A stretch of 64,000 nt of DNA from contig NZ_SZPX01000004.1 of the NCBI RefSeq assembly GCF_005217605.1, forward strand, positions 1 through 64,000, written 5' to 3'. The position numbers were made by a program, and so were the translations under genes. The stretch comes from Sulfurimonas crateris (GTDB lineage Bacteria; Campylobacterota; Campylobacteria; Campylobacterales; Sulfurimonadaceae). Shown in pieces: positions 1 through 64,000 of this stretch (position 1 is the first letter of the stretch; the number at the start of each line of letters is the position of its first letter). The notes under the pieces are model-generated. The model made no database searches and was not told the DNA's origin. It saw only the letters and a program-made list of their open reading frames with translations.

Positions 1-196
1 TAAATGCACCCGTAGATTCTACTCCTATGATAAAATCATCACTATCTAAAGATAACTCAGCTAATCGTTTGAGTAGTTCTCTAAGACCTAAAATATCTGA
101 ATATATCCAAAACGGTTTAACAGCAAATTCATTAGTATCATCTAAGATACAAACATAATGTTTCTCTTTCGCAACATCAATTCCAACATAATACAT
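1..196 (-). CDS. IS110-family transposase, N-terminal part (cut by window edge)
   Basis: The 65 visible codons open with MYYVGIDVAKEKHYVCILD and continue to GVESTGAF, the start of the RuvC-like DEDD domain of IS110-family transposases; the Asp of GID is the first catalytic acid. ATG at 196-194 is preceded by AGAGG about five bases upstream, which fixes the start. The rest lies before position 1, so I cannot tell whether the gene is intact or whether it belongs to the IS110 or the IS1111 group. Neighbours to the right are AT-rich accessory genes, in keeping with an insertion site. Confidence 0.85.
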   Translation of the reverse strand, partial: MYYVGIDVAKEKHYVCILDDTNEFAVKPFWIYSDILGLRELLKRLAELSLDSDDFIIGVESTGAF

Positions 197-448
197 TTTA
201 CACCTCTTGTAGTTAGTTTGTAGATCTCATAGCTTCGTGTTATAAAAGGTAAAGAGTGTCAATCTCCCCTTAGCATCCTATAGATGATTTTATAAAGCTA
301 ACACAAGACGTTTTATGTGCTAGTACTTAAGTCCAAAAAGGAAAAAAACCTGTTTATTATTAGCTTTTGTGAAAACTATGAGTCTTTAAGAACACACAAC
401 CATATTTTAACTATTTGGTTGATAAATATATTATATGAAGGAGTCAAA
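197..448. other. Non-coding end of the IS element and leader of the next gene
   Basis: This gap carries no convincing gene. The part next to the transposase start (about 197-316) would be the non-coding end of the IS110 element. Read toward the transposase it contains TTGACA and TATAAC blocks, but their spacing is only about 12 bases. IS110 elements are known to carry a guide (bridge) RNA in a non-coding end, so this stretch is a candidate location, with no structural proof. The outer boundary of the element is not visible. Positions 437-443 are the ribosome binding site GAAGGAG of the following gene. Confidence 0.35.
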
Positions 449-880
449 GTGAAAAAAGAAAAACCTGCTGCAAGTGTTGTTACACATCATATATTAAATA
501 CAACAATTATATTTCCATTCTTTGGATTACTGGCAGGATACCTTATACTCAAGTTTTTAGGGAATTCCCTTGATGTTACAACATTGAGAATTTTAAAAGA
601 TTTGGTAAGCGTTGGTTTTGTTTTTCTTGGTGTGAAGTATTCACTTTCGTACATCAACAAAAAATACTCCGTTGCTAATCCAGAAAAAAGCTCAAAAATT
701 TCGATTATTATTTTTGGTGTGTTAGCTACATGTATGTGGATACTCAGCATCCTCAATGGTTTTAATATCATCGGTATTGTTTACAACACAGTATTTTTCG
801 GAATTGTCTTTGCAATTTTCTTTGCAATGACAAAAAAATACTTTTCAAGCTTACAAGCTCCACAGATACCAGAAGCCTAA
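449..880 (+). CDS. Small four-helix membrane protein, unknown function
   Basis: A 143-residue protein starting at GTG 449, chosen because GAAGGAG lies at 437-443; an in-frame ATG at 317 adds 44 residues but has no comparable ribosome binding site. It has four likely membrane segments: two around residues 15-60, then one near 80-100 and one near 105-125. It has short charged loops and a Pro-rich tail (QAPQIPEA). I recognise no family. It sits between an IS110 end and another unfamiliar membrane gene, in AT-rich sequence, so it is probably accessory. Confidence 0.6.
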   Translation: MKKEKPAASVVTHHILNTTIIFPFFGLLAGYLILKFLGNSLDVTTLRILKDLVSVGFVFLGVKYSLSYINKKYSVANPEKSSKISIIIFGVLATCMWILSILNGFNIIGIVYNTVFFGIVFAIFFAMTKKYFSSLQAPQIPEA

Positions 881-920
881 CAAGGCTTGGTGAGTTTAAC
901 CATTAAATACAAGGAGAAAC

Positions 921-1493
921 ATGTTATTAATATTTGAATTAGCTTTATTTGTTGGAGCTATTGTAAGAGGTTGGGTTATAGGTGCAATTGTTGCTCTAGT
1001 ATTATTGTTTGTAGCGCAAATTTTAATGGTAGAATTAAATATGGAAAGTAAGGGCTTAAGTACAGTTATTGAAATAATATTTATAATAAGTCTTATTTTG
1101 ATGATTGTTTTTCCAAAGAAAACTAAAAATCATACTTGTAAAAAGTGTAATAGTATTGTAAGTGAAGATGATTTCAAATGTAAAACTTGTGGAAATATTT
1201 TAAAAGACATAACTCAAAAAGAGAATATAACTCCAGACAAGTATTTGTTGACAGCAATTTTAGTAAATCAAGAAGATTTTATAAAAATAAAAAATAAAAT
1301 TATTGAACAATTTAAACCACTAGGGTATAACATTGAATCCATCAACAAAGAAGACACTATTATGTTGAACAGTGAGACAATTGATAAGTCATATGTTTTT
1401 GCTAAGATTAAAGGAAATGAATTATCTATCGAGTCCTTTAGAGCCGAAAAACCAAATATTAAAATTGATGAAAAAGGTTCTATTGTTGAATAA
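921..1493 (+). CDS. Membrane-anchored zinc-ribbon protein, unknown function
   Basis: A 190-residue protein with AAGGAG at 911-916 before ATG 921. Two or three membrane segments occupy residues 1-65. A zinc ribbon follows, with two CxxC knuckles (CKKC and CKTC, about residues 73-91), then a soluble domain of about 90 residues ending in acidic sequence. The zinc ribbon is seen directly; the last domain matches nothing I know. It follows the previous membrane gene by 40 bases in the same direction, so the two may be co-transcribed. Confidence 0.6.
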   Translation: MLLIFELALFVGAIVRGWVIGAIVALVLLFVAQILMVELNMESKGLSTVIEIIFIISLILMIVFPKKTKNHTCKKCNSIVSEDDFKCKTCGNILKDITQKENITPDKYLLTAILVNQEDFIKIKNKIIEQFKPLGYNIESINKEDTIMLNSETIDKSYVFAKIKGNELSIESFRAEKPNIKIDEKGSIVE

Positions 1494-1504
1494 GTATTTT
1501 TCAC

Positions 1505-1590
1505 TCGTTCCCAACTTGTAGTTGGGAATGCATACTGAAATAACAACACAAAGCGATATGTGAATTCCCAAGTAAAACTTGGGAACTAGA
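1505..1590. repeat. Bipartite palindromic repeat (REP-like), copy 1
   Basis: Two hairpins lie in tandem. The first pairs TTCCCAAC at 1508-1515 with GTTGGGAA at 1521-1528 around a 5-base loop; the second pairs TTCCCAAG at 1565-1572 with CTTGGGAA at 1578-1585. The unit begins CTCGTTCCCA and is followed by ATGCATACTG. The same plan recurs at 25813-25894 and in degenerate form at 25293-25323. Such units are typical of REP/BIME-like non-autonomous elements moved by TnpA-REP (RAYT) proteins; no RAYT gene is in the window. Confidence 0.75.
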
Positions 1591-1628
1591 AAAGCATACA
1601 ATAGAAAGTTTATTTAACATTTTTTTGC

Positions 1629-1634
1629 TAAAAT
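1629..1634 (+). promoter_or_regulatory. Extended -10 promoter of the toxin-antitoxin operon
   Basis: TAAAAT preceded by TTTTTTTGC gives an extended -10 (TGC then TAAAAT) in a T-rich context, the usual look of a Campylobacterota sigma-70 promoter. It lies 37 bases before the antitoxin ATG, and GGGAG is at 1652-1656. Confidence 0.45.
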
Positions 1635-1665
1635 TGGCGTTATATTAAAAATTTGGGAGATATTT

Positions 1666-1908
1666 ATGATACAGCTATCAATAGAAGAGCCAAAGATTGA
1701 AAAGTTTTTTAATAGCTCAAAAGATGAAATAATGAAAGCATTGAAGTTTATTGTTGACAATGACATACATGATTTCTCTCAAATAAACAATACTTCCGAG
1801 CTTAGTGAAGAACAAAAAAAAGAGCTTGGTTCTAGAATAAACTCTTTTCATAAAGATTGCTCTATTGGTCGAAATTGGAATGACATAAAAAGTGATTTAG
1901 AAAGATAG
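1666..1908 (+). CDS. Probable antitoxin of a ParE/RelE-type module
   Basis: An 80-residue acidic protein (ATG 1666, GGGAG at 1652-1656) lying two bases before a ParE-like toxin gene. I do not recognise its family. It is predicted to be mostly helical, with a Glu/Lys-rich middle (LSEEQKKELG), and has no obvious ribbon-helix-helix or HTH motif. The antitoxin role is inferred from size, gene order and tight spacing to the toxin. Modules of this kind usually repress their own promoter. Confidence 0.6.
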   Translation: MIQLSIEEPKIEKFFNSSKDEIMKALKFIVDNDIHDFSQINNTSELSEEQKKELGSRINSFHKDCSIGRNWNDIKSDLER

Positions 1909-1910
1909 TT

Positions 1911-2210
1911 TTGACTTTAAAACTACATCCTCTTGCGGAAAATGAGTTAGTAATTGCACTCAACTATTACTTTGAAATAAGCCCAAAACTAGAAAAAAAA
2001 TTTTTATCTCATATTGACAAACAATTCAACGATATCCTAAGTTCTCCAAATTTATATCAATATGAGACTGAAACATCTCAAAAAGTTGTAATGAAGAAGT
2101 TTCCATACATCATAATATATGAAAAATATGAAGATATTATAATGATATTGGCTATCTTTCATACAAAACAAAATCCAAAAAAACTAATGCAAAGAAATAA
2201 CAATACCTAG
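1911..2210 (+). CDS. ParE/RelE-family toxin
   Basis: A 99-residue protein beginning at TTG 1911, two bases after the antitoxin stop, so translation is probably coupled. The pattern fits the RelE/ParE fold: LHPLAENELVIALNYY at the N-terminus, an I..I..SP..Y segment, then MKKFPYIIIYE and a final strand with AIFHTKQNPKKL. The HxxxNP ending is typical of ParE-like toxins, which act on gyrase; other members cleave mRNA, and the sequence alone does not decide between them. Its position beside an IS110 end fits horizontal acquisition. Confidence 0.75.
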   Translation: MTLKLHPLAENELVIALNYYFEISPKLEKKFLSHIDKQFNDILSSPNLYQYETETSQKVVMKKFPYIIIYEKYEDIIMILAIFHTKQNPKKLMQRNNNT

Positions 2211-2223
2211 AGGAAACAGTTTA

Positions 2224-3624
2224 ATGACAATTTACGATTCAGTGCAAAAAACAAAGAGGGAGTTTATCCCTCAAGAGAGCGACAAAGTGAGCCTTTATGT
2301 GTGCGGTCCTACTGTTTATGACGATGCCCACTTGGGACATGCAAAAAGCGCTCTTGTTTTTGACCTTTTAACTAGAGTTTTAAAGGCTGAGGGCTACGAT
2401 GTTACCTATGCAAGAAACATAACGGATATCGACGATAAGATCATCAACAAAGCGAGCCAAAACGGCAAAGAGATAAAAGAGATAACAGATTTTTATACCG
2501 AAGCCTACCACAAAGAGATGGAGAAGCTTGGCGTAAAACGGCCAGATCTTGAGCCAAAAGCAACCGAATCGCTTGAAGCGATGTTTGAGCTGATACAAAA
2601 GCTTATCGATAGCAACCATGCCTACAAAACAGAAGACGGCGATGTCTATTTTGACACCTCAAGCGACAGTGAGTACCTCAAGCTCTCTTGCAGAATTCAA
2701 GATGAAGATGACAAAAAACAGCGTGTTGAGAGCTCCTCACAGAAAAAGAACAGTGCAGATTTTGCTCTATGGAAAAGCGTAAAAGACGACAGTGTAACAT
2801 TTGATTCCCCTTTTGGCAGAGGTCGTCCGGGATGGCACTTGGAGTGTTCTGCCATGATAGAGAAGCATTTGGCGCATAAAGGCAGAAAGTTTGCCGTAGA
2901 TATTCACGGCGGCGGGGCTGACCTGCTCTTTCCTCACCATGAAAACGAAGCGGCGCAGACAAGATGTGCGACAGACCACGCACTCGCAAACTACTGGATG
3001 CACAACGGTTTTGTAAATATAGACGGCGAGAAGATGTCTAAAAGCTTGGGAAACAGCTTTTTTTTGAAAGATGCTCTAAAAGTTTACGACGGAGAGGTTC
3101 TGCGTTTTTATCTTCTAAGTACGCACTACAGAAGCAACTTCAACTTCAACGAAGATGATCTGCTCGCTTCCAAGAAGAGACTAGACAAGATTTACAGACT
3201 CAAAAAACGCCTATTTGGGCTCACGCACAACAACGAGAAGACTGAGTTTCAGGAAAATCTTTTAAAAGCCCTAAACGATGACCTCAACATATCCGCTGCT
3301 TTGGCTCTCATAGATGAGATGCTATCTCACGCCAACGAGACGCTTGATGCGGCGGGAAAACACAAAGAGCTTAAGCGTGATACATTATCAAACCTTGCAT
3401 ACATAGAAGAGGTTTTGGGGTTTGGCGTAAAAAACCCTTACGAGTATTTTCAGTGGGGAGTCAACGAAGAGACAAAGGCAAAGATAGAGACGCTCATAAA
3501 GCAGAGAGATGAAGCAAAAAAAGCTAAAGATTTTGCAACCTCAGACAATATCCGCGATGAGATACTCTCCTTTGGCGTAAGTCTTATGGACACGCCTCAA
3601 GGTACGTTTTGGGAGAGGGTATAA
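2224..3624 (+). CDS. cysS: Cysteine--tRNA ligase
   Basis: Charges tRNA-Cys in the cytoplasm. The 466-residue length is normal. Class I signature HLGH is at residues 36-39 and KMSKS at 270-274. The catalytic zinc ligands are recognisable: Cys27 in CGPT, Cys208 in HLECSA, and the His/Glu of FPHHENE near 238-241. The C-terminal part (about 330-466) is the helical anticodon-binding region ending in DTPQGTFWERV. Its stop is followed at once by a hairpin shared with the convergent gene. Confidence 0.97.
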   Translation: MTIYDSVQKTKREFIPQESDKVSLYVCGPTVYDDAHLGHAKSALVFDLLTRVLKAEGYDVTYARNITDIDDKIINKASQNGKEIKEITDFYTEAYHKEMEKLGVKRPDLEPKATESLEAMFELIQKLIDSNHAYKTEDGDVYFDTSSDSEYLKLSCRIQDEDDKKQRVESSSQKKNSADFALWKSVKDDSVTFDSPFGRGRPGWHLECSAMIEKHLAHKGRKFAVDIHGGGADLLFPHHENEAAQTRCATDHALANYWMHNGFVNIDGEKMSKSLGNSFFLKDALKVYDGEVLRFYLLSTHYRSNFNFNEDDLLASKKRLDKIYRLKKRLFGLTHNNEKTEFQENLLKALNDDLNISAALALIDEMLSHANETLDAAGKHKELKRDTLSNLAYIEEVLGFGVKNPYEYFQWGVNEETKAKIETLIKQRDEAKKAKDFATSDNIRDEILSFGVSLMDTPQGTFWERV

Positions 3625-3637
3625 CTCTTTAGTTATA
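3620..3637. terminator. Hairpin between cysS and the convergent flavoprotein gene
   Basis: TATAACT (3620-3626) and AGTTATA (3631-3637) form a 7-bp stem with a CTTT loop, followed by TATCCCTTTTTA. It overlaps both stop codons. The stem is AT-rich, so termination strength is uncertain. Confidence 0.4.
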
Positions 3638-4835
3638 TATCCCTTTTTATTCTGTTCTTATAGCCTGCGTTGATGCGCAAACGTAGTCCGAGATAGTAGG
3701 CTTTGGTTATAGCTTTTTTTAGAAGATACGCACTGTATCCGCTAACTTTTATAAAACCAAAAATCTCGCCTGCAGAGTACTTTCCGCCAAGAGCGATAAA
3801 TACGCCAAGAACGCTGGAGTTAAACGGTTTTATATCTTGTTTGTCCATCTTTTTTCTGATGGCATCCGCCACATACTCTGCACTTCTCTCCGCAGTCTGC
3901 GCGGTCGGAGGGAGCACTTCTTTTGCAGCGTTTTTTATCTCTACACAGTCGCCGATTGCAAAGACGTTCTCTCTGTTGCCAATGTTAAGCCTGCTGTTTG
4001 GAATGAACTGGGATATCTTGTTTTTCTCTACATCCAAAGAGTCGTTTAGTTCGGCTGCTTTTATGCCTCCCGTAAAGACCATAAAGTGGTATTTGAGCTT
4101 TTTTGAATCTCTAAAGTAGATATATGAATCATCCATGCTATCTATAAACGTCTCTCTTAGCGTCTTTACTCCCAATGAATCGAGCCTTTTTTGCGTGCTC
4201 TTGATTAGAAACTCGCTCACTCCAGGCAAAATGGTCTTGCTTGCGTCTATGAGATATATCTTTATACTCTCTACTCTGGCACCTATCGTCTTTTTATACA
4301 CTTCTATGACATGAGCCATCTCCGCGGCAACCTCTACACCGCTAAGACCTGCTCCGCCGATGACCAGATTAATATCTTCGCCGTTTTTTTCGTTTAAGAG
4401 CTTTTTATAGATAAGGTTTTCAAACTCGATTCTGAAGTTATAAGCTCTTTGGAGCTTTTTCACACCGTAGCTATGTTCTCTTAGCCCCTTTATAAAAGAG
4501 AAAAAGTTTGTTTGCGCTCCCGTTGCGATTATTAAGTAGTCGTAAGGTATTGAACCCCCGAGTCTCTTTACCTGCTGTTCATCAAACTCTATCGAAGTTA
4601 CCCTATCGTTTATATACTCTACCTTTTTTTCAAACCCACTGCACCACTCTTTGAGATCCACGGCGACATCGTGCATATCAAATCTGCCCGCTATATAGCC
4701 GTATGCTTCGGTCTGTAGATAGTGGTATGGATTTTTATCTATAAGCGTTATATCTATGTCACTGCTTTTAGAGAGATGCTCCACTGCCCGCAGTCCGCCG
4801 TAACCGCCTCCGATAACCACTACTTTTTTATTCAA
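3633..4835 (-). CDS. Type II NADH dehydrogenase-like FAD/NAD-binding oxidoreductase
   Basis: A 400-residue two-dinucleotide-binding flavoprotein of the NDH-2/sulfide:quinone-reductase superfamily. An FAD-binding GGGYGG lies at the start (residues 9-14), an NAD-binding GGAGLSGVE near residue 170, and the FAD-contacting AIGDC toward the C-terminus. There is no redox Cys pair of the SQR type near the active site, so an NADH:quinone role is the better guess. The start is TTG 4835, preceded by AAAAGG. An in-frame codon at 4907 would add 24 unrelated residues and run into the divergent gene starting at 4893. Confidence 0.8.
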   Translation of the reverse strand: MNKKVVVIGGGYGGLRAVEHLSKSSDIDITLIDKNPYHYLQTEAYGYIAGRFDMHDVAVDLKEWCSGFEKKVEYINDRVTSIEFDEQQVKRLGGSIPYDYLIIATGAQTNFFSFIKGLREHSYGVKKLQRAYNFRIEFENLIYKKLLNEKNGEDINLVIGGAGLSGVEVAAEMAHVIEVYKKTIGARVESIKIYLIDASKTILPGVSEFLIKSTQKRLDSLGVKTLRETFIDSMDDSYIYFRDSKKLKYHFMVFTGGIKAAELNDSLDVEKNKISQFIPNSRLNIGNRENVFAIGDCVEIKNAAKEVLPPTAQTAERSAEYVADAIRKKMDKQDIKPFNSSVLGVFIALGGKYSAGEIFGFIKVSGYSAYLLKKAITKAYYLGLRLRINAGYKNRIKRDI

Positions 4836-4892
4836 ATTTTGCCTTTTGCTCTTTAAAGTGGTTAAAATTATACAAAAATTATTAGGCAAAAA

Positions 4893-5822
4893 ATGAGAGT
4901 TGAACAACTAGAAGAACTTTTAGAAGAGAACACAAAAGATGCAACCGAAGAATTTAAGAGACTTTTTCACGGGCGCGGCGGTCTTTATGAGGAGTACAAG
5001 CACCTCACCATAGACTCCATTGACACCATACTCAGCGTAGGATTCTACTTTGAAGAGGAGTCTGAGAGTGAGCTTATAGAGATGCTAAAGCGGTTTGTAT
5101 CTTCAAGCAGATATAAGACTCTTGTAATCCAGAGACGCTATATAAAAGGCTATCCAAGTGAGGTCATTGTAGGAGAGTTAGAGCAAGACACTTTTGCAAT
5201 AGAGAACGGTATGAAGCTAAAATTAAACCTGCTCTCCAACCAAAACAGCTTCTACTTCCCAGATATGAAAAACGGCAGAGCGTTCGTGAGAGAGAATGCA
5301 AAAGATAAAAACGTGCTAAATCTCTTTAGTTACACCTGCGCTTTTAGTGTTGCGGCAAAACTGGGCGGCGCGCTAAGTGTCTCAAACATAGATATGAGCA
5401 AAGGCGCGCTCTCGGTGGGACGCTCAAACCACCATCTAAACGGCATCGACACAAAAGGGGTCAGTTTTTTACCCTACAATATTTTAAAGTCCTTCTCACG
5501 CATCAAAAAAAGAGGACCGTATGATCTAATCATCATAGACCCGCCAACCTTTCAAAAAGGGAGTTTTGAGGCTACAAAAGATTACCAAAAGATCATCAAA
5601 AAGCTGCCTGAGATAGCAGCGGACGAGTGCACGCTTCTTGCATGTCTGAACTCACCTGAACTTGATTGTGATTTTTTGACAGAGCTCATCAAAGAGCTCA
5701 CCCCCGACTTTGAGTTTGTAGGGCGGCTTGAAAACCCAAAAGAGTTTGTAAGCCTAGATGAGCAAAGAAGCCTTAAAAATCTGGTGTTTAGTCGCAGTAA
5801 GAAGCAAGAAGAGCAGATTTAA
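4893..5822 (+). CDS. RlmI-like class I SAM-dependent RNA methyltransferase
   Basis: A 309-residue protein with a variable N-terminal half and a Rossmann methyltransferase half. SAM motif I reads VLNLFSYTCAFS (residues 141-152), the acidic motif II is in SNIDMSKGAL (about 164-173), and the catalytic DPPTFQKG is at 216-223. This set matches the RlmI/RlmK group of 23S rRNA (cytosine-C5 or guanine-N7) methyltransferases. The N-terminal PUA domain typical of E. coli RlmI is not recognisable, so the substrate is inferred. The 3' end overlaps the convergent DJ-1 gene by 35 bases. Confidence 0.8.
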   Translation: MRVEQLEELLEENTKDATEEFKRLFHGRGGLYEEYKHLTIDSIDTILSVGFYFEEESESELIEMLKRFVSSSRYKTLVIQRRYIKGYPSEVIVGELEQDTFAIENGMKLKLNLLSNQNSFYFPDMKNGRAFVRENAKDKNVLNLFSYTCAFSVAAKLGGALSVSNIDMSKGALSVGRSNHHLNGIDTKGVSFLPYNILKSFSRIKKRGPYDLIIIDPPTFQKGSFEATKDYQKIIKKLPEIAADECTLLACLNSPELDCDFLTELIKELTPDFEFVGRLENPKEFVSLDEQRSLKNLVFSRSKKQEEQI

Positions 5823-6345
5823 CCTCGCTGTACTTCTGCTCGCCTTTTAACTTTTTGACTATCTGCAGAGCAAAACAGATGGCAGTTGCGGGTCCTCTTG
5901 AAGTCATCACGTTGCCATCTGTAACCACCATGTCACTATCGCTAAAACCGTCCTCTCTTATCTGCTCTTCCGTAGTCGGATAACAAGTATAGTTATGCTT
6001 TAGAACTCCTGCCGTATGCAGAGCCAGAGGTGCCGCACAGATAGCTCCGATATTTTTGCCCTCCGCGTCCATCTCTTTTAATATCCTCTGCACATTAGCA
6101 TCATCGCGTAAGGCAACAGTTCCGCCCCAACCGCCCGGCAGTACTATCATATCCAGCGAAGATACATCGACATCGTTTATGCTCATCTCTGCCATAACAG
6201 TGATATTGTGCGCTCCCTTGACCTCTCTTTTGGCGTTCAAAGATGCGATAAGCACCTCGATATCTCCTCTTCTTAGTACATCTATGATATTTATAGCTTC
6301 TATCTCTTCAAATCCCTCAGCCAAGGGCACTAAAACTCTGCTCAT
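5788..6345 (-). CDS. DJ-1/PfpI-family protein (YajL/ThiJ type)
   Basis: A 185-residue single-domain protein. The nucleophile elbow is AICAAP with Cys103, and the supporting Glu lies in GFEEIEA near residues 13-16; VLPGGWGG at 69-76 is the oxyanion-side glycine loop. The family includes YajL/DJ-1 chaperone or deglycase-like proteins acting on oxidised or glycated proteins; the exact activity is debated. It is monocistronic, starting at 6345 with CAGGAGAACAG just ahead of the ATG, and diverges from the arabinose-lipid operon. Confidence 0.9.
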   Translation of the reverse strand: MSRVLVPLAEGFEEIEAINIIDVLRRGDIEVLIASLNAKREVKGAHNITVMAEMSINDVDVSSLDMIVLPGGWGGTVALRDDANVQRILKEMDAEGKNIGAICAAPLALHTAGVLKHNYTCYPTTEEQIREDGFSDSDMVVTDGNVMTSRGPATAICFALQIVKKLKGEQKYSEVKSALLASYCD

Positions 6346-6391
6346 AATACTGTTCTCCTTTGCATGATTTCTATCTTATTCATATAAATGG

Positions 6392-6397
6392 TATACT
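6392..6397 (+). promoter_or_regulatory. Promoter of the arabinose-lipid operon
   Basis: TATACT preceded by TGG (extended -10) lies 28 bases before the TTG start of the first gene. No good -35 is seen. It is the only clear promoter ahead of six overlapping genes. Confidence 0.5.
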
Positions 6398-6424
6398 ATC
6401 ATTTAAAAAATTAAGGTTATCTTT

Positions 6425-7291
6425 TTGACTGAAACACTTAAGCTCTTTCGCATACATCAATATATAAAAAACCTCTTTATATTTCTGCCCCTGCTCTTCT
6501 CGTTTTCATTCAGTGACAGCCAAGACAATCTAAACGTACTAGTCGCTTTTTTGCTCTTTAGCCTTTTGGCAAGCAGTATCTACATCTTCAACGACCTTTT
6601 GGATATTAACGAAGACAGAGCCCATCCTACAAAGAGAAACCGCCCACTTGCAAGCGGAAGCGTCTCCAAGAACAGCGCGATCTCTCTTATGCTGATCCTC
6701 TCAACGACTTCACTCGGCATCTCGCTGCTCTTTAACACAGAACTTTTTACTGTTTTGCTTATCTATTTTCTTTTAAATATCGCCTATACGCTAAAACTGA
6801 AACATATTGCCATTTTGGATATTTTCATCATCGCTACAGGCTTTGTTCTTCGCCTCTTTGCAGGCTCAAGTGTGACGGAGATCCCACTCTCTATGTGGAT
6901 CATACTTATGACATTTCTTTTGGCGCTATTTTTGGCACTTGCAAAAAGAAGAGACGATGTCCTTCTCTCGCTTGAGGGGCAGGAGACGCGCAAAAACATA
7001 GACGGCTACAACCTTGAGTTCGTAAACGCTTCTATGGTCTTGATGGCGGGAGTCGTGATTGTCAGCTACCTAATGTATACCATCTCGCCCGAAGTTGAGA
7101 GCAGACTCGGCACCGAGCATCTCTATCTTACCTCGTTTTTCGTCATCTTGGGAATTTTGCGCTATATGCAGATAACATTTGTGGAAGAGGAGAGCGGAAG
7201 CCCTACAAAAGTGGTCATTAGAGACAAGTTCTTAAAACTTACCATCCTCTTTTGGCTCATTAGTTTTATAGCGATCGCAAAGCTTACATGA
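6425..7291 (+). CDS. Polyprenyl-phosphate phosphoribosyltransferase (UbiA family)
   Basis: An integral membrane prenyl-type transferase of 288 residues with about nine membrane helices. The first Asp-rich loop reads NDLLDINEDRAHPTKR (56-71) followed by RPLASG. This matches the mycobacterial Rv3806c class, which moves 5-phosphoribose from PRPP onto decaprenyl phosphate; quinone-pathway UbiA proteins lack the HPTKRxRPxxxG part. In this organism the lipid would be undecaprenyl phosphate (inference). TTG 6425 is the start, with AAGG ahead. The stop overlaps the GtrA ATG by four bases. Confidence 0.88.
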   Translation: MTETLKLFRIHQYIKNLFIFLPLLFSFSFSDSQDNLNVLVAFLLFSLLASSIYIFNDLLDINEDRAHPTKRNRPLASGSVSKNSAISLMLILSTTSLGISLLFNTELFTVLLIYFLLNIAYTLKLKHIAILDIFIIATGFVLRLFAGSSVTEIPLSMWIILMTFLLALFLALAKRRDDVLLSLEGQETRKNIDGYNLEFVNASMVLMAGVVIVSYLMYTISPEVESRLGTEHLYLTSFFVILGILRYMQITFVEEESGSPTKVVIRDKFLKLTILFWLISFIAIAKLT

Positions 7292-7677
7292 TAGCACTTA
7301 GATATACGCTTTTTGCTGTTTTATCGACAGCCGTAAATATAGCCTTTCAGTATATAAGTTTTTTAATATACAGCGGGTTTTTGGCACTTTACGTAGCTAT
7401 GTTCGTCGGAACGGTTGCGGGTTTGGTGCTTAAATATGTTCTTGATAAAAAATATATCTTTTTTCACACGCCTAAGAGCAAAAAGGATGACGGCAAAAAG
7501 TTTTTTCTCTACTCGCTTATGGGTATTTTTACTACATTTATCTTTTGGGGTTTTGAGATAGGGTTTGATCTCGCCTTTGAAGATGAGGGCGCAAAATATC
7601 TTGGTGCCGTTATTGGACTTAGTATAGGATATATAGTAAAATACTATCTCGATAAAAGATTTGTCTTTAAGGATTAG
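7288..7677 (+). CDS. GtrA-family membrane protein (candidate lipid-sugar flippase)
   Basis: 129 residues with four membrane helices and the GtrA pattern: an N-terminal RYTLFAVLSTAVN, a basic cytoplasmic loop after LKYVLDKKYIF, and the repeated end YIVKYYLDKRFVF. GtrA proteins are thought to help flip polyprenyl-linked monosaccharides across the inner membrane. Overlap with the preceding gene (ATGA) and placement between the phosphoribosyltransferase and the oxidase suggest it flips the arabinosylated lipid. Confidence 0.85.
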   Translation: MIALRYTLFAVLSTAVNIAFQYISFLIYSGFLALYVAMFVGTVAGLVLKYVLDKKYIFFHTPKSKKDDGKKFFLYSLMGIFTTFIFWGFEIGFDLAFEDEGAKYLGAVIGLSIGYIVKYYLDKRFVFKD

Positions 7678-7679
7678 CC

Positions 7680-8972
7680 GTGGGTCTGCTCAGCTGGGGA
7701 ATGTTTCCAAAAATCATCACTAAAAAATTCTCTCTAAGAGATAGAGCTGCTTTAAAGAGCTATATAGAAGAAACGGACGAGTTCATCCCTTACGGAAACG
7801 GCAGAAGCTACGGTGATGGCGCACTAAATGAAAACATCCTACATGTAAAACCCTATAACAACTTTTTGGCTTTTGATGAAGAAAACGGACTTCTTACATG
7901 TCAAGCGGGCGTTCTTTTGAGCGAGATTTTAGACTCGGTTGTAAAGCGCGGCTGGTTTTTAAAGGTAACTCCCGGAACAAAACTCATTACAGTTGGCGGA
8001 GCGATCGCAAGCGACGTTCACGGCAAAAACCACCATGTAGAGGGGTGTTTTAGCGAGTGTGTCGAAGAGTTTAGCATCATGCTGCCAAGCGGCGAGACAG
8101 AAATTTGTAAAAAAGGGGACGAGCTTTTTTATGCAACTTGCGGAGGGATGGGGCTTACGGGCGTTATTTTGAGTGCGACAATCAGCCTTAAAAAGATCAA
8201 CTCCAAAAATATACGTCAGACAACCATCAAGACAAAAAACCTCCAAGAGACCTTTGAAGCCTTTGAAAAATATCAAGATATGCCCTACTCCGTCGCATGG
8301 ATAGACTGCTTGGCAAAAGATGAGGAGCTTGGAAAGTGTCTGCTTATGGTAGGCGATTTTGCGGATGACGGCGACTTGGATTACAGAAGCAAAAAAAAGC
8401 TCTCCATCCCTTTTAACTTCCCCTCATTCGCACTCAACAACCTGAGCGTAAAGGCTTTTAACTGGCTCTACTACGCAAAAGCAAAAGATGGCACCTCAAA
8501 ACAGAAAGTGGACATCGACACATTTTTTTATCCACTTGACGCTATTAGCAACTGGAACAGGATCTACGGCAAGGGCGGTTTTACGCAGTACCAGTTCATC
8601 CTTCCAAAAGAGCATAGTTACGAGGGGTTAAAAGAGATACTGACAAAAATCTCAGACTCAGGAAAAGGGTCATTTTTGGCGGTCTTGAAACTCTACGGCA
8701 AAGCAAATGAGAACTATCTCTCTTTTCCTCTTGAAGGCTATTCGCTCGCGCTTGACTTTAAGATAGAGGACGGGCTTTTTGAGCTTTTAGAGGCTCTTGA
8801 TGAAGTGGTCGTTAAATATGGCGGCAGGATCTACCTTACAAAAGATGTCCGTGTAAGTCGTGAGACCTTTGAGAAAGGGTATGAGAAAATAGATAAATTT
8901 AGAGAGTTTAGAAGAGAAAACGGTATGGATAAAAAATTAAATTCACTGCAGTCAAAAAGGGTTCAAATATGA
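7680..8972 (+). CDS. dprE1: DprE1-like FAD-dependent polyprenylphosphoryl-ribose 2'-oxidase
   Basis: 430 residues, VAO/FAD_binding_4 fold. The FAD-binding PYGNGRSYGDGA (37-48) and GGAIASDVHGKNHH (106-119) match the DprE1 flavin loop, where the first His is used for covalent or close FAD contact. The C-terminal YLTKD (385-389) carries the Lys equivalent to mycobacterial Lys418. By eye, Ala357 in GYSLALDF aligns with the mycobacterial Cys387 that covalent benzothiazinones attack; the 31-residue spacing to the Lys is the same. The start is GTG 7680, two bases after the GtrA stop. The product would be the 2-keto lipid-ribose intermediate. Confidence 0.88.
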   Translation: MGLLSWGMFPKIITKKFSLRDRAALKSYIEETDEFIPYGNGRSYGDGALNENILHVKPYNNFLAFDEENGLLTCQAGVLLSEILDSVVKRGWFLKVTPGTKLITVGGAIASDVHGKNHHVEGCFSECVEEFSIMLPSGETEICKKGDELFYATCGGMGLTGVILSATISLKKINSKNIRQTTIKTKNLQETFEAFEKYQDMPYSVAWIDCLAKDEELGKCLLMVGDFADDGDLDYRSKKKLSIPFNFPSFALNNLSVKAFNWLYYAKAKDGTSKQKVDIDTFFYPLDAISNWNRIYGKGGFTQYQFILPKEHSYEGLKEILTKISDSGKGSFLAVLKLYGKANENYLSFPLEGYSLALDFKIEDGLFELLEALDEVVVKYGGRIYLTKDVRVSRETFEKGYEKIDKFREFRRENGMDKKLNSLQSKRVQI

Positions 8973-9700
8973 GTTACGTACTAATAATAGGCGCAAAAAG
9001 CGATATCGCCAAAGAGGTGGCACGCATCTATGCAAAAAACGGCTACAACATCTATCTTGCAGCCAGAGAGAGTGACTCTTTGGAGGATTTAAAACAAGAT
9101 ATTGAGACAAGAAGCGGAGTTGACGTAAAGCTAAAAGAGTTTGACATAACGGCTTACGAAACGCATGAGGATTTTTACGCTTCGCTTGAAGAGAAACCGC
9201 TAGGTGTAATCGTGGTCTCTGGTTATATGCCAGAGCAAAAGAGTGCGCAAAAGAGCTGGGATGAGACTCTAAGAGCCATAAATGTAAACTATACCGGTGC
9301 GGTCAGCATACTAAACATTGTCGCGAACGATTTTGAGAAAGAGAGACGCGGTTTTATCGTAGGTGTAAGCTCTGTTGCAGGAGACAGAGGCAGAAAAGCA
9401 AACTATATCTACGGAAGCTCAAAGGCTGCTTTTAGCGCCTACTTGAGCGGTCTTAGAAACAGGCTTTATGAGAGCGGTGTGGAGGTTCTTACCGTAAAAC
9501 CGGGATTTGTCGCTACTAAAATGACCGAAAACCTAGATCTACCTGAGAACTTAACCGCAGAGCCGTGCAATGTCGCCGAAGATATTTTTAGTGCTCAGCA
9601 AAAGGGCAGAAATACTCTTTATACAAAACCGATCTGGTTTTTTATCATGCTTATCATCAAGCATATTCCAGAATTTATATTTAAAAAAATGAGCATATGA
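8969..9700 (+). CDS. dprE2: DprE2-like SDR, polyprenylphosphoryl-2-ketoribose reductase
   Basis: A 243-residue short-chain dehydrogenase with GAKSDIA as its nucleotide loop (8-14), the unusual form seen in DprE2 rather than TGxxxGxG. The catalytic Ser is in GVSSVAGDRG and the YxxxK pair in YGSSK; a hydrophobic tail (WFFIMLIIKHIPEFIF) could dock it at the membrane. With the upstream oxidase it would finish epimerising C2 of lipid-linked ribose to arabinose. ATG overlaps the oxidase stop by four bases. Confidence 0.88.
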   Translation: MSYVLIIGAKSDIAKEVARIYAKNGYNIYLAARESDSLEDLKQDIETRSGVDVKLKEFDITAYETHEDFYASLEEKPLGVIVVSGYMPEQKSAQKSWDETLRAINVNYTGAVSILNIVANDFEKERRGFIVGVSSVAGDRGRKANYIYGSSKAAFSAYLSGLRNRLYESGVEVLTVKPGFVATKMTENLDLPENLTAEPCNVAEDIFSAQQKGRNTLYTKPIWFFIMLIIKHIPEFIFKKMSI

Positions 9701-11172
9701 TACAGAACTACAAAAAAGAGGTAACGCTTCTTGGGGCTATTTTTGCCCTTAAACTTCTTATTTTAACGCTACTTCCGCTAACGGGAGATGAAGCCTACTT
9801 CATAAAGTGGGCTGACAATCTAAGTATGGGTTACTATGACCATCCGCCAATGGTGGGCTGGGTAATATACCTTATGAGCCATATTGCAGACTCTCACATC
9901 TTTTTTAGGCTCTTTGCGGTTGTGACCACATTTGTGGCGGCTTTTGTCATCTATAAGATTGCCCTGCTTTATAACGTGGATGAGAAAAAAGCTCTCTTTA
10001 CATCGTTTATTTTTCTGGCTTCTCCGGTAGACGTTCTGCTCTCACTGATGACCAACGATGTTGCCCTGCTCTTTTTTAGCTCACTCGGAACCCTGTTTCT
10101 GCTCTATTCGCTTGAGAAGAGAGAGTGGTTTGGCTATGCGCTTTTAGCAGGTGTGTTTCTTGGTTCTGCATTTTTAAGTAAATATTTTGCCATCTTTTTG
10201 CTCTTCTCTCTTCTTGTTTTTACTCTTCTCATCTACAAAACAAAAGCGATAAAGAGTGTTTTGGTTGTGAGTGTTATTGTATCCCTCTTTATCGCTCAAA
10301 ATCTCTATTTTAACTACAACAGCTGCTGGAACAACATACTCTTTAACTTTTTTGCAAGAACACAAGACAGCAGCTATAACATAGGAAGTGTTCTTGGCTA
10401 TTTTGGGCTGATTCTCTACATTTTAACTCCGTGGGGAGCCTACTATCTCTTTAAAACAGAGTTTGAAAAAATAACACTCTTTAAACTTCTGCTCTCAATT
10501 TTAGGCGTAGCTTTTTTTATCTTTTTAATAGTCTCGCTTAAAAACAAGATCGGACTTCACTGGTTTTTGATATTTATTCCATATATTTTTCTACTCTTTG
10601 CTTTTTTACAAAACGAAAAACAGCTCAAACTATTTAGATACAACGCTATTTTTACATTTGTTCATGCGGCTATTCTTATCACTATTTTACTGCTTCCGAC
10701 CTCTATTTTAAAGGAGCACAAAAAGTACTCGGACATTGTTATGTATACTCAGCCAAAAGCACTCTGCGGTGAACTTGAGAAATTTGATGATGAGAGGATC
10801 TTTACCTACAGCTACTCAACTGCCTCACTTCTCTCCCACTACTGTCAAAGAGATATTACGGTTCTCTTTAACAACTCAAAGTACGGCCGCTTAGATGACA
10901 AGCTCTTTGACGTAAGAGATATAGCAGGCAAAGACATTACGCTCTTTAACAAAAGAGAGGTAAACTCCAAAGAGCTGCAAAATGTTTGTTCATCCTTTGA
11001 ATTAGACTCATTTGAAGTGGACGGTGCGACTTTTTACAGTGCAAAATGCATCGGTTTTGATTACGGTGAGTATAAAAAACGCTATCTTGACTTTCAAAAT
11101 GAGAATTTTTACAATATCCCGTCTTGGCTTCCCGTAGTAGCTTGCTATTTTAAAGAGAGGTATTATCAATGA
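9697..11172 (+). CDS. GT39-type polyprenyl-phosphate-sugar glycosyltransferase
   Basis: A 491-residue multi-pass membrane protein of about ten helices. The first periplasmic loop carries GDEAYFIKWADNLSMGYYDHPP, split as GDEAYF and GYYDHPP, a signature of the GT39/ArnT-like PMT superfamily whose donors are lipid-phosphate sugars. A periplasmic C-terminal domain of about 150 residues follows the last helix. In this operon the natural donor is polyprenyl-phosphoryl-arabinose; the acceptor (pilin, another protein, LPS or capsule) is unknown. It overlaps both neighbours by four bases. Confidence 0.85.
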   Translation: MIQNYKKEVTLLGAIFALKLLILTLLPLTGDEAYFIKWADNLSMGYYDHPPMVGWVIYLMSHIADSHIFFRLFAVVTTFVAAFVIYKIALLYNVDEKKALFTSFIFLASPVDVLLSLMTNDVALLFFSSLGTLFLLYSLEKREWFGYALLAGVFLGSAFLSKYFAIFLLFSLLVFTLLIYKTKAIKSVLVVSVIVSLFIAQNLYFNYNSCWNNILFNFFARTQDSSYNIGSVLGYFGLILYILTPWGAYYLFKTEFEKITLFKLLLSILGVAFFIFLIVSLKNKIGLHWFLIFIPYIFLLFAFLQNEKQLKLFRYNAIFTFVHAAILITILLLPTSILKEHKKYSDIVMYTQPKALCGELEKFDDERIFTYSYSTASLLSHYCQRDITVLFNNSKYGRLDDKLFDVRDIAGKDITLFNKREVNSKELQNVCSSFELDSFEVDGATFYSAKCIGFDYGEYKKRYLDFQNENFYNIPSWLPVVACYFKERYYQ

Positions 11173-11747
11173 ATCTAGCACTTTTTGATTTTGACGGCAC
11201 GCTCACTACAAAAGATTCGCTTGATGAGTTTTTAAAGCAGAGTGTCGGCATAAAAAAATATCTTCTCAATATGTTTCGCTTTCTCCCCTACTTTATACTC
11301 TGGCAGACAAAACTGATGAATAACGGTGTTGCAAAAGAGCATCTCTTTAGAATATTTTTCAAGGGGATGGATGAGGAGCTTTTTAAAAACAAAGCAAAAG
11401 AGTTCTCTCTCACAAAACTTGACTCAATAATCAATGAAGAGAGAATAAAAATATTAAGAGAACATCAGAAAAACGGTGACAGAGTTATCATCGTCTCAGC
11501 CTCGATGCAGTGCTGGCTTCAGCCTTGGTGTGACAAGGAAGGTGTCGAGCTTCTATGCACGCATTTAAAATTTGAAGATGGCAGTTTCAGCGGCAAGTTT
11601 TTAACCCCGAACTGCCACGGCATAGAAAAAGCAAATCGCATAAAAGCACACCTGAATATAGAGGAGTATGAAACAGTGCACGCATACGGAGACAGCTCAG
11701 GAGACAAAGAGATGCTCGCTCTTGCGCATAAAAGCACATTATATTAA
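11169..11747 (+). CDS. HAD-IB phosphatase, likely polyprenylphosphoryl-5-phosphoribose phosphatase
   Basis: 192 residues. HAD motif I is DFDGTLT (Asp8, Asp10), motif II SAS in VIIVSAS, and motif IV YGDSSGDKEM, the SerB-like HAD-IB pattern; a hydrophobic insert after motif I (LLNMFRFLPYFILW) may touch the membrane. In mycobacteria a phosphatase must remove the 5-phosphate between the UbiA and DprE1 steps; this gene, last in the coupled operon, could provide that step from another fold. That assignment is inference. It ends at 11747 without an obvious terminator. Confidence 0.8.
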   Translation: MNLALFDFDGTLTTKDSLDEFLKQSVGIKKYLLNMFRFLPYFILWQTKLMNNGVAKEHLFRIFFKGMDEELFKNKAKEFSLTKLDSIINEERIKILREHQKNGDRVIIVSASMQCWLQPWCDKEGVELLCTHLKFEDGSFSGKFLTPNCHGIEKANRIKAHLNIEEYETVHAYGDSSGDKEMLALAHKSTLY

Positions 11748-11800
11748 ATTTGTTTCAGCTCTATTGCCTTGTATATAAACTGCTCTTTACTTTTTTTTAG

Positions 11801-11806
11801 TATAAT
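11801..11806 (+). promoter_or_regulatory. Promoter upstream of pyrD
   Basis: A perfect TATAAT follows a run of eight T and lies 31 bases before the pyrD ATG. No standard -35 is present at the right spacing, normal for this phylum. Confidence 0.55.
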
Positions 11807-11836
11807 CACTCCATTTTAAAGGTAAAAGAGAACCTC

Positions 11837-12895
11837 ATGATAGATTATCAAACCATTAAACCTTGGCTGTTTAAGCTCCAACCTGAGAGCGCTCACCATC
11901 TTGCAGAGTTTGCACTTAGATTGCCAAATATCTGCCAAATACCTTTCAATCCGTTTCTGGAGTCTCACTTTGTTACAAACGAGATTTTAAAACAGGAGCT
12001 CTTTGGGCGTACTTTTTTAAACCCGATCGGTCTTGGTGCGGGTTTTGATAAAAATGCGACCATGATCCGCGGTATGCAGATATTGGGATTTGGCTTTACA
12101 GAGATCGGAACCGTTACTCCTAAGCCTCAAGAGGGAAATCCAAAGCCTAGAATGTTTCGCCATATTGAGGAGCGCAGCATTCAAAATGCGATGGGCTTCA
12201 ACAATGACGGACTGCTCAAAGTTCAGCGAAGACTAAAAGAGCGCTACCCTTTTACAACACCTATAGGGATAAACATAGGCAAAAACAAGGTCACACCTGA
12301 AGCCGAAGCTATCAACGACTACACGACTCTTATAAAAGCGCTTCATGAGCTGGGTGATTATATGGTTATCAACATCTCATCTCCAAACACTCCTGGGCTT
12401 CGTGATCTGCAAAACGAAGAATTTATAACGAGACTTTTTGAAGAAGCTAAGGCGATAACCACAAAGCCGATTTTGTTAAAAATTGCGCCCGACATGAGCA
12501 AAGAGGATGCGGTAGCACTCACAACACTTGCGGTAGAAAAAGGGGCTGATGGCATTATTGCGACAAATACTACCATTGACTACTCGCTTGTAAAAGAGCC
12601 AAAAGATATAGGCGGGCTTAGCGGTGCGGTTCTTTGTGAGAAGAGCTTTGAGATATTTGAAGCGGTTGCAAAAGAGCTTTACGGCAAAACGACACTTATC
12701 TCGGTCGGCGGCATCGACTCTGCTAAAGAAGCATACAGACGCATAAAAGCGGGAGCTTCTCTTGTTCAGATATATAGCGGTCTCATCTTCGGCGGACCCG
12801 ATATGATAAAAGAGATAAACTTGGAGCTTACAGAGCTCATCCGTGCAGACGGCTACACAAACATAACCCAAGCGATAGGTGCGGATAGAAAATAG
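11837..12895 (+). CDS. pyrD: Dihydroorotate dehydrogenase (quinone), class 2
   Basis: A 352-residue membrane-associated flavoenzyme that oxidises dihydroorotate to orotate in pyrimidine synthesis and passes electrons to quinone. The N-terminal helices (residues 1-45, WLFKLQPESAHHLAEF) are the class 2 membrane-docking extension. FMN and substrate motifs follow: NPIGLGAGFDKN, NAMGFNNDG, NISSPNTPGLR and the C-terminal SVGGI plus LVQIYSGLIFGGP. The start ATG has AAGAG upstream. The next gene begins one base after its stop. Confidence 0.96.
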   Translation: MIDYQTIKPWLFKLQPESAHHLAEFALRLPNICQIPFNPFLESHFVTNEILKQELFGRTFLNPIGLGAGFDKNATMIRGMQILGFGFTEIGTVTPKPQEGNPKPRMFRHIEERSIQNAMGFNNDGLLKVQRRLKERYPFTTPIGINIGKNKVTPEAEAINDYTTLIKALHELGDYMVINISSPNTPGLRDLQNEEFITRLFEEAKAITTKPILLKIAPDMSKEDAVALTTLAVEKGADGIIATNTTIDYSLVKEPKDIGGLSGAVLCEKSFEIFEAVAKELYGKTTLISVGGIDSAKEAYRRIKAGASLVQIYSGLIFGGPDMIKEINLELTELIRADGYTNITQAIGADRK

Positions 12896-12896
12896 C

Positions 12897-14195
12897 ATGA
12901 AATTTTTCTTAGCACTCGCACTCATCACAGGAGCATTAATGGCATCATCACTACCAAAATATGAAACAAAAACACTTAAAAACGGTCTGCAGATCGTTGT
13001 CATCCCCCTAAAAAACAACACAAACGTCATTAGCACCGACATTTTCTACAAAGTAGGAAGCAGAAACGAGGTCATGGGTAAAACAGGGATCGCCCATATG
13101 CTCGAACATATGAACTTCAAATCTACAAAAAACCTAGATGCGGGAGAGTTTGACAAAGAGGTAAAAAGCGTTGGAGGGGTAAACAACGCCTCTACAAGTT
13201 TTGACTATACTCACTACTACATCAAATCAAGCACGCTAAATCTTGATAAATCAATTGAACTCTACGCTGAACTTATGCAAAACCTAAATCTAAAAGATAA
13301 AGAGTTTCAGCCTGAGCGCGACGTAGTAGCCGAAGAGAGACGCTGGAGAACGGAGAACTCTCCGCTTGGGTATCTCTACTTTGCACTCTTTAACAATGCT
13401 TATGTTTACCACCCTTACCACTGGACGCCTATCGGGTTTATGAATGACATTCAGACTTGGACGCTCAAAGACATCAAGGATTTTCACAAAACGTACTATC
13501 AGCCAAACAATGCCATTTTGATGGTAACAGGCGACGTTGATCCAAAAGAGGTCTTTAAAAAGGCTAAAAAAAGATTTGGGCATATTAAAAACAAAGCTGA
13601 GATTCCTGAGTTTAAATTTGTAGAGCCTGAGCAAGACGGTCCAAAAAGAGTGCTTCTAAAAAGAGATAGTGAGGTGGAGATGATCGCCATAGCCTTTCAC
13701 ATACCCGACTTTAAGCATGAAGACCAAGTAACCTTAAGTGCGATATCCGAGATATTATACTCAGGTAAAAGCTCAAGACTATACAAAGAGCTGATGGACA
13801 AAAAGCATCTTGTAAACAGCGTTTACGCATACAATATGGAAAATATCGACCCGGGTCTATTTATATTTTTAGCGACCTGCAACCCCGGAGTAAAAGCCGA
13901 AGATGTTGAACGTGAGCTTATAAAACAGATTGAACTCATAAAGAACAAGCCTGTAACTCAAAAAGAGCTTGAGAAGGTAAAGATCAACTCCAAAGCGGAC
14001 TTCATCTACTCTCTTGAGAGCTCCACTTCTGTAGCAAACCTATTTGGAAGCTACCTTGTGCGCGGAGACCTTACACCGCTTTTGACCTATGAGGAAAATA
14101 TTGAAAAGATCAGTCAGGAAAAAGTACAAGAAGTCGCAAAAAAGTACTTCGATTTTGACAGATCAACAACGCTAATTTTAAAGAAAGGGAACTAA
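12897..14195 (+). CDS. Periplasmic M16-family zinc peptidase
   Basis: 432 residues. I place the start at ATG 12897, which gives a clean signal peptide (MKFFLALALITGALMASS); an in-frame GTG at 12879 would put six extra residues before it. The inverted zinc motif HMLEH is at 67-71, and Glu147 in VVAEERRW completes HxxEH-x75-E. The second half is the M16 C-domain with RLYKELMDKK. Secreted M16 proteins of this size usually degrade peptides in the periplasm. It sits between pyrD and dapA with almost no spacing. Confidence 0.9.
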   Translation: MKFFLALALITGALMASSLPKYETKTLKNGLQIVVIPLKNNTNVISTDIFYKVGSRNEVMGKTGIAHMLEHMNFKSTKNLDAGEFDKEVKSVGGVNNASTSFDYTHYYIKSSTLNLDKSIELYAELMQNLNLKDKEFQPERDVVAEERRWRTENSPLGYLYFALFNNAYVYHPYHWTPIGFMNDIQTWTLKDIKDFHKTYYQPNNAILMVTGDVDPKEVFKKAKKRFGHIKNKAEIPEFKFVEPEQDGPKRVLLKRDSEVEMIAIAFHIPDFKHEDQVTLSAISEILYSGKSSRLYKELMDKKHLVNSVYAYNMENIDPGLFIFLATCNPGVKAEDVERELIKQIELIKNKPVTQKELEKVKINSKADFIYSLESSTSVANLFGSYLVRGDLTPLLTYEENIEKISQEKVQEVAKKYFDFDRSTTLILKKGN

Positions 14196-15089
14196 ATGAA
14201 TATAGTTACAGGTTCAACAACTGCACTCATCACTCCGTTTAAAAATGGAAAGCTCGATGAGCAAACATATGCAGACCTGATAAAAAGACAGATCAAAAAC
14301 GGCATAAATGCGGTATGCCCTGTGGGAACGACAGGAGAGAGCGCTACTCTTACATACGAAGAGGATAAAAGATGCATGGAGATAGCTGTAGAAGTATGCC
14401 GCGGAACCGATACAAAAGTTCTTGCAGGTGCGGGTAGCAACTCTACAGCAGAGGCCATAGAAGCAGCAAAAACAGCTCAAAAATGCGGTGTTGACGCGAT
14501 ATTCTCAGTTGCTCCGTACTATGTAAAACCGTCTCAAGAAGGACTATACCAGCACTATAAAAGCATTGCCGAAGCTGTTCCTGAACTGCCGTTTATGCTC
14601 TATAACGTTCCTGGTCGCACGGTGGTAGATATAACTGCCGACACTGTTATAAGACTCTTTGACGACGTTAAAAATATCTACGGCATAAAAGAGGCTACCG
14701 GAAGTCTTGAGAGAAGCGTTGAACTGCTCTCACGCAGACCCGAGCTTAAAGTATTTAGCGGAGATGATGCTATAGACTACCCTATCCTTGCAAACGGCGG
14801 AGCGGGCATAACATCCGTTACGGCAAACCTGCTTCCTGATCTAAAGAGCGAGCTTGTACGCCTAGCTCTTAGCGGAGACTACAAAGGTTCAAAAGCTATA
14901 AATGACAAACTTTTCCCTATTAATAAAGCGCTATTTTTAGAGTCAAACCCGATCATGATAAAAGCGGCGATGTATATTGCAGGACTTATAAAGACACTGG
15001 AGTACAGACTTCCTCTTGTTGCACCGAGTGCACAAAATATGAAGATACTCGAAGAAGTTATGAAAAATTACGAAATAAAGGGACTGTAA
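14196..15089 (+). CDS. dapA: 4-Hydroxy-tetrahydrodipicolinate synthase
   Basis: 297 residues, TIM barrel. It condenses pyruvate with aspartate semialdehyde, entering the lysine/diaminopimelate pathway. The Schiff-base Lys165 is in YGIKEATG, Tyr136 in MLYNVPGRT, and the Thr pair in PVGTTGESATL (42-52). AAAGGGA precedes the ATG, which directly follows the M16 stop codon. Length and motifs are normal. Confidence 0.97.
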   Translation: MNIVTGSTTALITPFKNGKLDEQTYADLIKRQIKNGINAVCPVGTTGESATLTYEEDKRCMEIAVEVCRGTDTKVLAGAGSNSTAEAIEAAKTAQKCGVDAIFSVAPYYVKPSQEGLYQHYKSIAEAVPELPFMLYNVPGRTVVDITADTVIRLFDDVKNIYGIKEATGSLERSVELLSRRPELKVFSGDDAIDYPILANGGAGITSVTANLLPDLKSELVRLALSGDYKGSKAINDKLFPINKALFLESNPIMIKAAMYIAGLIKTLEYRLPLVAPSAQNMKILEEVMKNYEIKGL

Positions 15090-15090
15090 A

Positions 15091-15858
15091 ATGAAGGGGA
15101 AAACTCTATTTGTAAGCGGCGGAACTCGCGGAATAGGCAAAGCTATCGTATATGCTTTTGCCGCAAAAGGGTGTGATGTGGCATTTACATATGCGACAAA
15201 AGGGGATACCGCAAGCGAGATAATTGCAGACGTTGAGTCAAAATACGGCGTAAAAGCTCGTGCCTATTTACTTAATATTCTTGAACCGGATACCTATAAA
15301 GATGTCTACGCGGAATTTGACAAAGATTTTGATAGACTCGACTTTTTTATATCAAACGCTATTATCTCAGGCCGTGCGGTTGTAGGCGGATTTGGTCCGT
15401 TTATGAGACTAAAGCCAAAGGGCCTTAACAACATCTATATTGCAACAGTTGACGCTTTTGTCGTAGGCGCTCAAGAAGCGGCTAAGAGAATGGAGAAAAC
15501 GGGCGGCGGAAGCATCATCAGCATGAGCTCAACAGGAAATCTGGTCTACACACCAAACTATGCCGGTCACGGTACGAACAAAGCCGCTGTAGAGGCGATG
15601 GTTCGTTATGCGGCAGCTGAACTTGGCGAGAAAAATATCAGAGTAAATGCAGTAAGCGGCGGACCTATTGACACAGATGCGCTTAAGGCTTTTCCTAACT
15701 ATGAAGAGGTAAAGAGCGAGGTCGTTAAACGCTCTCCGTTATCTCGCATGGGAGAAGCTGAGGATCTAACGGGCGCTTGTCTTTTCCTGTGCGGCAATGA
15801 ATCTTCATGGCTTACAGGGCAGACGATCGTTGTTGACGGTGGAACTACTTTTCAGTAA
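15091..15858 (+). CDS. SDR-family enoyl-ACP reductase, FabL-like
   Basis: 255 residues with cofactor loop SGGTRGIGKA (9-18) and C-terminal GQTIVVDGG. The active site is Tyr157 in NYAGHGTNK with Lys164, that is Tyr-x6-Lys, the spacing of enoyl-ACP reductases (FabI/FabL) and not the Tyr-x3-Lys of 3-ketoacyl reductases. The classical T-G-x3-G-x-G loop is FabL-like; FabI has a different one. It would do the last reduction of each fatty acid elongation round. One base separates it from dapA. Confidence 0.8.
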   Translation: MKGKTLFVSGGTRGIGKAIVYAFAAKGCDVAFTYATKGDTASEIIADVESKYGVKARAYLLNILEPDTYKDVYAEFDKDFDRLDFFISNAIISGRAVVGGFGPFMRLKPKGLNNIYIATVDAFVVGAQEAAKRMEKTGGGSIISMSSTGNLVYTPNYAGHGTNKAAVEAMVRYAAAELGEKNIRVNAVSGGPIDTDALKAFPNYEEVKSEVVKRSPLSRMGEAEDLTGACLFLCGNESSWLTGQTIVVDGGTTFQ

Positions 15859-15925
15859 CCTATACCCTTTATGAGTAGATGTTTTTGAAAAAAATATTTA
15901 CTCAGATGATGTTATCATCCACTCT

Positions 15926-16828
15926 ATGAAAAACATAGAAAAACTGATCGAGCCGCTAAATCTTATCTACTATGAGTATGAAAAAAGTTCAAACTCTTTT
16001 ATACTTGATAGAAACTACTCAAATGAGCATATTTTTGAGGAGCTGATAAAGATAACCTATCTGCTGAGCAAAAATAACATCAATTTTTTTGTCGATGAAA
16101 AAAAATCACTTGTATTAAATGCAAAAGACTCAATTTTTTTAAAAATAAAAAGATATATAGCATCATTTTTTGAAAATATCAAAAACAGCTCTTTAAATAT
16201 CTACGTACTAAACGACAAAAATGTCAAATGGGCAAAAAATCTGCCCGTAATCAAGATAGAGACCACAAAAGTTGACTTTGACTTTTCAAAATATGATGCC
16301 ATTATCTTTACATCTAAAAATGCGATCTACTCCTTAAACTCATACAATCAAGAGTGGATAAAAAAGCCCATCTACGCGATAGCGCCGCAGACCGCAAAAG
16401 TAGCAAGTAATCTTGGAGCAAAGATAAAGTTTGTAAGTAAAGAGAAGCATGGAGATGAGTTTGCAAAAGAGCTGGTTCCTCTATTAAAAAACAAAAAAGT
16501 GCTCTATATCAGAGGCTCAAAGGTCGTTACAAACCTTGTAGAGACCCTGAACTCAAACGGAGCGATCTGTGATGAAACTATTGTGTACGAAACGGTATGC
16601 GTAGAGTTTAAAAAGAAGATAAAGCTTCCAAAAAACTCCGTAATTATCTTCTCTTCACCCTCTACTATAGAGTGTTTTTTAAAAAATTCACAGTGGGATG
16701 ATAGCTACAGAGCTGTCTCAATAGGTCACACTACAGAAAAATACTTTCCACCCTATATAACTCCCTATGTGTCTGAGACAACATCCCTAGACTCATGTGT
16801 CAAAAAAGCGATCGAACTTAGCCGCTAA
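15926..16828 (+). CDS. hemD: Uroporphyrinogen-III synthase with an N-terminal extension
   Basis: Residues about 92-300 are a HemD fold: IYVLND start, FTSKNAI, APQTAK, the hinge strand KVLYIRGSK, then IIFSSPSTIECF, SIGHTTEKYF and a final SETTSLDSCVKKAIEL. HemD closes hydroxymethylbilane into uroporphyrinogen III. The first ~90 residues are extra: Lys/Asn-rich, with no Met to serve as an alternative start, and unknown to me. No strong ribosome binding site precedes ATG 15926. Typical HemD is about 210-260 residues, against 300 here. Confidence 0.8.
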   Translation: MKNIEKLIEPLNLIYYEYEKSSNSFILDRNYSNEHIFEELIKITYLLSKNNINFFVDEKKSLVLNAKDSIFLKIKRYIASFFENIKNSSLNIYVLNDKNVKWAKNLPVIKIETTKVDFDFSKYDAIIFTSKNAIYSLNSYNQEWIKKPIYAIAPQTAKVASNLGAKIKFVSKEKHGDEFAKELVPLLKNKKVLYIRGSKVVTNLVETLNSNGAICDETIVYETVCVEFKKKIKLPKNSVIIFSSPSTIECFLKNSQWDDSYRAVSIGHTTEKYFPPYITPYVSETTSLDSCVKKAIELSR

Positions 16829-16868
16829 AACTCTTCTAAGCATTTGGTTTTCATTGGATATAGAGCTG

Positions 16869-16874
16869 TATAAT
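16869..16874 (+). promoter_or_regulatory. Promoter of the Spy-like gene
   Basis: TATAAT preceded by CTG lies 32 bases before the ATG at 16906; AAAGGGG at 16893-16899 is the ribosome binding site. Confidence 0.5.
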
Positions 16875-16905
16875 GAACGCCTACTTAATTTAAAGGGGAA
16901 TTTAT

Positions 16906-17439
16906 ATGAATTCAATTATCAACGTAACAAAGGTCTCACTACTCTCTTTGGTGCTTAACACTACGCTATCTGCAGAGCCGAATCTACCTCTGCCGATACA
17001 AGACGCTATTAAAATGGAAAAACTTGCAGGTCCTGCGGGAGCGTTCGTAGCAAAAGAGAACTTTCCAAAGGATTACTTTTTAGTCACTAAAAATCTTCCG
17101 TTTCTGGTAGGAATGACGCTTTATGATCCATCCAGTTCAAACCTAGAGCTCTCACAAGAGCAGATCGATGCCATACTTAAGATAAAGACTGAGCTGATGG
17201 CGGATGCTGCACAAAAAGCTCTGGTTATTAAAAAGCTTGAACTTGAACTTATGCAAAAGGTCTCTTTTAAGCACAAAACTCCGCCGATGAGCGAGTTATA
17301 TCCGAGTGTCGATGAGATAGCTAAACTAAGAGCCGAGCTTACTAAAATACATCTGGGTTGTATCGAGAAGGTAAAAGCGGTGCTCACACCTGAGCAGTTT
17401 GAAGAGATGCTCGACTACGGAGTAGTAAATATGTTCTAA
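16906..17439 (+). CDS. Periplasmic Spy/CpxP-like helical protein
   Basis: 177 residues with a signal peptide (about residues 1-23, ending LSAEP). The mature part is helical, with two LTxEQ-like repeats: LSQEQIDAILKIK in the middle and LTPEQFEEML near the end, the mark of Spy/CpxP-type periplasmic chaperones or metal sensors. A single Cys lies in HLGCIEKV. It stands alone between hemD and the convergent Hsp20 genes. The family call rests on the repeat motif and helicity and is moderate. Confidence 0.6.
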   Translation: MNSIINVTKVSLLSLVLNTTLSAEPNLPLPIQDAIKMEKLAGPAGAFVAKENFPKDYFLVTKNLPFLVGMTLYDPSSSNLELSQEQIDAILKIKTELMADAAQKALVIKKLELELMQKVSFKHKTPPMSELYPSVDEIAKLRAELTKIHLGCIEKVKAVLTPEQFEEMLDYGVVNMF

Positions 17440-17465
17440 AGCTACTCGCCTCTTGGCGAGAAGCT
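17440..17465. terminator. Bidirectional hairpin between the Spy-like gene and hsp20
   Basis: CTCGCC (17445-17450) pairs with GGCGAG (17455-17460) around TCTT, flanked by AGCT on both sides that can extend the stem across one mismatch. It separates two convergent genes. No long T-run follows on the plus strand. Confidence 0.6.
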
Positions 17466-17474
17466 CTAAAACTG

Positions 17475-17903
17475 CTATTTTATAGAAATCTTTTTAGCCT
17501 TTTTAGACTCAGCTTTCTCAAGCGTGATATACAATCTTCCGTTCTCATATTTTGCATCTATACTCTCTCTGTTAATATTGTCTGAGAGTGCAAAACTTCT
17601 GCTAAACATACCAAAACTCGACTCGCAAAGATAGTAGTCATCCGCTTTTGTCTCGTTCTTATATCTTCTTTGTGCATTAATAGTTAAGTGATCGTCTTCC
17701 ATCTTGATATCTATATCCTCTTTTTTAATGCCCGGAAGGTCTATCTCAATACTAAAGGTATCATCAGGATGTTTTGCCAAGTTTGCGAAAGGGAGATGAC
17801 GCGCCACGTTGTCAAACGTATCTTTTACGACCTCTAAACCTTTTTCTACTTTTTCTTCGACTTTATCAGCCAGTTTCTTAGATGTTTTTACAATATCCAT
17901 CAT
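17475..17903 (-). CDS. Hsp20/alpha-crystallin small heat shock protein (second of pair)
   Basis: 142 residues. The alpha-crystallin domain spans about 45-142: FSIEIDLPGIKKEDIDIKME, a central LTINAQRRYK strand, and GRLYITLEKAE. The N-terminal arm is Lys/Val-rich (KLADKVEEKVEKGLEVVK) and lacks the aromatic oligomerisation residues usual there; the C-terminal IxI motif is only weakly present (KKISIK). It lies nine bases after the other hsp20 gene, so they form an operon. These are ATP-independent holdases that may co-assemble. Confidence 0.93.
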   Translation of the reverse strand: MMDIVKTSKKLADKVEEKVEKGLEVVKDTFDNVARHLPFANLAKHPDDTFSIEIDLPGIKKEDIDIKMEDDHLTINAQRRYKNETKADDYYLCESSFGMFSRSFALSDNINRESIDAKYENGRLYITLEKAESKKAKKISIK

Positions 17904-17912
17904 AGCATCCTG

Positions 17913-18359
17913 TTACTTTATCTCGATCTTTTTAGCAGAGCTCTTCTCTATCTGAAGCTTCGGGATAACGACTTCTAAAACGCCGTCTTCACACGCCGCT
18001 CTTATATTTTCGGTATCTACTTTATCAGGCAGAGTAAAACTTCTTTGAAACTTTCCGTAACTGCTCTCCACTCTGTAGTACTCCTCCTCTTTGACCTCAC
18101 TCTTTGTCTCTCTTTTACCCGAAACCGTAAGAACATTGTTCTGTACGTTTATCTCAATATCCTCTTTTTTGACACCCGGCAGATCAACATCCACATGGTA
18201 AGCGTCCTTGCCTTCTCTTGTGTTTACGGCAGGCTTGAAATCTGCCAACGCACCGTCATTCACATTCTCGTCCAAAGAGCTTAAAAAATCATTGAAAAAA
18301 TCAATGCCTCTTTTTCTTTTATATGCCTCTGCGGGACTTAAATATCTTGAAATTAACAT
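17913..18359 (-). CDS. Hsp20/alpha-crystallin small heat shock protein (first of pair)
   Basis: 148 residues from ATG 18359, chosen because AAGGAG sits at 18365-18371 on the minus strand; an upstream in-frame start would swallow that site. The N-terminal arm has FFNDFLSSLDENV, and the crystallin domain runs from about 48 (YHVDVDLPGVKKEDIEINV, then LTVSGKRETK and FQRSFTLPDKVD). Conserved GVLEVVIPK is near the end, and the tail SSAKKIEIK supplies an IxI-like motif. It is first in a two-gene operon downstream of a Crp/Fnr regulator gene. Confidence 0.95.
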   Translation of the reverse strand: MLISRYLSPAEAYKRKRGIDFFNDFLSSLDENVNDGALADFKPAVNTREGKDAYHVDVDLPGVKKEDIEINVQNNVLTVSGKRETKSEVKEEEYYRVESSYGKFQRSFTLPDKVDTENIRAACEDGVLEVVIPKLQIEKSSAKKIEIK

Positions 18360-18416
18360 AATAAACTCCTTTTTTAAAATTAGCAAAATGGTATAAAAAT
18401 ATTTAAAACGCTTTTG

Positions 18417-19112
18417 CTACTTAGGTAGCATTTTGTCAGTTTTTTCAAGAAGTTTTTGCAGATTTATAACTTTTATGTTTTTTCTCTCCGTCTGAATGAT
18501 CTTCTCCTGTTTTAGCTGTTTTATGGCTCTCTCTACTACATGTCTTACGGTGCCTAAAAGTTTGGATATTTCGCTGTTTGAGAGGTTTTGAAGAAGTTTG
18601 TATTTAAAAGTGCTATGTGGGTTTATATTTTCTAGCAGCAGATGCATAAGTCTCTCTTTTACGTCATAAAGCGAAAGCTCGCTTGCCAAAGTCTCTACGT
18701 GCCTCATTTTGGCAGCCAGATATGGGAAAAAAAGCTCTTTAAATGTAGAGTTGTTCTCTATCCAGTACCTAACTTTTTCAATGGGGAGCTGAAGCAATCT
18801 GCAATCTTCGAGTACCTCATATACGACCTCGTGCGGCTTCTCATCCAAAAGAGATATAACATCGAACATATCACCTCTTTTGTAGACAAAAATAGTCTGC
18901 TCTTTGGCGTTGTCAAGATTTATCTGGTATGTCTTTACTCTGCCCTCAATAACTATATAGAAGTGCTTTAAGAAATCATCGACAGAGAACGGAGATGCCC
19001 CTTTTGCGTAACTAAGCGTCTTAGAGTAGTGATAAAACTCTGCTTCAAACTCTTTGTCAACATCATGAAGCATCTCTATATCATAAGCTCTTGTTTTCAC
19101 ATTTCCATCCAT
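18417..19112 (-). CDS. Crp/Fnr-family transcriptional regulator
   Basis: 231 residues. Residues about 25-130 form a cyclic-nucleotide-binding-like beta roll (HFYIVIEGRVKTYQ, FVYKRGDMFDVISLL), followed by a dimer helix and a C-terminal winged helix with LSNSEISKLLGTVRHVVERAIKQL. There is no N-terminal Cys cluster, so it is not a classical FNR iron-sulfur sensor; ligand contacts of CAP are not evident either. It lies 57 bases ahead of hsp20 in the same direction and may regulate it, or respond to redox or NO as in relatives; both are guesses. Confidence 0.85.
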   Translation of the reverse strand: MDGNVKTRAYDIEMLHDVDKEFEAEFYHYSKTLSYAKGASPFSVDDFLKHFYIVIEGRVKTYQINLDNAKEQTIFVYKRGDMFDVISLLDEKPHEVVYEVLEDCRLLQLPIEKVRYWIENNSTFKELFFPYLAAKMRHVETLASELSLYDVKERLMHLLLENINPHSTFKYKLLQNLSNSEISKLLGTVRHVVERAIKQLKQEKIIQTERKNIKVINLQKLLEKTDKMLPK

Positions 19113-19198
19113 TACTTTTAAATAAATTATTCCTCATAGACTTATTTCATAATACCATGCATTTTTCAGAGGATAAAATGCAAAGAAGCTGTTTCAGC

Positions 19199-19960
19199 CT
19201 ACTCTTTCAAATTCCCTTTAAAAAGCTTGCTAAAGTCAGTCGGAAATGGAAAAACAATTGTATTTGTCTTATCACTTGAGATGTCACTCATAGTTTGAAG
19301 GTAACGCAGCTGAATACCAAGATCATTTTCACTTAGCTTCTGAGCCGCTAAAAGCAGGTTTTCACTCGCTTCGACCTCTCCCTTAGCATTGATTACCTTT
19401 GCACGGCGTTCACGCTCTGCCTCCGCCTGTTTTGCGATGGCACGAACCATACTCTCATCAAGGTCGATATGCTTGATCTCTACATTTGATATTTTAATAC
19501 CCCATGCATCCGTCTGCTTATCCAAGATCTCTTGAATATCGTGGTTGAGTCTTTCTCTCTCGGCAAGCATCTCATCTAGCTCATGTCCGCCTAAAACCGA
19601 ACGCAGAGTAGTCTGTGCAAGCTGGCTTGTCGCATCGTAAAAATCTTCAACCTGAATAATCGCTTTTTGCGGGTCTATAACGCGAAAATAGACGACGGCG
19701 TTTACATGAACGGAGACATTATCGTGAGATATAACATCCTGTGTCGGCACGTCCAAAACGATAGTACGAAGATCTACCCTTACCATCTGCTGGATAAAAG
19801 GGATCAAAATAATAAGTCCCGGTCCTTTTATGCCCGTAAATCTACCCAGCGTAAAGACGACCGCTCTTTGATACTCTCGCAGTATGCGTATAGCCGCAGC
19901 TAAAAATATGACTAAAAAGATCACCACGTACAGTATGGTTATATTTATATCGAAAAACAT
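19199..19960 (-). CDS. Slipin/stomatin SPFH-domain membrane protein
   Basis: 253 residues. An N-terminal membrane segment (about 8-27) is followed by an SPFH/Band 7 domain starting [14 protein letters not shown], with [12 protein letters not shown] and the conserved AERERLN. A helical region with [19 protein letters not shown] comes next, then a hydrophobic tail. Slipins form membrane-bound oligomers and are usually encoded with an NfeD protease that cleaves their tail; the nfeD gene is three bases upstream here. The pair probably has a membrane-organising or protein-quality role. Confidence 0.93.
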
Positions 19961-19963
19961 TTT

Positions 19964-21262
19964 CTACTCCTTAATTGGTTTTGGTATAACTTTTAAGACG
20001 AGCCCAGAGAGCTCGACAACTTCGACATCTTGACCTATAGAGAGTTTACTATCGCTTACCGCACTCCAAGTCTCTCCGTGGCAGTGCACCAGATACCCAT
20101 CTTCCCTGACATCAACGACTTTAGCCGCTGCTCCTATCATCTCATCTGCGCCCGAGACGACCTTAGCAGACCTTGAACTCAAAAATAATTTTATCACCAA
20201 TAGAAAAAAAACGAGACTGCTCAGAGTAAAAGCGATGATCAGAGGGATGGAAACGCTTTGCCCAAGAGTGTCGGCATCAAAGAGCAAAAGTGAGCCAAAA
20301 GCAAAAGCTATAACTCCTCCTACGCCCAAGATGCCGAACCCAGCAACAAAAACCTCGGCAACCATTAAAGCGATACCAAGCAAAATAAGCAGCAGTCCCG
20401 CATAATCAAAAGGTATCATATTGAGCGCATACATGGCTATTACCCCGGAAATAACTCCTGTAACTCCAGGAAATATTGAACCAGGATTCATCAACTCAAA
20501 AAAGATGCCGTATATTGCCAAAAGAAGTAAGATGTAAGCTATATTTGGATTTGTGATCGTAGATAAAAATCGGCTTTTCCAGCTTGGCTCAAAACTCTGC
20601 AAGGTTGCATTTTTAGTATTTAGAGTTACGCTTTTACCCGATATAACAACGCTTCTGGCATCAAGTTTTTCTAATAGCTCTTCTCTATTTTGGGCGATGA
20701 GATCAATTACGCCGAACGCAACAGCATCGCTTGCGGAGATACTTTTAGCCTCCTCAACAGCCGAGAGTGCCCATGAGATATTACGGTCATTTAACTCAGC
20801 CAAACTCTTGATGTAAGCAACAGCATCATTTGTCACTTTCTTCTCCAGAGTACTCACGGCACTGCCGTTTGCGTCCGCATTTGGTGTGGGCATAAGACTT
20901 ACTGGAGTTGCCGCACCAAGATTTGTTCCCGGCGACATAGCCGCAATATGCGAAGCGTAAAGAAGATAAGTACCTGCACTTGCCGCGTGAGCACCTTTTG
21001 GATAAACGTATGTAACTACAGGAATGGGGCTGTTCGTAATGCTTTGTATCATCTCCCGCATCGAGCTTGACAAGCCTCCTGGAGTATCCAACTCAATGAG
21101 TAGAATCTGAGCATTTTTCTCTTTTGCAAATATCATGCCCTCTTTTAGATACTCGCTGCTGGCAGGTCCAATGGCACCCTTTATCTCAAGCTTAACTACA
21201 AGCGAGTTGTCCGCGAAAAGAGGCAAAAATGTCAAAAGCAGAAGAAAAAATAAACGTATCAT
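19964..21262 (-). CDS. NfeD-family membrane serine protease (long form)
   Basis: 432 residues: signal peptide (1-17), a ClpP-like protease domain (about 20-220), four to five membrane helices (240-350), and a C-terminal OB-fold (about 370-432). The catalytic Ser95 is in AHAASAGTYLL and the Lys is probably Lys142 in EKKVTNDAVAY, a Ser/Lys dyad as in the 1510-N type that cleaves stomatin. LIELDTPGGL and SPGTNLGAA are conserved. It is co-transcribed with the slipin gene that follows. Confidence 0.92.
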   Translation of the reverse strand: MIRLFFLLLLTFLPLFADNSLVVKLEIKGAIGPASSEYLKEGMIFAKEKNAQILLIELDTPGGLSSSMREMIQSITNSPIPVVTYVYPKGAHAASAGTYLLYASHIAAMSPGTNLGAATPVSLMPTPNADANGSAVSTLEKKVTNDAVAYIKSLAELNDRNISWALSAVEEAKSISASDAVAFGVIDLIAQNREELLEKLDARSVVISGKSVTLNTKNATLQSFEPSWKSRFLSTITNPNIAYILLLLAIYGIFFELMNPGSIFPGVTGVISGVIAMYALNMIPFDYAGLLLILLGIALMVAEVFVAGFGILGVGGVIAFAFGSLLLFDADTLGQSVSIPLIIAFTLSSLVFFLLVIKLFLSSRSAKVVSGADEMIGAAAKVVDVREDGYLVHCHGETWSAVSDSKLSIGQDVEVVELSGLVLKVIPKPIKE

Positions 21263-21343
21263 ATTAACCGCCTTACTGGTTTAAAATAACGCTAAAGTAT
21301 AATCAATGATAACTAAGAAGCGTTATCAAGTCAATAGATCACC

Positions 21344-22369
21344 TTAGCTCCATACACCTTCAAGCATATAGCCGCAATGCGGGCATCTGCCCTCTTCATC
21401 AAGATCGTTTGTCACGAACTGCCCTATATTACCGCTTCTATCGATCACTCTGTTTTTGCAGTTTGGACAGTATGTCGATTCATGATCTTCATTATCTATA
21501 TTGCCGACGTAGATGTATTTCAGACCCTCCTCCTGCCCTATTTTATAAGCGCGCAGAAGCGTAGATTCAGGAGTACGGGCAACATCAAGCATCTTGTATG
21601 TAGGATGAAATGCCGAGAGATGCCACGGGATGGAGGTGTCAAGCTCCGCTATAAACTTTGCTATGCCTCTTATCTCTTCATCAGAATCATTCTTGCCCGG
21701 AATCAGAAGCGTTGTTATCTCTATCCATATCCCCTTTTCGTGGGCATACTTAACGGCTTCAAGAACAGGCTTTAGTCTTGCACCGCAGATCTCTTTGTAA
21801 AACTCATCAGAAAAGCTCTTGATATCTATATTCATACCGTCTATATATGGTGCTAGCAGGTCTATTGCCTTTCGCGTCTCATAACCGCTTGTTACATATA
21901 TATTTTTCAATCCCCGCTCATGTGCGAGTTTTGCCGTATCGTAGGTGTACTCAAAGAAGACTATCGGCTCATTGTAGGTATAGGCTATGGATTTGCAGAC
22001 ATTATCTACTGCCGCCTCGACGATGCTCTGGGGCGGAAATTCACGGCCGACTATCTTGTGTTCATGCTCTTTTGGGTATTGCGATATATCATAGTTTTGA
22101 CAAAACTTGCAGGAGAAGTTGCATCCTACCGTTCCGATAGAGAATACTCTTGTTTTTGGCAGAAAATGAAACATCGGTTTTTTCTCGACGGGATCAATAT
22201 TGACAGCCGCTGCAAGCCCGTAAACAAGAAGCCTAAGCTCACCATCTTCTACACGTCTGACTCCGCATATACCGTATTCACCCTCATCAAGCTTGCACGC
22301 CTGCGCGCACGCTTGACACAACACTTTTCCGCTATCGAGTTTTTTACTTAACCATGCTATATGTGACAT
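21344..22369 (-). CDS. amrS: AmmeMemoRadiSam-system radical SAM enzyme
   Basis: 341 residues. The radical SAM CxxxCxxC is Cys83, Cys87 and Cys90 in GCNFSCKFCQNY. An N-terminal Cys set (CQACAQAC, then YGICGVR) precedes it, and a C-terminal zinc ribbon (CPNC and CPHCG) follows; these are family features. AmrS is normally grouped with Memo and AMMECR1 proteins, but neither lies in the window. Its substrate is unknown. The next gene downstream is on the same strand, pcm being just upstream. Confidence 0.9.
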   Translation of the reverse strand: MSHIAWLSKKLDSGKVLCQACAQACKLDEGEYGICGVRRVEDGELRLLVYGLAAAVNIDPVEKKPMFHFLPKTRVFSIGTVGCNFSCKFCQNYDISQYPKEHEHKIVGREFPPQSIVEAAVDNVCKSIAYTYNEPIVFFEYTYDTAKLAHERGLKNIYVTSGYETRKAIDLLAPYIDGMNIDIKSFSDEFYKEICGARLKPVLEAVKYAHEKGIWIEITTLLIPGKNDSDEEIRGIAKFIAELDTSIPWHLSAFHPTYKMLDVARTPESTLLRAYKIGQEEGLKYIYVGNIDNEDHESTYCPNCKNRVIDRSGNIGQFVTNDLDEEGRCPHCGYMLEGVWS

Positions 22370-22404
22370 TTTTGACTCCTCAATTTTATTTCATAAAAAA
22401 CGCC

Positions 22405-23013
22405 TTAGTAGATCAGCGGAACAAACGTAAATCCGTAGTGCTCTTTTACGTCAAAACCCTCCTCTTTTTTAACGATTTCAAAAACGGAATTTTGGATCGG
22501 GATAACAAGTTTTCCTCCGACCTTTAACTGTTTTACAAGCTCATGGGGAAGCTCATCCGCCGCAGCCGATACCAATATTCGGTCAAACTTCTCCCCCTCA
22601 ATGCCTAGCTTATCTCCTGAGTGAACTATCTTTTCATTTTTAAAATCATACTTTTTTAGATTTTCTCTTCCAAACTCTACGAGCTCGCTTACTCTCTCAA
22701 CACCGGTCACAGAGCCACTACTCCCTGCAATATACGCCAAAAGCGCGGTCGTCCAGCCTGAGCCGCTTCCTATATCTAAGATCTTGTCTCCCTCTCTTGG
22801 CGAGAGCATCTCAAGCATCATTGCCACAGTTCTCGGCTGAGATATCGTCTGTCCACGACCTATGCCAAGAGGATGATCCTCGTAGATGTCAAAAGCTCTA
22901 CTATCAGCCACAAAATCGGCTCTATCGACACTTCTAAAGGCTTCTATGATCTTTTTAGTGCGAAGCGCGCCGATATCTACAAGATAATCTACCATCACAC
23001 TGTTTGAATACAT
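22405..23013 (-). CDS. pcm: Protein-L-isoaspartate O-methyltransferase
   Basis: 202 residues. The Pcm N-terminal region has DRADFVADSRAFDIYEDHPLGIGRGQTISQP, split here as DRADFV and IGRGQTISQP, which positions the isoaspartyl substrate. SAM motif I is ILDIGSGSGWTTALLA (about 96-111). The enzyme methylates damaged aspartyl residues to start their repair. AAGGAG stands about ten bases before ATG 23013. Location among chaperone and protease genes suits a protein-maintenance role. Confidence 0.93.
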   Translation of the reverse strand: MYSNSVMVDYLVDIGALRTKKIIEAFRSVDRADFVADSRAFDIYEDHPLGIGRGQTISQPRTVAMMLEMLSPREGDKILDIGSGSGWTTALLAYIAGSSGSVTGVERVSELVEFGRENLKKYDFKNEKIVHSGDKLGIEGEKFDRILVSAAADELPHELVKQLKVGGKLVIPIQNSVFEIVKKEEGFDVKEHYGFTFVPLIY

Positions 23014-23025
23014 ATCCGTCTCTCC

Positions 23026-24135
23026 TTACAAAAGTGACTCAAGAGCCCTGAACTCAAAATCGTGAACCTCTGCAACGGCGCGGTTTGTAAGAGCTCCCTT
23101 AAAAACATTGACTCCAAGTGCTAGGGCGGGATCATTTTTTATGGCATCTATCGCTCCCTTATCTGAGAGCTTTCTAACATAAGATATTGTTGCGTTCGAG
23201 AGCGCTACGCTTGATGTTTTGGGGTAAGCTCCGGGCATATTTGCCACGCAGTAGTGCACTACTCCCTCCTCTATAAAGGTCGGATCACTGTGTGTTGTAG
23301 GTCTTGAAACCTCGGATATACCACCCTGATCTATAGTGATATCTACAACCACGCAGCCTCTTTTCATCTCTTTTAATATCTCACGCGTTATAAACTTCGG
23401 CGTTGCCGCGCCTCCGTGAACAAGTACGGCACCTACGACCATATCAGACTCTTTTATAGCCTCTAAAAAGGCATCTTGGGAGTATAAAAGAGTTTTGACA
23501 TGAGGGAGCTCTTTTTTCAACTCTTCAAGCTTTGGCGAGGTTCTATTGATGACCGTCACATCTGCACCCATTCCGTAAGCTATCTTAGCAGCGTTAAATC
23601 CGGCATTACCCGCTCCTACTACTAAAACCTTTGCACTCGGCACTCCATCAGAACCACATATCAAAACTCCCTCGCCTCCTCTGTAGCGGCTTAGATGATA
23701 AGCTCCGACAATCGGCGCCATACTCCCTGCTATCTCGCTCATCGGCTTTAAAAGCGGAAGCTCTCTGCCAAGAGCAACAGTCTCATAGGCTATAGCGCAA
23801 ACTCTCTTTTGCATTAAAACTGCGGTAAGCTCTTTTGCGGGGGCTAGATGAAGATAACAAAAGAGCGTATGCTTCTCATTTAACAGCTCATACTCTGATG
23901 ACTGCGGCTCTTTGACCTTTACTATCAAGGCAGCTTTTTCATAAAGCTCTTTTGCCGAAAAAACTATTTTTGCGCCGACATCCGCATATTGACTATCGCT
24001 AAAACCGCTTCCCTCTCCCGCCGCAGTCTCAATGAACACCTCATGCCCGTCACCTACTAACAAAGCAATGTTTGAAGGCGTTAGAGCGATGCGAAACTCG
24101 TCACTCTTTACCTCTTTTGGAACTCCGATAACCAT
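23026..24135 (-). CDS. ald: Alanine dehydrogenase
   Basis: 369 residues. The N-terminal substrate region MVIGVPKEVKSDEFRIALTP carries the conserved Lys/Arg/Glu of alanine and lysine-forming dehydrogenases. The catalytic His is in CYLHLAPA (near 95), and the NAD-binding loop reads VVGAGNAGFNAAKIA (about 171-185). It interconverts L-alanine with pyruvate, ammonium and NADH. It starts at ATG 24135 and shares the strand with the J-domain gene 11 bases upstream. Confidence 0.95.
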   Translation of the reverse strand: MVIGVPKEVKSDEFRIALTPSNIALLVGDGHEVFIETAAGEGSGFSDSQYADVGAKIVFSAKELYEKAALIVKVKEPQSSEYELLNEKHTLFCYLHLAPAKELTAVLMQKRVCAIAYETVALGRELPLLKPMSEIAGSMAPIVGAYHLSRYRGGEGVLICGSDGVPSAKVLVVGAGNAGFNAAKIAYGMGADVTVINRTSPKLEELKKELPHVKTLLYSQDAFLEAIKESDMVVGAVLVHGGAATPKFITREILKEMKRGCVVVDITIDQGGISEVSRPTTHSDPTFIEEGVVHYCVANMPGAYPKTSSVALSNATISYVRKLSDKGAIDAIKNDPALALGVNVFKGALTNRAVAEVHDFEFRALESLL

Positions 24136-24146
24136 ACTTTTGCTCC

Positions 24147-24419
24147 TTAAAAATTATAAAACCAATCCTTTGATTTTCTCGAGAATGGATTTTGCGCGTA
24201 AAACTCATCTTCATCAAATGAGAATCTGTAGTTTTGTATATACTCATTTACCAGTTTATACGCCTCGTTTATCTCTTTGAACTTTTTTGCGTCACCCTCT
24301 GGCATATCAGGATGGTGTATCTTTGATAGTTTGAGGTATTTGTCTTTTAGCTCAGCTTGCGTTATGCGCGTCACAATATCCAATGTCTCAAGAGCCTTTT
24401 GCAGTTTTTCATACGTCAT
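24147..24419 (-). CDS. Short J-domain (DnaJ-like) protein
   Basis: 90 residues made almost only of a J domain, with the Hsp70-stimulating HPD at 36-38 (KIHHPDMP), helix II KDKYLKLSKI and helix III FKEINEAYKLV. A Phe/Asp-rich tail follows, without zinc finger or substrate domain. It is a co-chaperone that would stimulate DnaK on specific clients. The start ATG 24419 overlaps the stop of the glycerophosphodiesterase gene by four bases. Confidence 0.92.
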   Translation of the reverse strand: MTYEKLQKALETLDIVTRITQAELKDKYLKLSKIHHPDMPEGDAKKFKEINEAYKLVNEYIQNYRFSFDEDEFYAQNPFSRKSKDWFYNF

Positions 24420-25204
24420 TTTGCATACCTTTTCAGACTCCTATCAAGCGAATCGCTAAATATATAATTAACACCCATCTCAAACAGCTCCTCCGCTCGT
24501 TTTGGGTCATTGACGGTATAGACTCCGACCAAAAAACCTGCCTCTCTTAGCATTTTAACCCTTTTTTCATCTACCGACCCATCATCCAGATTACACGCCT
24601 CAACCTGCAAATCTCCAAGATACTCTAAAAGATCATCACGAAAATTACCCTCAAAAAGAGCAGCTGTAGGCAGATCTGGGAGAATACTTTTTGTCTCTTT
24701 GAGATACTCATGCCTAAAGGAAGAGAGCAAAACACTCTCTTGCATTTCCGCATCTTCTATCTCTTTTATAACTGCATCTACGACAATTTTATCTTCAAAA
24801 AAGTTAGATATATCTTTAATCTCTACATTTATGAACATACCATTCTTTTTTATAAACTCCAGCGCGATCTTGAGCGTGAGAAGCGGCTCTTTATGAGCGC
24901 TGTTTTGCTCAAACCAGCTTCCGTAATCAAGCTTAAGAAGTTCATCATACGTAAAATCGCAAACTCTGTACGGAGCCCTGCCTTTAAAGATCTCCATCTT
25001 TGCAACATCGGTAGTTCTTTGAAGCGTATCGTCATGCATAACAACAACCACTCCGTCTTTGCTTAGCCCAGCGTCTATCTCTACAAAGTCACACCTGCCA
25101 ATGCTCTTTTGAAGTGATGAAAGCGTGTTTTCTGGAGCAATAGAGCGTGCACCTCTGTGCGCGGCAACAAGTCTGTTTCTCTTTAATAGTTCTAAAAATT
25201 TCAT
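24416..25204 (-). CDS. Glycerophosphodiester phosphodiesterase, cytoplasmic type
   Basis: 262 residues, GDPD TIM barrel. Catalytic His16 and Arg17 are in AAHRGARSIAPENT, metal ligands in DFVEIDAGLSKDG and the second His in VVMHDDTL. The end YIFSDSLDRSLKR is family-like. There is no signal peptide, so it is UgpQ-like. It hydrolyses glycerophosphodiesters to glycerol-3-phosphate and an alcohol. It is the first gene of the minus-strand run reaching down to pcm. Confidence 0.92.
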   Translation of the reverse strand: MKFLELLKRNRLVAAHRGARSIAPENTLSSLQKSIGRCDFVEIDAGLSKDGVVVVMHDDTLQRTTDVAKMEIFKGRAPYRVCDFTYDELLKLDYGSWFEQNSAHKEPLLTLKIALEFIKKNGMFINVEIKDISNFFEDKIVVDAVIKEIEDAEMQESVLLSSFRHEYLKETKSILPDLPTAALFEGNFRDDLLEYLGDLQVEACNLDDGSVDEKRVKMLREAGFLVGVYTVNDPKRAEELFEMGVNYIFSDSLDRSLKRYAK

Positions 25205-25395
25205 GCACTATTCTATCATTTATTACATAAGCCGACTGCATTTTATAGGAAACGAGTTCTCTTTTAGGTAGAACGATTAAATGTACGTTTCTCTAGTTCC
25301 AACGATCTACGTGGGAATGTATAATGTCAATTGTTATTTCAATTGGCTTTGTTTCGCTATTATTCATTTTTAAAATTTAATGAACCGGAGTTCGC
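25205..25395. other. Intergenic gap between divergent genes
   Basis: No gene is seen. It holds a degenerate palindromic repeat (25293-25323) and CAATTG repeated around TTATTT (25327-25346), and serves both the glycerophosphodiesterase and the DUF350 gene. ACCGGAG at 25383-25389 is the ribosome binding site of the latter. Confidence 0.6.
25293..25323 (+). repeat. Palindromic repeat, degenerate copy 2
   Basis: CTAGTTCCAACG, GATCTACG and GTGGGAATGTATA follow the order of the first half of the other two copies (CTCGTTCCCA, loop, TGGGAATGCATACT) with several substitutions. No second hairpin is recognisable after it, so this is a decayed half-unit. Confidence 0.5.
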
Positions 25396-25797
25396 ATGGT
25401 AGAATCGTTTTTAGCTTTTGGTCTGTTTTTTATAACAGCTGTTGCTTTGGTTGGTGTATTTTTGTATCTTTACGCCATAGTCACCCCGTATGATGACTAT
25501 AAGCTCATTTTCCATGAGAACAATATGGCTGCATCTTTAACGTTTAGCGGTGCTATTATAGGCTTTTCAATTCCGCTTTACAGTGCGTTGGTAAGTTCAG
25601 TTTCTTATGGAGATTTTTTAATCTGGGGAAGCATTGCTATGTTCATTCAGCTTACTTTCGCTTTGGTATTTACAAGAATCCCCAACAAGTTTTCTCTCCA
25701 AGAGCAGATAAGCGAAGGTGTTGTCCCTGTTGGCTTGCTTATGGCATTTTTATCTGTCTCTATCGGGCTTCTAAACGCAGGCTCTATGAGTTACTAA
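25396..25797 (+). CDS. DUF350 (YjfL-like) membrane protein
   Basis: 133 residues with four membrane helices. Conserved DUF350 features are LIFHENNMAASLTFSGAIIGFSIPL (seen as ENNMAASLTFSG and IIGFSIPL) and the C-terminal GLLNAGSM. Function is unknown; the family is often linked to envelope stress or ATP-grasp gene neighbours, none of which is here. It is flanked on both sides by copies of the palindromic repeat. Confidence 0.85.
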   Translation: MVESFLAFGLFFITAVALVGVFLYLYAIVTPYDDYKLIFHENNMAASLTFSGAIIGFSIPLYSALVSSVSYGDFLIWGSIAMFIQLTFALVFTRIPNKFSLQEQISEGVVPVGLLMAFLSVSIGLLNAGSMSY

Positions 25798-25812
25798 AAG
25801 CTAGAAAGTATT

Positions 25813-25894
25813 CTCGTTCCCATCATCCTCGATGGGAATGCTTACTGTAAAACAGCCTGACATATACACTCCCACGCAGGAGCATGGGAGCGAG
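25813..25894. repeat. Bipartite palindromic repeat, copy 3 (best preserved)
   Basis: Hairpin 1: TTCCCATC (25817-25824) with GATGGGAA (25831-25838). Hairpin 2: CTCCCACGC (25869-25877) with GCATGGGAG (25882-25890), one mismatch. The unit opens with CTCGTTCCCA and closes with TGGGAGCGAG, which are near inverted copies of each other, giving an 82-bp element with terminal symmetry and an internal tail ATGCTTACTG. Confidence 0.8.
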
Positions 25895-25938
25895 CCAAAT
25901 AATACCCCGCTAAATGGAATGAATCTCCACTTTTGTGG

Positions 25939-25944
25939 TAAAAT
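25939..25944 (+). promoter_or_regulatory. Extended -10 promoter of the MFS gene
   Basis: TAAAAT with TGG directly in front, 29 bases before ATG 25973, in a T-rich setting; no -35 box is evident. Confidence 0.45.
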
Positions 25945-25972
25945 TGGTGCGAAATTAAAATAGGCGGCATCT

Positions 25973-27244
25973 ATGCAGGAGAACAAAAAAACTATCTACT
26001 CGTGGGCACTTTACGACTGGGCAAACTCTGCATACGCCACAACCGTCATTGCTGGCTTTTTCCCGCTCTTTTTCAAATCATACTACAGCGCAGATGTAGC
26101 GGCTACCACAAGTACTGCCCATCTTGGATTTGCCAGCTCCATCTCTAGCCTTGTCATAGTGCTTATCGCTCCGCTTTTGGGCTCAATTGCGGATGTTTAC
26201 TCTCTTAAAAAAAGATACCTTTTCCTCTTCTCATATCTAGGCATCTTGATGAGCGCAATGCTCTCGCTTGTTGGAGCCGGAGAGTGGCAGGCGGCACTTT
26301 TTATATATATTCTTGGCAATATCGGTTTTATGGGCTCAAACATATTTTATGACGGACTTTTACAATCCGTCTCAACCAAAAAAAGTGTCGATTTTGTCTC
26401 GGGACTTGGTTTTTCGCTCGGCTATCTCGGCGGAGGCGTTCTCTTTAGCATCAATGTCTGGATGTTTCAGGATTTTGAATTTTTTGGCTTTGAGGATCAA
26501 GCCACCGCCATAAAAGCATCGTTTATAAGTGTCGCGCTCTGGTGGGCGCTCTTCTCTATTCCCCTGCTTCTGTTTGTAAAAGAGGACAAAAGCACCCATA
26601 TAAGCACAACCACAAAACTTAAAGATGGATATTTAAGGCTCAAAAAAACCTTCTCAAAAATAAGACAGCTAAGACATCTATCGCTCTTCTTGGTAGCCTA
26701 CTGGCTCTATATAGACGGCGTAGATACCATCATCAGAATGGCGGTCGATTACGGGATGGCGCTTGGATTTGACTCATCAAACCTTATTTTGGCTCTTCTG
26801 CTCGTTCAGTTCGTAGGATTTCCCGCAACGCTTCTCTTTACTAAAATATCCGAGATCATGGGCACAAAAGGGGCAATATACCTAGCCATCGCCATCTATC
26901 TCTTTATTATTATGTGGGCAGCTACGATGATGGAGGTTTGGGAGTTTTATATGCTCGCAATTATGATAGCTCTTGTTCAAGGCGGTATTCAATCCCTTAG
27001 CCGCTCATACTACTCAAGGATGATCCCAGAGGGGTACTCCGCCGAGTTTTTCGGTTTTTACAACTTTATAGGAAAATTTGCGGCGATTTTCGGGCCTCTT
27101 CTTATCGCTCTTGTGGCACTTGTATCCCAAAACTCAAGAGTATCTATCGCCTCTATCTCTATTTTGTTTATTATAGGCGCGATCCTGCTCTACTTCGTAG
27201 ATGAGAAAAAGGGAGAAAAAGAGCTCAAAGATGCTCTGACTTAG
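25973..27244 (+). CDS. UMF1/Atg22-type MFS transporter
   Basis: 423 residues and about twelve membrane helices. The N-terminal YSWALYDWANSAYATTVIAGFFP (seen as ALYDWANSAY) is the signature of the UMF1 family, with the MFS loop 2-3 sequence ADVYSLKKRYL. The conserved QGGIQSLSRSYYSRMIP lies near 330. Family members are linked to amino acid or small-molecule efflux; the substrate here is unknown. Its 3' end overlaps the convergent acyltransferase gene by 20 bases. Confidence 0.9.
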   Translation: MQENKKTIYSWALYDWANSAYATTVIAGFFPLFFKSYYSADVAATTSTAHLGFASSISSLVIVLIAPLLGSIADVYSLKKRYLFLFSYLGILMSAMLSLVGAGEWQAALFIYILGNIGFMGSNIFYDGLLQSVSTKKSVDFVSGLGFSLGYLGGGVLFSINVWMFQDFEFFGFEDQATAIKASFISVALWWALFSIPLLLFVKEDKSTHISTTTKLKDGYLRLKKTFSKIRQLRHLSLFLVAYWLYIDGVDTIIRMAVDYGMALGFDSSNLILALLLVQFVGFPATLLFTKISEIMGTKGAIYLAIAIYLFIIMWAATMMEVWEFYMLAIMIALVQGGIQSLSRSYYSRMIPEGYSAEFFGFYNFIGKFAAIFGPLLIALVALVSQNSRVSIASISILFIIGAILLYFVDEKKGEKELKDALT

Positions 27245-28418
27245 ACTTTTCAAGCTCGCTCTGTATTGCTCCTCTTACTCTCTCTACTATCTCGCCCTGC
27301 TCCATAGAGTGCGGCTCAATAGGCTTTAAAAAGGTCACTCTTATTTTTCTTGGTCTTGGAAACAGCATCCCTGTTCCAAGCGCCTCGTAGCTGCCGTCTA
27401 TCACAACTGGAACGATAGGCGTGTTAAACGTTTTAGAGAGCATCGCAAAGTATGGTCTAAACTCCAAAAGTTCTCTGTCTCTTGTTCTTGCTCCTTCGGG
27501 AAAAATAACGAGATTGTTCCCGCTTCTTATTGGCAGTGCGCAGTAGATCATCGTCTCTTTAAGGTTTTCGTTTGCATCTATCAAGATACTCTGTCCGTGC
27601 TTTGCAATGGGTCTTAAGAGTTTTGTGCCAAAGACCTGTTTATATGCCAGAAAAAAGGTCTTTTTTAAGATTTTATACGGCAATGCGGACTCTATCAAAA
27701 AGCCGTCAAGCATACTCTGGTGAGAGGGCGTTATGATGCAAGTTGAAGCGGGAAGATTTTCGACTCCTTTTACCTCAAGACGAAAATAGAGCCTGAAAAT
27801 GGGGTAAAGAATAGTCTTGTATAGAGACATAATAAAAGGTGAGTAGACTAGCTTCTCGCTGCTTTGCTCTCTTAAGATTTCATCCCACTCCGGCTTTAGT
27901 ACACCTATCTTTTTTGCATTTGCTTTTATATAACTGTAGAGTGGCTCCACTCTCATCATATTTGAGAAGATGGCTTCATCCATTTTTACCCCGAAACTCT
28001 CCTCAATAAAGACAAAAAGCTCCACATAGTTAAGCGAGTCGAGTTCAAGGTCTAGTTCAAGATGCGAAGTCGGCAATATCTCTTTGTCGGTCATGGTCGC
28101 TAAAAATGAGTTTAAAACCTTGTAGATTTCATCGTCTGGCTCATCACCTTTTGTTAAAATCTCTTCTATATTTTTCCCAAGCGGAGTGGTAAAGATCTTA
28201 AACCCGCGTATCTTTTCGCTCTCTTTTGCTTTTATGTTGTAGAGTTCGACGGCGTACCATCGCAATTCCTCTTTTATATTGATGATTTTTGCCTCTTTTA
28301 GAGCCTCAAAATCCGGGTAGATTAGTGCGAAATGGTAATGGTCGTGCTCTATTATTTCTATCTCTTTAATATAGCTTGTAAGCGAGAGAACTCTCTTTTT
28401 TATTTTTTCTAAATCCAT
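27225..28418 (-). CDS. ACP-PlsC fusion acyltransferase with the C-terminal tail of an acyl-adenylating enzyme
   Basis: 397 residues from ATG 28418 (GGAG about 12 bases upstream; a TTG at 28436 overlaps that site). Residues 1-90 resemble the C-terminal subdomain of AMP-binding ligases (YIKEIEIIEHD, HFALIYPDFEALKEA, YNIKAKESEKIRGFKIF), without the large adenylation domain. Residues about 95-170 form an acyl carrier domain with Ser128 in LDSLNYVEL as the phosphopantetheine site. Residues about 205-397 are a PlsC acyltransferase with HQSMLD (233-238) and FPEGARTRD (306-314). It probably acylates a lysolipid from its own carrier; how the carrier is loaded is unclear. Confidence 0.85.
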   Translation of the reverse strand: MDLEKIKKRVLSLTSYIKEIEIIEHDHYHFALIYPDFEALKEAKIINIKEELRWYAVELYNIKAKESEKIRGFKIFTTPLGKNIEEILTKGDEPDDEIYKVLNSFLATMTDKEILPTSHLELDLELDSLNYVELFVFIEESFGVKMDEAIFSNMMRVEPLYSYIKANAKKIGVLKPEWDEILREQSSEKLVYSPFIMSLYKTILYPIFRLYFRLEVKGVENLPASTCIITPSHQSMLDGFLIESALPYKILKKTFFLAYKQVFGTKLLRPIAKHGQSILIDANENLKETMIYCALPIRSGNNLVIFPEGARTRDRELLEFRPYFAMLSKTFNTPIVPVVIDGSYEALGTGMLFPRPRKIRVTFLKPIEPHSMEQGEIVERVRGAIQSELEKSKSEHL

Positions 28419-28499
28419 TTTACAGATACACTCCAATATTAGCCCTATAATACCCTAGAGATAAAGAGATTGTCAAGCCTAGATTAAGAGCCAAAAGGC

Positions 28500-28505
28500 T
28501 AAAAT
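28500..28505 (+). promoter_or_regulatory. Promoter of the pgsA-rseP-yggS operon
   Basis: TAAAAT preceded by GGC lies 26 bases before the TTG start of pgsA. The downstream genes are spaced by two bases or overlap, so this probably drives all three. Confidence 0.4.
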
Positions 28506-28530
28506 ACGCAATAAATTCACAAGGCTTTTT

Positions 28531-29082
28531 TTGTTAAATCTACCTAATATTTTGGCATCTTCGCGCATTATTTTAGCTCCTATCATGTTTTGGGTCATCC
28601 TTAATCCAGACTACTTTACGGATGCGGGTTTTCATGTCACTTGGAACTACTACTTTGCCTCACTTCTTTTTGTTTTAGCAAGCGTTACGGACTTTTTTGA
28701 CGGCTACATTGCAAGGGAGTGGAACCAGATGACACTGCTTGGCGCCATCATCGACCCGCTTGCAGACAAGATGCTGACAATTGCCGCATTTATGGGACTT
28801 ATGATGGTAGGAGAAGCAAGTGCTTGGGCTGTCTACATCATCATCATCCGTGAGCTTTTTATAACGGGCATCCGTACCGTTGCGGTAAGTGAGGGGTTAA
28901 GCGTAAAAGCATCATGGTCTGGTAAAGTAAAGACTGTTGTGCAGATGTTTGCCATCGGATTTTTGCTTATGCACTGGCCGCTTGGCACTGAACTTTTATG
29001 GCTTGCAGTTGCAGTTACGCTCTACTCGGGCTTTGAGTACCTCTGGGGATTTAGAGCCGCACTTTTGGGAGTTAAGAAGTAA
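28531..29082 (+). CDS. pgsA: CDP-diacylglycerol--glycerol-3-phosphate 3-phosphatidyltransferase
   Basis: 183 residues starting at TTG 28531, with AAGG at 28521. The CDP-alcohol phosphotransferase motif DG-x2-AR-x8-G-x3-D-x3-D is complete (FFDGYIAREW through DPLADK, residues about 53-78). Four to five membrane helices follow. It makes phosphatidylglycerol phosphate. Its stop overlaps the rseP ATG by one base. Confidence 0.94.
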   Translation: MLNLPNILASSRIILAPIMFWVILNPDYFTDAGFHVTWNYYFASLLFVLASVTDFFDGYIAREWNQMTLLGAIIDPLADKMLTIAAFMGLMMVGEASAWAVYIIIIRELFITGIRTVAVSEGLSVKASWSGKVKTVVQMFAIGFLLMHWPLGTELLWLAVAVTLYSGFEYLWGFRAALLGVKK

Positions 29083-30134
29083 TGAGTTTTTTAGTATCTT
29101 TAATAGTAATCTCCGCTCTTATATTTTTTCACGAGCTCGGGCACTACTTTGCAGCTCGTGCAATGGGCGTTTATGTAGAGGTTTTTAGCATTGGGTTTGG
29201 GCGCAGGATCGCCTCTTTTAAGAGATGGGGAACCGAGTGGAAATTGGCGATAATCCCGCTTGGCGGATATGTAAAGATGAAGGGTCAGGATGACTCTGAC
29301 CCTACAAAAAAGAGCTATGACAACGACAGCTACAATGTAAAGACACCTTCGCAAAAGATCTTCATTCTCCTAGCTGGACCGCTTGCAAACTTTGTTTTGG
29401 CATTTGTTCTCTATTTTGTCATAGCTCTTGGCGGACCAAATGTTCTCTCTCCCGTCATCGGTAATGTCGTAAAAGAGTCTCCTGCTTTTCTTGCAGGGCT
29501 AGAGACAAACGACACCGTCCGCTCTATTAACGGAACTCCTATTACTGAATGGAAAGAGATGGCAGAGATCATTGAGGCTTCTGATGGTCAGCTCAGTCTT
29601 GAGGTTGAAAGAGGCGGATATATCCACTTTATAACTCTGAGCCCAAAAATAACCCAGACTACGAATATGTTTAATGAAGTGATAGAGAAAAAGATGATCG
29701 GGATTGGGAGTGCGGGGGTTTCTCATAAGCTCGAACTTGGTGTAGGCGAGACACTCTCCTACGCGACCGAGCAGACCGCTTTCGCCTCAACTCTGATATT
29801 TACGGGGCTTAAAAAACTCATAGTCGGAGAAGTTCCAGCCAAAGAGCTTGGCGGAATAATCTCCATAGTAAAACTGACATCAGACGCAACCGATGCAGGC
29901 TGGATGAGCGTACTCTTTTTTGCGGCACTAATCTCCGTAAACCTGGGGGTTTTAAACCTGCTCCCTATCCCTGCACTTGACGGCGGGCACATAATGTTTA
30001 ATCTCTATGAGCTTATCTTCAGACGTGAAGTAAACGAAGAGATTATGGTAAAATTAACAATTGCGGGCTGGGTGATACTCTTTTCACTGATGGGGCTTGG
30101 ACTGTATAACGATATAAATAGACTTGTGGGGTAA
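29082..30134 (+). CDS. rseP: Site-2 intramembrane zinc protease RseP
   Basis: 350 residues. The M50 zinc motif HELGH (17-21) lies in the first helix, a single PDZ domain (about 120-190, SPAFLAGLETNDTVRSING), and the second active-site motif PALDGGH near residue 295. E. coli RseP has two PDZ domains and about 450 residues; the shorter one-PDZ form is usual in Campylobacterota. It cleaves membrane anti-sigma factors or signal-peptide remnants. It follows pgsA directly. Confidence 0.94.
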   Translation: MSFLVSLIVISALIFFHELGHYFAARAMGVYVEVFSIGFGRRIASFKRWGTEWKLAIIPLGGYVKMKGQDDSDPTKKSYDNDSYNVKTPSQKIFILLAGPLANFVLAFVLYFVIALGGPNVLSPVIGNVVKESPAFLAGLETNDTVRSINGTPITEWKEMAEIIEASDGQLSLEVERGGYIHFITLSPKITQTTNMFNEVIEKKMIGIGSAGVSHKLELGVGETLSYATEQTAFASTLIFTGLKKLIVGEVPAKELGGIISIVKLTSDATDAGWMSVLFFAALISVNLGVLNLLPIPALDGGHIMFNLYELIFRREVNEEIMVKLTIAGWVILFSLMGLGLYNDINRLVG

Positions 30135-30136
30135 AA

Positions 30137-30823
30137 ATGAAAACCGAAATGAATGACGAAGAGTACAAAATCTATATTGACAACATTATAAGAAGAGTAG
30201 AGTTTGCAAGAGTAAGATTTGATGAAAAACATATAGTAAAAATAGTAGCGATCAGCAAATACTCGACTGCTGATGAGATAGCAAAGCTCTACCGTATAGG
30301 TCAGCGTGCCTTTGGAGAGAACAAGGTGCAGGACCTAAGAGCAAAAAGTGCCGAACTTGAAGATCTGCCACTTGAGTGGCACTTTGTAGGAAACCTGCAA
30401 AAAAACAAGATAAACAACCTGCTTGACATCAACCCGTCTCTTTTTCACGGGCTTGATTCGCTAGACCTTGCACATGAGCTGCAAAAGAAGCTTGAAGCAA
30501 GAGATATGACACTTGAAGCGCTTCTTCAGATAAACTCTGCAAAAGAGGAGTCCAAACACGGCGTAATGCCCCAAGATGCAGTTGCGATTTACAACCAGAT
30601 AAAAAAAGAGTGTCCGAATATCCACTTAAGAGGCGTTATGAGCATCGGCGCACACACGGATGATAAAGCGGTAATAAAAAAGAGTTTTGAGACAACTTAT
30701 AGCATCTATAAGCAGTTAAATGGTGCGACAATCTGTTCTATGGGTATGAGCGGAGATTTTGAGCTGGCTATCGAGTGCGGTTCAAATATGGTTCGCCTTG
30801 GCTCAATAATGTTTGATAAATAA
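30137..30823 (+). CDS. YggS/PLPBP-family pyridoxal phosphate homeostasis protein
   Basis: 228 residues. The PLP-binding Lys is in VAISKYSTADEI (near 38), with FGENKVQDL and WHFVGNLQKNK typical of the family, and the phosphate-binding end MGMSGDFELAIECGSNMVRLGS. These single-domain TIM barrels hold PLP and balance B6 pools without a known catalytic reaction. It begins two bases after the rseP stop, and a terminator hairpin follows. Confidence 0.95.
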   Translation: MKTEMNDEEYKIYIDNIIRRVEFARVRFDEKHIVKIVAISKYSTADEIAKLYRIGQRAFGENKVQDLRAKSAELEDLPLEWHFVGNLQKNKINNLLDINPSLFHGLDSLDLAHELQKKLEARDMTLEALLQINSAKEESKHGVMPQDAVAIYNQIKKECPNIHLRGVMSIGAHTDDKAVIKKSFETTYSIYKQLNGATICSMGMSGDFELAIECGSNMVRLGSIMFDK

Positions 30824-30847
30824 CTCTCCCCTTAAATGGAGAGTTAT
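30820..30847. terminator. Bidirectional terminator between yggS and the carbonic anhydrase gene
   Basis: ATAACTCTCC (30820-30829) and GGAGAGTTAT (30838-30847) make a perfect 10-bp stem with an 8-base loop. It starts at the yggS stop codon and ends six bases before the convergent stop, so it serves both genes. Confidence 0.75.
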
Positions 30848-30852
30848 CACTT

Positions 30853-31611
30853 CTACTCTATTACTTTTCTAGCGTTTATAGGCTGGATTGGTCTGTTATT
30901 TTCATGGTGAAAAATGTCTAAAAACTCTTTTGTCTGCTCTTTAGAGATTGTAGAGTAGTTTTTAAGAACAAGCCATCTTACACCTTCGCTGCACGGCGGA
31001 GTCGTTAATGAGCCGTTAAATCTGTAGTAATCCTTATCTTCTGGTAAAAGCGCATTTACTTCATCAGCAGAGATGCTTAAAGACTCTTTGCCACCAGCTT
31101 TCTTAGGCATTTTAGCCCATACTTTTGCTAAAAAAGCATTTTTTGCGCCATCTTCAAACATCAACCCTACAACTGCCAAAGAGCCATCTTTTGTTGCATG
31201 AACAAAGTGACCTTCAAGAGGGAACTCTTTACCGTCTATCTGATTCTCGCTTGGTGTGTGAAAGTGGAACTGAATAAGCGGAAACTTAATACCGTCTACA
31301 GTTATACTGCTTCCCGCATCAAAATTGACCTGAATAGTATGCCCGTTGTTTATTACCGATGAAATTCCGGTGTTGTAATCAAAACCGATCTTCTCCAAAT
31401 CTTGTGCTTCAACAGTTACTTCTGAAGTAATATTGATAGGAGATTGACTTTTACCATCTTTACACATGCTGTAATCTGCAGAAAGTGTGCCCCAGTTCTC
31501 AGGACCTTCGTGTCCGGTATATCCCCAGTGAGTTTTACCTCCTGCACCTAAAAGAGCCGTACTTAGCAGTGCGATCGCTATACTGCTTACTAAAATTTTG
31601 CCTAATCTCAT
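30853..31611 (-). CDS. Periplasmic alpha-class carbonic anhydrase
   Basis: 252 residues with a signal peptide (residues 1-23, ending LLGAGG). The mature start HWGYTGHEGPENWG is typical. Zinc ligands are two His in QFHFHTPSEN and one in EGHFVHAT; the C-terminal GSLTTPPCSEGVRWLVL is conserved. Cys in SMCKDGKSQSPINI and PPCSEG can form the usual disulfide. It hydrates CO2 in the periplasm, which suits an autotroph or capnophile. Monocistronic. Confidence 0.95.
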   Translation of the reverse strand: MRLGKILVSSIAIALLSTALLGAGGKTHWGYTGHEGPENWGTLSADYSMCKDGKSQSPINITSEVTVEAQDLEKIGFDYNTGISSVINNGHTIQVNFDAGSSITVDGIKFPLIQFHFHTPSENQIDGKEFPLEGHFVHATKDGSLAVVGLMFEDGAKNAFLAKVWAKMPKKAGGKESLSISADEVNALLPEDKDYYRFNGSLTTPPCSEGVRWLVLKNYSTISKEQTKEFLDIFHHENNRPIQPINARKVIE

Positions 31612-31724
31612 CTGTAACCTTTATAAGAAATTTTTATCTGTGAATTGTATCACAAAATTTATCTTGAAACAGATAAAATGAAGTTTTTAACAAATAAAAT
31701 AATAAAAATTGACTAAAATAGCGC

Positions 31725-32975
31725 ATGAATTTAAAAAAAGAGTATGACCTTATTGTTATCGGCGGAGGAGCTTCGGGGATGATGGCGGCTATTACTGCCG
31801 CAAGAGAGAAAAAAAGCGTTCTTCTTCTTGAAAAGCTCTCCCAGATCGGTGCAAAACTAAAAGCTACCGGCGGAGGACGATGCAATCTTACAAATACTCT
31901 AAGCAGTGAAGAGTTCATGGCAAAATTCGGTCGTAACGGCAGATTTATGCAAGATGCCTTAAAAGAGTTCGACCACAAAGATCTTATGCACTTCTTTAAA
32001 GAGATCGGTGTCGAAACTCACGCACCTGACGGCTTTAGAGTCTTTCCGACATCTCACAGTTCACAAACTATCATTAATGCCCTTTTAGATGAGATGCATA
32101 GAGTCGGCGTAGAGATTTTGACATCGCAAAAAGTCCAAAATATTCTTCAAGCAGACAATCAAATATGCGGCGTTAAAACTACTGAGAAAACCTTTTATGC
32201 AAAAAATGTACTCATTGCGACCGGCGGTCTTGGATATCCGACTTTAGGAGCCGAAGGAGACGGGCATGAGATGGCAAGAGAGCTTGGACACAAAGTAACA
32301 GAGCTCTATCCCGCTATGATGCCGCTTTTTGTCAAAGAGAGCTGGGTTGCAAATTGCCGCGCCGATACAATTGCTAAAGTAGAGCTCAGAGTTGCCATTA
32401 AAAAACATAGCAAACTAAAGGCACACGGCGATCTCATCTTTACAAAAAGCGGTATAAGAGGACCCGTAGTTCTAGATGCTGCAAGAGAGCTGACCCCTCT
32501 TTTGGAGAGATACGGCGAAGTTCCTATTTTGGTAAACCTTACAAAGGGGATGAATGAGGAGCAGATATTAAAGCATCTAAAGAAAGAAGCCGCAAAAGAT
32601 CCAAATGCGACAATGCTTGAACTTTTAACTACACTTCTGCCCTCTTCTCTATCCAAAGAGCTCTGCACTCTTGCCGAAATAGACCCGCTTTTAACCAACA
32701 GCAAAATAAGCGGTGCGCAAAGAGCAAAACTGATTCAGCTGCTTGCTTACACGCCTCTTACGGTTACAGGACATGAGGGTTTTAAGATGGCGATGATAAC
32801 GAGCGGAGGAGTAGATCTAAAAGAGATAGAGCCAAAAACAATGCAGAGCAGAGTTATTAAGGGGCTATATTTCTGCGGTGAAGTTATGAACCTTGACGGC
32901 CCTTGCGGAGGCTATAACCTCCAGTGGAGCTTTGCAGGCGGGCATTTGGCTGGATTACTTAGAAAAAATACCTAA
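31725..32975 (+). CDS. HI0933/YhiN-family FAD-dependent oxidoreductase
   Basis: 416 residues. The FAD-binding GGGASGMMAAITAA loop opens the protein (about 12-25), followed by KATGGGRCNLTN, the family signature. The end CGEVMNLDGPCGGYNLQWSFAGGHLAG closes the flavin domain (seen as GPCGGYNLQW). The family resembles flavoproteins that reduce C=C bonds or are linked to tRNA modification, but its reaction is unknown. TAAAAT at 31712-31717 may be its -10. The 3' end overlaps the convergent thiE-like gene by 17 bases. Confidence 0.92.
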   Translation: MNLKKEYDLIVIGGGASGMMAAITAAREKKSVLLLEKLSQIGAKLKATGGGRCNLTNTLSSEEFMAKFGRNGRFMQDALKEFDHKDLMHFFKEIGVETHAPDGFRVFPTSHSSQTIINALLDEMHRVGVEILTSQKVQNILQADNQICGVKTTEKTFYAKNVLIATGGLGYPTLGAEGDGHEMARELGHKVTELYPAMMPLFVKESWVANCRADTIAKVELRVAIKKHSKLKAHGDLIFTKSGIRGPVVLDAARELTPLLERYGEVPILVNLTKGMNEEQILKHLKKEAAKDPNATMLELLTTLLPSSLSKELCTLAEIDPLLTNSKISGAQRAKLIQLLAYTPLTVTGHEGFKMAMITSGGVDLKEIEPKTMQSRVIKGLYFCGEVMNLDGPCGGYNLQWSFAGGHLAGLLRKNT

Positions 32976-33510
32976 TAGAAGCAAAACCATACGCTTTGCT
33001 ACGCTCTATCATCTCTACTTGCTCTTGAGTGACAATCCCGCCGAGTGCAAAAACTTTAACATCTGAAATATCCAATATCCTCTTTAACTCTTCAACACCT
33101 TTTGGCTCACCTTTATTTGGGGAAGCAAAAATGGGACTGTATGTAACTGCATCTGCTCCGAGCTTCTGAGCTCTTAAAACTTCTTCTTTAGTATGAGTGC
33201 TTATAATTACGAAGAGTCCCATCCTCTTCGCTTTTGCGATCTCTTCAAATTGAGTGGAAGTAAGATGAACCCCGCTTACTCCGAGCTTATATGCAAGCTC
33301 TGCATCTTGGTGTAAAAAGCACTTTAAGCCCTTGTAGTCTCTGCAAACACCAGCAAAAACAGCGGCAAGTTCATTGTAGTTTGGGTTTGTTTTATCTCTG
33401 TAAAGAATATAGGAAGGTTTGTGCTTTTTAAGCTGTGAGTGCAGTTTTGAGCGAAAAAGTTCAGGAGTAGTGCCGTAGAACTCCTCTGATGTTATTAGAT
33501 ATTTTTGCAT
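32959..33510 (-). CDS. ThiE/TenI-family thiamine phosphate synthase-like protein
   Basis: 183 residues, TIM barrel. ThiE/TenI features are QDAELAYKLGVSGVHLTSTQ (seen as GVSGVHLT), ISTHTKEEVLRAQKLGADAVTYSPIFASPNKG, and the phosphate-binding FALGGI. It is shorter than canonical ThiE (about 210) and the pyrophosphate-binding Arg/Lys region near the N-terminus is not clear, so it could be TenI-like (thiazole tautomerase) and not a synthase. No TPP riboswitch is visible upstream. Confidence 0.8.
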   Translation of the reverse strand: MQKYLITSEEFYGTTPELFRSKLHSQLKKHKPSYILYRDKTNPNYNELAAVFAGVCRDYKGLKCFLHQDAELAYKLGVSGVHLTSTQFEEIAKAKRMGLFVIISTHTKEEVLRAQKLGADAVTYSPIFASPNKGEPKGVEELKRILDISDVKVFALGGIVTQEQVEMIERSKAYGFASIRYFF

Positions 33511-33687
33511 TAATTATACTTATCTTTTAAAGATTGATTTTTTAAAAATTTTTTACGAATGGTGAATTATACCTTATAGCAATTAATAGAGCTTTTAGTG
33601 ACGCATGTGTGACACTTTTTATTAGAAGTTTTTAACTTCTTATCCTATAAACTGCGTTAAATAATTTAAAAAAGCAGGGGAGCTATC
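33511..33687. other. Regulatory gap upstream of nrdD
   Basis: This 177-base gap between divergent genes has no gene. It contains a perfect inverted repeat AGAAGTT (33624-33630) and AACTTCT (33634-33640) around TTT, and just upstream GTGAC, GCAT, GTGTGAC (33599-33613), which repeats GTGAC. Either could be an operator for nrdD. GGGGAG near 33677-33682 is the nrdD ribosome binding site. Confidence 0.5.
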
Positions 33688-35784
33688 ATGGTTGAAAACA
33701 TACTAAAAAGAGATGGCACATATAAAGAGTTTTTATCTTTTAAGATAGAAGACGCTATTAAAAAAGCTTTCAGATCTCAAAATGTAACTTATGATAGTAC
33801 AGTATTCTTCAACGTCCTAGAAAAGATCAAAAACAAAAGGATCGTTGCCGTAGAAGATATTCAAGACCTCATAGAAAAAGAGCTCTACAAAGCGAGATAT
33901 TTTGACGTTATGCGCTCTTTCATGGTATACCGCCACACTCACAAGATGCAAAGAGAGCACGAGCTTGATGAAGATACAACTTACATCAACTCAACTCAGA
34001 CGATCGAAGAGTATATCGGAGGAACCGACTGGCGCATTAAAGCCAACTCAAATACAGGCTACTCAAACGCAGGCCTTGTAAACAATACAGCGGGTAAGGT
34101 TATCGCAAACTACTGGCTTGATAAGATCTACTCAAAAGAGGAAGGTTATGCACACCGCAACGGTGACTACCATATTCATGATCTGGATTGTCTGACGGGT
34201 TACTGTGCTGGTTGGAGCCTTAGAGTCCTGCTTGATGAGGGTTTTAACGGTGTTAGAGGAAGGGTTGAGAGCAGCGCTCCTAGACACTTCCGTGAAGCTT
34301 TAGGGCAGATGGCAAACTTTTTGGGTATTTTGCAGTCTGAGTGGGCAGGCGCTCAAGCATTCAGCTCGTTTGATACCTACTTGGCACCGTATGTATTTAA
34401 AGACAAACTGCCGTTTTATGAGATAAAAAAAGCGATAAGAAGTTTTGTCTACAACCTTAACGTACCTGCACGCTGGGGTCAGTCTCCTTTTACGAACATC
34501 ACGATCGACTGGACTGTTCCTGAAGATCTAAAAGATCAGACTCCTACATCTATGCAGACTCATCTATTTAAAAATATTTTGGACAGCGAACTTGAAGAGA
34601 TGGCAAAACATAGAGGGGCTAACTCTCTTGAGGATATGACTTACAAGCACTTTCAGCCGGAGATGAACCTTATAAACAAAGCGTACTATGAGATCATGAC
34701 AGAGGGTGATCTAACGGGTCAGCCTTTTACGTTCCCTATCCCTACCGTCAATATTACTGAAGATTTCGACTGGTACGGCGAAAATACAGACATCCTTTTT
34801 GAAAATACGGCTAAGGTCGGTTCATCATATTTTCAAAACTTTATCGGCTCGCAGTTCAAAAGAGACGAGAGAGGAAATCTGGTAGAGAATCCAGAAGCGT
34901 ATAAACCGGGACATGTTCGCTCTATGTGCTGTCGTCTGCAGTTAGACTTGCGTGAGCTTCTAAAGCGCGGAGGCGGACTGTTCGGTTCAGCTGAGATGAC
35001 AGGCTCGATAGGCGTTGTAACGATTAACATGGCTCGTTTGGGCTTTCTTTACAAAGGCAATAAAGAGGCTCTTTACAAGCGTCTTGATGAACTTATGGAG
35101 CATGCAAAATCGACTCTGGAGAAGAAGCGCGTATTTATTCAGGAGATGTATGACAGAGGGCTTTTCCCTTATACAAAAAGATATCTTCCTGGATTTAAGA
35201 ACCACTTCTCTACTATCGGGGTAAACGGCATAAACGAGATGATAAGAAACTTTACAAGTGACAGCTACGATATTGCAGACAACAGAGGCATCGAGTTTGC
35301 AACGGATATTCTAAACTACATGAGAGACAGAATGGTAGAGTTTCAAGAAGCAACGGGGAATCTTTATAATCTCGAAGCTACTCCTGCAGAAGGGACTACG
35401 TACAGATTTGCAAAAGAGGATAAGAAACGCTACGGCGACTCTATCCTTCAAGCGGGAATGGGAGAGAATATCTACTATACGAACTCCTCTCAGATCCCTG
35501 TTGATCTCACAGACGATCCGTTCAAAGCACTAGAGCTCCAAGATGATCTTCAGTGCAAATATACGGGAGGAACTGTTCTTCACCTCTATATGCAGGAGAA
35601 GATAAGCTCAACTGAGGCGTGCAGAAAACTGGTTAAAAATGTAATAACAAACTTCAGGCTGCCGTATATTACGGTGACACCTCTATTTTCAGTTTGTCCA
35701 AAACATGGATATATAGCGGGTGAGCATGAATTTTGTCCAAAATGTGACGAAGAGCTTTTAAGCGAAGTCACGATCGCATCTTAG
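33688..35784 (+). CDS. nrdD: Anaerobic ribonucleoside-triphosphate reductase, large part lacking the glycyl-radical loop
   Basis: 698 residues. An N-terminal ATP-cone (about 1-90, ILKRDGTYKEFLSFKIEDAIKKAF) precedes the ten-stranded catalytic barrel. Thiyl-radical Cys candidates are in MCCRLQLDL, and GSIGVVTINMARLG is a barrel strand. The C-terminus ends with a zinc knuckle of the type CPKH and CPKC (3 Cys, 1 His), then DEELLSEVTIAS and the stop. Normal NrdD continues after the zinc site into a glycyl-radical loop, which is missing here and is encoded by the next small gene. It makes deoxynucleotides without oxygen. Confidence 0.93.
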   Translation: MVENILKRDGTYKEFLSFKIEDAIKKAFRSQNVTYDSTVFFNVLEKIKNKRIVAVEDIQDLIEKELYKARYFDVMRSFMVYRHTHKMQREHELDEDTTYINSTQTIEEYIGGTDWRIKANSNTGYSNAGLVNNTAGKVIANYWLDKIYSKEEGYAHRNGDYHIHDLDCLTGYCAGWSLRVLLDEGFNGVRGRVESSAPRHFREALGQMANFLGILQSEWAGAQAFSSFDTYLAPYVFKDKLPFYEIKKAIRSFVYNLNVPARWGQSPFTNITIDWTVPEDLKDQTPTSMQTHLFKNILDSELEEMAKHRGANSLEDMTYKHFQPEMNLINKAYYEIMTEGDLTGQPFTFPIPTVNITEDFDWYGENTDILFENTAKVGSSYFQNFIGSQFKRDERGNLVENPEAYKPGHVRSMCCRLQLDLRELLKRGGGLFGSAEMTGSIGVVTINMARLGFLYKGNKEALYKRLDELMEHAKSTLEKKRVFIQEMYDRGLFPYTKRYLPGFKNHFSTIGVNGINEMIRNFTSDSYDIADNRGIEFATDILNYMRDRMVEFQEATGNLYNLEATPAEGTTYRFAKEDKKRYGDSILQAGMGENIYYTNSSQIPVDLTDDPFKALELQDDLQCKYTGGTVLHLYMQEKISSTEACRKLVKNVITNFRLPYITVTPLFSVCPKHGYIAGEHEFCPKCDEELLSEVTIAS

Positions 35785-35801
35785 TAAAGGAGGTAAAAAA
35801 G

Positions 35802-35954
35802 ATGAGTAAAAACGAAGCTTTGGCTATGTTGAAAGAGAGAAGACAAAAATGTATCGTTTACACAAGAGTTATGGGTTATCACAGACCTGTAGAGAGTTTC
35901 AACGTAGGTAAAACCGGTGAGCACAAACAGAGAAAACAGTTCGCTGAGTGCTAA
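35802..35954 (+). CDS. Separate 50-residue NrdD glycyl-radical domain
   Basis: A short gene 17 bases after the nrdD stop, in a different frame, with a near-perfect AAAGGAGG at 35786-35793 and ATG 35802. Its residues 17-36 (CIVYTRVMGYHRP and ESFNVG) match the end of NrdD proteins, where the Gly of RVxGY is the stable radical carrier; here it is Gly25. GKTGEHKQRKQF follows, also as in NrdD tails. The first 16 residues (MSKNEALAMLKERRQK) resemble the linker after the zinc site. It would bind the large chain in trans and be activated by NrdG, whose gene overlaps its end. Confidence 0.88.
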   Translation: MSKNEALAMLKERRQKCIVYTRVMGYHRPVESFNVGKTGEHKQRKQFAEC

Positions 35955-36618
35955 GGTTATCTATGATTTGACATCATTCACCCACTTGGATTATCCAGAC
36001 CATCTATCATGCATAGTGTGGTTTAGTGGGTGCAATATGCGCTGCGATTACTGCTACAATAAAGATATAGTTTTTGCCAAAGATGGCAAATATAGCTACG
36101 ACGACATTCTCGATTTTCTAAAAACAAGAGTAAATCTTCTCGAAGCGGTTGTTTTATCAGGCGGAGAGGCATCATCGTATGACTTAGTGCCGTTTTGCCG
36201 CAAGATAAAAGAGCTTGGCTTTAAGATAAAGCTAGATACCAACGGTACGAACTTTTTGCATATTAAAGAGCTTATTGAAGAAGATCTTTTGGATTATGTT
36301 GCACTCGACTACAAAGCGCCAAAAGCAAAATTCACTCAAATAACGCACTCAAACAAGTTTGACGAATTTTCTAAAACGCTTGACTATCTAATAAAGAGAG
36401 ATATAGAGTTTGAAGCAAGGACGACCCTTCATGCAGACCTGCTCGATGCGGCAGACGTGAATGACATCATGGCTGACCTAAAAGAGCGCGGCTATAAAAC
36501 CCTTTTTTATATTCAGGAGTTTTTAGACACAGGAGAAAATATTGCAGGGCTCAACGCTCCAAAGAGCAAGTTTGAGAGAACACTTCTGCATGACACTTTA
36601 GAAGTTAGCTTTAGATAA
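35917..36618 (+). CDS. nrdG: NrdD-activating radical SAM protein
   Basis: 233 residues from GTG 35917, overlapping the glycyl-radical gene by 38 bases in another frame; CTG or TTG codons downstream are possible alternatives, since homology clearly begins near AKVIYDLTSFT. The [4Fe-4S] motif CxxxCxxC is in GCNMRCDYCYN, and the SAM-binding GGE is in LSGGEASSY. It makes the glycyl radical on NrdD from SAM and reduced flavodoxin or ferredoxin. The overlap suggests translational coupling to its direct substrate. Confidence 0.93.
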   Translation: MSTNRENSSLSAKVIYDLTSFTHLDYPDHLSCIVWFSGCNMRCDYCYNKDIVFAKDGKYSYDDILDFLKTRVNLLEAVVLSGGEASSYDLVPFCRKIKELGFKIKLDTNGTNFLHIKELIEEDLLDYVALDYKAPKAKFTQITHSNKFDEFSKTLDYLIKRDIEFEARTTLHADLLDAADVNDIMADLKERGYKTLFYIQEFLDTGENIAGLNAPKSKFERTLLHDTLEVSFR

Positions 36619-36626
36619 CTTCTAAT

Positions 36627-39458
36627 TTACTCCAAGTCTACACTGACCTCTATTTTTTCAGAGCCTCTCATCAGAGTTACGTTCAGTGAATCTTTGGCAA
36701 AAGCGAGCTCGGTTTTAACCTCATATATACTCTGTACTTTATTTCCGTCAATTGCAACTACTCTGTCTTTCGGCTCTATTTTGGCTTTTTGTGCGGGTGA
36801 ATCATCAACCAGTTTTTTCACCTCTAACTTCTCATTATCTTCAAAATAGATGCCCAGTTTTTTTGCTTTTTGTGTCGTTACTGCTGATGGGTAGAGAAGA
36901 TAGTCCGCTATTCCCGGCTCAGGGTTTGTGTGGTTTAGCACTATTGTATAATCCGCGATCCCTCTTCTGTGAGCTCTTTTTGGAATTCCGTGACCGTGCA
37001 TAATATGTCCGTTGCCGGCTAAAACTGCCATTGAGTAGTCGGGATTCTTATTCATAAACTCTACCATATTTTCAGCCATCGACTCATCCCAAAGAAGCTG
37101 TGCATGGTAAAACTCGTCAAAATTTTTAAAGCTCTTTGATTGGTGCATACCAAATATCCCTCTTAACTGCTCGACATACTTCGGGTTTTCAAAATCAATA
37201 GAATCCGGGATCACTTCAAGCTGTTCGCTTGAGAGCGAATCAAACCCTCCGTTTACAACCTTTTTTGTGATCTCTCTGTCAATATTAAGAGCTACGATAG
37301 GAATACGCTTCTCCTTTGCAAAAAGTATGATCGGACGGTAGAGCTCATAGTCGTACTTCCATCTTTTGAAATACTCTGTCTTTACTATCATCTCTTTTTC
37401 GCTGATCTTGCCTGCTATAAAATCATCAAGATGCTTTTGAAACTGCTGCTGAAACATCTCCATTCCGATTGCTAGTTTCGGGTTTTGTCTATACATAGCT
37501 TTAATTATCTTTAACTGATTTAGATGGCTTGAGAACTCTGTATGCTGCTCTCCGATATATACAACCCTCTTTTTTGCCATCTCATCGATTATGTCGTTTA
37601 GGTTTTCAACGGCAGGTTTTATTGCGTAGGAGTCGGCATTTATATTATAAACTATCCCGTTTTGAGACTCTTTTGTTGATTTGTGCACGATCTTTTCATC
37701 TTCAAAAACAACGGTGGAGTATTTACCAAGATGTCTCAATCTGTAAAATATAGATCTTGATAGTTTATCCATCTCAAATACCGCAGCGACATAGGCGCCG
37801 TTTAGAGGATTTTTAAATATCTCTATCTTTGCATCCCCCTGCATCTCAAACGGAATAGATATCTGATTTAAAAGAGAGTTTTTCGCGCCTAAGATAAATA
37901 TATTGTTGGATTTAAGCTCCTCATACTTCACCTCATCGGCATATTTGAAATTTTTAAATATCATCTTGAACTTTGAGAACTTCTCCTCATCTGCTCTATC
38001 TACAACAACAAGGGCATTGCCCTCGATAATTTTAGAGATAACGGGAGGTGTTTCAAGAGGATTAAGCCTTCTAAAGAGCTCATAATTCTCATCTATGACA
38101 ATTTTTGTAGGTTCAATATCGAGTTCAAAACGCTGTTTTTTACTGCTTAGGTCTATTTTAGTGGTCAGGCACTCTTTGTTTGAACATATAGAGATTGGAA
38201 TAAACTCCGCCTTGTTGTTGCTTACAATATCAAACTCAAGAACATATCTATCCTCTACAAACATCAGACTTGTGTTGCTTATACTGAAATCCAACGCCCC
38301 TTTTTCATAGATCAGGTTTTTAAAGATGTTGTCTAGTTTTTGATTTGAGCTCTTCTCATATATCTCTTTTAAATTCTCATAGGCAGCGGTTTTAAAAGCA
38401 TACTCTTGAAGCAGCGTCTTTGTTCCCTCATCAAATGCCTTCTCTCCTATCTTTTGCTCCAGCATATAGAAGAAAAAAGCCACCTTCTCATAACCTATGG
38501 CATTTTTTGAATTTTGTGTTTTATGCTCAAAATCAATAGGCGCTATTTCATTATGTGCATTTACGTAAGAGTCATACTTTATAAGCATATCTTTTCTATA
38601 TTCGACCTCTTTTTTCGCTTTTTTGGCATAGAGATAGTCGGCATAGTAGGTAGTCATCCCCTCAACCCAGTTTCCTTTATATGGAGCATAAACATAGTTT
38701 CCAAACCACTGATGAGCTATCTCGTGCCCGAGTGAGCTCTCTAAAATATACTCTTTGTCTATTATCTGCTTGCCGATGAGAGTGTATGTCGGCATAGAGT
38801 AGCCTGCCGGAAACTGTGTCTCTACGATCGAGAAGTTGTTGTATGGTAAAAAGCCGAAGAGCTCTTTGTAAAGCTCAAAGTACTCCTCGCTCTTTTTAAA
38901 GTAATTCTCTCTCAATTGCTGGTTGTCAGAGTAGAAGTATGTAGATAGTTTTAAACCGCTTTTTGTATTTACGGAGTTAATTTTATAATCCTTAGACGCT
39001 ACAATATTTACTCTATCAAGCGGATAATCAAAGATAAAAGTAGTAACGCCATCTTTTTTCTTAGTTTGGGTAGCCTCGACTATTGAGATCATCTCAGGAT
39101 TTGAGACAACTGTTTCATATTTACACATCATATCAACTTTTGGATACCAGTTCTCAAGCAGTACAACATCTGAATTAACCAGATTGAACTTATGCGTAAA
39201 CAGTATCTCAACATCCACATCTTCACTCTTTTTTACAAGAGTGGGAATATTGTTTTGAACACTTAGAGATGCCCCTTTTATCTCTGATATATTTGCTTGT
39301 GTATCAAGCAGCGTTATCGTTGGATGGTCGCTAGAGATGAGAGCTCTGCCCTCAAGCTCTCCCTTACTCGTATCTATATCGATATTAAGTGTATATCTGC
39401 ACTCATGTGCGTAAATAATAGATGTAAAGAGTGAGGATAGTAGAAGTAATTTTTTCAT
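36627..39458 (-). CDS. Secreted M1 peptidase-like / ChaN / PDZ fusion protein
   Basis: 943 residues from ATG 39458, which gives a signal peptide (MKKLLLLSSLFTSIIYAH) and has AAAGGA upstream; an in-frame codon at 39599 would run over the divergent gene. Three parts are seen. (1) An M1 gluzincin module with HEIAH at 245-249 and Glu266 in NWVEGMTTY, a His-to-Glu spacing of 16 residues where canonical M1 enzymes have 18. (2) A ChaN/DUF399 module, about 640-860, with YIGEQHTEFSSH, AIGMEMFQQQFQ and VLAGNGHIMHGHG. (3) A C-terminal PDZ domain, about 870-943. ChaN proteins bind haem in iron uptake. Likely periplasmic or outer-membrane linked. Confidence 0.85.
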   Translation of the reverse strand: MKKLLLLSSLFTSIIYAHECRYTLNIDIDTSKGELEGRALISSDHPTITLLDTQANISEIKGASLSVQNNIPTLVKKSEDVDVEILFTHKFNLVNSDVVLLENWYPKVDMMCKYETVVSNPEMISIVEATQTKKKDGVTTFIFDYPLDRVNIVASKDYKINSVNTKSGLKLSTYFYSDNQQLRENYFKKSEEYFELYKELFGFLPYNNFSIVETQFPAGYSMPTYTLIGKQIIDKEYILESSLGHEIAHQWFGNYVYAPYKGNWVEGMTTYYADYLYAKKAKKEVEYRKDMLIKYDSYVNAHNEIAPIDFEHKTQNSKNAIGYEKVAFFFYMLEQKIGEKAFDEGTKTLLQEYAFKTAAYENLKEIYEKSSNQKLDNIFKNLIYEKGALDFSISNTSLMFVEDRYVLEFDIVSNNKAEFIPISICSNKECLTTKIDLSSKKQRFELDIEPTKIVIDENYELFRRLNPLETPPVISKIIEGNALVVVDRADEEKFSKFKMIFKNFKYADEVKYEELKSNNIFILGAKNSLLNQISIPFEMQGDAKIEIFKNPLNGAYVAAVFEMDKLSRSIFYRLRHLGKYSTVVFEDEKIVHKSTKESQNGIVYNINADSYAIKPAVENLNDIIDEMAKKRVVYIGEQHTEFSSHLNQLKIIKAMYRQNPKLAIGMEMFQQQFQKHLDDFIAGKISEKEMIVKTEYFKRWKYDYELYRPIILFAKEKRIPIVALNIDREITKKVVNGGFDSLSSEQLEVIPDSIDFENPKYVEQLRGIFGMHQSKSFKNFDEFYHAQLLWDESMAENMVEFMNKNPDYSMAVLAGNGHIMHGHGIPKRAHRRGIADYTIVLNHTNPEPGIADYLLYPSAVTTQKAKKLGIYFEDNEKLEVKKLVDDSPAQKAKIEPKDRVVAIDGNKVQSIYEVKTELAFAKDSLNVTLMRGSEKIEVSVDLE

Positions 39459-39579
39459 GATTTGCCAATCCTTTAATATAAGAAAATGTATTTTAACTAG
39501 AAAAAGAATACTAATACCAAATAGAATTAAATGACCAATATCAAGAGAATTTATTTTAATTATTAGGTAGAATACAGGC

Positions 39580-41283
39580 ATGGAAAATAAGCTGAACAAA
39601 AGAGAGCGTTACAAGGCTCAACTAAGACCCATTGACTACTACAAAGATTTCGATAATATAGATTTCGAGAGTCTAAATGAAGCTGACAGGTTCTATCTTC
39701 AAGATTTTGGGATATTCAACACCAATTTTTTAGAGGATGAGTTTACCATACGCATACGCATCCCCGGCGGAGAGATAAGTGCCCAGATGTTTCAAGAGAT
39801 AGCCGACATCGTAGATGAGTATGACTTGACCATTATACTAACGGCAAGATCCGGCATACAGCTTCACGACGTAGACGTAGATGATGTATTGGATATCCAT
39901 AAACGCATAAACGCTCTTGGAGTCACAACCTGGCAGAGTTTCGGCGATAACGTTAGGAACATAGTTACCGACCCTTATGACGGGTGCGGAGAGTTTAGCG
40001 AGATAGAGACTTACCCTATAGTTGTGCAGATGCACGACTACATCATAAAAAATCCGCGTTATGTGGGAATGCTTCCCCGCCGTGTCTCGGTCGGTATATC
40101 GGGTAACCGCGCGAATGTCACCTCATTTTTTGCAAATGACATATATTTTGCACTTGCTAAAAAAGATGGTGTGTTCGGATTTAACGTATATATGGGCGGC
40201 AAAAACACCGAAGTCGCAAAGAGCGCAGATATATTTTTACTCAAAGATGAAGTATTTGATTTTTTTAAAGCTTTTGTAGAGGCATTTTATCTTCACGGTT
40301 CACGATTTTCACGCGCTAAAACACGCATCTTTCATATGATCGAAGATATTGGGATGGAGGGACTCAAAGCTTACATTAAAAAAGAGTACAAAAAAGATTT
40401 TCAAAGCCAAGGCGAATTGATACTTGAGAAAAAGGAGTTTAGTGAATTTCACAAACTCAAAGACGGCACCTACGCTTTTTGCTACCAAACAGATTTTTCT
40501 AGACTCAAGACAGACGAGATAAAAGAGATTGCCGACTTTGCGACGAAAAACAGCCTCAAAATAAGATTTGGAATAGACCAAAACATCTATCTTTTAGGAT
40601 TAAAAGAGCCCTCTTCTCCTCTAAGATCACAAGCGCTCAGCGAGACGATCGTCGCATGCGCAGGAAATCTCTGCCCATACGCCGTTTGGAGCATCAAAGA
40701 TGAGACATCCTACCTTCCGCTTGATAAGATAAATGAACATCGCATACAAGTAGGTTTTTCTGGTTGCGCAAAGGGTTGCGGCAGACATAGACATACCGAC
40801 ATAGGTCTTATAGGTCTTAAGACGAACAATTTCGGAGATACCGAAGGGGGAGCTAGAATATTTCTCGGCGCTCTACACTCAAACGGAGCATCGGTTGGAC
40901 GACAACTCTTCTCAATGGTTCCCTTTGTTCATCTGCATGAGACGGTATCTCTTGTCATAGAACTCTTTGAACTTAGCGGATACAAAGATTTTGAAGAGTA
41001 TGCAAGCAATGTTTTAATTCACTGCAGCGAAGAGTTTTTATCTTTGTGGGTTTTGGCAAATCTTGAGACAAACAGTACTATTGCCGTGCCCAAACTGGGT
41101 AGTATACAAAGTTTTGAGTATGAAAAAGAGTTGCTTAAAAAAGAGTTTGCAGAGCTTGATTTCTGGGAGCATGTGGATGAGAATTTTCATGACGGGGTGA
41201 GTTACCTTAGCAAAAAACTATGGACCATTGAGGGTGAAGACCCGCATTATAAACCAAAAATAGAGAGAACTAACTTTCGTTAA
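39580..41283 (+). CDS. Siroheme-[4Fe-4S] nitrite/sulfite reductase
   Basis: 567 residues with the two ferredoxin-like half-repeats of this superfamily: IRIRIPGGEISAQM and LTARSGIQLHDV, then SGNRANVTSF and, in the second half, IRFGIDQNIYLLG. The cluster Cys are 360 and 365 (CAGNLC) and 396 and 400 (GCAKGCGRH). The first pair is spaced CX4C where siroheme reductases usually have CX5C. It would reduce nitrite or sulfite by six electrons using ferredoxin; which one is undecided. A TAGAAT at 39568-39573 lies oddly close to the start. It overlaps the convergent response-regulator gene by 14 bases. Confidence 0.85.
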   Translation: MENKLNKRERYKAQLRPIDYYKDFDNIDFESLNEADRFYLQDFGIFNTNFLEDEFTIRIRIPGGEISAQMFQEIADIVDEYDLTIILTARSGIQLHDVDVDDVLDIHKRINALGVTTWQSFGDNVRNIVTDPYDGCGEFSEIETYPIVVQMHDYIIKNPRYVGMLPRRVSVGISGNRANVTSFFANDIYFALAKKDGVFGFNVYMGGKNTEVAKSADIFLLKDEVFDFFKAFVEAFYLHGSRFSRAKTRIFHMIEDIGMEGLKAYIKKEYKKDFQSQGELILEKKEFSEFHKLKDGTYAFCYQTDFSRLKTDEIKEIADFATKNSLKIRFGIDQNIYLLGLKEPSSPLRSQALSETIVACAGNLCPYAVWSIKDETSYLPLDKINEHRIQVGFSGCAKGCGRHRHTDIGLIGLKTNNFGDTEGGARIFLGALHSNGASVGRQLFSMVPFVHLHETVSLVIELFELSGYKDFEEYASNVLIHCSEEFLSLWVLANLETNSTIAVPKLGSIQSFEYEKELLKKEFAELDFWEHVDENFHDGVSYLSKKLWTIEGEDPHYKPKIERTNFR

Positions 41284-41947
41284 AAGAGAGCTGATAGCCG
41301 ACACCTTTTACATTTTTTATCAATTTTTTTGAGGTTTTGGCTCTAAATCTTCTAATAAATGTTCTTACTCTCTCATCGCTTACCTCTTCGCCCCATAAAC
41401 TCTCTTTTATTTCGTTGTCATCAACGACTCTGTTTTTACCCTCAAGCAAAAGAGCCAAAAACTTTGTCTCATTTTTAGAGAGCGGCACATATCTATCGTT
41501 TTTATAGAGAGAACTTGTACCCTTGTTAAAAATGAATCCATCGCCCAGTTTTATAGATTTTTTACCGAGCTTTGGCGTTATAGCTCCTATATACTCCAAA
41601 ACCTCATCAGGATCAAAAGGTTTTAAAAAGTATTTTGTTATCCCGATGTCTATGGCGCTAAAGAGCTTCTCTTTCTCGCTAAATGCGCTAAGTATTATGA
41701 TCGGTGTTTTTGGACTTATCTGCTTTATCTCTTTTGCCATATCAAGCCCTGAGAGACGCGGCATCATAATGTCGGTAATGACAATATCAGGTTTTGTTTT
41801 TTTAAAGAGCTCCAACCCCTCTACCCCGTCAACAGCAACTATAAAGCTGTGAAAGTTATCGCCTATAGCATCTTTTAAAAGCCTTGCAAGATTCTCTTCA
41901 TCCTCTACAAGTAAAACCTTAATCTCTTTTAACGCTCTGTTTTTCAT
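41270..41947 (-). CDS. OmpR-type response regulator
   Basis: 225 residues. The receiver domain (about 10-125) has the acidic pair in LLVEDEEN, phospho-acceptor Asp in DIVITDIMMPRLSG, Ser/Thr in ILSAFSEKE and Lys in YFLKPFDPDE. The C-terminal winged helix (about 135-225) has LSKNETKFLALLLEGKNRVV and GVGYQLSF. It is paired with the sensor kinase gene two bases upstream, and its targets are unknown; the convergent siroheme reductase gene is a candidate. Confidence 0.94.
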   Translation of the reverse strand: MKNRALKEIKVLLVEDEENLARLLKDAIGDNFHSFIVAVDGVEGLELFKKTKPDIVITDIMMPRLSGLDMAKEIKQISPKTPIIILSAFSEKEKLFSAIDIGITKYFLKPFDPDEVLEYIGAITPKLGKKSIKLGDGFIFNKGTSSLYKNDRYVPLSKNETKFLALLLEGKNRVVDDNEIKESLWGEEVSDERVRTFIRRFRAKTSKKLIKNVKGVGYQLSFNES

Positions 41948-41948
41948 A

Positions 41949-43148
41949 TTACCTCAATGGAATTTTTATGCTAAATGTAGTAGAGTTTTTTTTACTCTTA
42001 ACATCAAGAGTTCCGCCAAGTCCCTGCTCACAGATCATTCTTGACATAAAGAGCCCCAAGCCCGTTCCACGGCTTTTGTGCTTTGTCGTAAAATATGGCT
42101 CAAATATCTTCTCCAGATTATCTTTAGCTATTCCGCCTGCATTGTCCTGCACTTCGATTACGGCAAAAGAGTTCTCTTTTTTTGTAGTTATAGCTATCTC
42201 TCTAAGAAGAATACTGTTATGGATAAAGGCATCTTTTGAGTTGTTTATAAGGTTTATAATGACCTGTGTAAGTTCGTTTGTAATCCCCAATACCTCAATA
42301 TCTTCAAAATCCGTCTTTATTATTATCATCTCATCATTTATCATGTTCTCTAAAAGTACAATCGACTCTTGGATGCTCTCACTTATATTAAAATAATACT
42401 TCTCCTTATCGGGAGAAAAAAAATTTGTAAAATCATCTATGGTCTCAGACATGTTTTTTATAATATGTTTGCTCTCCAGATAGAACTTGTTAACATCCTC
42501 TTCATTACTGTTTTGAAGCGCTTTTTTTATATTGAACATAGCCAAAGAGAGCTCTGTTAGCGGCTGTCTCCACTGATGGGCGATATTTGCGAGCATCTGA
42601 CCAAGACTTGCGTGGCGTGACTGCCAGAACATCATACGCTGCCGCTCTTCGTTCTTTACTATCTCCTCCTGCACACGCTCTTCGAGGGTCTGATTCAGCT
42701 CCTTTAACTCTCTGGTCTGCTCCTCAACCCTCTTCTCTAAACTTCTGTTTAGCTCCTCATACTGCGCCTCTTTTTTTATAAGCTCCTCTCTTAGAAGCAT
42801 CTCTTTTGTCACGTCGTATCTAATGGCTATATACTCGGCTATATTTTGGCTCTCATCAAGTATGGGGATTATCGTGGTGTTTACGTAGAATGTGCTGCCG
42901 TCTTTTGCAAGGTTTTTAACGGTAGCTTTGTATATGTTTCTGTTTTTTATGGTCTCCCAAAGAAGAGCAAACTTCTCCTTAGCTACATCAGGATGCCTTA
43001 CGATGTTGTGGTTCTTGCCAAGCAGTTCATCTTTTGAGTAACCGCTGATCGCGCAAAACTCATCGTTTACGAACGTTATTATTCCGTTTACATCCGTTTT
43101 TGAGATTATATTGCTCTTCTCAATGGCCTCTTTATACTGCTTTAACAT
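41949..43148 (-). CDS. PAS-domain sensor histidine kinase
   Basis: 399 residues without membrane segments, so a cytoplasmic sensor. A PAS domain (about 10-120, GIITFVNDEFCAISGYSKDELLGKNHNIVRHP, in part) is followed by a coiled coil (about 125-175, RSLEKRVEEQTRELKEL). The H-box is SLGQMLANIAHQWRQPL with the phospho-His about residue 198, and the ATPase domain has the N-box NLINNSKDA, DNAGGI and GTGLGLFMSRM. The H-box form is typical of Campylobacterota. It forms an operon with the response regulator, ahead of which it lies. Confidence 0.93.
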   Translation of the reverse strand: MLKQYKEAIEKSNIISKTDVNGIITFVNDEFCAISGYSKDELLGKNHNIVRHPDVAKEKFALLWETIKNRNIYKATVKNLAKDGSTFYVNTTIIPILDESQNIAEYIAIRYDVTKEMLLREELIKKEAQYEELNRSLEKRVEEQTRELKELNQTLEERVQEEIVKNEERQRMMFWQSRHASLGQMLANIAHQWRQPLTELSLAMFNIKKALQNSNEEDVNKFYLESKHIIKNMSETIDDFTNFFSPDKEKYYFNISESIQESIVLLENMINDEMIIIKTDFEDIEVLGITNELTQVIINLINNSKDAFIHNSILLREIAITTKKENSFAVIEVQDNAGGIAKDNLEKIFEPYFTTKHKSRGTGLGLFMSRMICEQGLGGTLDVKSKKNSTTFSIKIPLR

Positions 43149-43154
43149 CCGAGG

Positions 43155-45875
43155 CTACTTTAACTCGCTCCAGTTGTCTCCGATGTTCATACTGGCCTTT
43201 AGCGGGATATTTAGCTCCATAATGCTTTGCATGATCTCTTTAAATCTCTCTCCCAAAGAGTCTGCTTTTTCTTCATCTACCTCAAATATAAGTTCATCGT
43301 GGATCTGAAGAAGCATTTTGGCATCAAGTTTTTCATCCTCTATTACTCTATGTATCTTGTTCATACTCAGTTTTATAAGGTCACTTGCACTTCCCTGAAA
43401 AACTGTATTTACAGACTCCCTCTCATAAGCCGCTTTAAACATAGGCGCAGCGTTCTTGTAGTCAAAGTATCTTCTGCGCCCCAAAAGAGTCTCTACATAT
43501 CCCATCTCCTTAGAATCTTCGACTATTTGACGGAAATAGGCTCTGACACTCGGAAAACTGTTAAAGTACTTCTCTATTATCTCTTTAGCCTCTTTTGTTG
43601 TTATGCCAAGAGTCTCGGAGAGTTTCTTCTGCCCCATTCCGTAAAGAAGTCCGAAGTTTACCGTTTTGGCGATATTTCTTTTTGCATCCGCCGCATCCTC
43701 GCCAAAGAGAGCAACCGCGGTCTGGCGGTGTATATCTTTGTCGCTCTTAAATGCATCTACAAGCACCTCATCTTTTGTAAAGTGCGCAAGAAGTCTAAGC
43801 TCTATCTGAGAGTAGTCTATACCGATAAGTTTTTTACCCTTTGGCGCGATGAACGCTTCTCTTATTTTTGTGCCAAGCTTTGTTCTTGTCGGAATATTCT
43901 GCAAGTTAGGGTTCTTTGAGCTAAGTCTTCCCGTAGCCGTTCCAGTATGGACAAAAGATGTATGGATACGCCCCTCTTTATCTGTGCTTGCAAGTTTGAG
44001 AAGCGGCTCAATATATGTAGAGAAGAGTTTATAGACCTCGCGGTACTCCAAAAGATGAGGAATTATCTCATGCTCATCTTTTAACAAACTTAGAACCTGC
44101 TCATTTGTCGAGTATCCGGTCTTTGTTTTTTTGCCGGTAGGAAGACCCATATCCTCAAAAAGTACAACGCCCAGCTGCTGCGTTGAGTTTATGTTAAACT
44201 CTCTGCCTGCCAAAGCATATATCTTGGCAGTCAAGTCGCCCAGAGTCTCTTTGACCTCAACCAAAAACTTCTCTAAAAAGGCACTGTCAAGAGCGATCCC
44301 CTCTCTCTCCATTGTAAGAAGCGTTTGAATAAAAGGAAACTCGACCTCTGCTGCCTCTTTTATAAGATGCTTTGCACCCTGAGCCTCTAATTTTTCCAAG
44401 AGAAGATGATAAAGCTTCAGAGTTATCACTGCGTCTTCTGCGGCATATTTACACGCATCTTCAAGAGCAACGCCCGCAAATGTCTCACCTTTTTTTACCG
44501 TATCTTTATATGAGAGCATCTGATGATTTAAAAGCTTGTCAGAGAGTTTGTCCAAAGAGAGTCCTCCCTCAGGATCTACAAGCCATGCAAGGATCATAGA
44601 GTCTGCAAAAATAGCCAGTTTGCTCTCTTGTAAAAATCTGCAGACAAAATGCAGATCGAACTTTATGTTGTGTCCTACCACGCGTGACTCAAATATCTTC
44701 TTTATCGCTTTTGCAGCCGCGTCACGGCTTATCTGCTCGGGCACTCCAAGGTAAAAGTGGGCAATCGGAACATAAAACCCTTCATTATGCTCAAAACTAA
44801 AGCTAAAACCGACCAGAGAGTCACTCTCATAATCAAGCCCTGTTGTCTCCGTATCAAATGCGACAACACTCTCTTTGTCCAGTGAGCCAAGGACTCTATT
44901 AAGTTCCTTCTCATCCGTTATCAAAGTTGTTTTAAAGTCGATTTTTTTATCGCTCTGTATCTGTGTCTCTATTTTTTCGACCGCTCTTTGGTGCGTCTCG
45001 TCACTAACCATCTTTTTTGCCTGCAGAGTTCTTAGTATCGCATTTTGCTCATACTTTACAAGTTCGTCATAGATGTTTAAAAAAGGGTGCTCGACATCCA
45101 TCTTGTAATCTTCAAAGTCAAAACTATCCAGCGCATCCTCTCTTAGAGTTACAAGCTCTCTAGACCTATAAGCGTCTGCTTTAAACTCTATGAGTTTTTT
45201 CTGAATACCGGGAGGTTTTACTTCGTCTATGTTTGCGTAGATGTTATCGAGGGTTTTATACTCTACCAAAAGCTTCTCGGCCCCTACTTTTCCTATCCCT
45301 TTAACGCCGGGGATATTATCTGCAGAGTCGCCTAAAATAGCCTGATAATCTATGAACTGTTTTGGAGATATACCGTACTTTTCCAAGCAGGCATCCTCAT
45401 CCATCACTTTTTTCTTTATGGCATCTACCAGTACTACTTTACCGTCATCTATCAGCTGAAAAAGGTCCTTATCGTGAGAGACAACCCTTACGTTATAACC
45501 CTTATCTTTTGCAAAATGCACAACGGTAGCGATTATATCATCCGCCTCGTAACCTACGCGTCCAAGGGTCTTATACCCCATCTTGTCTATCCACTCAATA
45601 GCGATCGGAAGCTGCATCATAAGCTCTTCTGGAGGAGCTACTCTGTGTGCTTTATAGTTTGAATCTATATCATTTCTAAAAGTTGGACCTTTTGAGTCAA
45701 TAGCAAATATAAGATAATCGCTGTCATGCTGTTTTTGAAGAGTGGAGATAAAGTTTGTAAAGCCTGTCAGGAGTCCTGTAGGAAACCCTTGGCTGTTTTT
45801 AAGATACTGCGGAAGAGCGTAAAAACTGCGGAAAAAGAAACCGAACGTGTCAATTATTGTAACTGTTTTGCTCAT
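43155..45875 (-). CDS. polA: DNA polymerase I
   Basis: 906 residues. The 5' nuclease domain covers about 1-290 (IDTFGFFFRSFYALP, GYEADDIIATV), an active-looking 3'-5' exonuclease about 320-500 (VAFDTETTGLD), and the polymerase about 530-906, with TATGRLSSKNPNLQNIP, GIDYSQIELRLLAH, KTVNFGLLYGMG and the final QIHDELIFEV. All catalytic acids are present, so it can remove primers, proofread and fill gaps. Its ATG overlaps the stop of the HDOD gene by four bases. Confidence 0.97.
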   Translation of the reverse strand: MSKTVTIIDTFGFFFRSFYALPQYLKNSQGFPTGLLTGFTNFISTLQKQHDSDYLIFAIDSKGPTFRNDIDSNYKAHRVAPPEELMMQLPIAIEWIDKMGYKTLGRVGYEADDIIATVVHFAKDKGYNVRVVSHDKDLFQLIDDGKVVLVDAIKKKVMDEDACLEKYGISPKQFIDYQAILGDSADNIPGVKGIGKVGAEKLLVEYKTLDNIYANIDEVKPPGIQKKLIEFKADAYRSRELVTLREDALDSFDFEDYKMDVEHPFLNIYDELVKYEQNAILRTLQAKKMVSDETHQRAVEKIETQIQSDKKIDFKTTLITDEKELNRVLGSLDKESVVAFDTETTGLDYESDSLVGFSFSFEHNEGFYVPIAHFYLGVPEQISRDAAAKAIKKIFESRVVGHNIKFDLHFVCRFLQESKLAIFADSMILAWLVDPEGGLSLDKLSDKLLNHQMLSYKDTVKKGETFAGVALEDACKYAAEDAVITLKLYHLLLEKLEAQGAKHLIKEAAEVEFPFIQTLLTMEREGIALDSAFLEKFLVEVKETLGDLTAKIYALAGREFNINSTQQLGVVLFEDMGLPTGKKTKTGYSTNEQVLSLLKDEHEIIPHLLEYREVYKLFSTYIEPLLKLASTDKEGRIHTSFVHTGTATGRLSSKNPNLQNIPTRTKLGTKIREAFIAPKGKKLIGIDYSQIELRLLAHFTKDEVLVDAFKSDKDIHRQTAVALFGEDAADAKRNIAKTVNFGLLYGMGQKKLSETLGITTKEAKEIIEKYFNSFPSVRAYFRQIVEDSKEMGYVETLLGRRRYFDYKNAAPMFKAAYERESVNTVFQGSASDLIKLSMNKIHRVIEDEKLDAKMLLQIHDELIFEVDEEKADSLGERFKEIMQSIMELNIPLKASMNIGDNWSELK

Positions 45876-46687
45876 TCCTCTGACTTGTCCGCAACATGAG
45901 AGATAGCATCTTCTAAAAGAGCAACATCATACCCTGCATCTGCAGCTTTTTTAAGACCAAAATTAATAGACATATCAGAGAATGGTTTATTTACGGGCAC
46001 TATCGTTTTTACTATATTTAGAGCCATTGAGTACTCTTTTATACTATCAGGTGCCGCAGCTGGATTATCTGAGTACTTTATCATCTCAATAAAATTAGAA
46101 TCAAATCCCCAATGTTTAAACACCAGTGCCGTAACCTCTCCACACGTTGCGTTGGAGTAGGCTTTCTCGACCATTGCGATATTGTTGGAATTTTCAATTT
46201 CACTTGAGAAGCTGATCGTCTCATCATTTTGAATCACTTCACTGGCAATGAGAATCTTTCCTGTCTCTTGCAAAAAAGCAGCAAGGTAGAGCTCTTCTGC
46301 TTTGCGTCTATCTACTTTTTTGTACCAGCTAAACATCAATGCAGCTTGAAGTGAAGATATCTTTGCAAACTCTTCTGACGTGATACAGTATGGCTGCATA
46401 TCAACATTTAAAAGTTTTTTGATCGAGTTGCCTATCGCTATTGAACGGGTCATATTCATTCCAAAAAGGCTTACCGCCTGAGCGGCATTTTTAATCTCTC
46501 TTCCAAATCCGTAAAGCGGAGAGTTTGCTATTTTTAGAATATTGGCAATGATCATAGGGTCATGTTCTATAGCTTTTGCCATATCTTTTATAGTCGAATT
46601 CTCATCGGCATAAATTCTGTTTATCTCTATGATAGTAGTAGAGAGAGGGGGGAGTGATTTTATGCCATCAATAATTGAACTTTTCAA
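45872..46687 (-). CDS. HDOD-domain signalling protein
   Basis: 271 residues, almost entirely an HDOD domain (about 10-205): LPPLSTTIIEINRIYADENSTIKDMAKAIEHDP at the start, in part, then ILKIANSPLYGFGREIKNAAQAVSLFGMN. HDOD proteins lack the catalytic HD pair and act as scaffolds in signalling or motility. The start is TTG 46687 after AAGGG. Its stop overlaps the polA start; this coupling to a housekeeping polymerase is not functionally obvious. Confidence 0.9.
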   Translation of the reverse strand: MKSSIIDGIKSLPPLSTTIIEINRIYADENSTIKDMAKAIEHDPMIIANILKIANSPLYGFGREIKNAAQAVSLFGMNMTRSIAIGNSIKKLLNVDMQPYCITSEEFAKISSLQAALMFSWYKKVDRRKAEELYLAAFLQETGKILIASEVIQNDETISFSSEIENSNNIAMVEKAYSNATCGEVTALVFKHWGFDSNFIEMIKYSDNPAAAPDSIKEYSMALNIVKTIVPVNKPFSDMSINFGLKKAADAGYDVALLEDAISHVADKSEE

Positions 46688-46736
46688 AGTTATACCCTTT
46701 TTTTTAGCATCTATTATAGCAGTTTAAAAATAAAAT

Positions 46737-47450
46737 TTACTTAGTGTGGCACTCTGTCAATGTTTTTTCAGCTCTGACTATATAGTCATATCCGTCGTAA
46801 AGGGTGTATATACCGTAGATTATCACCGCGAATGAAGAAAGGCTCATCATCATATTTCTAAAGTTCATAGCGCTTGATAGTGATGCTAAAAACCCAAGCG
46901 AAAACATTGCAGGAATAGTGCTAAGACCAAATATTGCCATAACTAAAGCGCCATAAAATGGACTTGCCGTACTTGCCGCAGTTATTGCAAAAAAGTATAC
47001 AAATCCGCACGGCAAGAGACCGTTTAGCATACCGAGAGTAAAAAAGCTAAAGTTTGACCTTGAGTTTAAAACCCTTTTAAATATATCTTTATAGAGCGGT
47101 GATGAAGAGAAGGAGTGCTCTATAAGTGTGAGAAACTTTATCTTGCCCATCAAAGAGAGACCCGCTAAAACCATAGCTATACCCGCCAGAATGAGCATTA
47201 TGCCGTTTGCAGTATTGCTAAAGGTCACAACTCCGCCTAGTGCTCCAAAAATCGCACCCAAAACAGAGTAGGTAAAAACCCTGCCAAGAGAGTAGAGCAG
47301 ATGAGCGGTTGATTGTGAGACTTTGGAACTTTTAGGATCGATCTTTATGGTCGAGTAAGCCAATACTATGCCGCCGCACATCCCTATGCAGTGCCCAAAC
47401 GAGCCCAAAAAAGCGATGCTGATAATGCTTAAAATATTTACGGTTTCCAT
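46737..47450 (-). CDS. TauE/SafE-like (UreH/DsbD-fold) membrane protein
   Basis: 237 residues with six membrane helices. The first helix has GSFGHCIGMCGGIVLAY with a Cys-x3-Cys motif, and GLLPCGFVYFFAITAA is the matching motif of the second half, the repeat pattern of the sulfite-exporter TauE/SafE-like group related to copper or cytochrome-oxidase assembly proteins (CcoS/CcoI neighbours, DsbD core). It lies ten bases after a NosL-like copper protein gene in the same direction, which favours a copper role over sulfite export. Confidence 0.8.
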   Translation of the reverse strand: METVNILSIISIAFLGSFGHCIGMCGGIVLAYSTIKIDPKSSKVSQSTAHLLYSLGRVFTYSVLGAIFGALGGVVTFSNTANGIMLILAGIAMVLAGLSLMGKIKFLTLIEHSFSSSPLYKDIFKRVLNSRSNFSFFTLGMLNGLLPCGFVYFFAITAASTASPFYGALVMAIFGLSTIPAMFSLGFLASLSSAMNFRNMMMSLSSFAVIIYGIYTLYDGYDYIVRAEKTLTECHTK

Positions 47451-47459
47451 TCTCTTTTT

Positions 47460-47963
47460 CTATCTTCCTAAAAGCTGTTTTCTAATTGCAGGATTTTGCA
47501 AGGTCTCACCTCTTAAAACTCTAAGACGCATTGTATCAAAATCAACAAACTCATCTGCTTTTTTTTCATAAGCGCCAAAACCGTAACCCATCGGAGTCTC
47601 ATCTCGCAACGAGTAAAAAGCCTCTTTTGCATCTATCCATCTTTTCGTGTCTCTGCTCATAACCCATATTTTCGCACTCTCTCTAAACTCTTTATCTTCA
47701 AGCCATTTGACAAATCCGCCGTGGTCATGAAAAAACCAAGTTTTTCCGCTTTTTATAATAACCTGAGAGGCGTCTTTTAACTCATCAATTACCATTCCGC
47801 AATCGCTGTCTTGGTAGATGCCAACTTCCATCTCAATCGGCAGCTGCTTAAGATTCCCATCCTTTACTACTATCATCCTTTTGCCTGATGCCAAAGAGAA
47901 AAATATTGACGTTATTATCCCAACAAAGAGAAGTAAAATAAAAATAGGTGTAAATTTTTTCAT
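47460..47963 (-). CDS. NosL-like membrane-anchored copper-binding protein
   Basis: 167 residues from ATG 47963 (AAAGG upstream; a GTG one codon earlier is possible). One N-terminal anchor helix (about 6-26) is followed by a NosL-like domain: DSDCGMVIDEL with the Cys/Met pair, FHDHGGFVKWLED with two His, then VMSRDTKRWIDAKEAFYSL and ETPMGYGFGAYE. NosL delivers Cu(I) to nitrous oxide reductase, but no nos gene is here. Pairing with the TauE/SafE-like gene suggests copper insertion into an oxidase or Nos protein encoded elsewhere. Confidence 0.75.
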   Translation of the reverse strand: MKKFTPIFILLLFVGIITSIFFSLASGKRMIVVKDGNLKQLPIEMEVGIYQDSDCGMVIDELKDASQVIIKSGKTWFFHDHGGFVKWLEDKEFRESAKIWVMSRDTKRWIDAKEAFYSLRDETPMGYGFGAYEKKADEFVDFDTMRLRVLRGETLQNPAIRKQLLGR

Positions 47964-48037
47964 CACAAACCTTTAACTTAAATAAATATAAATTTTATAC
48001 ACTTTTTGTTACATTTGTGCTAATTTTGGATGGAGGC

Positions 48038-48511
48038 TCATCTTCTTTTTTTTCCTTTTCCCAAATCATCATACATCAAAAATTTCTCCAGATCTTTTTT
48101 TAGAACCAGATCAAGACCATCCCATATCTTTTTTTTAATCTCATATCTGGGCGGATCTTCCTCTTTGCTCTTTTTAATATCTCTTATTAGGTAGTGGTAA
48201 CGTACGATCTGTTTTGTATAATCGCTTATAAACGGCCAATTTTTGATTATCTCGTAACTTCTCTCTTCATGGTCCGTAAAGCTGTATTCGCCAAACTCTA
48301 CATCCTCATCATCTTTTTTGTATGCACAGCAGGGCTTGCCTATATCGTGAAGAACTCCCGCTGCAAAAAATCTGAACTCACCCGCTTTTAAGATATGGTA
48401 TAAAACCCGAAGAGTATGCACCAAAACTCCATGCTGATGCCACTTGTTTTGCACAAAAAAGAGTGATTCTAAAAATTCTCTTGAGAAAAAAGTGTTCTTT
48501 ACTCTCTTCAT
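48038..48511 (-). CDS. HD-domain phosphohydrolase-like protein
   Basis: 157 residues. The start is ATG 48511, forming ATGA with the stop of the recombinase gene; a longer in-frame version has no ribosome binding site. HD metal motifs: KWHQHGVLVHTLRVLYH, AGVLHDIGKP (His-Asp pair) and FTDHEERSYEI, with a final HYLIRD. This set is complete and resembles CCA-adding-enzyme HD domains or small phosphohydrolases. The tail is very basic (DDLGKGKKRR). Substrate unknown. Confidence 0.85.
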   Translation of the reverse strand: MKRVKNTFFSREFLESLFFVQNKWHQHGVLVHTLRVLYHILKAGEFRFFAAGVLHDIGKPCCAYKKDDEDVEFGEYSFTDHEERSYEIIKNWPFISDYTKQIVRYHYLIRDIKKSKEEDPPRYEIKKKIWDGLDLVLKKDLEKFLMYDDLGKGKKRR

Positions 48512-49335
48512 AGAATCTCTTTTGCCATAGGGTGACACACCTCGAGAGTCTCTTTGAGGTCCTGCTTTTGAATGTGTGTGTATATCTGCGTCGTCAGAAG
48601 AGAAGCGTGCCCTAAAAGCTCTTGAACGACACGCAGATCTGCTCCGCCGGATATCAGCGAAGTAGCATAGGAGTGGCGCAGAACGTGCGGAGATACTCCC
48701 AAGTATTTTTGAGTGATCTTATATGCGGAGATACGGCTTAGTCTTGTACCCTTGTAGTTTGACCAAACAACTCCGTCATCTCTCTTCTTCTCATCCAAGT
48801 AACTCTGCAGAGCTTTAATAGCGACCTTTGCGATTGGAACCATTCGCTCTTTCTCTCCCTTTGCGTGTCTGACATGAAGCCACTCGCCCTCAATATCCTC
48901 TCTTTTTAGAGCCAGACATTCGCTTATTCTTGTGCCTGATGCATATAAAAAAAGGATGAGCGCATAGTCACGAAGTCCTGTAATTGTGCTTTTGTCAATA
49001 AGATTCAAGCCGTTTTGGATCTCTTTGTAGGAGAGGAACTTCGGAAGAAGTTTTGGGATTTTTGAGAATTTTAGTTTTGTCTTTTCATCTGAAAATCTGT
49101 TTTTGTAACAGAAGTCAAAAAAGGCGTTTACTGAGGAGAGTTTTCTGTTGAGCGTTCTTCTGTTTTTATATTTGCCTAGAGCGCTAAAGAGCGATGCAGA
49201 GTCAAGCTCTATTAGAGGCTTACCCAGACTCTCCTCTAACGCCGAGAGATCACTGCTATAAGCCTGAACGCTCTTTTTACTTAAAGCCTTTATAACACTT
49301 ACGTACTCTATAAAAGCCTCTAGCTCATTTGACAT
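48508..49335 (-). CDS. Xer-type tyrosine recombinase
   Basis: 275 residues. An N-terminal SAM-like core-binding domain (about 1-90, ALSKKSVQAYSSDLSALE) precedes the catalytic domain. Active residues: Arg in YASGTRISECLAL, Lys in KGEKERMVP, HxxR in SPHVLRHSYATSLI, His in LLGHASLLTTQIY and the Tyr in that last segment. Length fits XerC/XerD and not the longer single XerH of many Campylobacterota, so it may be a chromosome-dimer resolvase or a second enzyme. No prophage genes surround it. Confidence 0.88.
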   Translation of the reverse strand: MSNELEAFIEYVSVIKALSKKSVQAYSSDLSALEESLGKPLIELDSASLFSALGKYKNRRTLNRKLSSVNAFFDFCYKNRFSDEKTKLKFSKIPKLLPKFLSYKEIQNGLNLIDKSTITGLRDYALILFLYASGTRISECLALKREDIEGEWLHVRHAKGEKERMVPIAKVAIKALQSYLDEKKRDDGVVWSNYKGTRLSRISAYKITQKYLGVSPHVLRHSYATSLISGGADLRVVQELLGHASLLTTQIYTHIQKQDLKETLEVCHPMAKEIL

Positions 49336-49338
49336 CGC

Positions 49339-50334
49339 TTACTCTACCGAGATATACTCATCATCCACAAAGAAAATTTTTCCGTCAATATATACATACC
49401 CTTCATCTATGCATGCGTCATAAACTGCATATTCCAAAAGATCTTTTGAAAGCTCAATTATGTAACCCTCTTTCTCTAAGGCGTACAGTTTATCATTGTG
49501 TACTATCATCCCCAAAAAGTGAGCGAAAGGGAACTTTGCAGATGCATTTTTCTGCAGGTCGGAGTTCAGAGATACGATCTCGCCCTGTTTCGTAGCTATA
49601 TAGATGTTTCTATCATCTGAGACAACATCTCGTATGTCAAAATCGGCTCTTATCTCTTTTTGTCCTAAAGAGAGTAGTTTATTTCCCGTAGCTGCGATTA
49701 TCTTGTTATCTAGAAGATTGAAATATATTACATTGTTAAAGTGCTCTTCGGAGCTTACAATGACCGTTCTGAGTTTTTTCTTAGCTTGTGAGTTTATGAT
49801 TACCACTTTTCCGTCGAGTGTTGAAAAAATGACCAAATCATCTCTAATAAATGGCTTTATGATCTTTGAGTTTACCACTATCGGAGCGTTGCCCTGCTCT
49901 TTTAGAAGAAGTGATTTGTCGGCTATGGAGTAGAGTGCCATCTCGTTGTTTGCAAAAAGAACGGCTAAGAGATCATCTTTTATTCCCGCTGTGGCTATTG
50001 TTCTCTTTAAACTGAACTTCTCAACCATCTTGCTGTCTGTCGCATAAGCAAGAGTCAGATTACCGTCGATGTCCGCACTCATAACCCATCCGTCGCTGTA
50101 CCCTAAAAGCTTTTGATCTTCGGGAATAGTTATATCAACCACTCTGCCCTTTACCATGACTTTTCTATCTTCAACCAGTGCCGCATCCGCCGCAACTCCT
50201 TGGATAGTTACATCGCTGCCTCCGCAAAACTCCCAATCATCTTTGACATCTGTCGGTTTAAAGACCTCTTTGGAGCTGCACGCACTAAATGCAAATAGTA
50301 AAGATGTTATTATCGCAATATAAAAAATTTTCAA
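49339..50334 (-). CDS. BamB-like beta-propeller lipoprotein
   Basis: 331 residues from TTG 50334. The signal ends in the lipobox FSAC (Cys19). The mature part has repeated strand-turn units (KLLGYSDGWVMSADIDGNLTLAY, DLVIFSTLDGKVVIINS, NIYIATKQGEIVSLNS, in pieces) of a PQQ/WD-like propeller. It follows a YfgM-like gene by four bases, the yfgM-bamB order known from E. coli, which supports a role in outer-membrane protein assembly. Sequence similarity to BamB itself is only suggestive. Confidence 0.7.
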   Translation of the reverse strand: MKIFYIAIITSLLFAFSACSSKEVFKPTDVKDDWEFCGGSDVTIQGVAADAALVEDRKVMVKGRVVDITIPEDQKLLGYSDGWVMSADIDGNLTLAYATDSKMVEKFSLKRTIATAGIKDDLLAVLFANNEMALYSIADKSLLLKEQGNAPIVVNSKIIKPFIRDDLVIFSTLDGKVVIINSQAKKKLRTVIVSSEEHFNNVIYFNLLDNKIIAATGNKLLSLGQKEIRADFDIRDVVSDDRNIYIATKQGEIVSLNSDLQKNASAKFPFAHFLGMIVHNDKLYALEKEGYIIELSKDLLEYAVYDACIDEGYVYIDGKIFFVDDEYISVE

Positions 50335-50338
50335 AATA

Positions 50339-50926
50339 TTAATTCACTCCATAATGTTTAAGAACAGACACGAGCTCATTTAAAGACGACTCTGCCGAGA
50401 CTTTTGAAAGCACCGCTTTTGCTTTGTCTACCTTATTCTCATTTAAGAGCATTACAGCACTTTTTACAAGTGCAAGGTCTCTATAGATAGCATTTTGTTT
50501 TGATGCGTACTCTTCTAAAGCAGCTGGGTCTCCGGCTAGCTCATACTTAGCAAGGTCACTTACGATCATAGCATTTGAGTTCTTTAGACTATTTAGAGCT
50601 GCTGTATCATTGTTGGCAATTGCTTGTGAATAGAGCCACACGTCGTGCAGATCGGGGCTCAATCTTTTAAGCTCAGAGAGAGCAGCACTATCACTTGGGT
50701 TGGAGTATAGTTTTGAGAGAGCCTCATTTGCGGCTAAAACCTTCCCCTCTTCATTCATATTATATGCGAAATTCGCACCTACAACCAGAACTACAGCGAC
50801 AACTGAAGCTATCATGACGTTTTTATATTTCTTTACAAATTTCTCTGTCATTACCGCTTTTTCAAAAAACTTCTCTTCGGAGTTCAACTCCTCTTTAACC
50901 ATGTTTATATTCTCTTTTAGACTCAA
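50339..50926 (-). CDS. YfgM-like single-pass TPR protein
   Basis: 195 residues. TTG 50926 has AAGGA seven bases upstream; ATG 50902 is a weaker alternative. A cytoplasmic stretch (1-35) leads to one membrane helix (about 38-56, VMIASVVAVVLVVGANFAY), then a periplasmic helical-repeat domain (ALSKLYSNPSDSAALSEL, LVKSAVMLLNENKVDKAKAVL). This is the plan of YfgM, a SecYEG-associated periplasmic TPR protein. Its neighbour is a propeller lipoprotein. Confidence 0.75.
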   Translation of the reverse strand: MSLKENINMVKEELNSEEKFFEKAVMTEKFVKKYKNVMIASVVAVVLVVGANFAYNMNEEGKVLAANEALSKLYSNPSDSAALSELKRLSPDLHDVWLYSQAIANNDTAALNSLKNSNAMIVSDLAKYELAGDPAALEEYASKQNAIYRDLALVKSAVMLLNENKVDKAKAVLSKVSAESSLNELVSVLKHYGVN

Positions 50927-51018
50927 AAATATTCCTTTTTAATCAATAATTTACCAAAAGTTCAAAATAATATCGCATAGTTTGTTAAAGTTTCATCAAA
51001 TAGATAGATTTTTTTTGC

Positions 51019-51024
51019 TACAAT
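51019..51024 (+). promoter_or_regulatory. Extended -10 promoter of gatC-pilT
   Basis: TACAAT preceded by TTTTTTTTGC (extended -10 TGC) lies 49 bases before the gatC ATG, in a T-rich context. Confidence 0.5.
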
Positions 51025-51072
51025 CTTACAAAAGGGCAGATACAAAGCCCCCAAAAGAGTAGAGGATAGTAG

Positions 51073-51363
51073 ATGCAAGTAGATGACAAACTGTTAGAGA
51101 GACTGGAGAAGTTATCATTTTTAAAAGTTTCAGATGATAAAAGAGAAGAGATCATAAACCAACTCTCAGAGATCGTAAGCTTTGTAGACAATTTAAGCGT
51201 GCTAAACACTGATAGCGTAGATGACAAATTTGCAATGAGCGATGATGCGACATTTTTAAGAGAGGATACTCCATACTGCAATACAGAGATAAACGAGAGC
51301 ATTCTTAAAAATTCACCCCTTAGTGATGACGGCTTTTTTGTTGTCCCTAAGATAATCGAGTAG
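51073..51363 (+). CDS. gatC: Aspartyl/glutamyl-tRNA amidotransferase subunit C
   Basis: 96 residues. Family features are LLERLEKLSFLKVSDDKREEIINQLSEIVSFVDNLSVLNT at the start, in part, and the late LREDTPYCNTEINESILKNSP and DGFFVVPKIIE. With GatA and GatB (elsewhere) it converts Glu-tRNA-Gln and Asp-tRNA-Asn to the amidated forms, needed where glutaminyl- or asparaginyl-tRNA synthetases are missing, as in this phylum. Confidence 0.95.
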   Translation: MQVDDKLLERLEKLSFLKVSDDKREEIINQLSEIVSFVDNLSVLNTDSVDDKFAMSDDATFLREDTPYCNTEINESILKNSPLSDDGFFVVPKIIE

Positions 51364-51364
51364 T

Positions 51365-51381
51365 AGCGCTTTTTTTGCGCT
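51365..51381 (+). terminator. Weak hairpin between gatC and pilT
   Basis: AGCGC (51365-51369) and GCGCT (51377-51381) pair around seven T. The stem is short and the T-run is in the loop, so it may only reduce read-through into pilT. Confidence 0.3.
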
Positions 51382-51417
51382 TTGTAGTTAATTTAATAAA
51401 ACTAAAGGAAACCTGTT

Positions 51418-52500
51418 ATGAGTGATGAAACAAAAAAACCCATAGAGATAAAAAAACTGCTCAAGAGTGTTTTACACTTTGACTCTTCGGATCTACACCT
51501 TGTTCCCGGAAGTGAACCGCAGATAAGAATAGACAAATCTCTAAAGCCGCTTAACCTTCCTATTTTAAATGCGAAAGAGATCGAAGAGATGGCTTATGCT
51601 CTCATTGAGGATAAGCAGAAGAAGATCTTTGAAGAGAAAAACGAACTTGACTTCTCTTTTGAGCTGGAAAATATCGGTCGTTTTCGTGCGAACTACTACA
51701 GAACTATCGGCGGTATCGCTTGTGCGTTTCGTATGATCCCTATCGACATTCCGCCGCTTGAGAAGTTTAACAACAACCCTATTTTTAAAGAACTCGTAAA
51801 AAGAGAAAAAGGGCTTATCCTCGTAACGGGACCTACGGGAAGCGGTAAATCTACTACTCTGGCTTCTATGCTTCATGAGATAAACCTTACGGCAAATAAG
51901 CACATTATCACTATTGAAGATCCCGTGGAGTTTGTTCACACGAACATAAAATCACTCTTTTCACAAAGAGAGGTCGGTGCGGACACGAACTCATTTGCTA
52001 CGGCACTTAAATTTGCCCTCAGACAAGATCCAGATGTTATCCTCGTCGGTGAGATGAGGGATAAAGAGACAATCTCCGCTGCTCTAACTGCCGCTGAGAC
52101 GGGTCACATAGTTTTTGGAACTCTGCATACAAACTCTGCACCTGCGACTATCAACCGTATTATCGACGTTTTTGACGCGGGTGAGCAGGCACAGGTAAGA
52201 GCACAGCTTGCATCATCTCTTATATCCGTTATCTCGCAATCTCTTATGCCAAGGATCGGAGGCGGAATCGTTGCTACGCAAGAGGTTCTTATAGCAAATC
52301 CTGCTATTCAAAACCTTATCAGAGAGGACAAGGTTCACCAGATCTACTCTCAAATGCAGCTAAACCAGAATGAGACGAATATGACGACTCAAACAGACCA
52401 GCTTCTAACTCTTCTTCGCAAGAAGATCATCACCAAAGAGACTGCTATCACAGCCTCGAACAGACCGGAAGAGCTTATAAAAATAATTCACAGTATGTAA
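51418..52500 (+). CDS. pilT: Type IV pilus retraction ATPase PilT
   Basis: 360 residues. An N-terminal PAS-like part (1-100, SSDLHLVPGSEPQIRID) is followed by the secretion ATPase core: Walker A GPTGSGKST (138-146), Asp box IITIEDPVEFVH, Walker B DPDVILVGEMRD, His box GHIVFGTLHTNSA, and the PilT-type AIRNLIRE-like motif NPAIQNLIRED. It powers pilus retraction for twitching or DNA uptake. GGAAACC precedes the ATG. A clear terminator follows. Confidence 0.95.
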   Translation: MSDETKKPIEIKKLLKSVLHFDSSDLHLVPGSEPQIRIDKSLKPLNLPILNAKEIEEMAYALIEDKQKKIFEEKNELDFSFELENIGRFRANYYRTIGGIACAFRMIPIDIPPLEKFNNNPIFKELVKREKGLILVTGPTGSGKSTTLASMLHEINLTANKHIITIEDPVEFVHTNIKSLFSQREVGADTNSFATALKFALRQDPDVILVGEMRDKETISAALTAAETGHIVFGTLHTNSAPATINRIIDVFDAGEQAQVRAQLASSLISVISQSLMPRIGGGIVATQEVLIANPAIQNLIREDKVHQIYSQMQLNQNETNMTTQTDQLLTLLRKKIITKETAITASNRPEELIKIIHSM

Positions 52501-52506
52501 AGAGCG

Positions 52507-52535
52507 GAAGATGCATGGCATCTTCTCTCTTTAAC
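52507..52535 (+). terminator. Rho-independent terminator of pilT
   Basis: GAAGATGC (52507-52514) and GCATCTTC (52518-52525) pair perfectly around ATG; TCTCTTTAACTTTTTC follows. The 14-bp direct repeat of the ATPase island begins about 20 bases later. Confidence 0.7.
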
Positions 52536-52545
52536 TTTTTCTAAA

Positions 52546-52559
52546 CAATGTAATTCTAA
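52546..52559 (+). repeat. 14-bp direct repeat, left copy flanking the ATPase gene
   Basis: CAATGTAATTCTAA, identical to the copy at 54211-54224. The two copies bracket about 1.65 kb containing one gene. Confidence 0.7.
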
Positions 52560-52593
52560 GAATTATGATTATTATTTTTAGCTATATGACCAT

Positions 52594-54054
52594 TTAAGGC
52601 TTTTCTTCGCTACGAGGCTTTATTGGATTTGATTTTAATTTTAACAAGTTAGTACTTACTGTATATGTATACAAACTACTTGGAACAAACTGAAAAGTAA
52701 TATTTTGATAATTTTTTTTATTTTCTACCGATAATGTTGTTACGGTAATTTCCTCATCGGTCAAGTATTCACTATTATTATTAAAAAATTCTACACAATT
52801 GTTTAATAAACTGTTGTCACTGAAAGCTCTATCTGTCCATTTTATTTCTACAAACCATTGTGTAGTAAATTGCTCTCCACCACAATAAACTAAATCAATT
52901 TCTCCTTTTTTCCATCTAGCATAAAAAAGTCTATCAATATTTTCACTATGCAACCACTGACTATAAATTGCTGTTTCAGTTAATTCTCCCATAAAATCAG
53001 AATTAGTATCTATATTGCCAAATAAAGCTGCTCTCATGGAAGGATTTGTCAAATAAATTTTAAAAGTTGTAACTCTTTTTAATCTTTGAGCATTTTGATC
53101 TATTCTATAAACACGCTTTATCAAGAAAGCAGCTTCTAAGTATTCTAAATATTTTCTTAATGTATTTTTCGAAATACCAGAACTTTTTGCCAAGGTGTCA
53201 TAGCTAATCTCTCTTCCTGTATTGTATGCTAACACAGCGAATAGTCTATTAAGTTCTTGTATATCAGATATACCATACAAGCTAGGTAAGTCTCGAAGTA
53301 AAACTTTGTCAATAATATCACTTTTAATATACCTAGAACTATCTGACTGTATTTTTTCTGAAAAAACCGCTTCTGGATAACCGCCATAATTTAAATAGTT
53401 TATAAATTCTTTATTTAATTCTTTAATATTATCTGTTGAATAAAAATTATTTTCGTCTGTTGGTTTCTTAATCAACTCTTTCTTATTAATAAATCTGATA
53501 AATTCTGAGAATGTCAAAGGTGGCAAAATAAAGTCAGTAAATCGTCCTGCTCCAGATTCTTGACTTTTTAGCTTCAACGCAGCAGCAGCTGAACCTGTTG
53601 CAACAAACTTGTAAGTAGGGTAAGAATCGACCAATGATTTTAAATGGATTTCCCAATCTTTCAAATATTGTATCTCATCATAAAAAACATAGATTTCTTC
53701 ATCATCTCTCTTATGAGAAAATTCTTCTACAAAAAGTCTTAATGCTTTCTCAAGAGATAATCCTGTATAAATTGGTGTTTCAATTGATAAATACAAAATA
53801 TTGTTGCCATTAATATTTTTATTTAAAAGTTCTTGAATTGCATGATAAACAAGTACTGTTTTACCAACTCGTCTTGGTCCCATAAGTATCACTGCTCTAT
53901 TAACATCTTTGTCTATTATCAAATCGTAAAATGATTCAAAATATGATCTTTTTGGATATTTTGAAACTTGTTTATTTTCTTTATACCCTTTTTCCCACCA
54001 AGGATTGTCAAAATAGAGTCTTTCTTTTACTTCATTTTTTGAAATTTCAAACAT
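52594..54054 (-). CDS. DUF4143-type AAA ATPase
   Basis: 486 residues. The AAA_14 ATPase domain (about 50-190) has Walker A GPRRVGKT (59-66), Walker B in IYVFYDEIQYLKDWE and a sensor in VATGSAAAALK. A winged-helix-like part (about 275-330, SYDTLAKSSGISKNTLRKYLEYL) and a C-terminal DUF4143 nuclease-fold region with GEIDLVYCG and FVEIKW follow. Function of the family is unknown; members are spread widely by transfer. Base composition looks more AT-rich than its neighbours, AGGA precedes the ATG, and a large inverted repeat sits just upstream. Confidence 0.9.
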   Translation of the reverse strand: MFEISKNEVKERLYFDNPWWEKGYKENKQVSKYPKRSYFESFYDLIIDKDVNRAVILMGPRRVGKTVLVYHAIQELLNKNINGNNILYLSIETPIYTGLSLEKALRLFVEEFSHKRDDEEIYVFYDEIQYLKDWEIHLKSLVDSYPTYKFVATGSAAAALKLKSQESGAGRFTDFILPPLTFSEFIRFINKKELIKKPTDENNFYSTDNIKELNKEFINYLNYGGYPEAVFSEKIQSDSSRYIKSDIIDKVLLRDLPSLYGISDIQELNRLFAVLAYNTGREISYDTLAKSSGISKNTLRKYLEYLEAAFLIKRVYRIDQNAQRLKRVTTFKIYLTNPSMRAALFGNIDTNSDFMGELTETAIYSQWLHSENIDRLFYARWKKGEIDLVYCGGEQFTTQWFVEIKWTDRAFSDNSLLNNCVEFFNNNSEYLTDEEITVTTLSVENKKNYQNITFQFVPSSLYTYTVSTNLLKLKSNPIKPRSEEKP

Positions 54055-54066
54055 TGTTTTTTCCTG

Positions 54067-54132
54067 AATAAGATCAATAAGTTGAGTTTATTTTACAAAA
54101 TAAACAATTAAGATCAGCTTATTGACCTTATT
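54067..54132. repeat. Nested inverted repeat at the ATPase promoter
   Basis: Outer arms: AATAAGATCAATAAG (54067-54081) and CTTATTGACCTTATT (54118-54132), 14 of 15 complementary. Between them GTTTATTTT (54086-54094) and AAAATAAAC (54097-54105) form a second, perfect palindrome. The left arm ends about 13 bases before the ATPase start codon, covering its leader, so operator or mRNA-structure control is likely. Confidence 0.75.
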
Positions 54133-54210
54133 TTAAAACTAAATCAAATCTTTCATATATATCTAGCTATTATTTGTTAAACTAACTCCAAAATTAATTA
54201 GTTAAATAAT

Positions 54211-54224
54211 CAATGTAATTCTAA
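54211..54224 (+). repeat. 14-bp direct repeat, right copy flanking the ATPase gene
   Basis: CAATGTAATTCTAA, same orientation as 52546-52559. It lies in the AT-rich gap 54055-54278, which otherwise holds only the nested inverted repeat and no gene. Confidence 0.7.
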
Positions 54225-54278
54225 ATATTGTTGTTATACAACTTTTAAAATAAGCATAAATCTATTTAATCTTTAAAA

Positions 54279-55268
54279 CTACTGCTTTCTAAACCTTATC
54301 ATCTTAAAGCGCTCGCCAAGAAAATTTGGCATTATAAGTATCTTTACTTTTTCAAGCTCTTGCTTGTATATCTCTTCTTTGGCGTTTTCTTTGAGTATCT
54401 CCAAAAGCTCCAAGATGCCCATATTTACAAGTGCAACCATCTGAGCCTTTAGCTCTATAAACTCTACTCCCGCTTCTTCATAAGCATCTTTTACGTGCTC
54501 GAACGTCACATCGTAAGTTATGTCTGACTTTGCAAAGAGTTCATCTTTTTTTATATTTTCATCGAAGAAAGGGGTAACGTCATGCTTAGCGTAGACTCTT
54601 AGCGAAAAGTCTGGACGTGCTTGCATCTCTCCGTAGTCAAAGCTCATAAACTCAAACTTCTCGCACGCGCCTGCCATCTCAATAGCAAACTCTTCGTAAC
54701 CTACGGCTATCTCGCCTCTGTCTTTATGGTACTTTTTTGCTTTTTGCTCCACCCACTCATCATCCACGTCAAAGATGACTTCATGAGTATCTACTCTGGC
54801 ACTTTTGCCTTTGTAGTAGAGTTCACACGGAAACGCGTCAAATATCTCGTTAGCTATAAAAAATGCGTTTTTGCACTTCAACTCGCTTAGTGATTTGTAG
54901 TGGGTCAGTTTAACAACGTCTCCAAAACTCTCTTTGAAGTAGTTTGCCTGAAACTCCTGAAGTGTCTCAAACCTCTCAATAATTACAAACTCAAAGCTCT
55001 CCAAAAGTTTAGGACGCAGCGTGTAGATAAACTCTATGACATCCGCCAAAAAATAGCCGTGATGTGCGCCTATCTCGCATATTGTCGCATCCTCTGCCAA
55101 AAAGCCCTCATCGACCAGAGAGATAATATGTTTTGCAACAGCTCCGCCGAAGAACTTGCTCGTACTTACGGAGGTGTAAAAATCCCCGCTCTTGCCTATA
55201 TCTTTATATGTCGCGTAGTAGCCATCTTTTCCATAGAGCCACTCCGACATATAGTCGCTAAATCTCAT
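54279..55268 (-). CDS. MidA/NDUFAF7-like SAM-dependent methyltransferase
   Basis: 329 residues. SAM motif I is CEIGAHHGYFLADVIEF (about 63-79), and NEIFDAFPCELYYKG (about 145-159) is the hallmark of the MidA/NDUFAF7 family, whose mitochondrial member dimethylates an arginine of complex I. In bacteria the target is unproven. It overlaps the TolC-family stop by 11 bases and is the last gene of a five-gene operon. Confidence 0.85.
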   Translation of the reverse strand: MRFSDYMSEWLYGKDGYYATYKDIGKSGDFYTSVSTSKFFGGAVAKHIISLVDEGFLAEDATICEIGAHHGYFLADVIEFIYTLRPKLLESFEFVIIERFETLQEFQANYFKESFGDVVKLTHYKSLSELKCKNAFFIANEIFDAFPCELYYKGKSARVDTHEVIFDVDDEWVEQKAKKYHKDRGEIAVGYEEFAIEMAGACEKFEFMSFDYGEMQARPDFSLRVYAKHDVTPFFDENIKKDELFAKSDITYDVTFEHVKDAYEEAGVEFIELKAQMVALVNMGILELLEILKENAKEEIYKQELEKVKILIMPNFLGERFKMIRFRKQ

Positions 55269-56463
55269 CTTTATACATCTCGTAAAGGGTCAGAAGTTCA
55301 AGCTGTTTGTCTATCTCATATATTGCTACGTCACTTTTTTGAATCTCAACCGAGTTTTGCAGCAGTTCAACATCATACTTTGTTTTATACCCTGCAGAGT
55401 AGAGGTCTCTTGTATCTTCTAAAAGTCTCTCGTAAATATCTCTGTTCTCAACGCTTAAGCTCTTTTTCTTCTCAAAGTTGTCAATATTTTGCATTACCTG
55501 CTCATATATCGCTCTAAGCTCTCTTCTTTTATCATCAACTGCAAGTTTTGCTTTTAGATAATCGATCTTGGAAGACTCTACGTCTCTAAAGGTGTTTATA
55601 TCTATAGGCAGATTTGCTCTAAAGCCTACATTGTAGTAATCTTTTTCGTTTTTTGAACCAAGTTGATATACAGCATCACTTTTATCCCAATTATAACTTG
55701 CAGTTAAATTTACACTTGGAAGATATTTTGCAACGGTCACATCTTTGGCATATCTGTTTTTTTCTATCTCGCCCTCGCTCATGCCAAGGACAATATTGTT
55801 TTGCAAAAACTGCTCAATACTCAGCATCTCTAAGCTCGGAACATAGGCATTTTCATGCTTCATATCGCTTATTGCGCTAAATTTTGATATCAACCTCTCT
55901 TTGCTCGTCTCTAAATCGTAAAGTGCCTGTATTACGATATTTCTATCGATTATTGCACTGTCTAAAAAGCCTGAATCAAGCTGTCCGTTTAAGTACTCCT
56001 CTTTTTTCTGCGCAAGGTTTATCTCAGAGTTCTCGATCTGGAGCTTCTGTTTTTCTATTTTAATATCGATCTGTTTTATCTGCATCAAAAGAGAGATAGC
56101 ATCCTTTACCAGCTTTCTTTTTGCCACATCTACAGAGTAGTCGGAGTAGATCTTAGAGGCCTCTGCCAACTTTATGCCGTAGTAGATGCCACCGCTTTGA
56201 AAGATAGGCTGATCCATCTTGATCGAAGCACTCTCGTTTGTCTGCTCATCTCCGTAGGGGTTGCTTTTTGAGTAACTATAGTTAAGATTTAGAGGCGCGA
56301 TCCACGAATCACGGAGCTTTGAACTCTCTGCCTCATTTTTTTCATAGTCATACTCAAATAGCTCCTTTTTATCCTCCGAGATGTAGCCATCTAGCTGCTC
56401 TTGTGATAGAAGCAGCGTACTACAAAGAGCTAAGAGCGCGATTGAGAGCTTTAAAGCCTTCAT
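55258..56463 (-). CDS. TolC-family outer membrane efflux-like protein
   Basis: 401 residues with signal peptide MKALKLSIALLALCS and GAGG before the ATG. The mature part is long helices with the TolC internal repeat (QIENSEINLAQKKEEYLNGQLDSG, in part, and ENRDIYERLLEDTRDLYSAGYKTKYDVELLQNSVEIQ, in part) and strands such as LNLTYSYSK-type and VNLTASYNW. It overlaps the argD end by 44 bases, the largest overlap here. A HlyD-like adaptor is two genes upstream, but no inner-membrane pump is between. Confidence 0.85.
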   Translation of the reverse strand: MKALKLSIALLALCSTLLLSQEQLDGYISEDKKELFEYDYEKNEAESSKLRDSWIAPLNLNYSYSKSNPYGDEQTNESASIKMDQPIFQSGGIYYGIKLAEASKIYSDYSVDVAKRKLVKDAISLLMQIKQIDIKIEKQKLQIENSEINLAQKKEEYLNGQLDSGFLDSAIIDRNIVIQALYDLETSKERLISKFSAISDMKHENAYVPSLEMLSIEQFLQNNIVLGMSEGEIEKNRYAKDVTVAKYLPSVNLTASYNWDKSDAVYQLGSKNEKDYYNVGFRANLPIDINTFRDVESSKIDYLKAKLAVDDKRRELRAIYEQVMQNIDNFEKKKSLSVENRDIYERLLEDTRDLYSAGYKTKYDVELLQNSVEIQKSDVAIYEIDKQLELLTLYEMYKDEI

Positions 56464-57604
56464 CTATTTCCTCTTTCGTAATTGTAAGTGCAGGCAGAAG
56501 TCTAAGGGTATCACGCCCCGCCTTTAACACTATAGCACCCTCTTCTCTAGCGTTTGAGACTATTTTAGTAAGGGTCTCCGCATCCTTGACGCGCAATCCG
56601 CACATCATACCGATGCCCACTTTTGAAGTAAAAATATCTTTATGAGCCTCATAGAAGTTCTCCAGCTCGCTATCAAAGTACTCTATGCCATCTCTAAGCT
56701 CTCCGCTCTCATTCATCTCATCTAAAATATCCATAACCTCGCATGCAGCAGTGGTGCTTAAGAAGTTTCCGCCAAATGTTGAACCATGGTCTCCTGCGCT
56801 AAAAACCTCTTTTAGAGTGGTCATAACTACACCGATAGGAACTCCGCCGCCAAGACCTTTTGCTAACGTTACGACATCCGGTTTTATCTCATAGTAGTTT
56901 GATGCCAGAAACTTTCCTGTTCTGTAAACTCCGGTTTGTACTTCATCAATAATTAAAAGCACATTTTTTTCTTTTAAAAATGCTGCTAGTTTTTGAACAG
57001 CTTCTTTATCAAGCGGCTGAACACCGCCCTCACCTTGAACAAGCTCTATCATAACCGCGCATGTATGCTCATCTACGAGAGATGCTACGTGGTTTATATC
57101 ATCTGCATATACAAAACCGTCAGGATAAGGTCCGAAGTAGTTGTGCATCTTCTCTTGCCCCGTTGCTTTTACCGTAGTGATAGTTCTTCCGTGAAAAGAG
57201 TGCTGAAGAGTTATAACTTTGTATCTCTTTATCTCTCCATCTTTCTCGCCGAACTTTCTAGCTATCTTTATAGCTCCCTCGTTTGCTTCTGCTCCACTGT
57301 TTCCAAAGAAGCACTTCATATCGTATCCGCTTGCTTCAACTATCTTTTGTGCCGCACGAGCCTGCGGAGCGATGTAGTAAAGATTTGAAGTGTGCGTAAT
57401 ATTTGATATCTGCTTGCATATTGCATCATTTACTCTCTTGTTTGCATGACCCACGCTGCATACGGCTATTCCAGAAGCAAAATCTATATATTCTCTTCCA
57501 TCGGCATCAACCAACTTAGCGTTATTGCCGCTTACAAACTCCACATCTGCTCTTGCATAGGTAGGTAGAACATACTTTTTATCCAGATCCATTATATTAC
57601 TCAT
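56420..57604 (-). CDS. argD: Acetylornithine aminotransferase
   Basis: 394 residues, fold-type I class III aminotransferase. The PLP Lys is in VTLAKGLGGGVPIG (about 245), with IDEVQTGVYRTGKF just before. Start region YARADVEFVSGNNAKLVDADGREYIDFASGIAVCSVGH is typical, in part. It makes N-acetylornithine in arginine synthesis and often the matching step for lysine. Its ATG overlaps the molybdopterin gene stop. Confidence 0.94.
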   Translation of the reverse strand: MSNIMDLDKKYVLPTYARADVEFVSGNNAKLVDADGREYIDFASGIAVCSVGHANKRVNDAICKQISNITHTSNLYYIAPQARAAQKIVEASGYDMKCFFGNSGAEANEGAIKIARKFGEKDGEIKRYKVITLQHSFHGRTITTVKATGQEKMHNYFGPYPDGFVYADDINHVASLVDEHTCAVMIELVQGEGGVQPLDKEAVQKLAAFLKEKNVLLIIDEVQTGVYRTGKFLASNYYEIKPDVVTLAKGLGGGVPIGVVMTTLKEVFSAGDHGSTFGGNFLSTTAACEVMDILDEMNESGELRDGIEYFDSELENFYEAHKDIFTSKVGIGMMCGLRVKDAETLTKIVSNAREEGAIVLKAGRDTLRLLPALTITKEEIDEGFKALNRALSSL

Positions 57605-59339
57605 CTATTGTTATCTCCACTCTGTTTTCTTGAAATATGGCACTCTTTGTATAGAGTGCATGTTTTGAAGTTGTTAAATTATTAACGCCTCTTGTTCCGC
57701 TGTATATCAAAACGCAATCCTCACGCAGATCATCACTCAGTTTCACCTTAAGTTTAACACTTCCAGATGCCGAAGATACGACCACCGTATCGCCTTGCCT
57801 AAATCCCAAAGAGCTGTGCAGATATACATGTTCATCTCTGTGAAATTGAGAGTTCAGACTTGTCTGGCTCTTAGATGTTATGAGATAAAATCCGCTCATC
57901 TCTTCATCCGCCTTTGAGTCAAGTTCATCTAAAAAGACAAACTCACCGTCGTCGGTATCAAAACCCTCTTTATACGGCACCTCTTCCCTGTTTTCGACAT
58001 ACCATGAACCGTCTATCTTTTGAACCGCAAAATTTTTAAAATGCTTTAGGTAAAACTCTTCGCTCTCAAGTTCAATTCCAAACTCTTTGCATAGATAAGA
58101 GGTCAGATCATACTCGCTTATTCCGATGTCGCTTTGTGTCACTTTTGGCATAAACGACATAACGTTGTGTGAGTATGATGTCCTTACGTCATCTTTGTAC
58201 AAAAAGCTTTTAGCAGGAATTATCAGATCGGCGATCTCGCTCGTCTCATTCTCATAAAGTCCGAAATATACTACATTTTCAACTTTGCCTATCGAACTTT
58301 TTACTCTTTGTGAATCCGGCATCTGTGAGAGCGGATTTGCACCCTGAATAAACACGGTTTTAAAATCGCTAAACTCGGTATTTACCTTTGAGACTCTTTT
58401 TGCTTTTTTGTTAAATGGCGACTCCATACCCTCTCTTGATGCACCAAGATAGCTTACACCGCACCCCTCTTTTCCAAAAAGACCAAGCATCGCCGCAAAT
58501 GCATCAATAGCTCTCATAACATCAACGCCGTTGCTATACTTCTGTATTCCCACACCGCAAACTATGGCTACTTTTCTCTCTTTTACCGTAGCTAGGATAT
58601 CCCCGATCTGTCCCAGAGATACGCCTATCTGATCCAAAGTAGCTTTAATCCTTATATTTTGCGTCAGCTCGTAGTAATCCTCATACTCGCTTGCGAACTC
58701 CTCTAAGAACTCCTCGTCGCATCCGTTTTCAATATGCAAAAAACGACTCAGCAGCATGGCAAGGTAGATGTCGCAGTTTGGCTTTATCTGAATATGCAGA
58801 TCCGCCATCTTTGCCATTTTTGTTTTAACGGGGTCTATAACGATAACAGCTTTATCTTTTATAAGAGGCAGAAGATGGCTTGATGTCGCATGAGGGTTTC
58901 TGCCCCAAAATATTACGACCTCAGATTTTGCCACTTCGCTAATTGGCATATTTTTATTACTGCCTCTTCCCTCGATTATTCCTGCCTCACCTGCTCCGTC
59001 ACACAGACTCCCCTCAGTCAAAACGGCTCCGTATGAAGCAAAAAAGTGGTCTGTAACTTCCTGCATCAAAGCGAAATTTCCGCTTCCTCTGTAGTGAAGC
59101 ACTTCGCTTTTATCGCACGATGAGATAATCTCTTTTAGTTTTAAAAGAGCCTCATCAAGAGTTATCTCTTTGCCCATGTAACGCGGCTTTTCAATAGTCT
59201 CATATTTTTCATAATGATTCATATGAGGACATAAAAAACCCTGCGTATGCCCATCTTTTAGACCCTTTAACCTACCCTCTTCATATACTATCTCGCAAGC
59301 GTCATAGCAATCAAGCGGGCATGCGGTAATACTACTCAT
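57597..59339 (-). CDS. Small molybdopterin-dependent oxidoreductase
   Basis: 580 residues, shorter than the usual 700-900 of the family. The N-terminal cluster Cys are 7, 11, 15 and 37 (CPLDCYDAC, then FLCPH). By position Cys113 in TEGSLCDGAGEAG is the candidate Mo ligand. MGD-binding motifs are VVIFWGRNPHATSSH and VFIQGANPLSQMPDS, and the C-terminal ADC-like barrel (about 470-580) has SLGFRQGDTVVV. No Tat signal and no partner subunits are nearby, so it is cytoplasmic with unknown substrate. Overlaps both neighbours by eight bases. Confidence 0.85.
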   Translation of the reverse strand: MSSITACPLDCYDACEIVYEEGRLKGLKDGHTQGFLCPHMNHYEKYETIEKPRYMGKEITLDEALLKLKEIISSCDKSEVLHYRGSGNFALMQEVTDHFFASYGAVLTEGSLCDGAGEAGIIEGRGSNKNMPISEVAKSEVVIFWGRNPHATSSHLLPLIKDKAVIVIDPVKTKMAKMADLHIQIKPNCDIYLAMLLSRFLHIENGCDEEFLEEFASEYEDYYELTQNIRIKATLDQIGVSLGQIGDILATVKERKVAIVCGVGIQKYSNGVDVMRAIDAFAAMLGLFGKEGCGVSYLGASREGMESPFNKKAKRVSKVNTEFSDFKTVFIQGANPLSQMPDSQRVKSSIGKVENVVYFGLYENETSEIADLIIPAKSFLYKDDVRTSYSHNVMSFMPKVTQSDIGISEYDLTSYLCKEFGIELESEEFYLKHFKNFAVQKIDGSWYVENREEVPYKEGFDTDDGEFVFLDELDSKADEEMSGFYLITSKSQTSLNSQFHRDEHVYLHSSLGFRQGDTVVVSSASGSVKLKVKLSDDLREDCVLIYSGTRGVNNLTTSKHALYTKSAIFQENRVEITIDE

Positions 59340-60129
59340 TCTTTAGTTCTACTTTTACAAGCTTAGAGAATAGTTTTGGCGAGTCCGTTACTATCTGAGC
59401 CATATATTTAGATATGTTTTTGCTGTCGGCAATATTTAAAAGCCTTGAGACTCTGTAAGAAGTTTTTTCACCGTCGATATATATAACTCTTTTTTTTGCA
59501 TCTAACACGTCCTCTTCATCCAGATATATGCTAAGAAGCGCTTTTGAAGTGTCGGCTATTTTAGCTAGCGGAGTGGCAACGCCCACAACCTGACCTGGTT
59601 TTACCATCATCTCATAAAGAACGAAGCCCTCTGCAACCAAGTTTTTATCTTTGATACTTCTTGTGAGTTGTACTTCTCTTAGTCTTAAGTCTGATATCTG
59701 AACTTTTAAGTTCTGGATCTCTTTTCTTGTGTTTAGGTAGAGATTCTCACTTGCAATAAGGTCATAAAACTCTCTGTCTTTCTCAACAGAAGACTTGAAC
59801 TTAAGAGGCTCTATTTTTCTGTAGTTCTCTCTTTTTCTAACAAGCGAATCTTCAAGATTGACCAAAACAGCCTCGCTCATCTCCAGAGAGTTTGTTATAT
59901 ACATAAGCTTCTCTTTTATGAGTCTAAGCTCTTTCTCATCCACTTCTGAATCGATCTTTATATAGGGTTTAGATGTGAGAACAGTTCCAACCAAAGCCTC
60001 ATCGGCACTCAGCACTAAACCCGAAATGTTTGCCGAGATATCCCTTACCTCGTAAGGCTCAACTTTAGCATAGTATATTTTTGCGTGCGAAAGAGTAAGA
60101 AGCAAAGCAAATAGAGTAAAAATTTTCAT
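59332..60129 (-). CDS. HlyD-like periplasmic adaptor protein
   Basis: 265 residues with a short signal peptide (residues 1-16, ending SHA). A lipoyl half-motif (YEVRDISANISGLVLSADEALVGT, in part), a long coiled coil (about 65-165), the returning lipoyl half (MVKPGQVVGVATPLAKIAD) and a beta-barrel piece (LLSIYLDEEDVLDAKK) give the adaptor plan. It is smaller than RND adaptors (350-400). It leads the operon that also holds the TolC-family gene, but no pump gene is present. Confidence 0.8.
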   Translation of the reverse strand: MKIFTLFALLLTLSHAKIYYAKVEPYEVRDISANISGLVLSADEALVGTVLTSKPYIKIDSEVDEKELRLIKEKLMYITNSLEMSEAVLVNLEDSLVRKRENYRKIEPLKFKSSVEKDREFYDLIASENLYLNTRKEIQNLKVQISDLRLREVQLTRSIKDKNLVAEGFVLYEMMVKPGQVVGVATPLAKIADTSKALLSIYLDEEDVLDAKKRVIYIDGEKTSYRVSRLLNIADSKNISKYMAQIVTDSPKLFSKLVKVELKNE

Positions 60130-60253
60130 TCAATACCTTTTAGGTTACCATTAATTAAGCGCATTTTACCATTTCATTATTAACATTCAAGCATATTTCA
60201 TCATAATTTTGGTACCATCTGCTACTAGTAAAAGTATACCTCAAAGGCTTTAA

Positions 60254-61204
60254 ATGTCCGTTTTAGAAAATGTCGACGCTGCTACAAATCTGGCAAAAAA
60301 CAATGAACTGCAACTCTTGGTATTTAGGATCAGCGACAAAAGTGAAGCTGCTTACTATGCTATAAATGTTTTTAAAACTCGCGAAGTTGTAGAATCAAAA
60401 AATCACTTTATCACGCAGATTCCCTCATCCCACAGGATGTTGGAGGGCACTATCGTTCTGCGCGGAATGCAGATCCCCATACTAAACCTCCCTCTTTGGC
60501 TTGGAACAACACTAAGTAAAGATGAAGTAAGCAGATCAAATATACTTGTCTGCGACTTTAACGGCGTAGTGATCGGGCTTAGAATTATGTCTGCATATAG
60601 AGTGTTAAAGAAGAACTGGAACGAAATGCACGCTCCTGAGAGTTATAGAATGGGAGAGAACAACGTAGTTATCAACGATACAAGGCTTGAAGACGGTAGC
60701 CTCTGTCTTGTTTTGGACTATGAGAAACTCTTAGCAGACGTTATCCCTCAAGCTATGGTAAATGTGCTTGAATCACCTGCAAATCTAAAAGATCTGCAGA
60801 TACCGAGCAAACTTAAAAACGGTACCGTTTTGGTGGCAGAGGACTCTAAAACGGCTCAAAAACATCTAAAGCAGATCTTTAACAATGCAAATCTCTCTAT
60901 GAAGCTCTTTGAAAACGGAAAGCTTCTTGTTGATTATATAAACTCACTCGGGGACGACGCCTCAAAAATACCGGCGGTCATCACCGATATCGAGATGCCT
61001 GAAATGTCAGGATTTACGGTTGTAAAACTGCTTAAGAGCTCATCTAAAACAAAAAATATACCTGTTATCGTAAACAGCTCCATGACGGGTTCGAACAATA
61101 AAAGAGAGGCTGAAGTACTAGGAGCGGACGGCTTTATAGATAAGACAAAGAGTCAAAATATCATACCGCTTATAGTGGAAGTGATGAATATAAAAAATAG
61201 CTAG
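60254..61204 (+). CDS. cheV: Chemotaxis coupling protein CheV
   Basis: 316 residues: a CheW-like domain (about 15-165, QLLVFRISDKSEAAYYAINVFKTREVVE, in part) and a receiver domain (about 190-316) with phospho-Asp in AVITDIEMPEMSGF, Thr/Ser in VIVNSSMTG and Lys in GFIDKTKSQN. It couples receptors to CheA and can be phosphorylated for adaptation. Several CheV proteins are usual in this phylum. Monocistronic, with a terminator after it. Confidence 0.95.
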   Translation: MSVLENVDAATNLAKNNELQLLVFRISDKSEAAYYAINVFKTREVVESKNHFITQIPSSHRMLEGTIVLRGMQIPILNLPLWLGTTLSKDEVSRSNILVCDFNGVVIGLRIMSAYRVLKKNWNEMHAPESYRMGENNVVINDTRLEDGSLCLVLDYEKLLADVIPQAMVNVLESPANLKDLQIPSKLKNGTVLVAEDSKTAQKHLKQIFNNANLSMKLFENGKLLVDYINSLGDDASKIPAVITDIEMPEMSGFTVVKLLKSSSKTKNIPVIVNSSMTGSNNKREAEVLGADGFIDKTKSQNIIPLIVEVMNIKNS

Positions 61205-61222
61205 TTTTGATCTTTTTAAAAG

Positions 61223-61247
61223 TTCATACTCCGATCTGGAGTATGAA
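61223..61247. terminator. Bidirectional terminator between cheV and oadB
   Basis: TTCATACTCC (61223-61232) and GGAGTATGAA (61238-61247) form a perfect 10-bp stem with a GATCT loop, preceded by TCTTTTTAAA. It separates convergent genes. Confidence 0.75.
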
Positions 61248-61252
61248 ATAGA

Positions 61253-62581
61253 TTAACTAAATAGCGAGATAAGAATACCCGCAGCAACCGCTGAACCGAT
61301 AACACCTGCAACATTTGGACCCATTGCATGCATTAGAAGCATATTTGAGCGGTCATACTCCATACCTACTTTGTTAGATACACGAGCCGCCATAGGAACC
61401 GCGGAAACACCTGCTGAACCGATAAGCGGATTTACCTTGTTTCCAGGGAAGAGGTTCATGATCTTAGCCATAATAACACCTGCAGCAGTTCCTGCTGAGA
61501 ATGCTACAACACCAAGAGCTAGAATCGCCAAAGTATCTGCAACCAAGAACTGATCAGCCGCCAGTTTTGAACCGACCGCTAATCCTAAGAATATAGTAAC
61601 TATATTAATAAGCGCATTTTGCATAGTATCTGATAGTCTATCAACAACACCGCTCTCTTTTAAGAAGTTACCAAACATAAATGCACCGATAAGAGGCGTA
61701 GCATCAGGCAGAACCAAGATAGCAAGCACTAAAACCATAATCGGGAAAACCAACTTCTCCAAACGAGAGACATGACGAAGAGTACTCATCTTAATTCTTC
61801 TCTCTGCATCATTTGTAAGTGCTTTCATAATTGGAGGCTGGATTATAGGAACCATCGCCATATATGAGTATGAAGCAACCGCAATAGCGCCCAGTAGTTC
61901 CGGCGCGAGCTTTGATGCAATGAAAATAGAGGTTGGACCGTCAGCTCCACCGATAATTGAGATCGCAGAAGCTTGCTGCAACGTAAAATCGAAGATAGGC
62001 GTATACTGTGCAAGAGCAACAGCTCCAACCAGTGTCCCGAATATCCCGAACTGTGCAGCTCCGCCTAGAAGTGCAGTCTTAGGATTAGAGAGAAGAGGAC
62101 CGAAGTCGGTCATCGCTCCAACACCCATAAATATCAGGATAGGGAAAAACTGATTTGCCAAGCCCATCTCATACATAATCCCCAAGAAACCGTCAGGTCC
62201 TGCGATTCCTGCAACTGGAATGTTTGCCAAAAGACCGCCGAAACCTATAGGCAGAAGAAGCAGAGGCTCAAAGCCCTTTGCAATTGCCAGATAAAAAAGC
62301 ACAAATGCAATAAGTATCATGATGATTCTACCCCAAGACTTGTGGAAGTCACTCATCTTCTCGCCGTGAGAACTTAGCTCATCCGGATTTGGGCTGACAA
62401 AAGCTTTTATACCCGTAGAGTTTACAAAACCCCCTACCATCTCACCGAATGATTGAGTTTGATATGTCTCCTCTTTATGAGTAGAAGCTCCGGATGCAGC
62501 ATCTGCCCCAGCGCTTGCATACATCGTTGTAGCGCCTATGAGCATTACAAAGGTAAATAGTTTTATTATGATAAATCTCAT
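61253..62581 (-). CDS. oadB: Na+-translocating decarboxylase beta subunit
   Basis: 442 residues. The core from about 85 ([26 protein letters not shown]) through [20 protein letters not shown] and the C-terminal [13 protein letters not shown] is OadB/GcdB. It couples decarboxylation of oxaloacetate on biotin to sodium export across ten or so helices. The first ~80 residues are extra: a signal-peptide-like start ([18 protein letters not shown]) and a polar Ser/His/Glu-rich segment, absent from typical OadB. It is five bases after oadA. Confidence 0.92.
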
Positions 62582-62586
62582 ACTTA

Positions 62587-64000
62587 TTATCCTAGCACTG
62601 CTACGACTTGACCTTCGACTACTTTATCATTAGTAGCAACATTGATAGATTTAATAACACCGCCTTTTGGTGCTACGATATCAATCTCCATCTTCATTGA
62701 CTCTAGGATCATAATCACATCACCCTCGTTTACGCTTTGACCCGGATTAGCGACTATCTTCCAAACATTGCCCGGAAGAAGTGCTTTTATATCTAAAGAG
62801 TTTCCTGATGATTGAGCAGCTTTTGGAGCCGACGTCTCAGTCGCTTCTCCGTTTACCTCTGTGACTTGAATATTAACGTCACCCTCTGCTACTTGAACAC
62901 TAAATTTTTGACCGTCAACTACGACAGTATAGCTTCCATTACCCATTTTTGAACTTCCTTCTTCTTTTTTCATTGTTGATATTTTTCTAACATTTAACTC
63001 TCCCTCTCCCTTAAGAAAAGCGATACCTTTATCGTGACAAGCTGCAGCTATGAAGATATTCTCTTCAGTTATCTCGATATTTTCCTCTTTTAGTCTGTTT
63101 ATCCAGTTAGCCAGAGATTTGCTCTCATCTGCATTTGCAAGATCCAGAGCTTTTTCAGTTGTCGGCGGCAATCCAAGTTTTTCAGATGCAATTCTTACAA
63201 CTTCAGGATCCGGTGCAACAGGAGTTTTACCGAAATATCCAAGAACCATCTTTCCATAACCAGGAGCAATCGCGTTCCATGGTCCTTGCATAACGTTGTT
63301 AAGTGCTTGCTGGAAGTAGAATTGAGAGACAGGAGTAACAGATGTACCGTAACCGCCCTTCTCTACAACCTCTGTCATAGCCGCAATAACCTCTGGAAAT
63401 CTATCCAAAATATCATTATCGCGCATCATCTGAGTATTTGCAGTAAGCGCGCCTCCAGGCATTGGAGAGAATGGAATAATAGGAGAGACCATCGTCGCTT
63501 CAGGAGGCATAAAATAGTCTGAGAGACAATTTTGAAGCTCTTTTTCGTATGTTAATATCTTGTTTATCTCTAATCCGCCAAGGTCATAGTCCATACCTTT
63601 TGTAGCGTGAAGCATTGTTAAGATATCAGGCTGGCTTGTTCCGCCGCTTACAGGAGAAGCTGCCATATCAATACCGTCTACACCTGCTTCTAATGCTGCC
63701 ATATACGCAGCAACAGAGACACCTGCCGTCTCATGAGTGTGAAGTCTTAAGTGTGTTCCCTCAGGAATAAGACGTCTAGCCATCTGGATAGTCTCAAACA
63801 CTTTTTGAGGATTTGAAGTTCCTGAAGCATCTTTAAAGCAGATGCTGTTATAAGGTATACCACTGTCTAATATCTCACGAAGTGTTCTTTCGTAAAACTC
63901 AACAGTATGAGCACCGTAGCACCCCGGAGGAAGATCCATCATTGTCACAACGATCTCATGTTTTAGCCCGTGATGTACGATTCTCTCACCTGAATATTTT
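62587..64000 (-). CDS. oadA: Oxaloacetate/pyruvate carboxyltransferase subunit with biotinyl domain (5' end outside window)
   Basis: The reading frame is open to the window edge, giving about 470 residues of the C-terminal part; true start lies beyond 64000. The carboxyltransferase barrel has [43 protein letters not shown], in part, with metal-ligand His pair in RLHTHE. A linker rich in Ala/Ser/Thr leads to the biotinyl domain with [12 protein letters not shown], whose Lys is biotinylated. It is oxaloacetate decarboxylase alpha or a pyruvate carboxylase B subunit; adjacent oadB favours the former. Confidence 0.93.

Follow-up and report, generated by a model that had tools for sequence, protein, structure and literature searches.

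The window (the whole stretch of DNA analysed, 64,000 nucleotides of a Sulfurimonas crateris contig) carries on its forward strand a locus in which the ribonucleotide reductase NrdD is divided between two ORFs. The large chain (698 amino acids; 33688–35784) has an ATP-cone (residues 4–86 by Pfam), a catalytic barrel, a finger-loop motif MCCR of the double-cysteine type (residues 413–416; 34924–34935), and a zinc knuckle CPKHG...CPKC which is predicted to bind metal (residues 670–686; 35695–35745), and it lacks the glycyl-radical motif. Just 3′ of the zinc knuckle, the ORF ends with a TAG stop codon (35782–35784), which is followed by a ribosome-binding site AAAGGAGG (35786–35793) and by a small gene in the relative frame +2 (35802–35954). 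The small gene has an ATG start codon at 35802, 50 codons to 35951, and a stop codon to 35954, and its 50-residue product comprises the glycyl-radical loop and the C-terminal tail. Gly25 (codon 35874–35876) in the motif TRVMGYHRP sits within CIVYTRVMGYHRP and is the predicted radical carrier. The next gene is nrdG (35917–36618), which encodes the activating radical-SAM enzyme (184 bits against the 131-bit cut-off of TIGR02495, NrdG2). The initial annotation had nrdG overlapping the end of the small gene. This is true of the longest frame, which begins with GTG at 35917 inside the small gene, while the true start codon of nrdG is not settled.

The two chains divide the protein family models between them. 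In the Pfam NRDD model, which is 562 positions long, positions 2–532 match residues 120–689 of the large chain (530 bits) and positions 530–562 match the small chain (28.7 bits; cut-off 26.2 bits). Thus, the cut lies at about position 531, and positions 533–562 are absent from the large chain and found in the next gene. NF006126 (684 positions) is divided likewise, with 2–657 in the large chain (1090 bits) and 648–682 in the small chain, as are the other NCBIfam models of full-length NrdD; TIGR02487 matches the large chain above its cut-off (407 bits). These matches bear out the initial annotation, in which NrdD ends after its zinc knuckle and a 50-codon radical-loop gene follows in another frame with its own ribosome-binding site. 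The choice of Gly25 also stands, since this residue matches the C-terminus of the full-length NrdD models and aligns with the other small chains and with fused NrdD. In an alignment of eight chains, MCCR and the zinc-knuckle residues C670, H673, C683, and C686 are invariant. Hence the locus has the NRDD catalytic domain, the finger-loop cysteine, and the dedicated NrdG activase of a class III NrdD; a glycyl-radical loop in the same polypeptide is what the large chain does not have.

At E ≤ 0.001, the two chains are the only NRDD matches in the S. crateris genome, where a full-length NrdD was not found either, and the small-chain model matched this single place, with no second even at E ≤ 10. 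The class I/II large-subunit family and the class I small-subunit family have one match each, which suggests from sequence that the genome encodes a class I reductase as well.

Is the split common in relatives and in other taxa? In a sample of 79 genomes including S. crateris, 41 have NRDD above the cut-off, and 28 of the 30 relatives' loci read have a large chain and a separate small gene. The other two (L003 and L004) are fused and belong to another subfamily with an RITGYL motif. A lone frameshift among uninterrupted relatives, which would have refuted the initial annotation, was thus sought but not seen. The small chains show a striking resemblance to one another, most of them reading C-x-V-[YW]-T-R-V-M-G-Y-H-R-P. 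NRDD was found in 207 of 397 genomes of the phylum sample and in 26 of 232 genomes of the class sample around Thiobacillus thioparus; by the match table, the latter 26 comprise 19 split, 5 fused, and 2 fragmentary or weak cases. The split arrangement recurs in Pseudomonadota, including the Cupriavidus necator H16 operon on pHG1. A tblastn search matched 28 plasmid records, among them those of C. necator H16 pHG1, Bradyrhizobium, Paracoccus, Azospira, and Sulfuricurvum kujiense; in four of the 28, the match falls within a gene whose sole label is ribonucleoside triphosphate reductase, and all three of those that were read are fused. On several plasmids, the automatic RefSeq names call the small gene nrdD and the large gene ribonucleoside triphosphate reductase, which is a correction to the initial annotation. 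In a scan of one genome per species, at least 570 of 582 stretches encode a relative, and the best 80 of these are mostly Pseudomonadota by record title.

In summary, 265 loci with a large chain were classified as split (199), fused (59), cut at a contig end (4), or unclear (3); on reading, the unclear three became one split (L173), one fused (L193), and one fragment (L178). Since many loci were fetched because of a matching small chain, the split-to-fused ratios are not frequencies. MCCR was found by a simple pattern in 190 of the 199 split loci. The fetched stretch includes nrdG at 185 of them and gave no nrdG match at the other 14. Two single-contig genomes (G168 and G295) seemed to have the large chain alone, and this was rejected because the small gene is present below the score limit; a third candidate (G406) was rejected because its locus is cut at a contig end. 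Judged from these genomes, the split is the usual state in this enzyme lineage and no oddity.

NrdD of C. necator H16 is reportedly 76.2 kDa in a 1999 paper, which is roughly the size expected of the large chain by itself. According to the available part of another report, NrdDG is essential for complete denitrification in this strain, whose operon is split (PMC2864759). The accessible text of the C. metallidurans genome paper gives NrdD as Rmet_5137 and NrdG as Rmet_5139, and the skipped number may be inferred from the sequence to be the small gene.

The pN/pS of the S. crateris small gene against nine relatives is 0.04–0.22, so the gene is more than a chance frame and, on these comparisons, appears to be under strong purifying selection. 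A sequencing error or a decaying gene has next to no chance as an explanation: breaks in single genomes do happen, as in one Bradyrhizobium plasmid copy (L035, classed as split and left out of the tree below) whose large chain is broken into two frames near residue 623, but the recurrence of the split in many genera and the purifying selection refute it.

It is very improbable that a programmed frameshift or stop-codon read-through joins the frames into what is truly one chain. Fused enzymes exist, and some relatives have both frames in phase with a single stop codon between them. However, in 167 distinct split loci the relative frames are 2, 1, and 0 in 71, 51, and 45 cases, respectively, and the gap between the two ORFs ranges from an overlap to 298 nucleotides. 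No single indel can explain these loci, and the fusion of the frames by a single-base indel, named in the initial annotation as a refutation, was likewise not seen. An ATG start could be chosen for the small gene in all 167, and a ribosome-site core of at least five bases precedes the start in 151, although the choice of start favours both ATG and the core. By the same rule, the background is 530 of 14458 ATGs (150 of the loci). Small genes also exist without any large chain nearby. In one genome of the Elusimicrobiota sample (G788), the sole small gene found and the large chain lie on separate contigs, and each is internal to its contig. This genome had been a candidate for an extra copy, which was rejected as it has only one small gene, away from the large chain. 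Such separate contigs, together with the lone copies of phages and other viruses described below, support the suggestion in the initial annotation that the small chain can be supplied independently.

How often has the state changed between split and fused? There are 217 distinct, well-covered large chains, of which 162 are split and 55 are fused. A tree was made from 96 representative large chains using 515 barrel columns, with the ATP-cone and the C-terminus excluded; the method is a quick one, and the tree has four long branches and is unrooted. The split/fused state changes at least 11 times on this tree (mean of 29 when the states are shuffled), and 9 of the 11 changes are forced by well-supported branches. 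Three motif types share one split boundary: type A, that of S. crateris (TRVMGYHRP); type B (SRVVGY[LHF]RP), from the phylum samples of an Elusimicrobiota MAG and Deltaproteobacteria bacterium GWA2_54_12; and type C (RRITGYLVG). The natural fusions join these same two pieces. Those placed among split chains are L131–L133, in the S. crateris order, within the S. crateris clade, and the fusions of Acidiphilium (L290) and Actinomyces (L289), within a Pseudomonadota-rich clade. In type B, a fused chain (L217, branch 0.06) and a split chain (L234, branch 0.08) are sisters. The simplest reading of these sequences is several fissions and several fusions, some of them recent; the direction is not proven, because the tree is unrooted.

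A structure model was made for the T. thioparus pair, whose genes are in phase, with the stop codon read as glycine and 30 alignment rows. The model has a pLDDT of 84.8 and a pTM of 0.79. Residues 691–730, which are most of the small chain, average 81–90 by tens, while residues 671–690 (the linker and the N-terminus of the small chain) are poor at 56. An earlier fold with 15 similar rows (pLDDT 67.6) was too poor for use. Structural comparison puts class III reductases first. Chain 4u3e_B, presumably of Neisseria bacilliformis NrdD, is aligned over model residues 101–736 (Z 34.9; rmsd 2.8 over 528). The aligned range also ends inside the small chain for 8p2s_B (to 732) and for 1h7b (to 716), which I take to be phage T4 NrdD, and it stops at 636–637 for 8p27, 8p28, 8p2c, 8p2d, and 4con; only the first and last residues of the ranges were considered. 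Other glycyl-radical enzymes match more weakly, with Z of about 20. It is plausible from this model that the small chain takes its place in the class III fold, although what was modelled is the read-through chain of a relative and not two chains. Since the frames differ in S. crateris, the model is not one of its own pair. In a cryo-EM study of P. copri NrdD, as far as its available text goes, the radical domain is seen as an ordered part in the presence of ATP, but with dATP it moves too much to be visible (PMC11226230). A detachable loop thus fits what is known of a one-chain enzyme.

Taken together, two conserved genes, the joint nrdG, the natural fusions, and the plausible fold are the grounds for reading the locus as a working class III ribonucleotide reductase of two chains, to which I give a probability of about 0.87. 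Assembly in trans, activation, and turnover are inferred, and there are no protein or activity data. The large chain would supply the ATP-cone, the barrel with the catalytic cysteine loop, and the zinc knuckle, and the 50-residue chain would dock in trans and supply the radical loop and the C-terminal tail. NrdG, the product of the next gene, would abstract hydrogen from Gly25, and the radical would be handed from Gly25 to the cysteine at each turnover. The small chain may be replaced after oxygen damage, which is also an inference. It remains conceivable, with only a slim chance, that the large chain has no need of a radical loop or draws on some other source of the radical, with the small chain being merely a repair part or a regulator. 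Lone small chains in viral contigs leave room for uses of their own. Against this, no other radical loop of this type was found in the S. crateris genome, nrdG accompanies most split loci as counted above, and the fused versions restore the usual one-chain plan.

Lone small genes were found in bacteria and on plasmids. Split type B NrdD was found in 43 genomes of the Elusimicrobiota sample, and 11 of these have one or two small-chain matches besides the copy adjoining the large chain. Neither a large chain nor nrdG was found at the 12 lone loci read (nine genomes). Ten neighbour or partner proteins at seven of these loci were compared with PHROGs. An endolysin lies beside one lone copy (L244), an integrase at L248, phrog_1501/DUF5675 genes at L248 and L251, and a metallo-protease at L247; at L246, an in-frame fusion joins the radical loop itself to a virion structural protein. 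For 9 of the 12 lone genes, the tested neighbours are not clearly phage-like, or were tested partly or not at all. Extra copies are not significantly associated with the split state of type B in Elusimicrobiota (11 of 43 split versus 0 of 11 fused, p 0.09). One further genome (G839) has two lone copies at contig ends, which are ambiguous. Lone plasmid copies were found in Allochromatium vinosum and A. tepidum, and the whole A. vinosum plasmid record has no other NRDD match. A lone copy of Magnetospirillum fulvum was rejected as a spare, since it lies behind an apparent remnant of an NrdD ATP-cone and, from its sequence context, is more plausibly what is left of a second operon. Six apparent lone NrdD loops (L255–L260) were set aside because these proteins have an N-terminal part of their own and a different motif.

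Lone copies are also found in viruses. Of 158 IMG/VR stretches, 146 code for a protein related to the type A small chain, and a large chain is present in none of the 79 readable loci among the 80 fetched. Altogether, searches with the S. crateris proteins found neither a large chain nor NrdG at the 88 viral loci (L295–L382). Two sets of whole viral records (50 and 39; 86 distinct) have only the radical segment by Pfam (model positions 506–562), with the cut-off passed by 47 of the first set and all 39 of the second, although the records may be fragments. The four loci that could not be read by the motif pattern are L374, L377, L378, and L382, and the L378 copy has a stop codon inside the match. 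Nine of ten neighbours tested at eight viral loci match PHROGs with a named role, such as major head protein, terminase, baseplate wedge, tape measure, exonuclease, and integrase. A lone radical-loop protein of 144 residues is also encoded by the archaeal virus ANMV-1. The type B viral set of 80 loci comprises 47 lone loops, 4 fused chains, 3 with a large chain near, and 26 unread by the pattern. On the other hand, a large chain was found in 31 of 64 viral-contig stretches; this and the small-chain count come from different patterns and give no fair ratio. Among these 31, the chain is long and fused at 19 loci, a separate loop lies close to the large chain at five (L460, L462, L464, L487, and L490), the loop is in a shorter frame at one (L474), and at six the pattern found no loop. 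Thus, fused and two-chain NrdD also occur in viruses, which speaks against a small-chain-only picture.

The simplest reading of the phage lone copies, by analogy with T4 Y06I and pyruvate formate-lyase, is that they provide the host enzyme with a spare or additional radical subunit, a function that is inferred. More broadly, I lean, by a modest margin over even odds, to the view that the radical loop is an exchangeable module. It would be a cheap separate subunit in bacteria, and the lone copies carried by phages and prophages, and by one archaeal virus at least, would enter the host large chain, be activated by the host NrdG, and keep up the deoxynucleotide supply during infection or after oxygen damage. 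The main alternative for the phage copies alone, which I consider unlikely without dismissing it, is that they block the host enzyme or its activase instead of supplying a working loop. Phages often disable host metabolism, some phage copies have extra cysteine-rich or virion-protein parts, and no viral copy has been shown to work. Blocking is, however, less easily squared with the whole motif, glycine included, at 84 of the 88 viral loci (67 distinct sequences), although the pattern demands glycine, so this counts loci and is no test of its conservation. It is also less easily squared with phage T4, which is reported in the available part of PMC8683613 to have a working spare part for pyruvate formate-lyase. 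If the two-chain enzyme works as read here, the question of spare parts for other glycyl-radical enzymes, which is still open, becomes directly testable, with phages as likely carriers. A separate radical loop of 50–70 residues would also let one add, label, or exchange the loop freely when studying assembly, activation, and oxygen damage.

Neither a conserved two-gene NrdD nor an NrdD spare part was found described in a full-text search of the open-licence literature, as far as its texts were available; subscription papers were outside its scope. To this extent, the initial annotation was right that no equivalent is widely described, whereas the arrangement itself is usual in the lineage. Compared with one-chain class III NrdD (4u3e, 8p2s, 1h7b, and others), the S. 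crateris enzyme is alike in the barrel, the zinc knuckle, the RVxGY radical loop, and the NrdG partner, and it shares the ATP-cone of most of them; it differs in that its radical loop is a separate translated gene. The nrdD genes of phages may also be in more than one piece, as in six cases of a survey (PMC3653736). In the part of that survey available, these are introns, inteins, and unexplained breaks in single phages, with no conserved two-gene plan at the radical-loop boundary. The split class II reductase NrdJa-NrdJb of Pseudomonas aeruginosa likewise has two cistrons in one operon, both of which are needed (PMC4520616). It belongs to another class, and its small part mediates thiol-disulfide exchange, while that of S. 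crateris would carry the radical. If true, this would give cellular life a second kind of split reductase, split NrdJ having been described as the only one.

The pyruvate formate-lyase type Gly_radical domain (presumably Pfam PF01228) had no match in the S. crateris small chain (E ≤ 1) or in ten lone proteins (E ≤ 0.1), while PF13597 is above its cut-off in all 11. A cofactor of the GrcA/YfiD kind would call for an intact full-length partner enzyme in the same genome, and no full-length NrdD was found in S. crateris. According to the accessible part of PMC8683613, the only validated spare parts are YfiD and T4 Y06I, both for pyruvate formate-lyase, and parts for other enzymes may exist. Like the S. 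crateris small chain as read here, both are small glycyl-radical proteins that stand on their own and make a large barrel protein complete, and one of them is phage-borne. YfiD and Y06I repair oxygen-cleaved pyruvate formate-lyase, whereas the S. crateris small chain is the sole radical loop found for its NrdD.

In genome G788 of the Elusimicrobiota sample, the large chain of NrdD (locus L493, 840-2897) and the small chain, which carries the glycyl-radical loop (locus L494, 1988-2215, reverse complement), lie on separate contigs, and nrdG was absent from both fetched stretches. These two loci are an NrdD pair that is unlinked in nature.

Another split was found at L265 and L266, two loci of the RITGYL subfamily of NrdD. 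There, the large chain ends in YPHTPKWD and is followed by a small chain of about 55-60 residues. The split in this subfamily arose independently. In Magnetospirillum fulvum, a second small gene (L261, 2110-2622) is preceded by an apparent remnant of an NrdD ATP-cone. Judging from that apparent remnant, the locus looks like the leftover of a second operon whose small chain has been retained. At four loci (L268, L269, L280, and L461), the large frame is 970-1205 residues long; the match to the Pfam model NRDD is broken by an insert in L268, L269, and L280, and this insert is possibly an intein.

Lone glycyl-radical-like proteins of a different sort, about 100-140 residues in length, are encoded at L255-L260. 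They have an N-terminal part of their own and motifs of the TGYY/VGYF type, and their host genomes also hold other NrdD types.

The archaeal virus ANMV-1 (KP703175) encodes a 144-residue protein with the NrdD radical loop at its end (L491, 3686-4120), whose gene has a prohead protease gene on one side and a gene for a crossover-junction nuclease on the other. No large chain is among the 18 annotated features listed. Some phage lone chains (L301, L319, L333, L357, L368, and L373) have an extra cysteine-rich N-terminal part ahead of the loop.

In genome G816 of the Elusimicrobiota sample, it was found that the NrdD radical loop is fused in frame with a phage virion structural protein (L246, 2071-2790, minus strand) matching phrog_6121, a family of the head and packaging category. 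Because of this fusion, the loop might be carried along in the virion.
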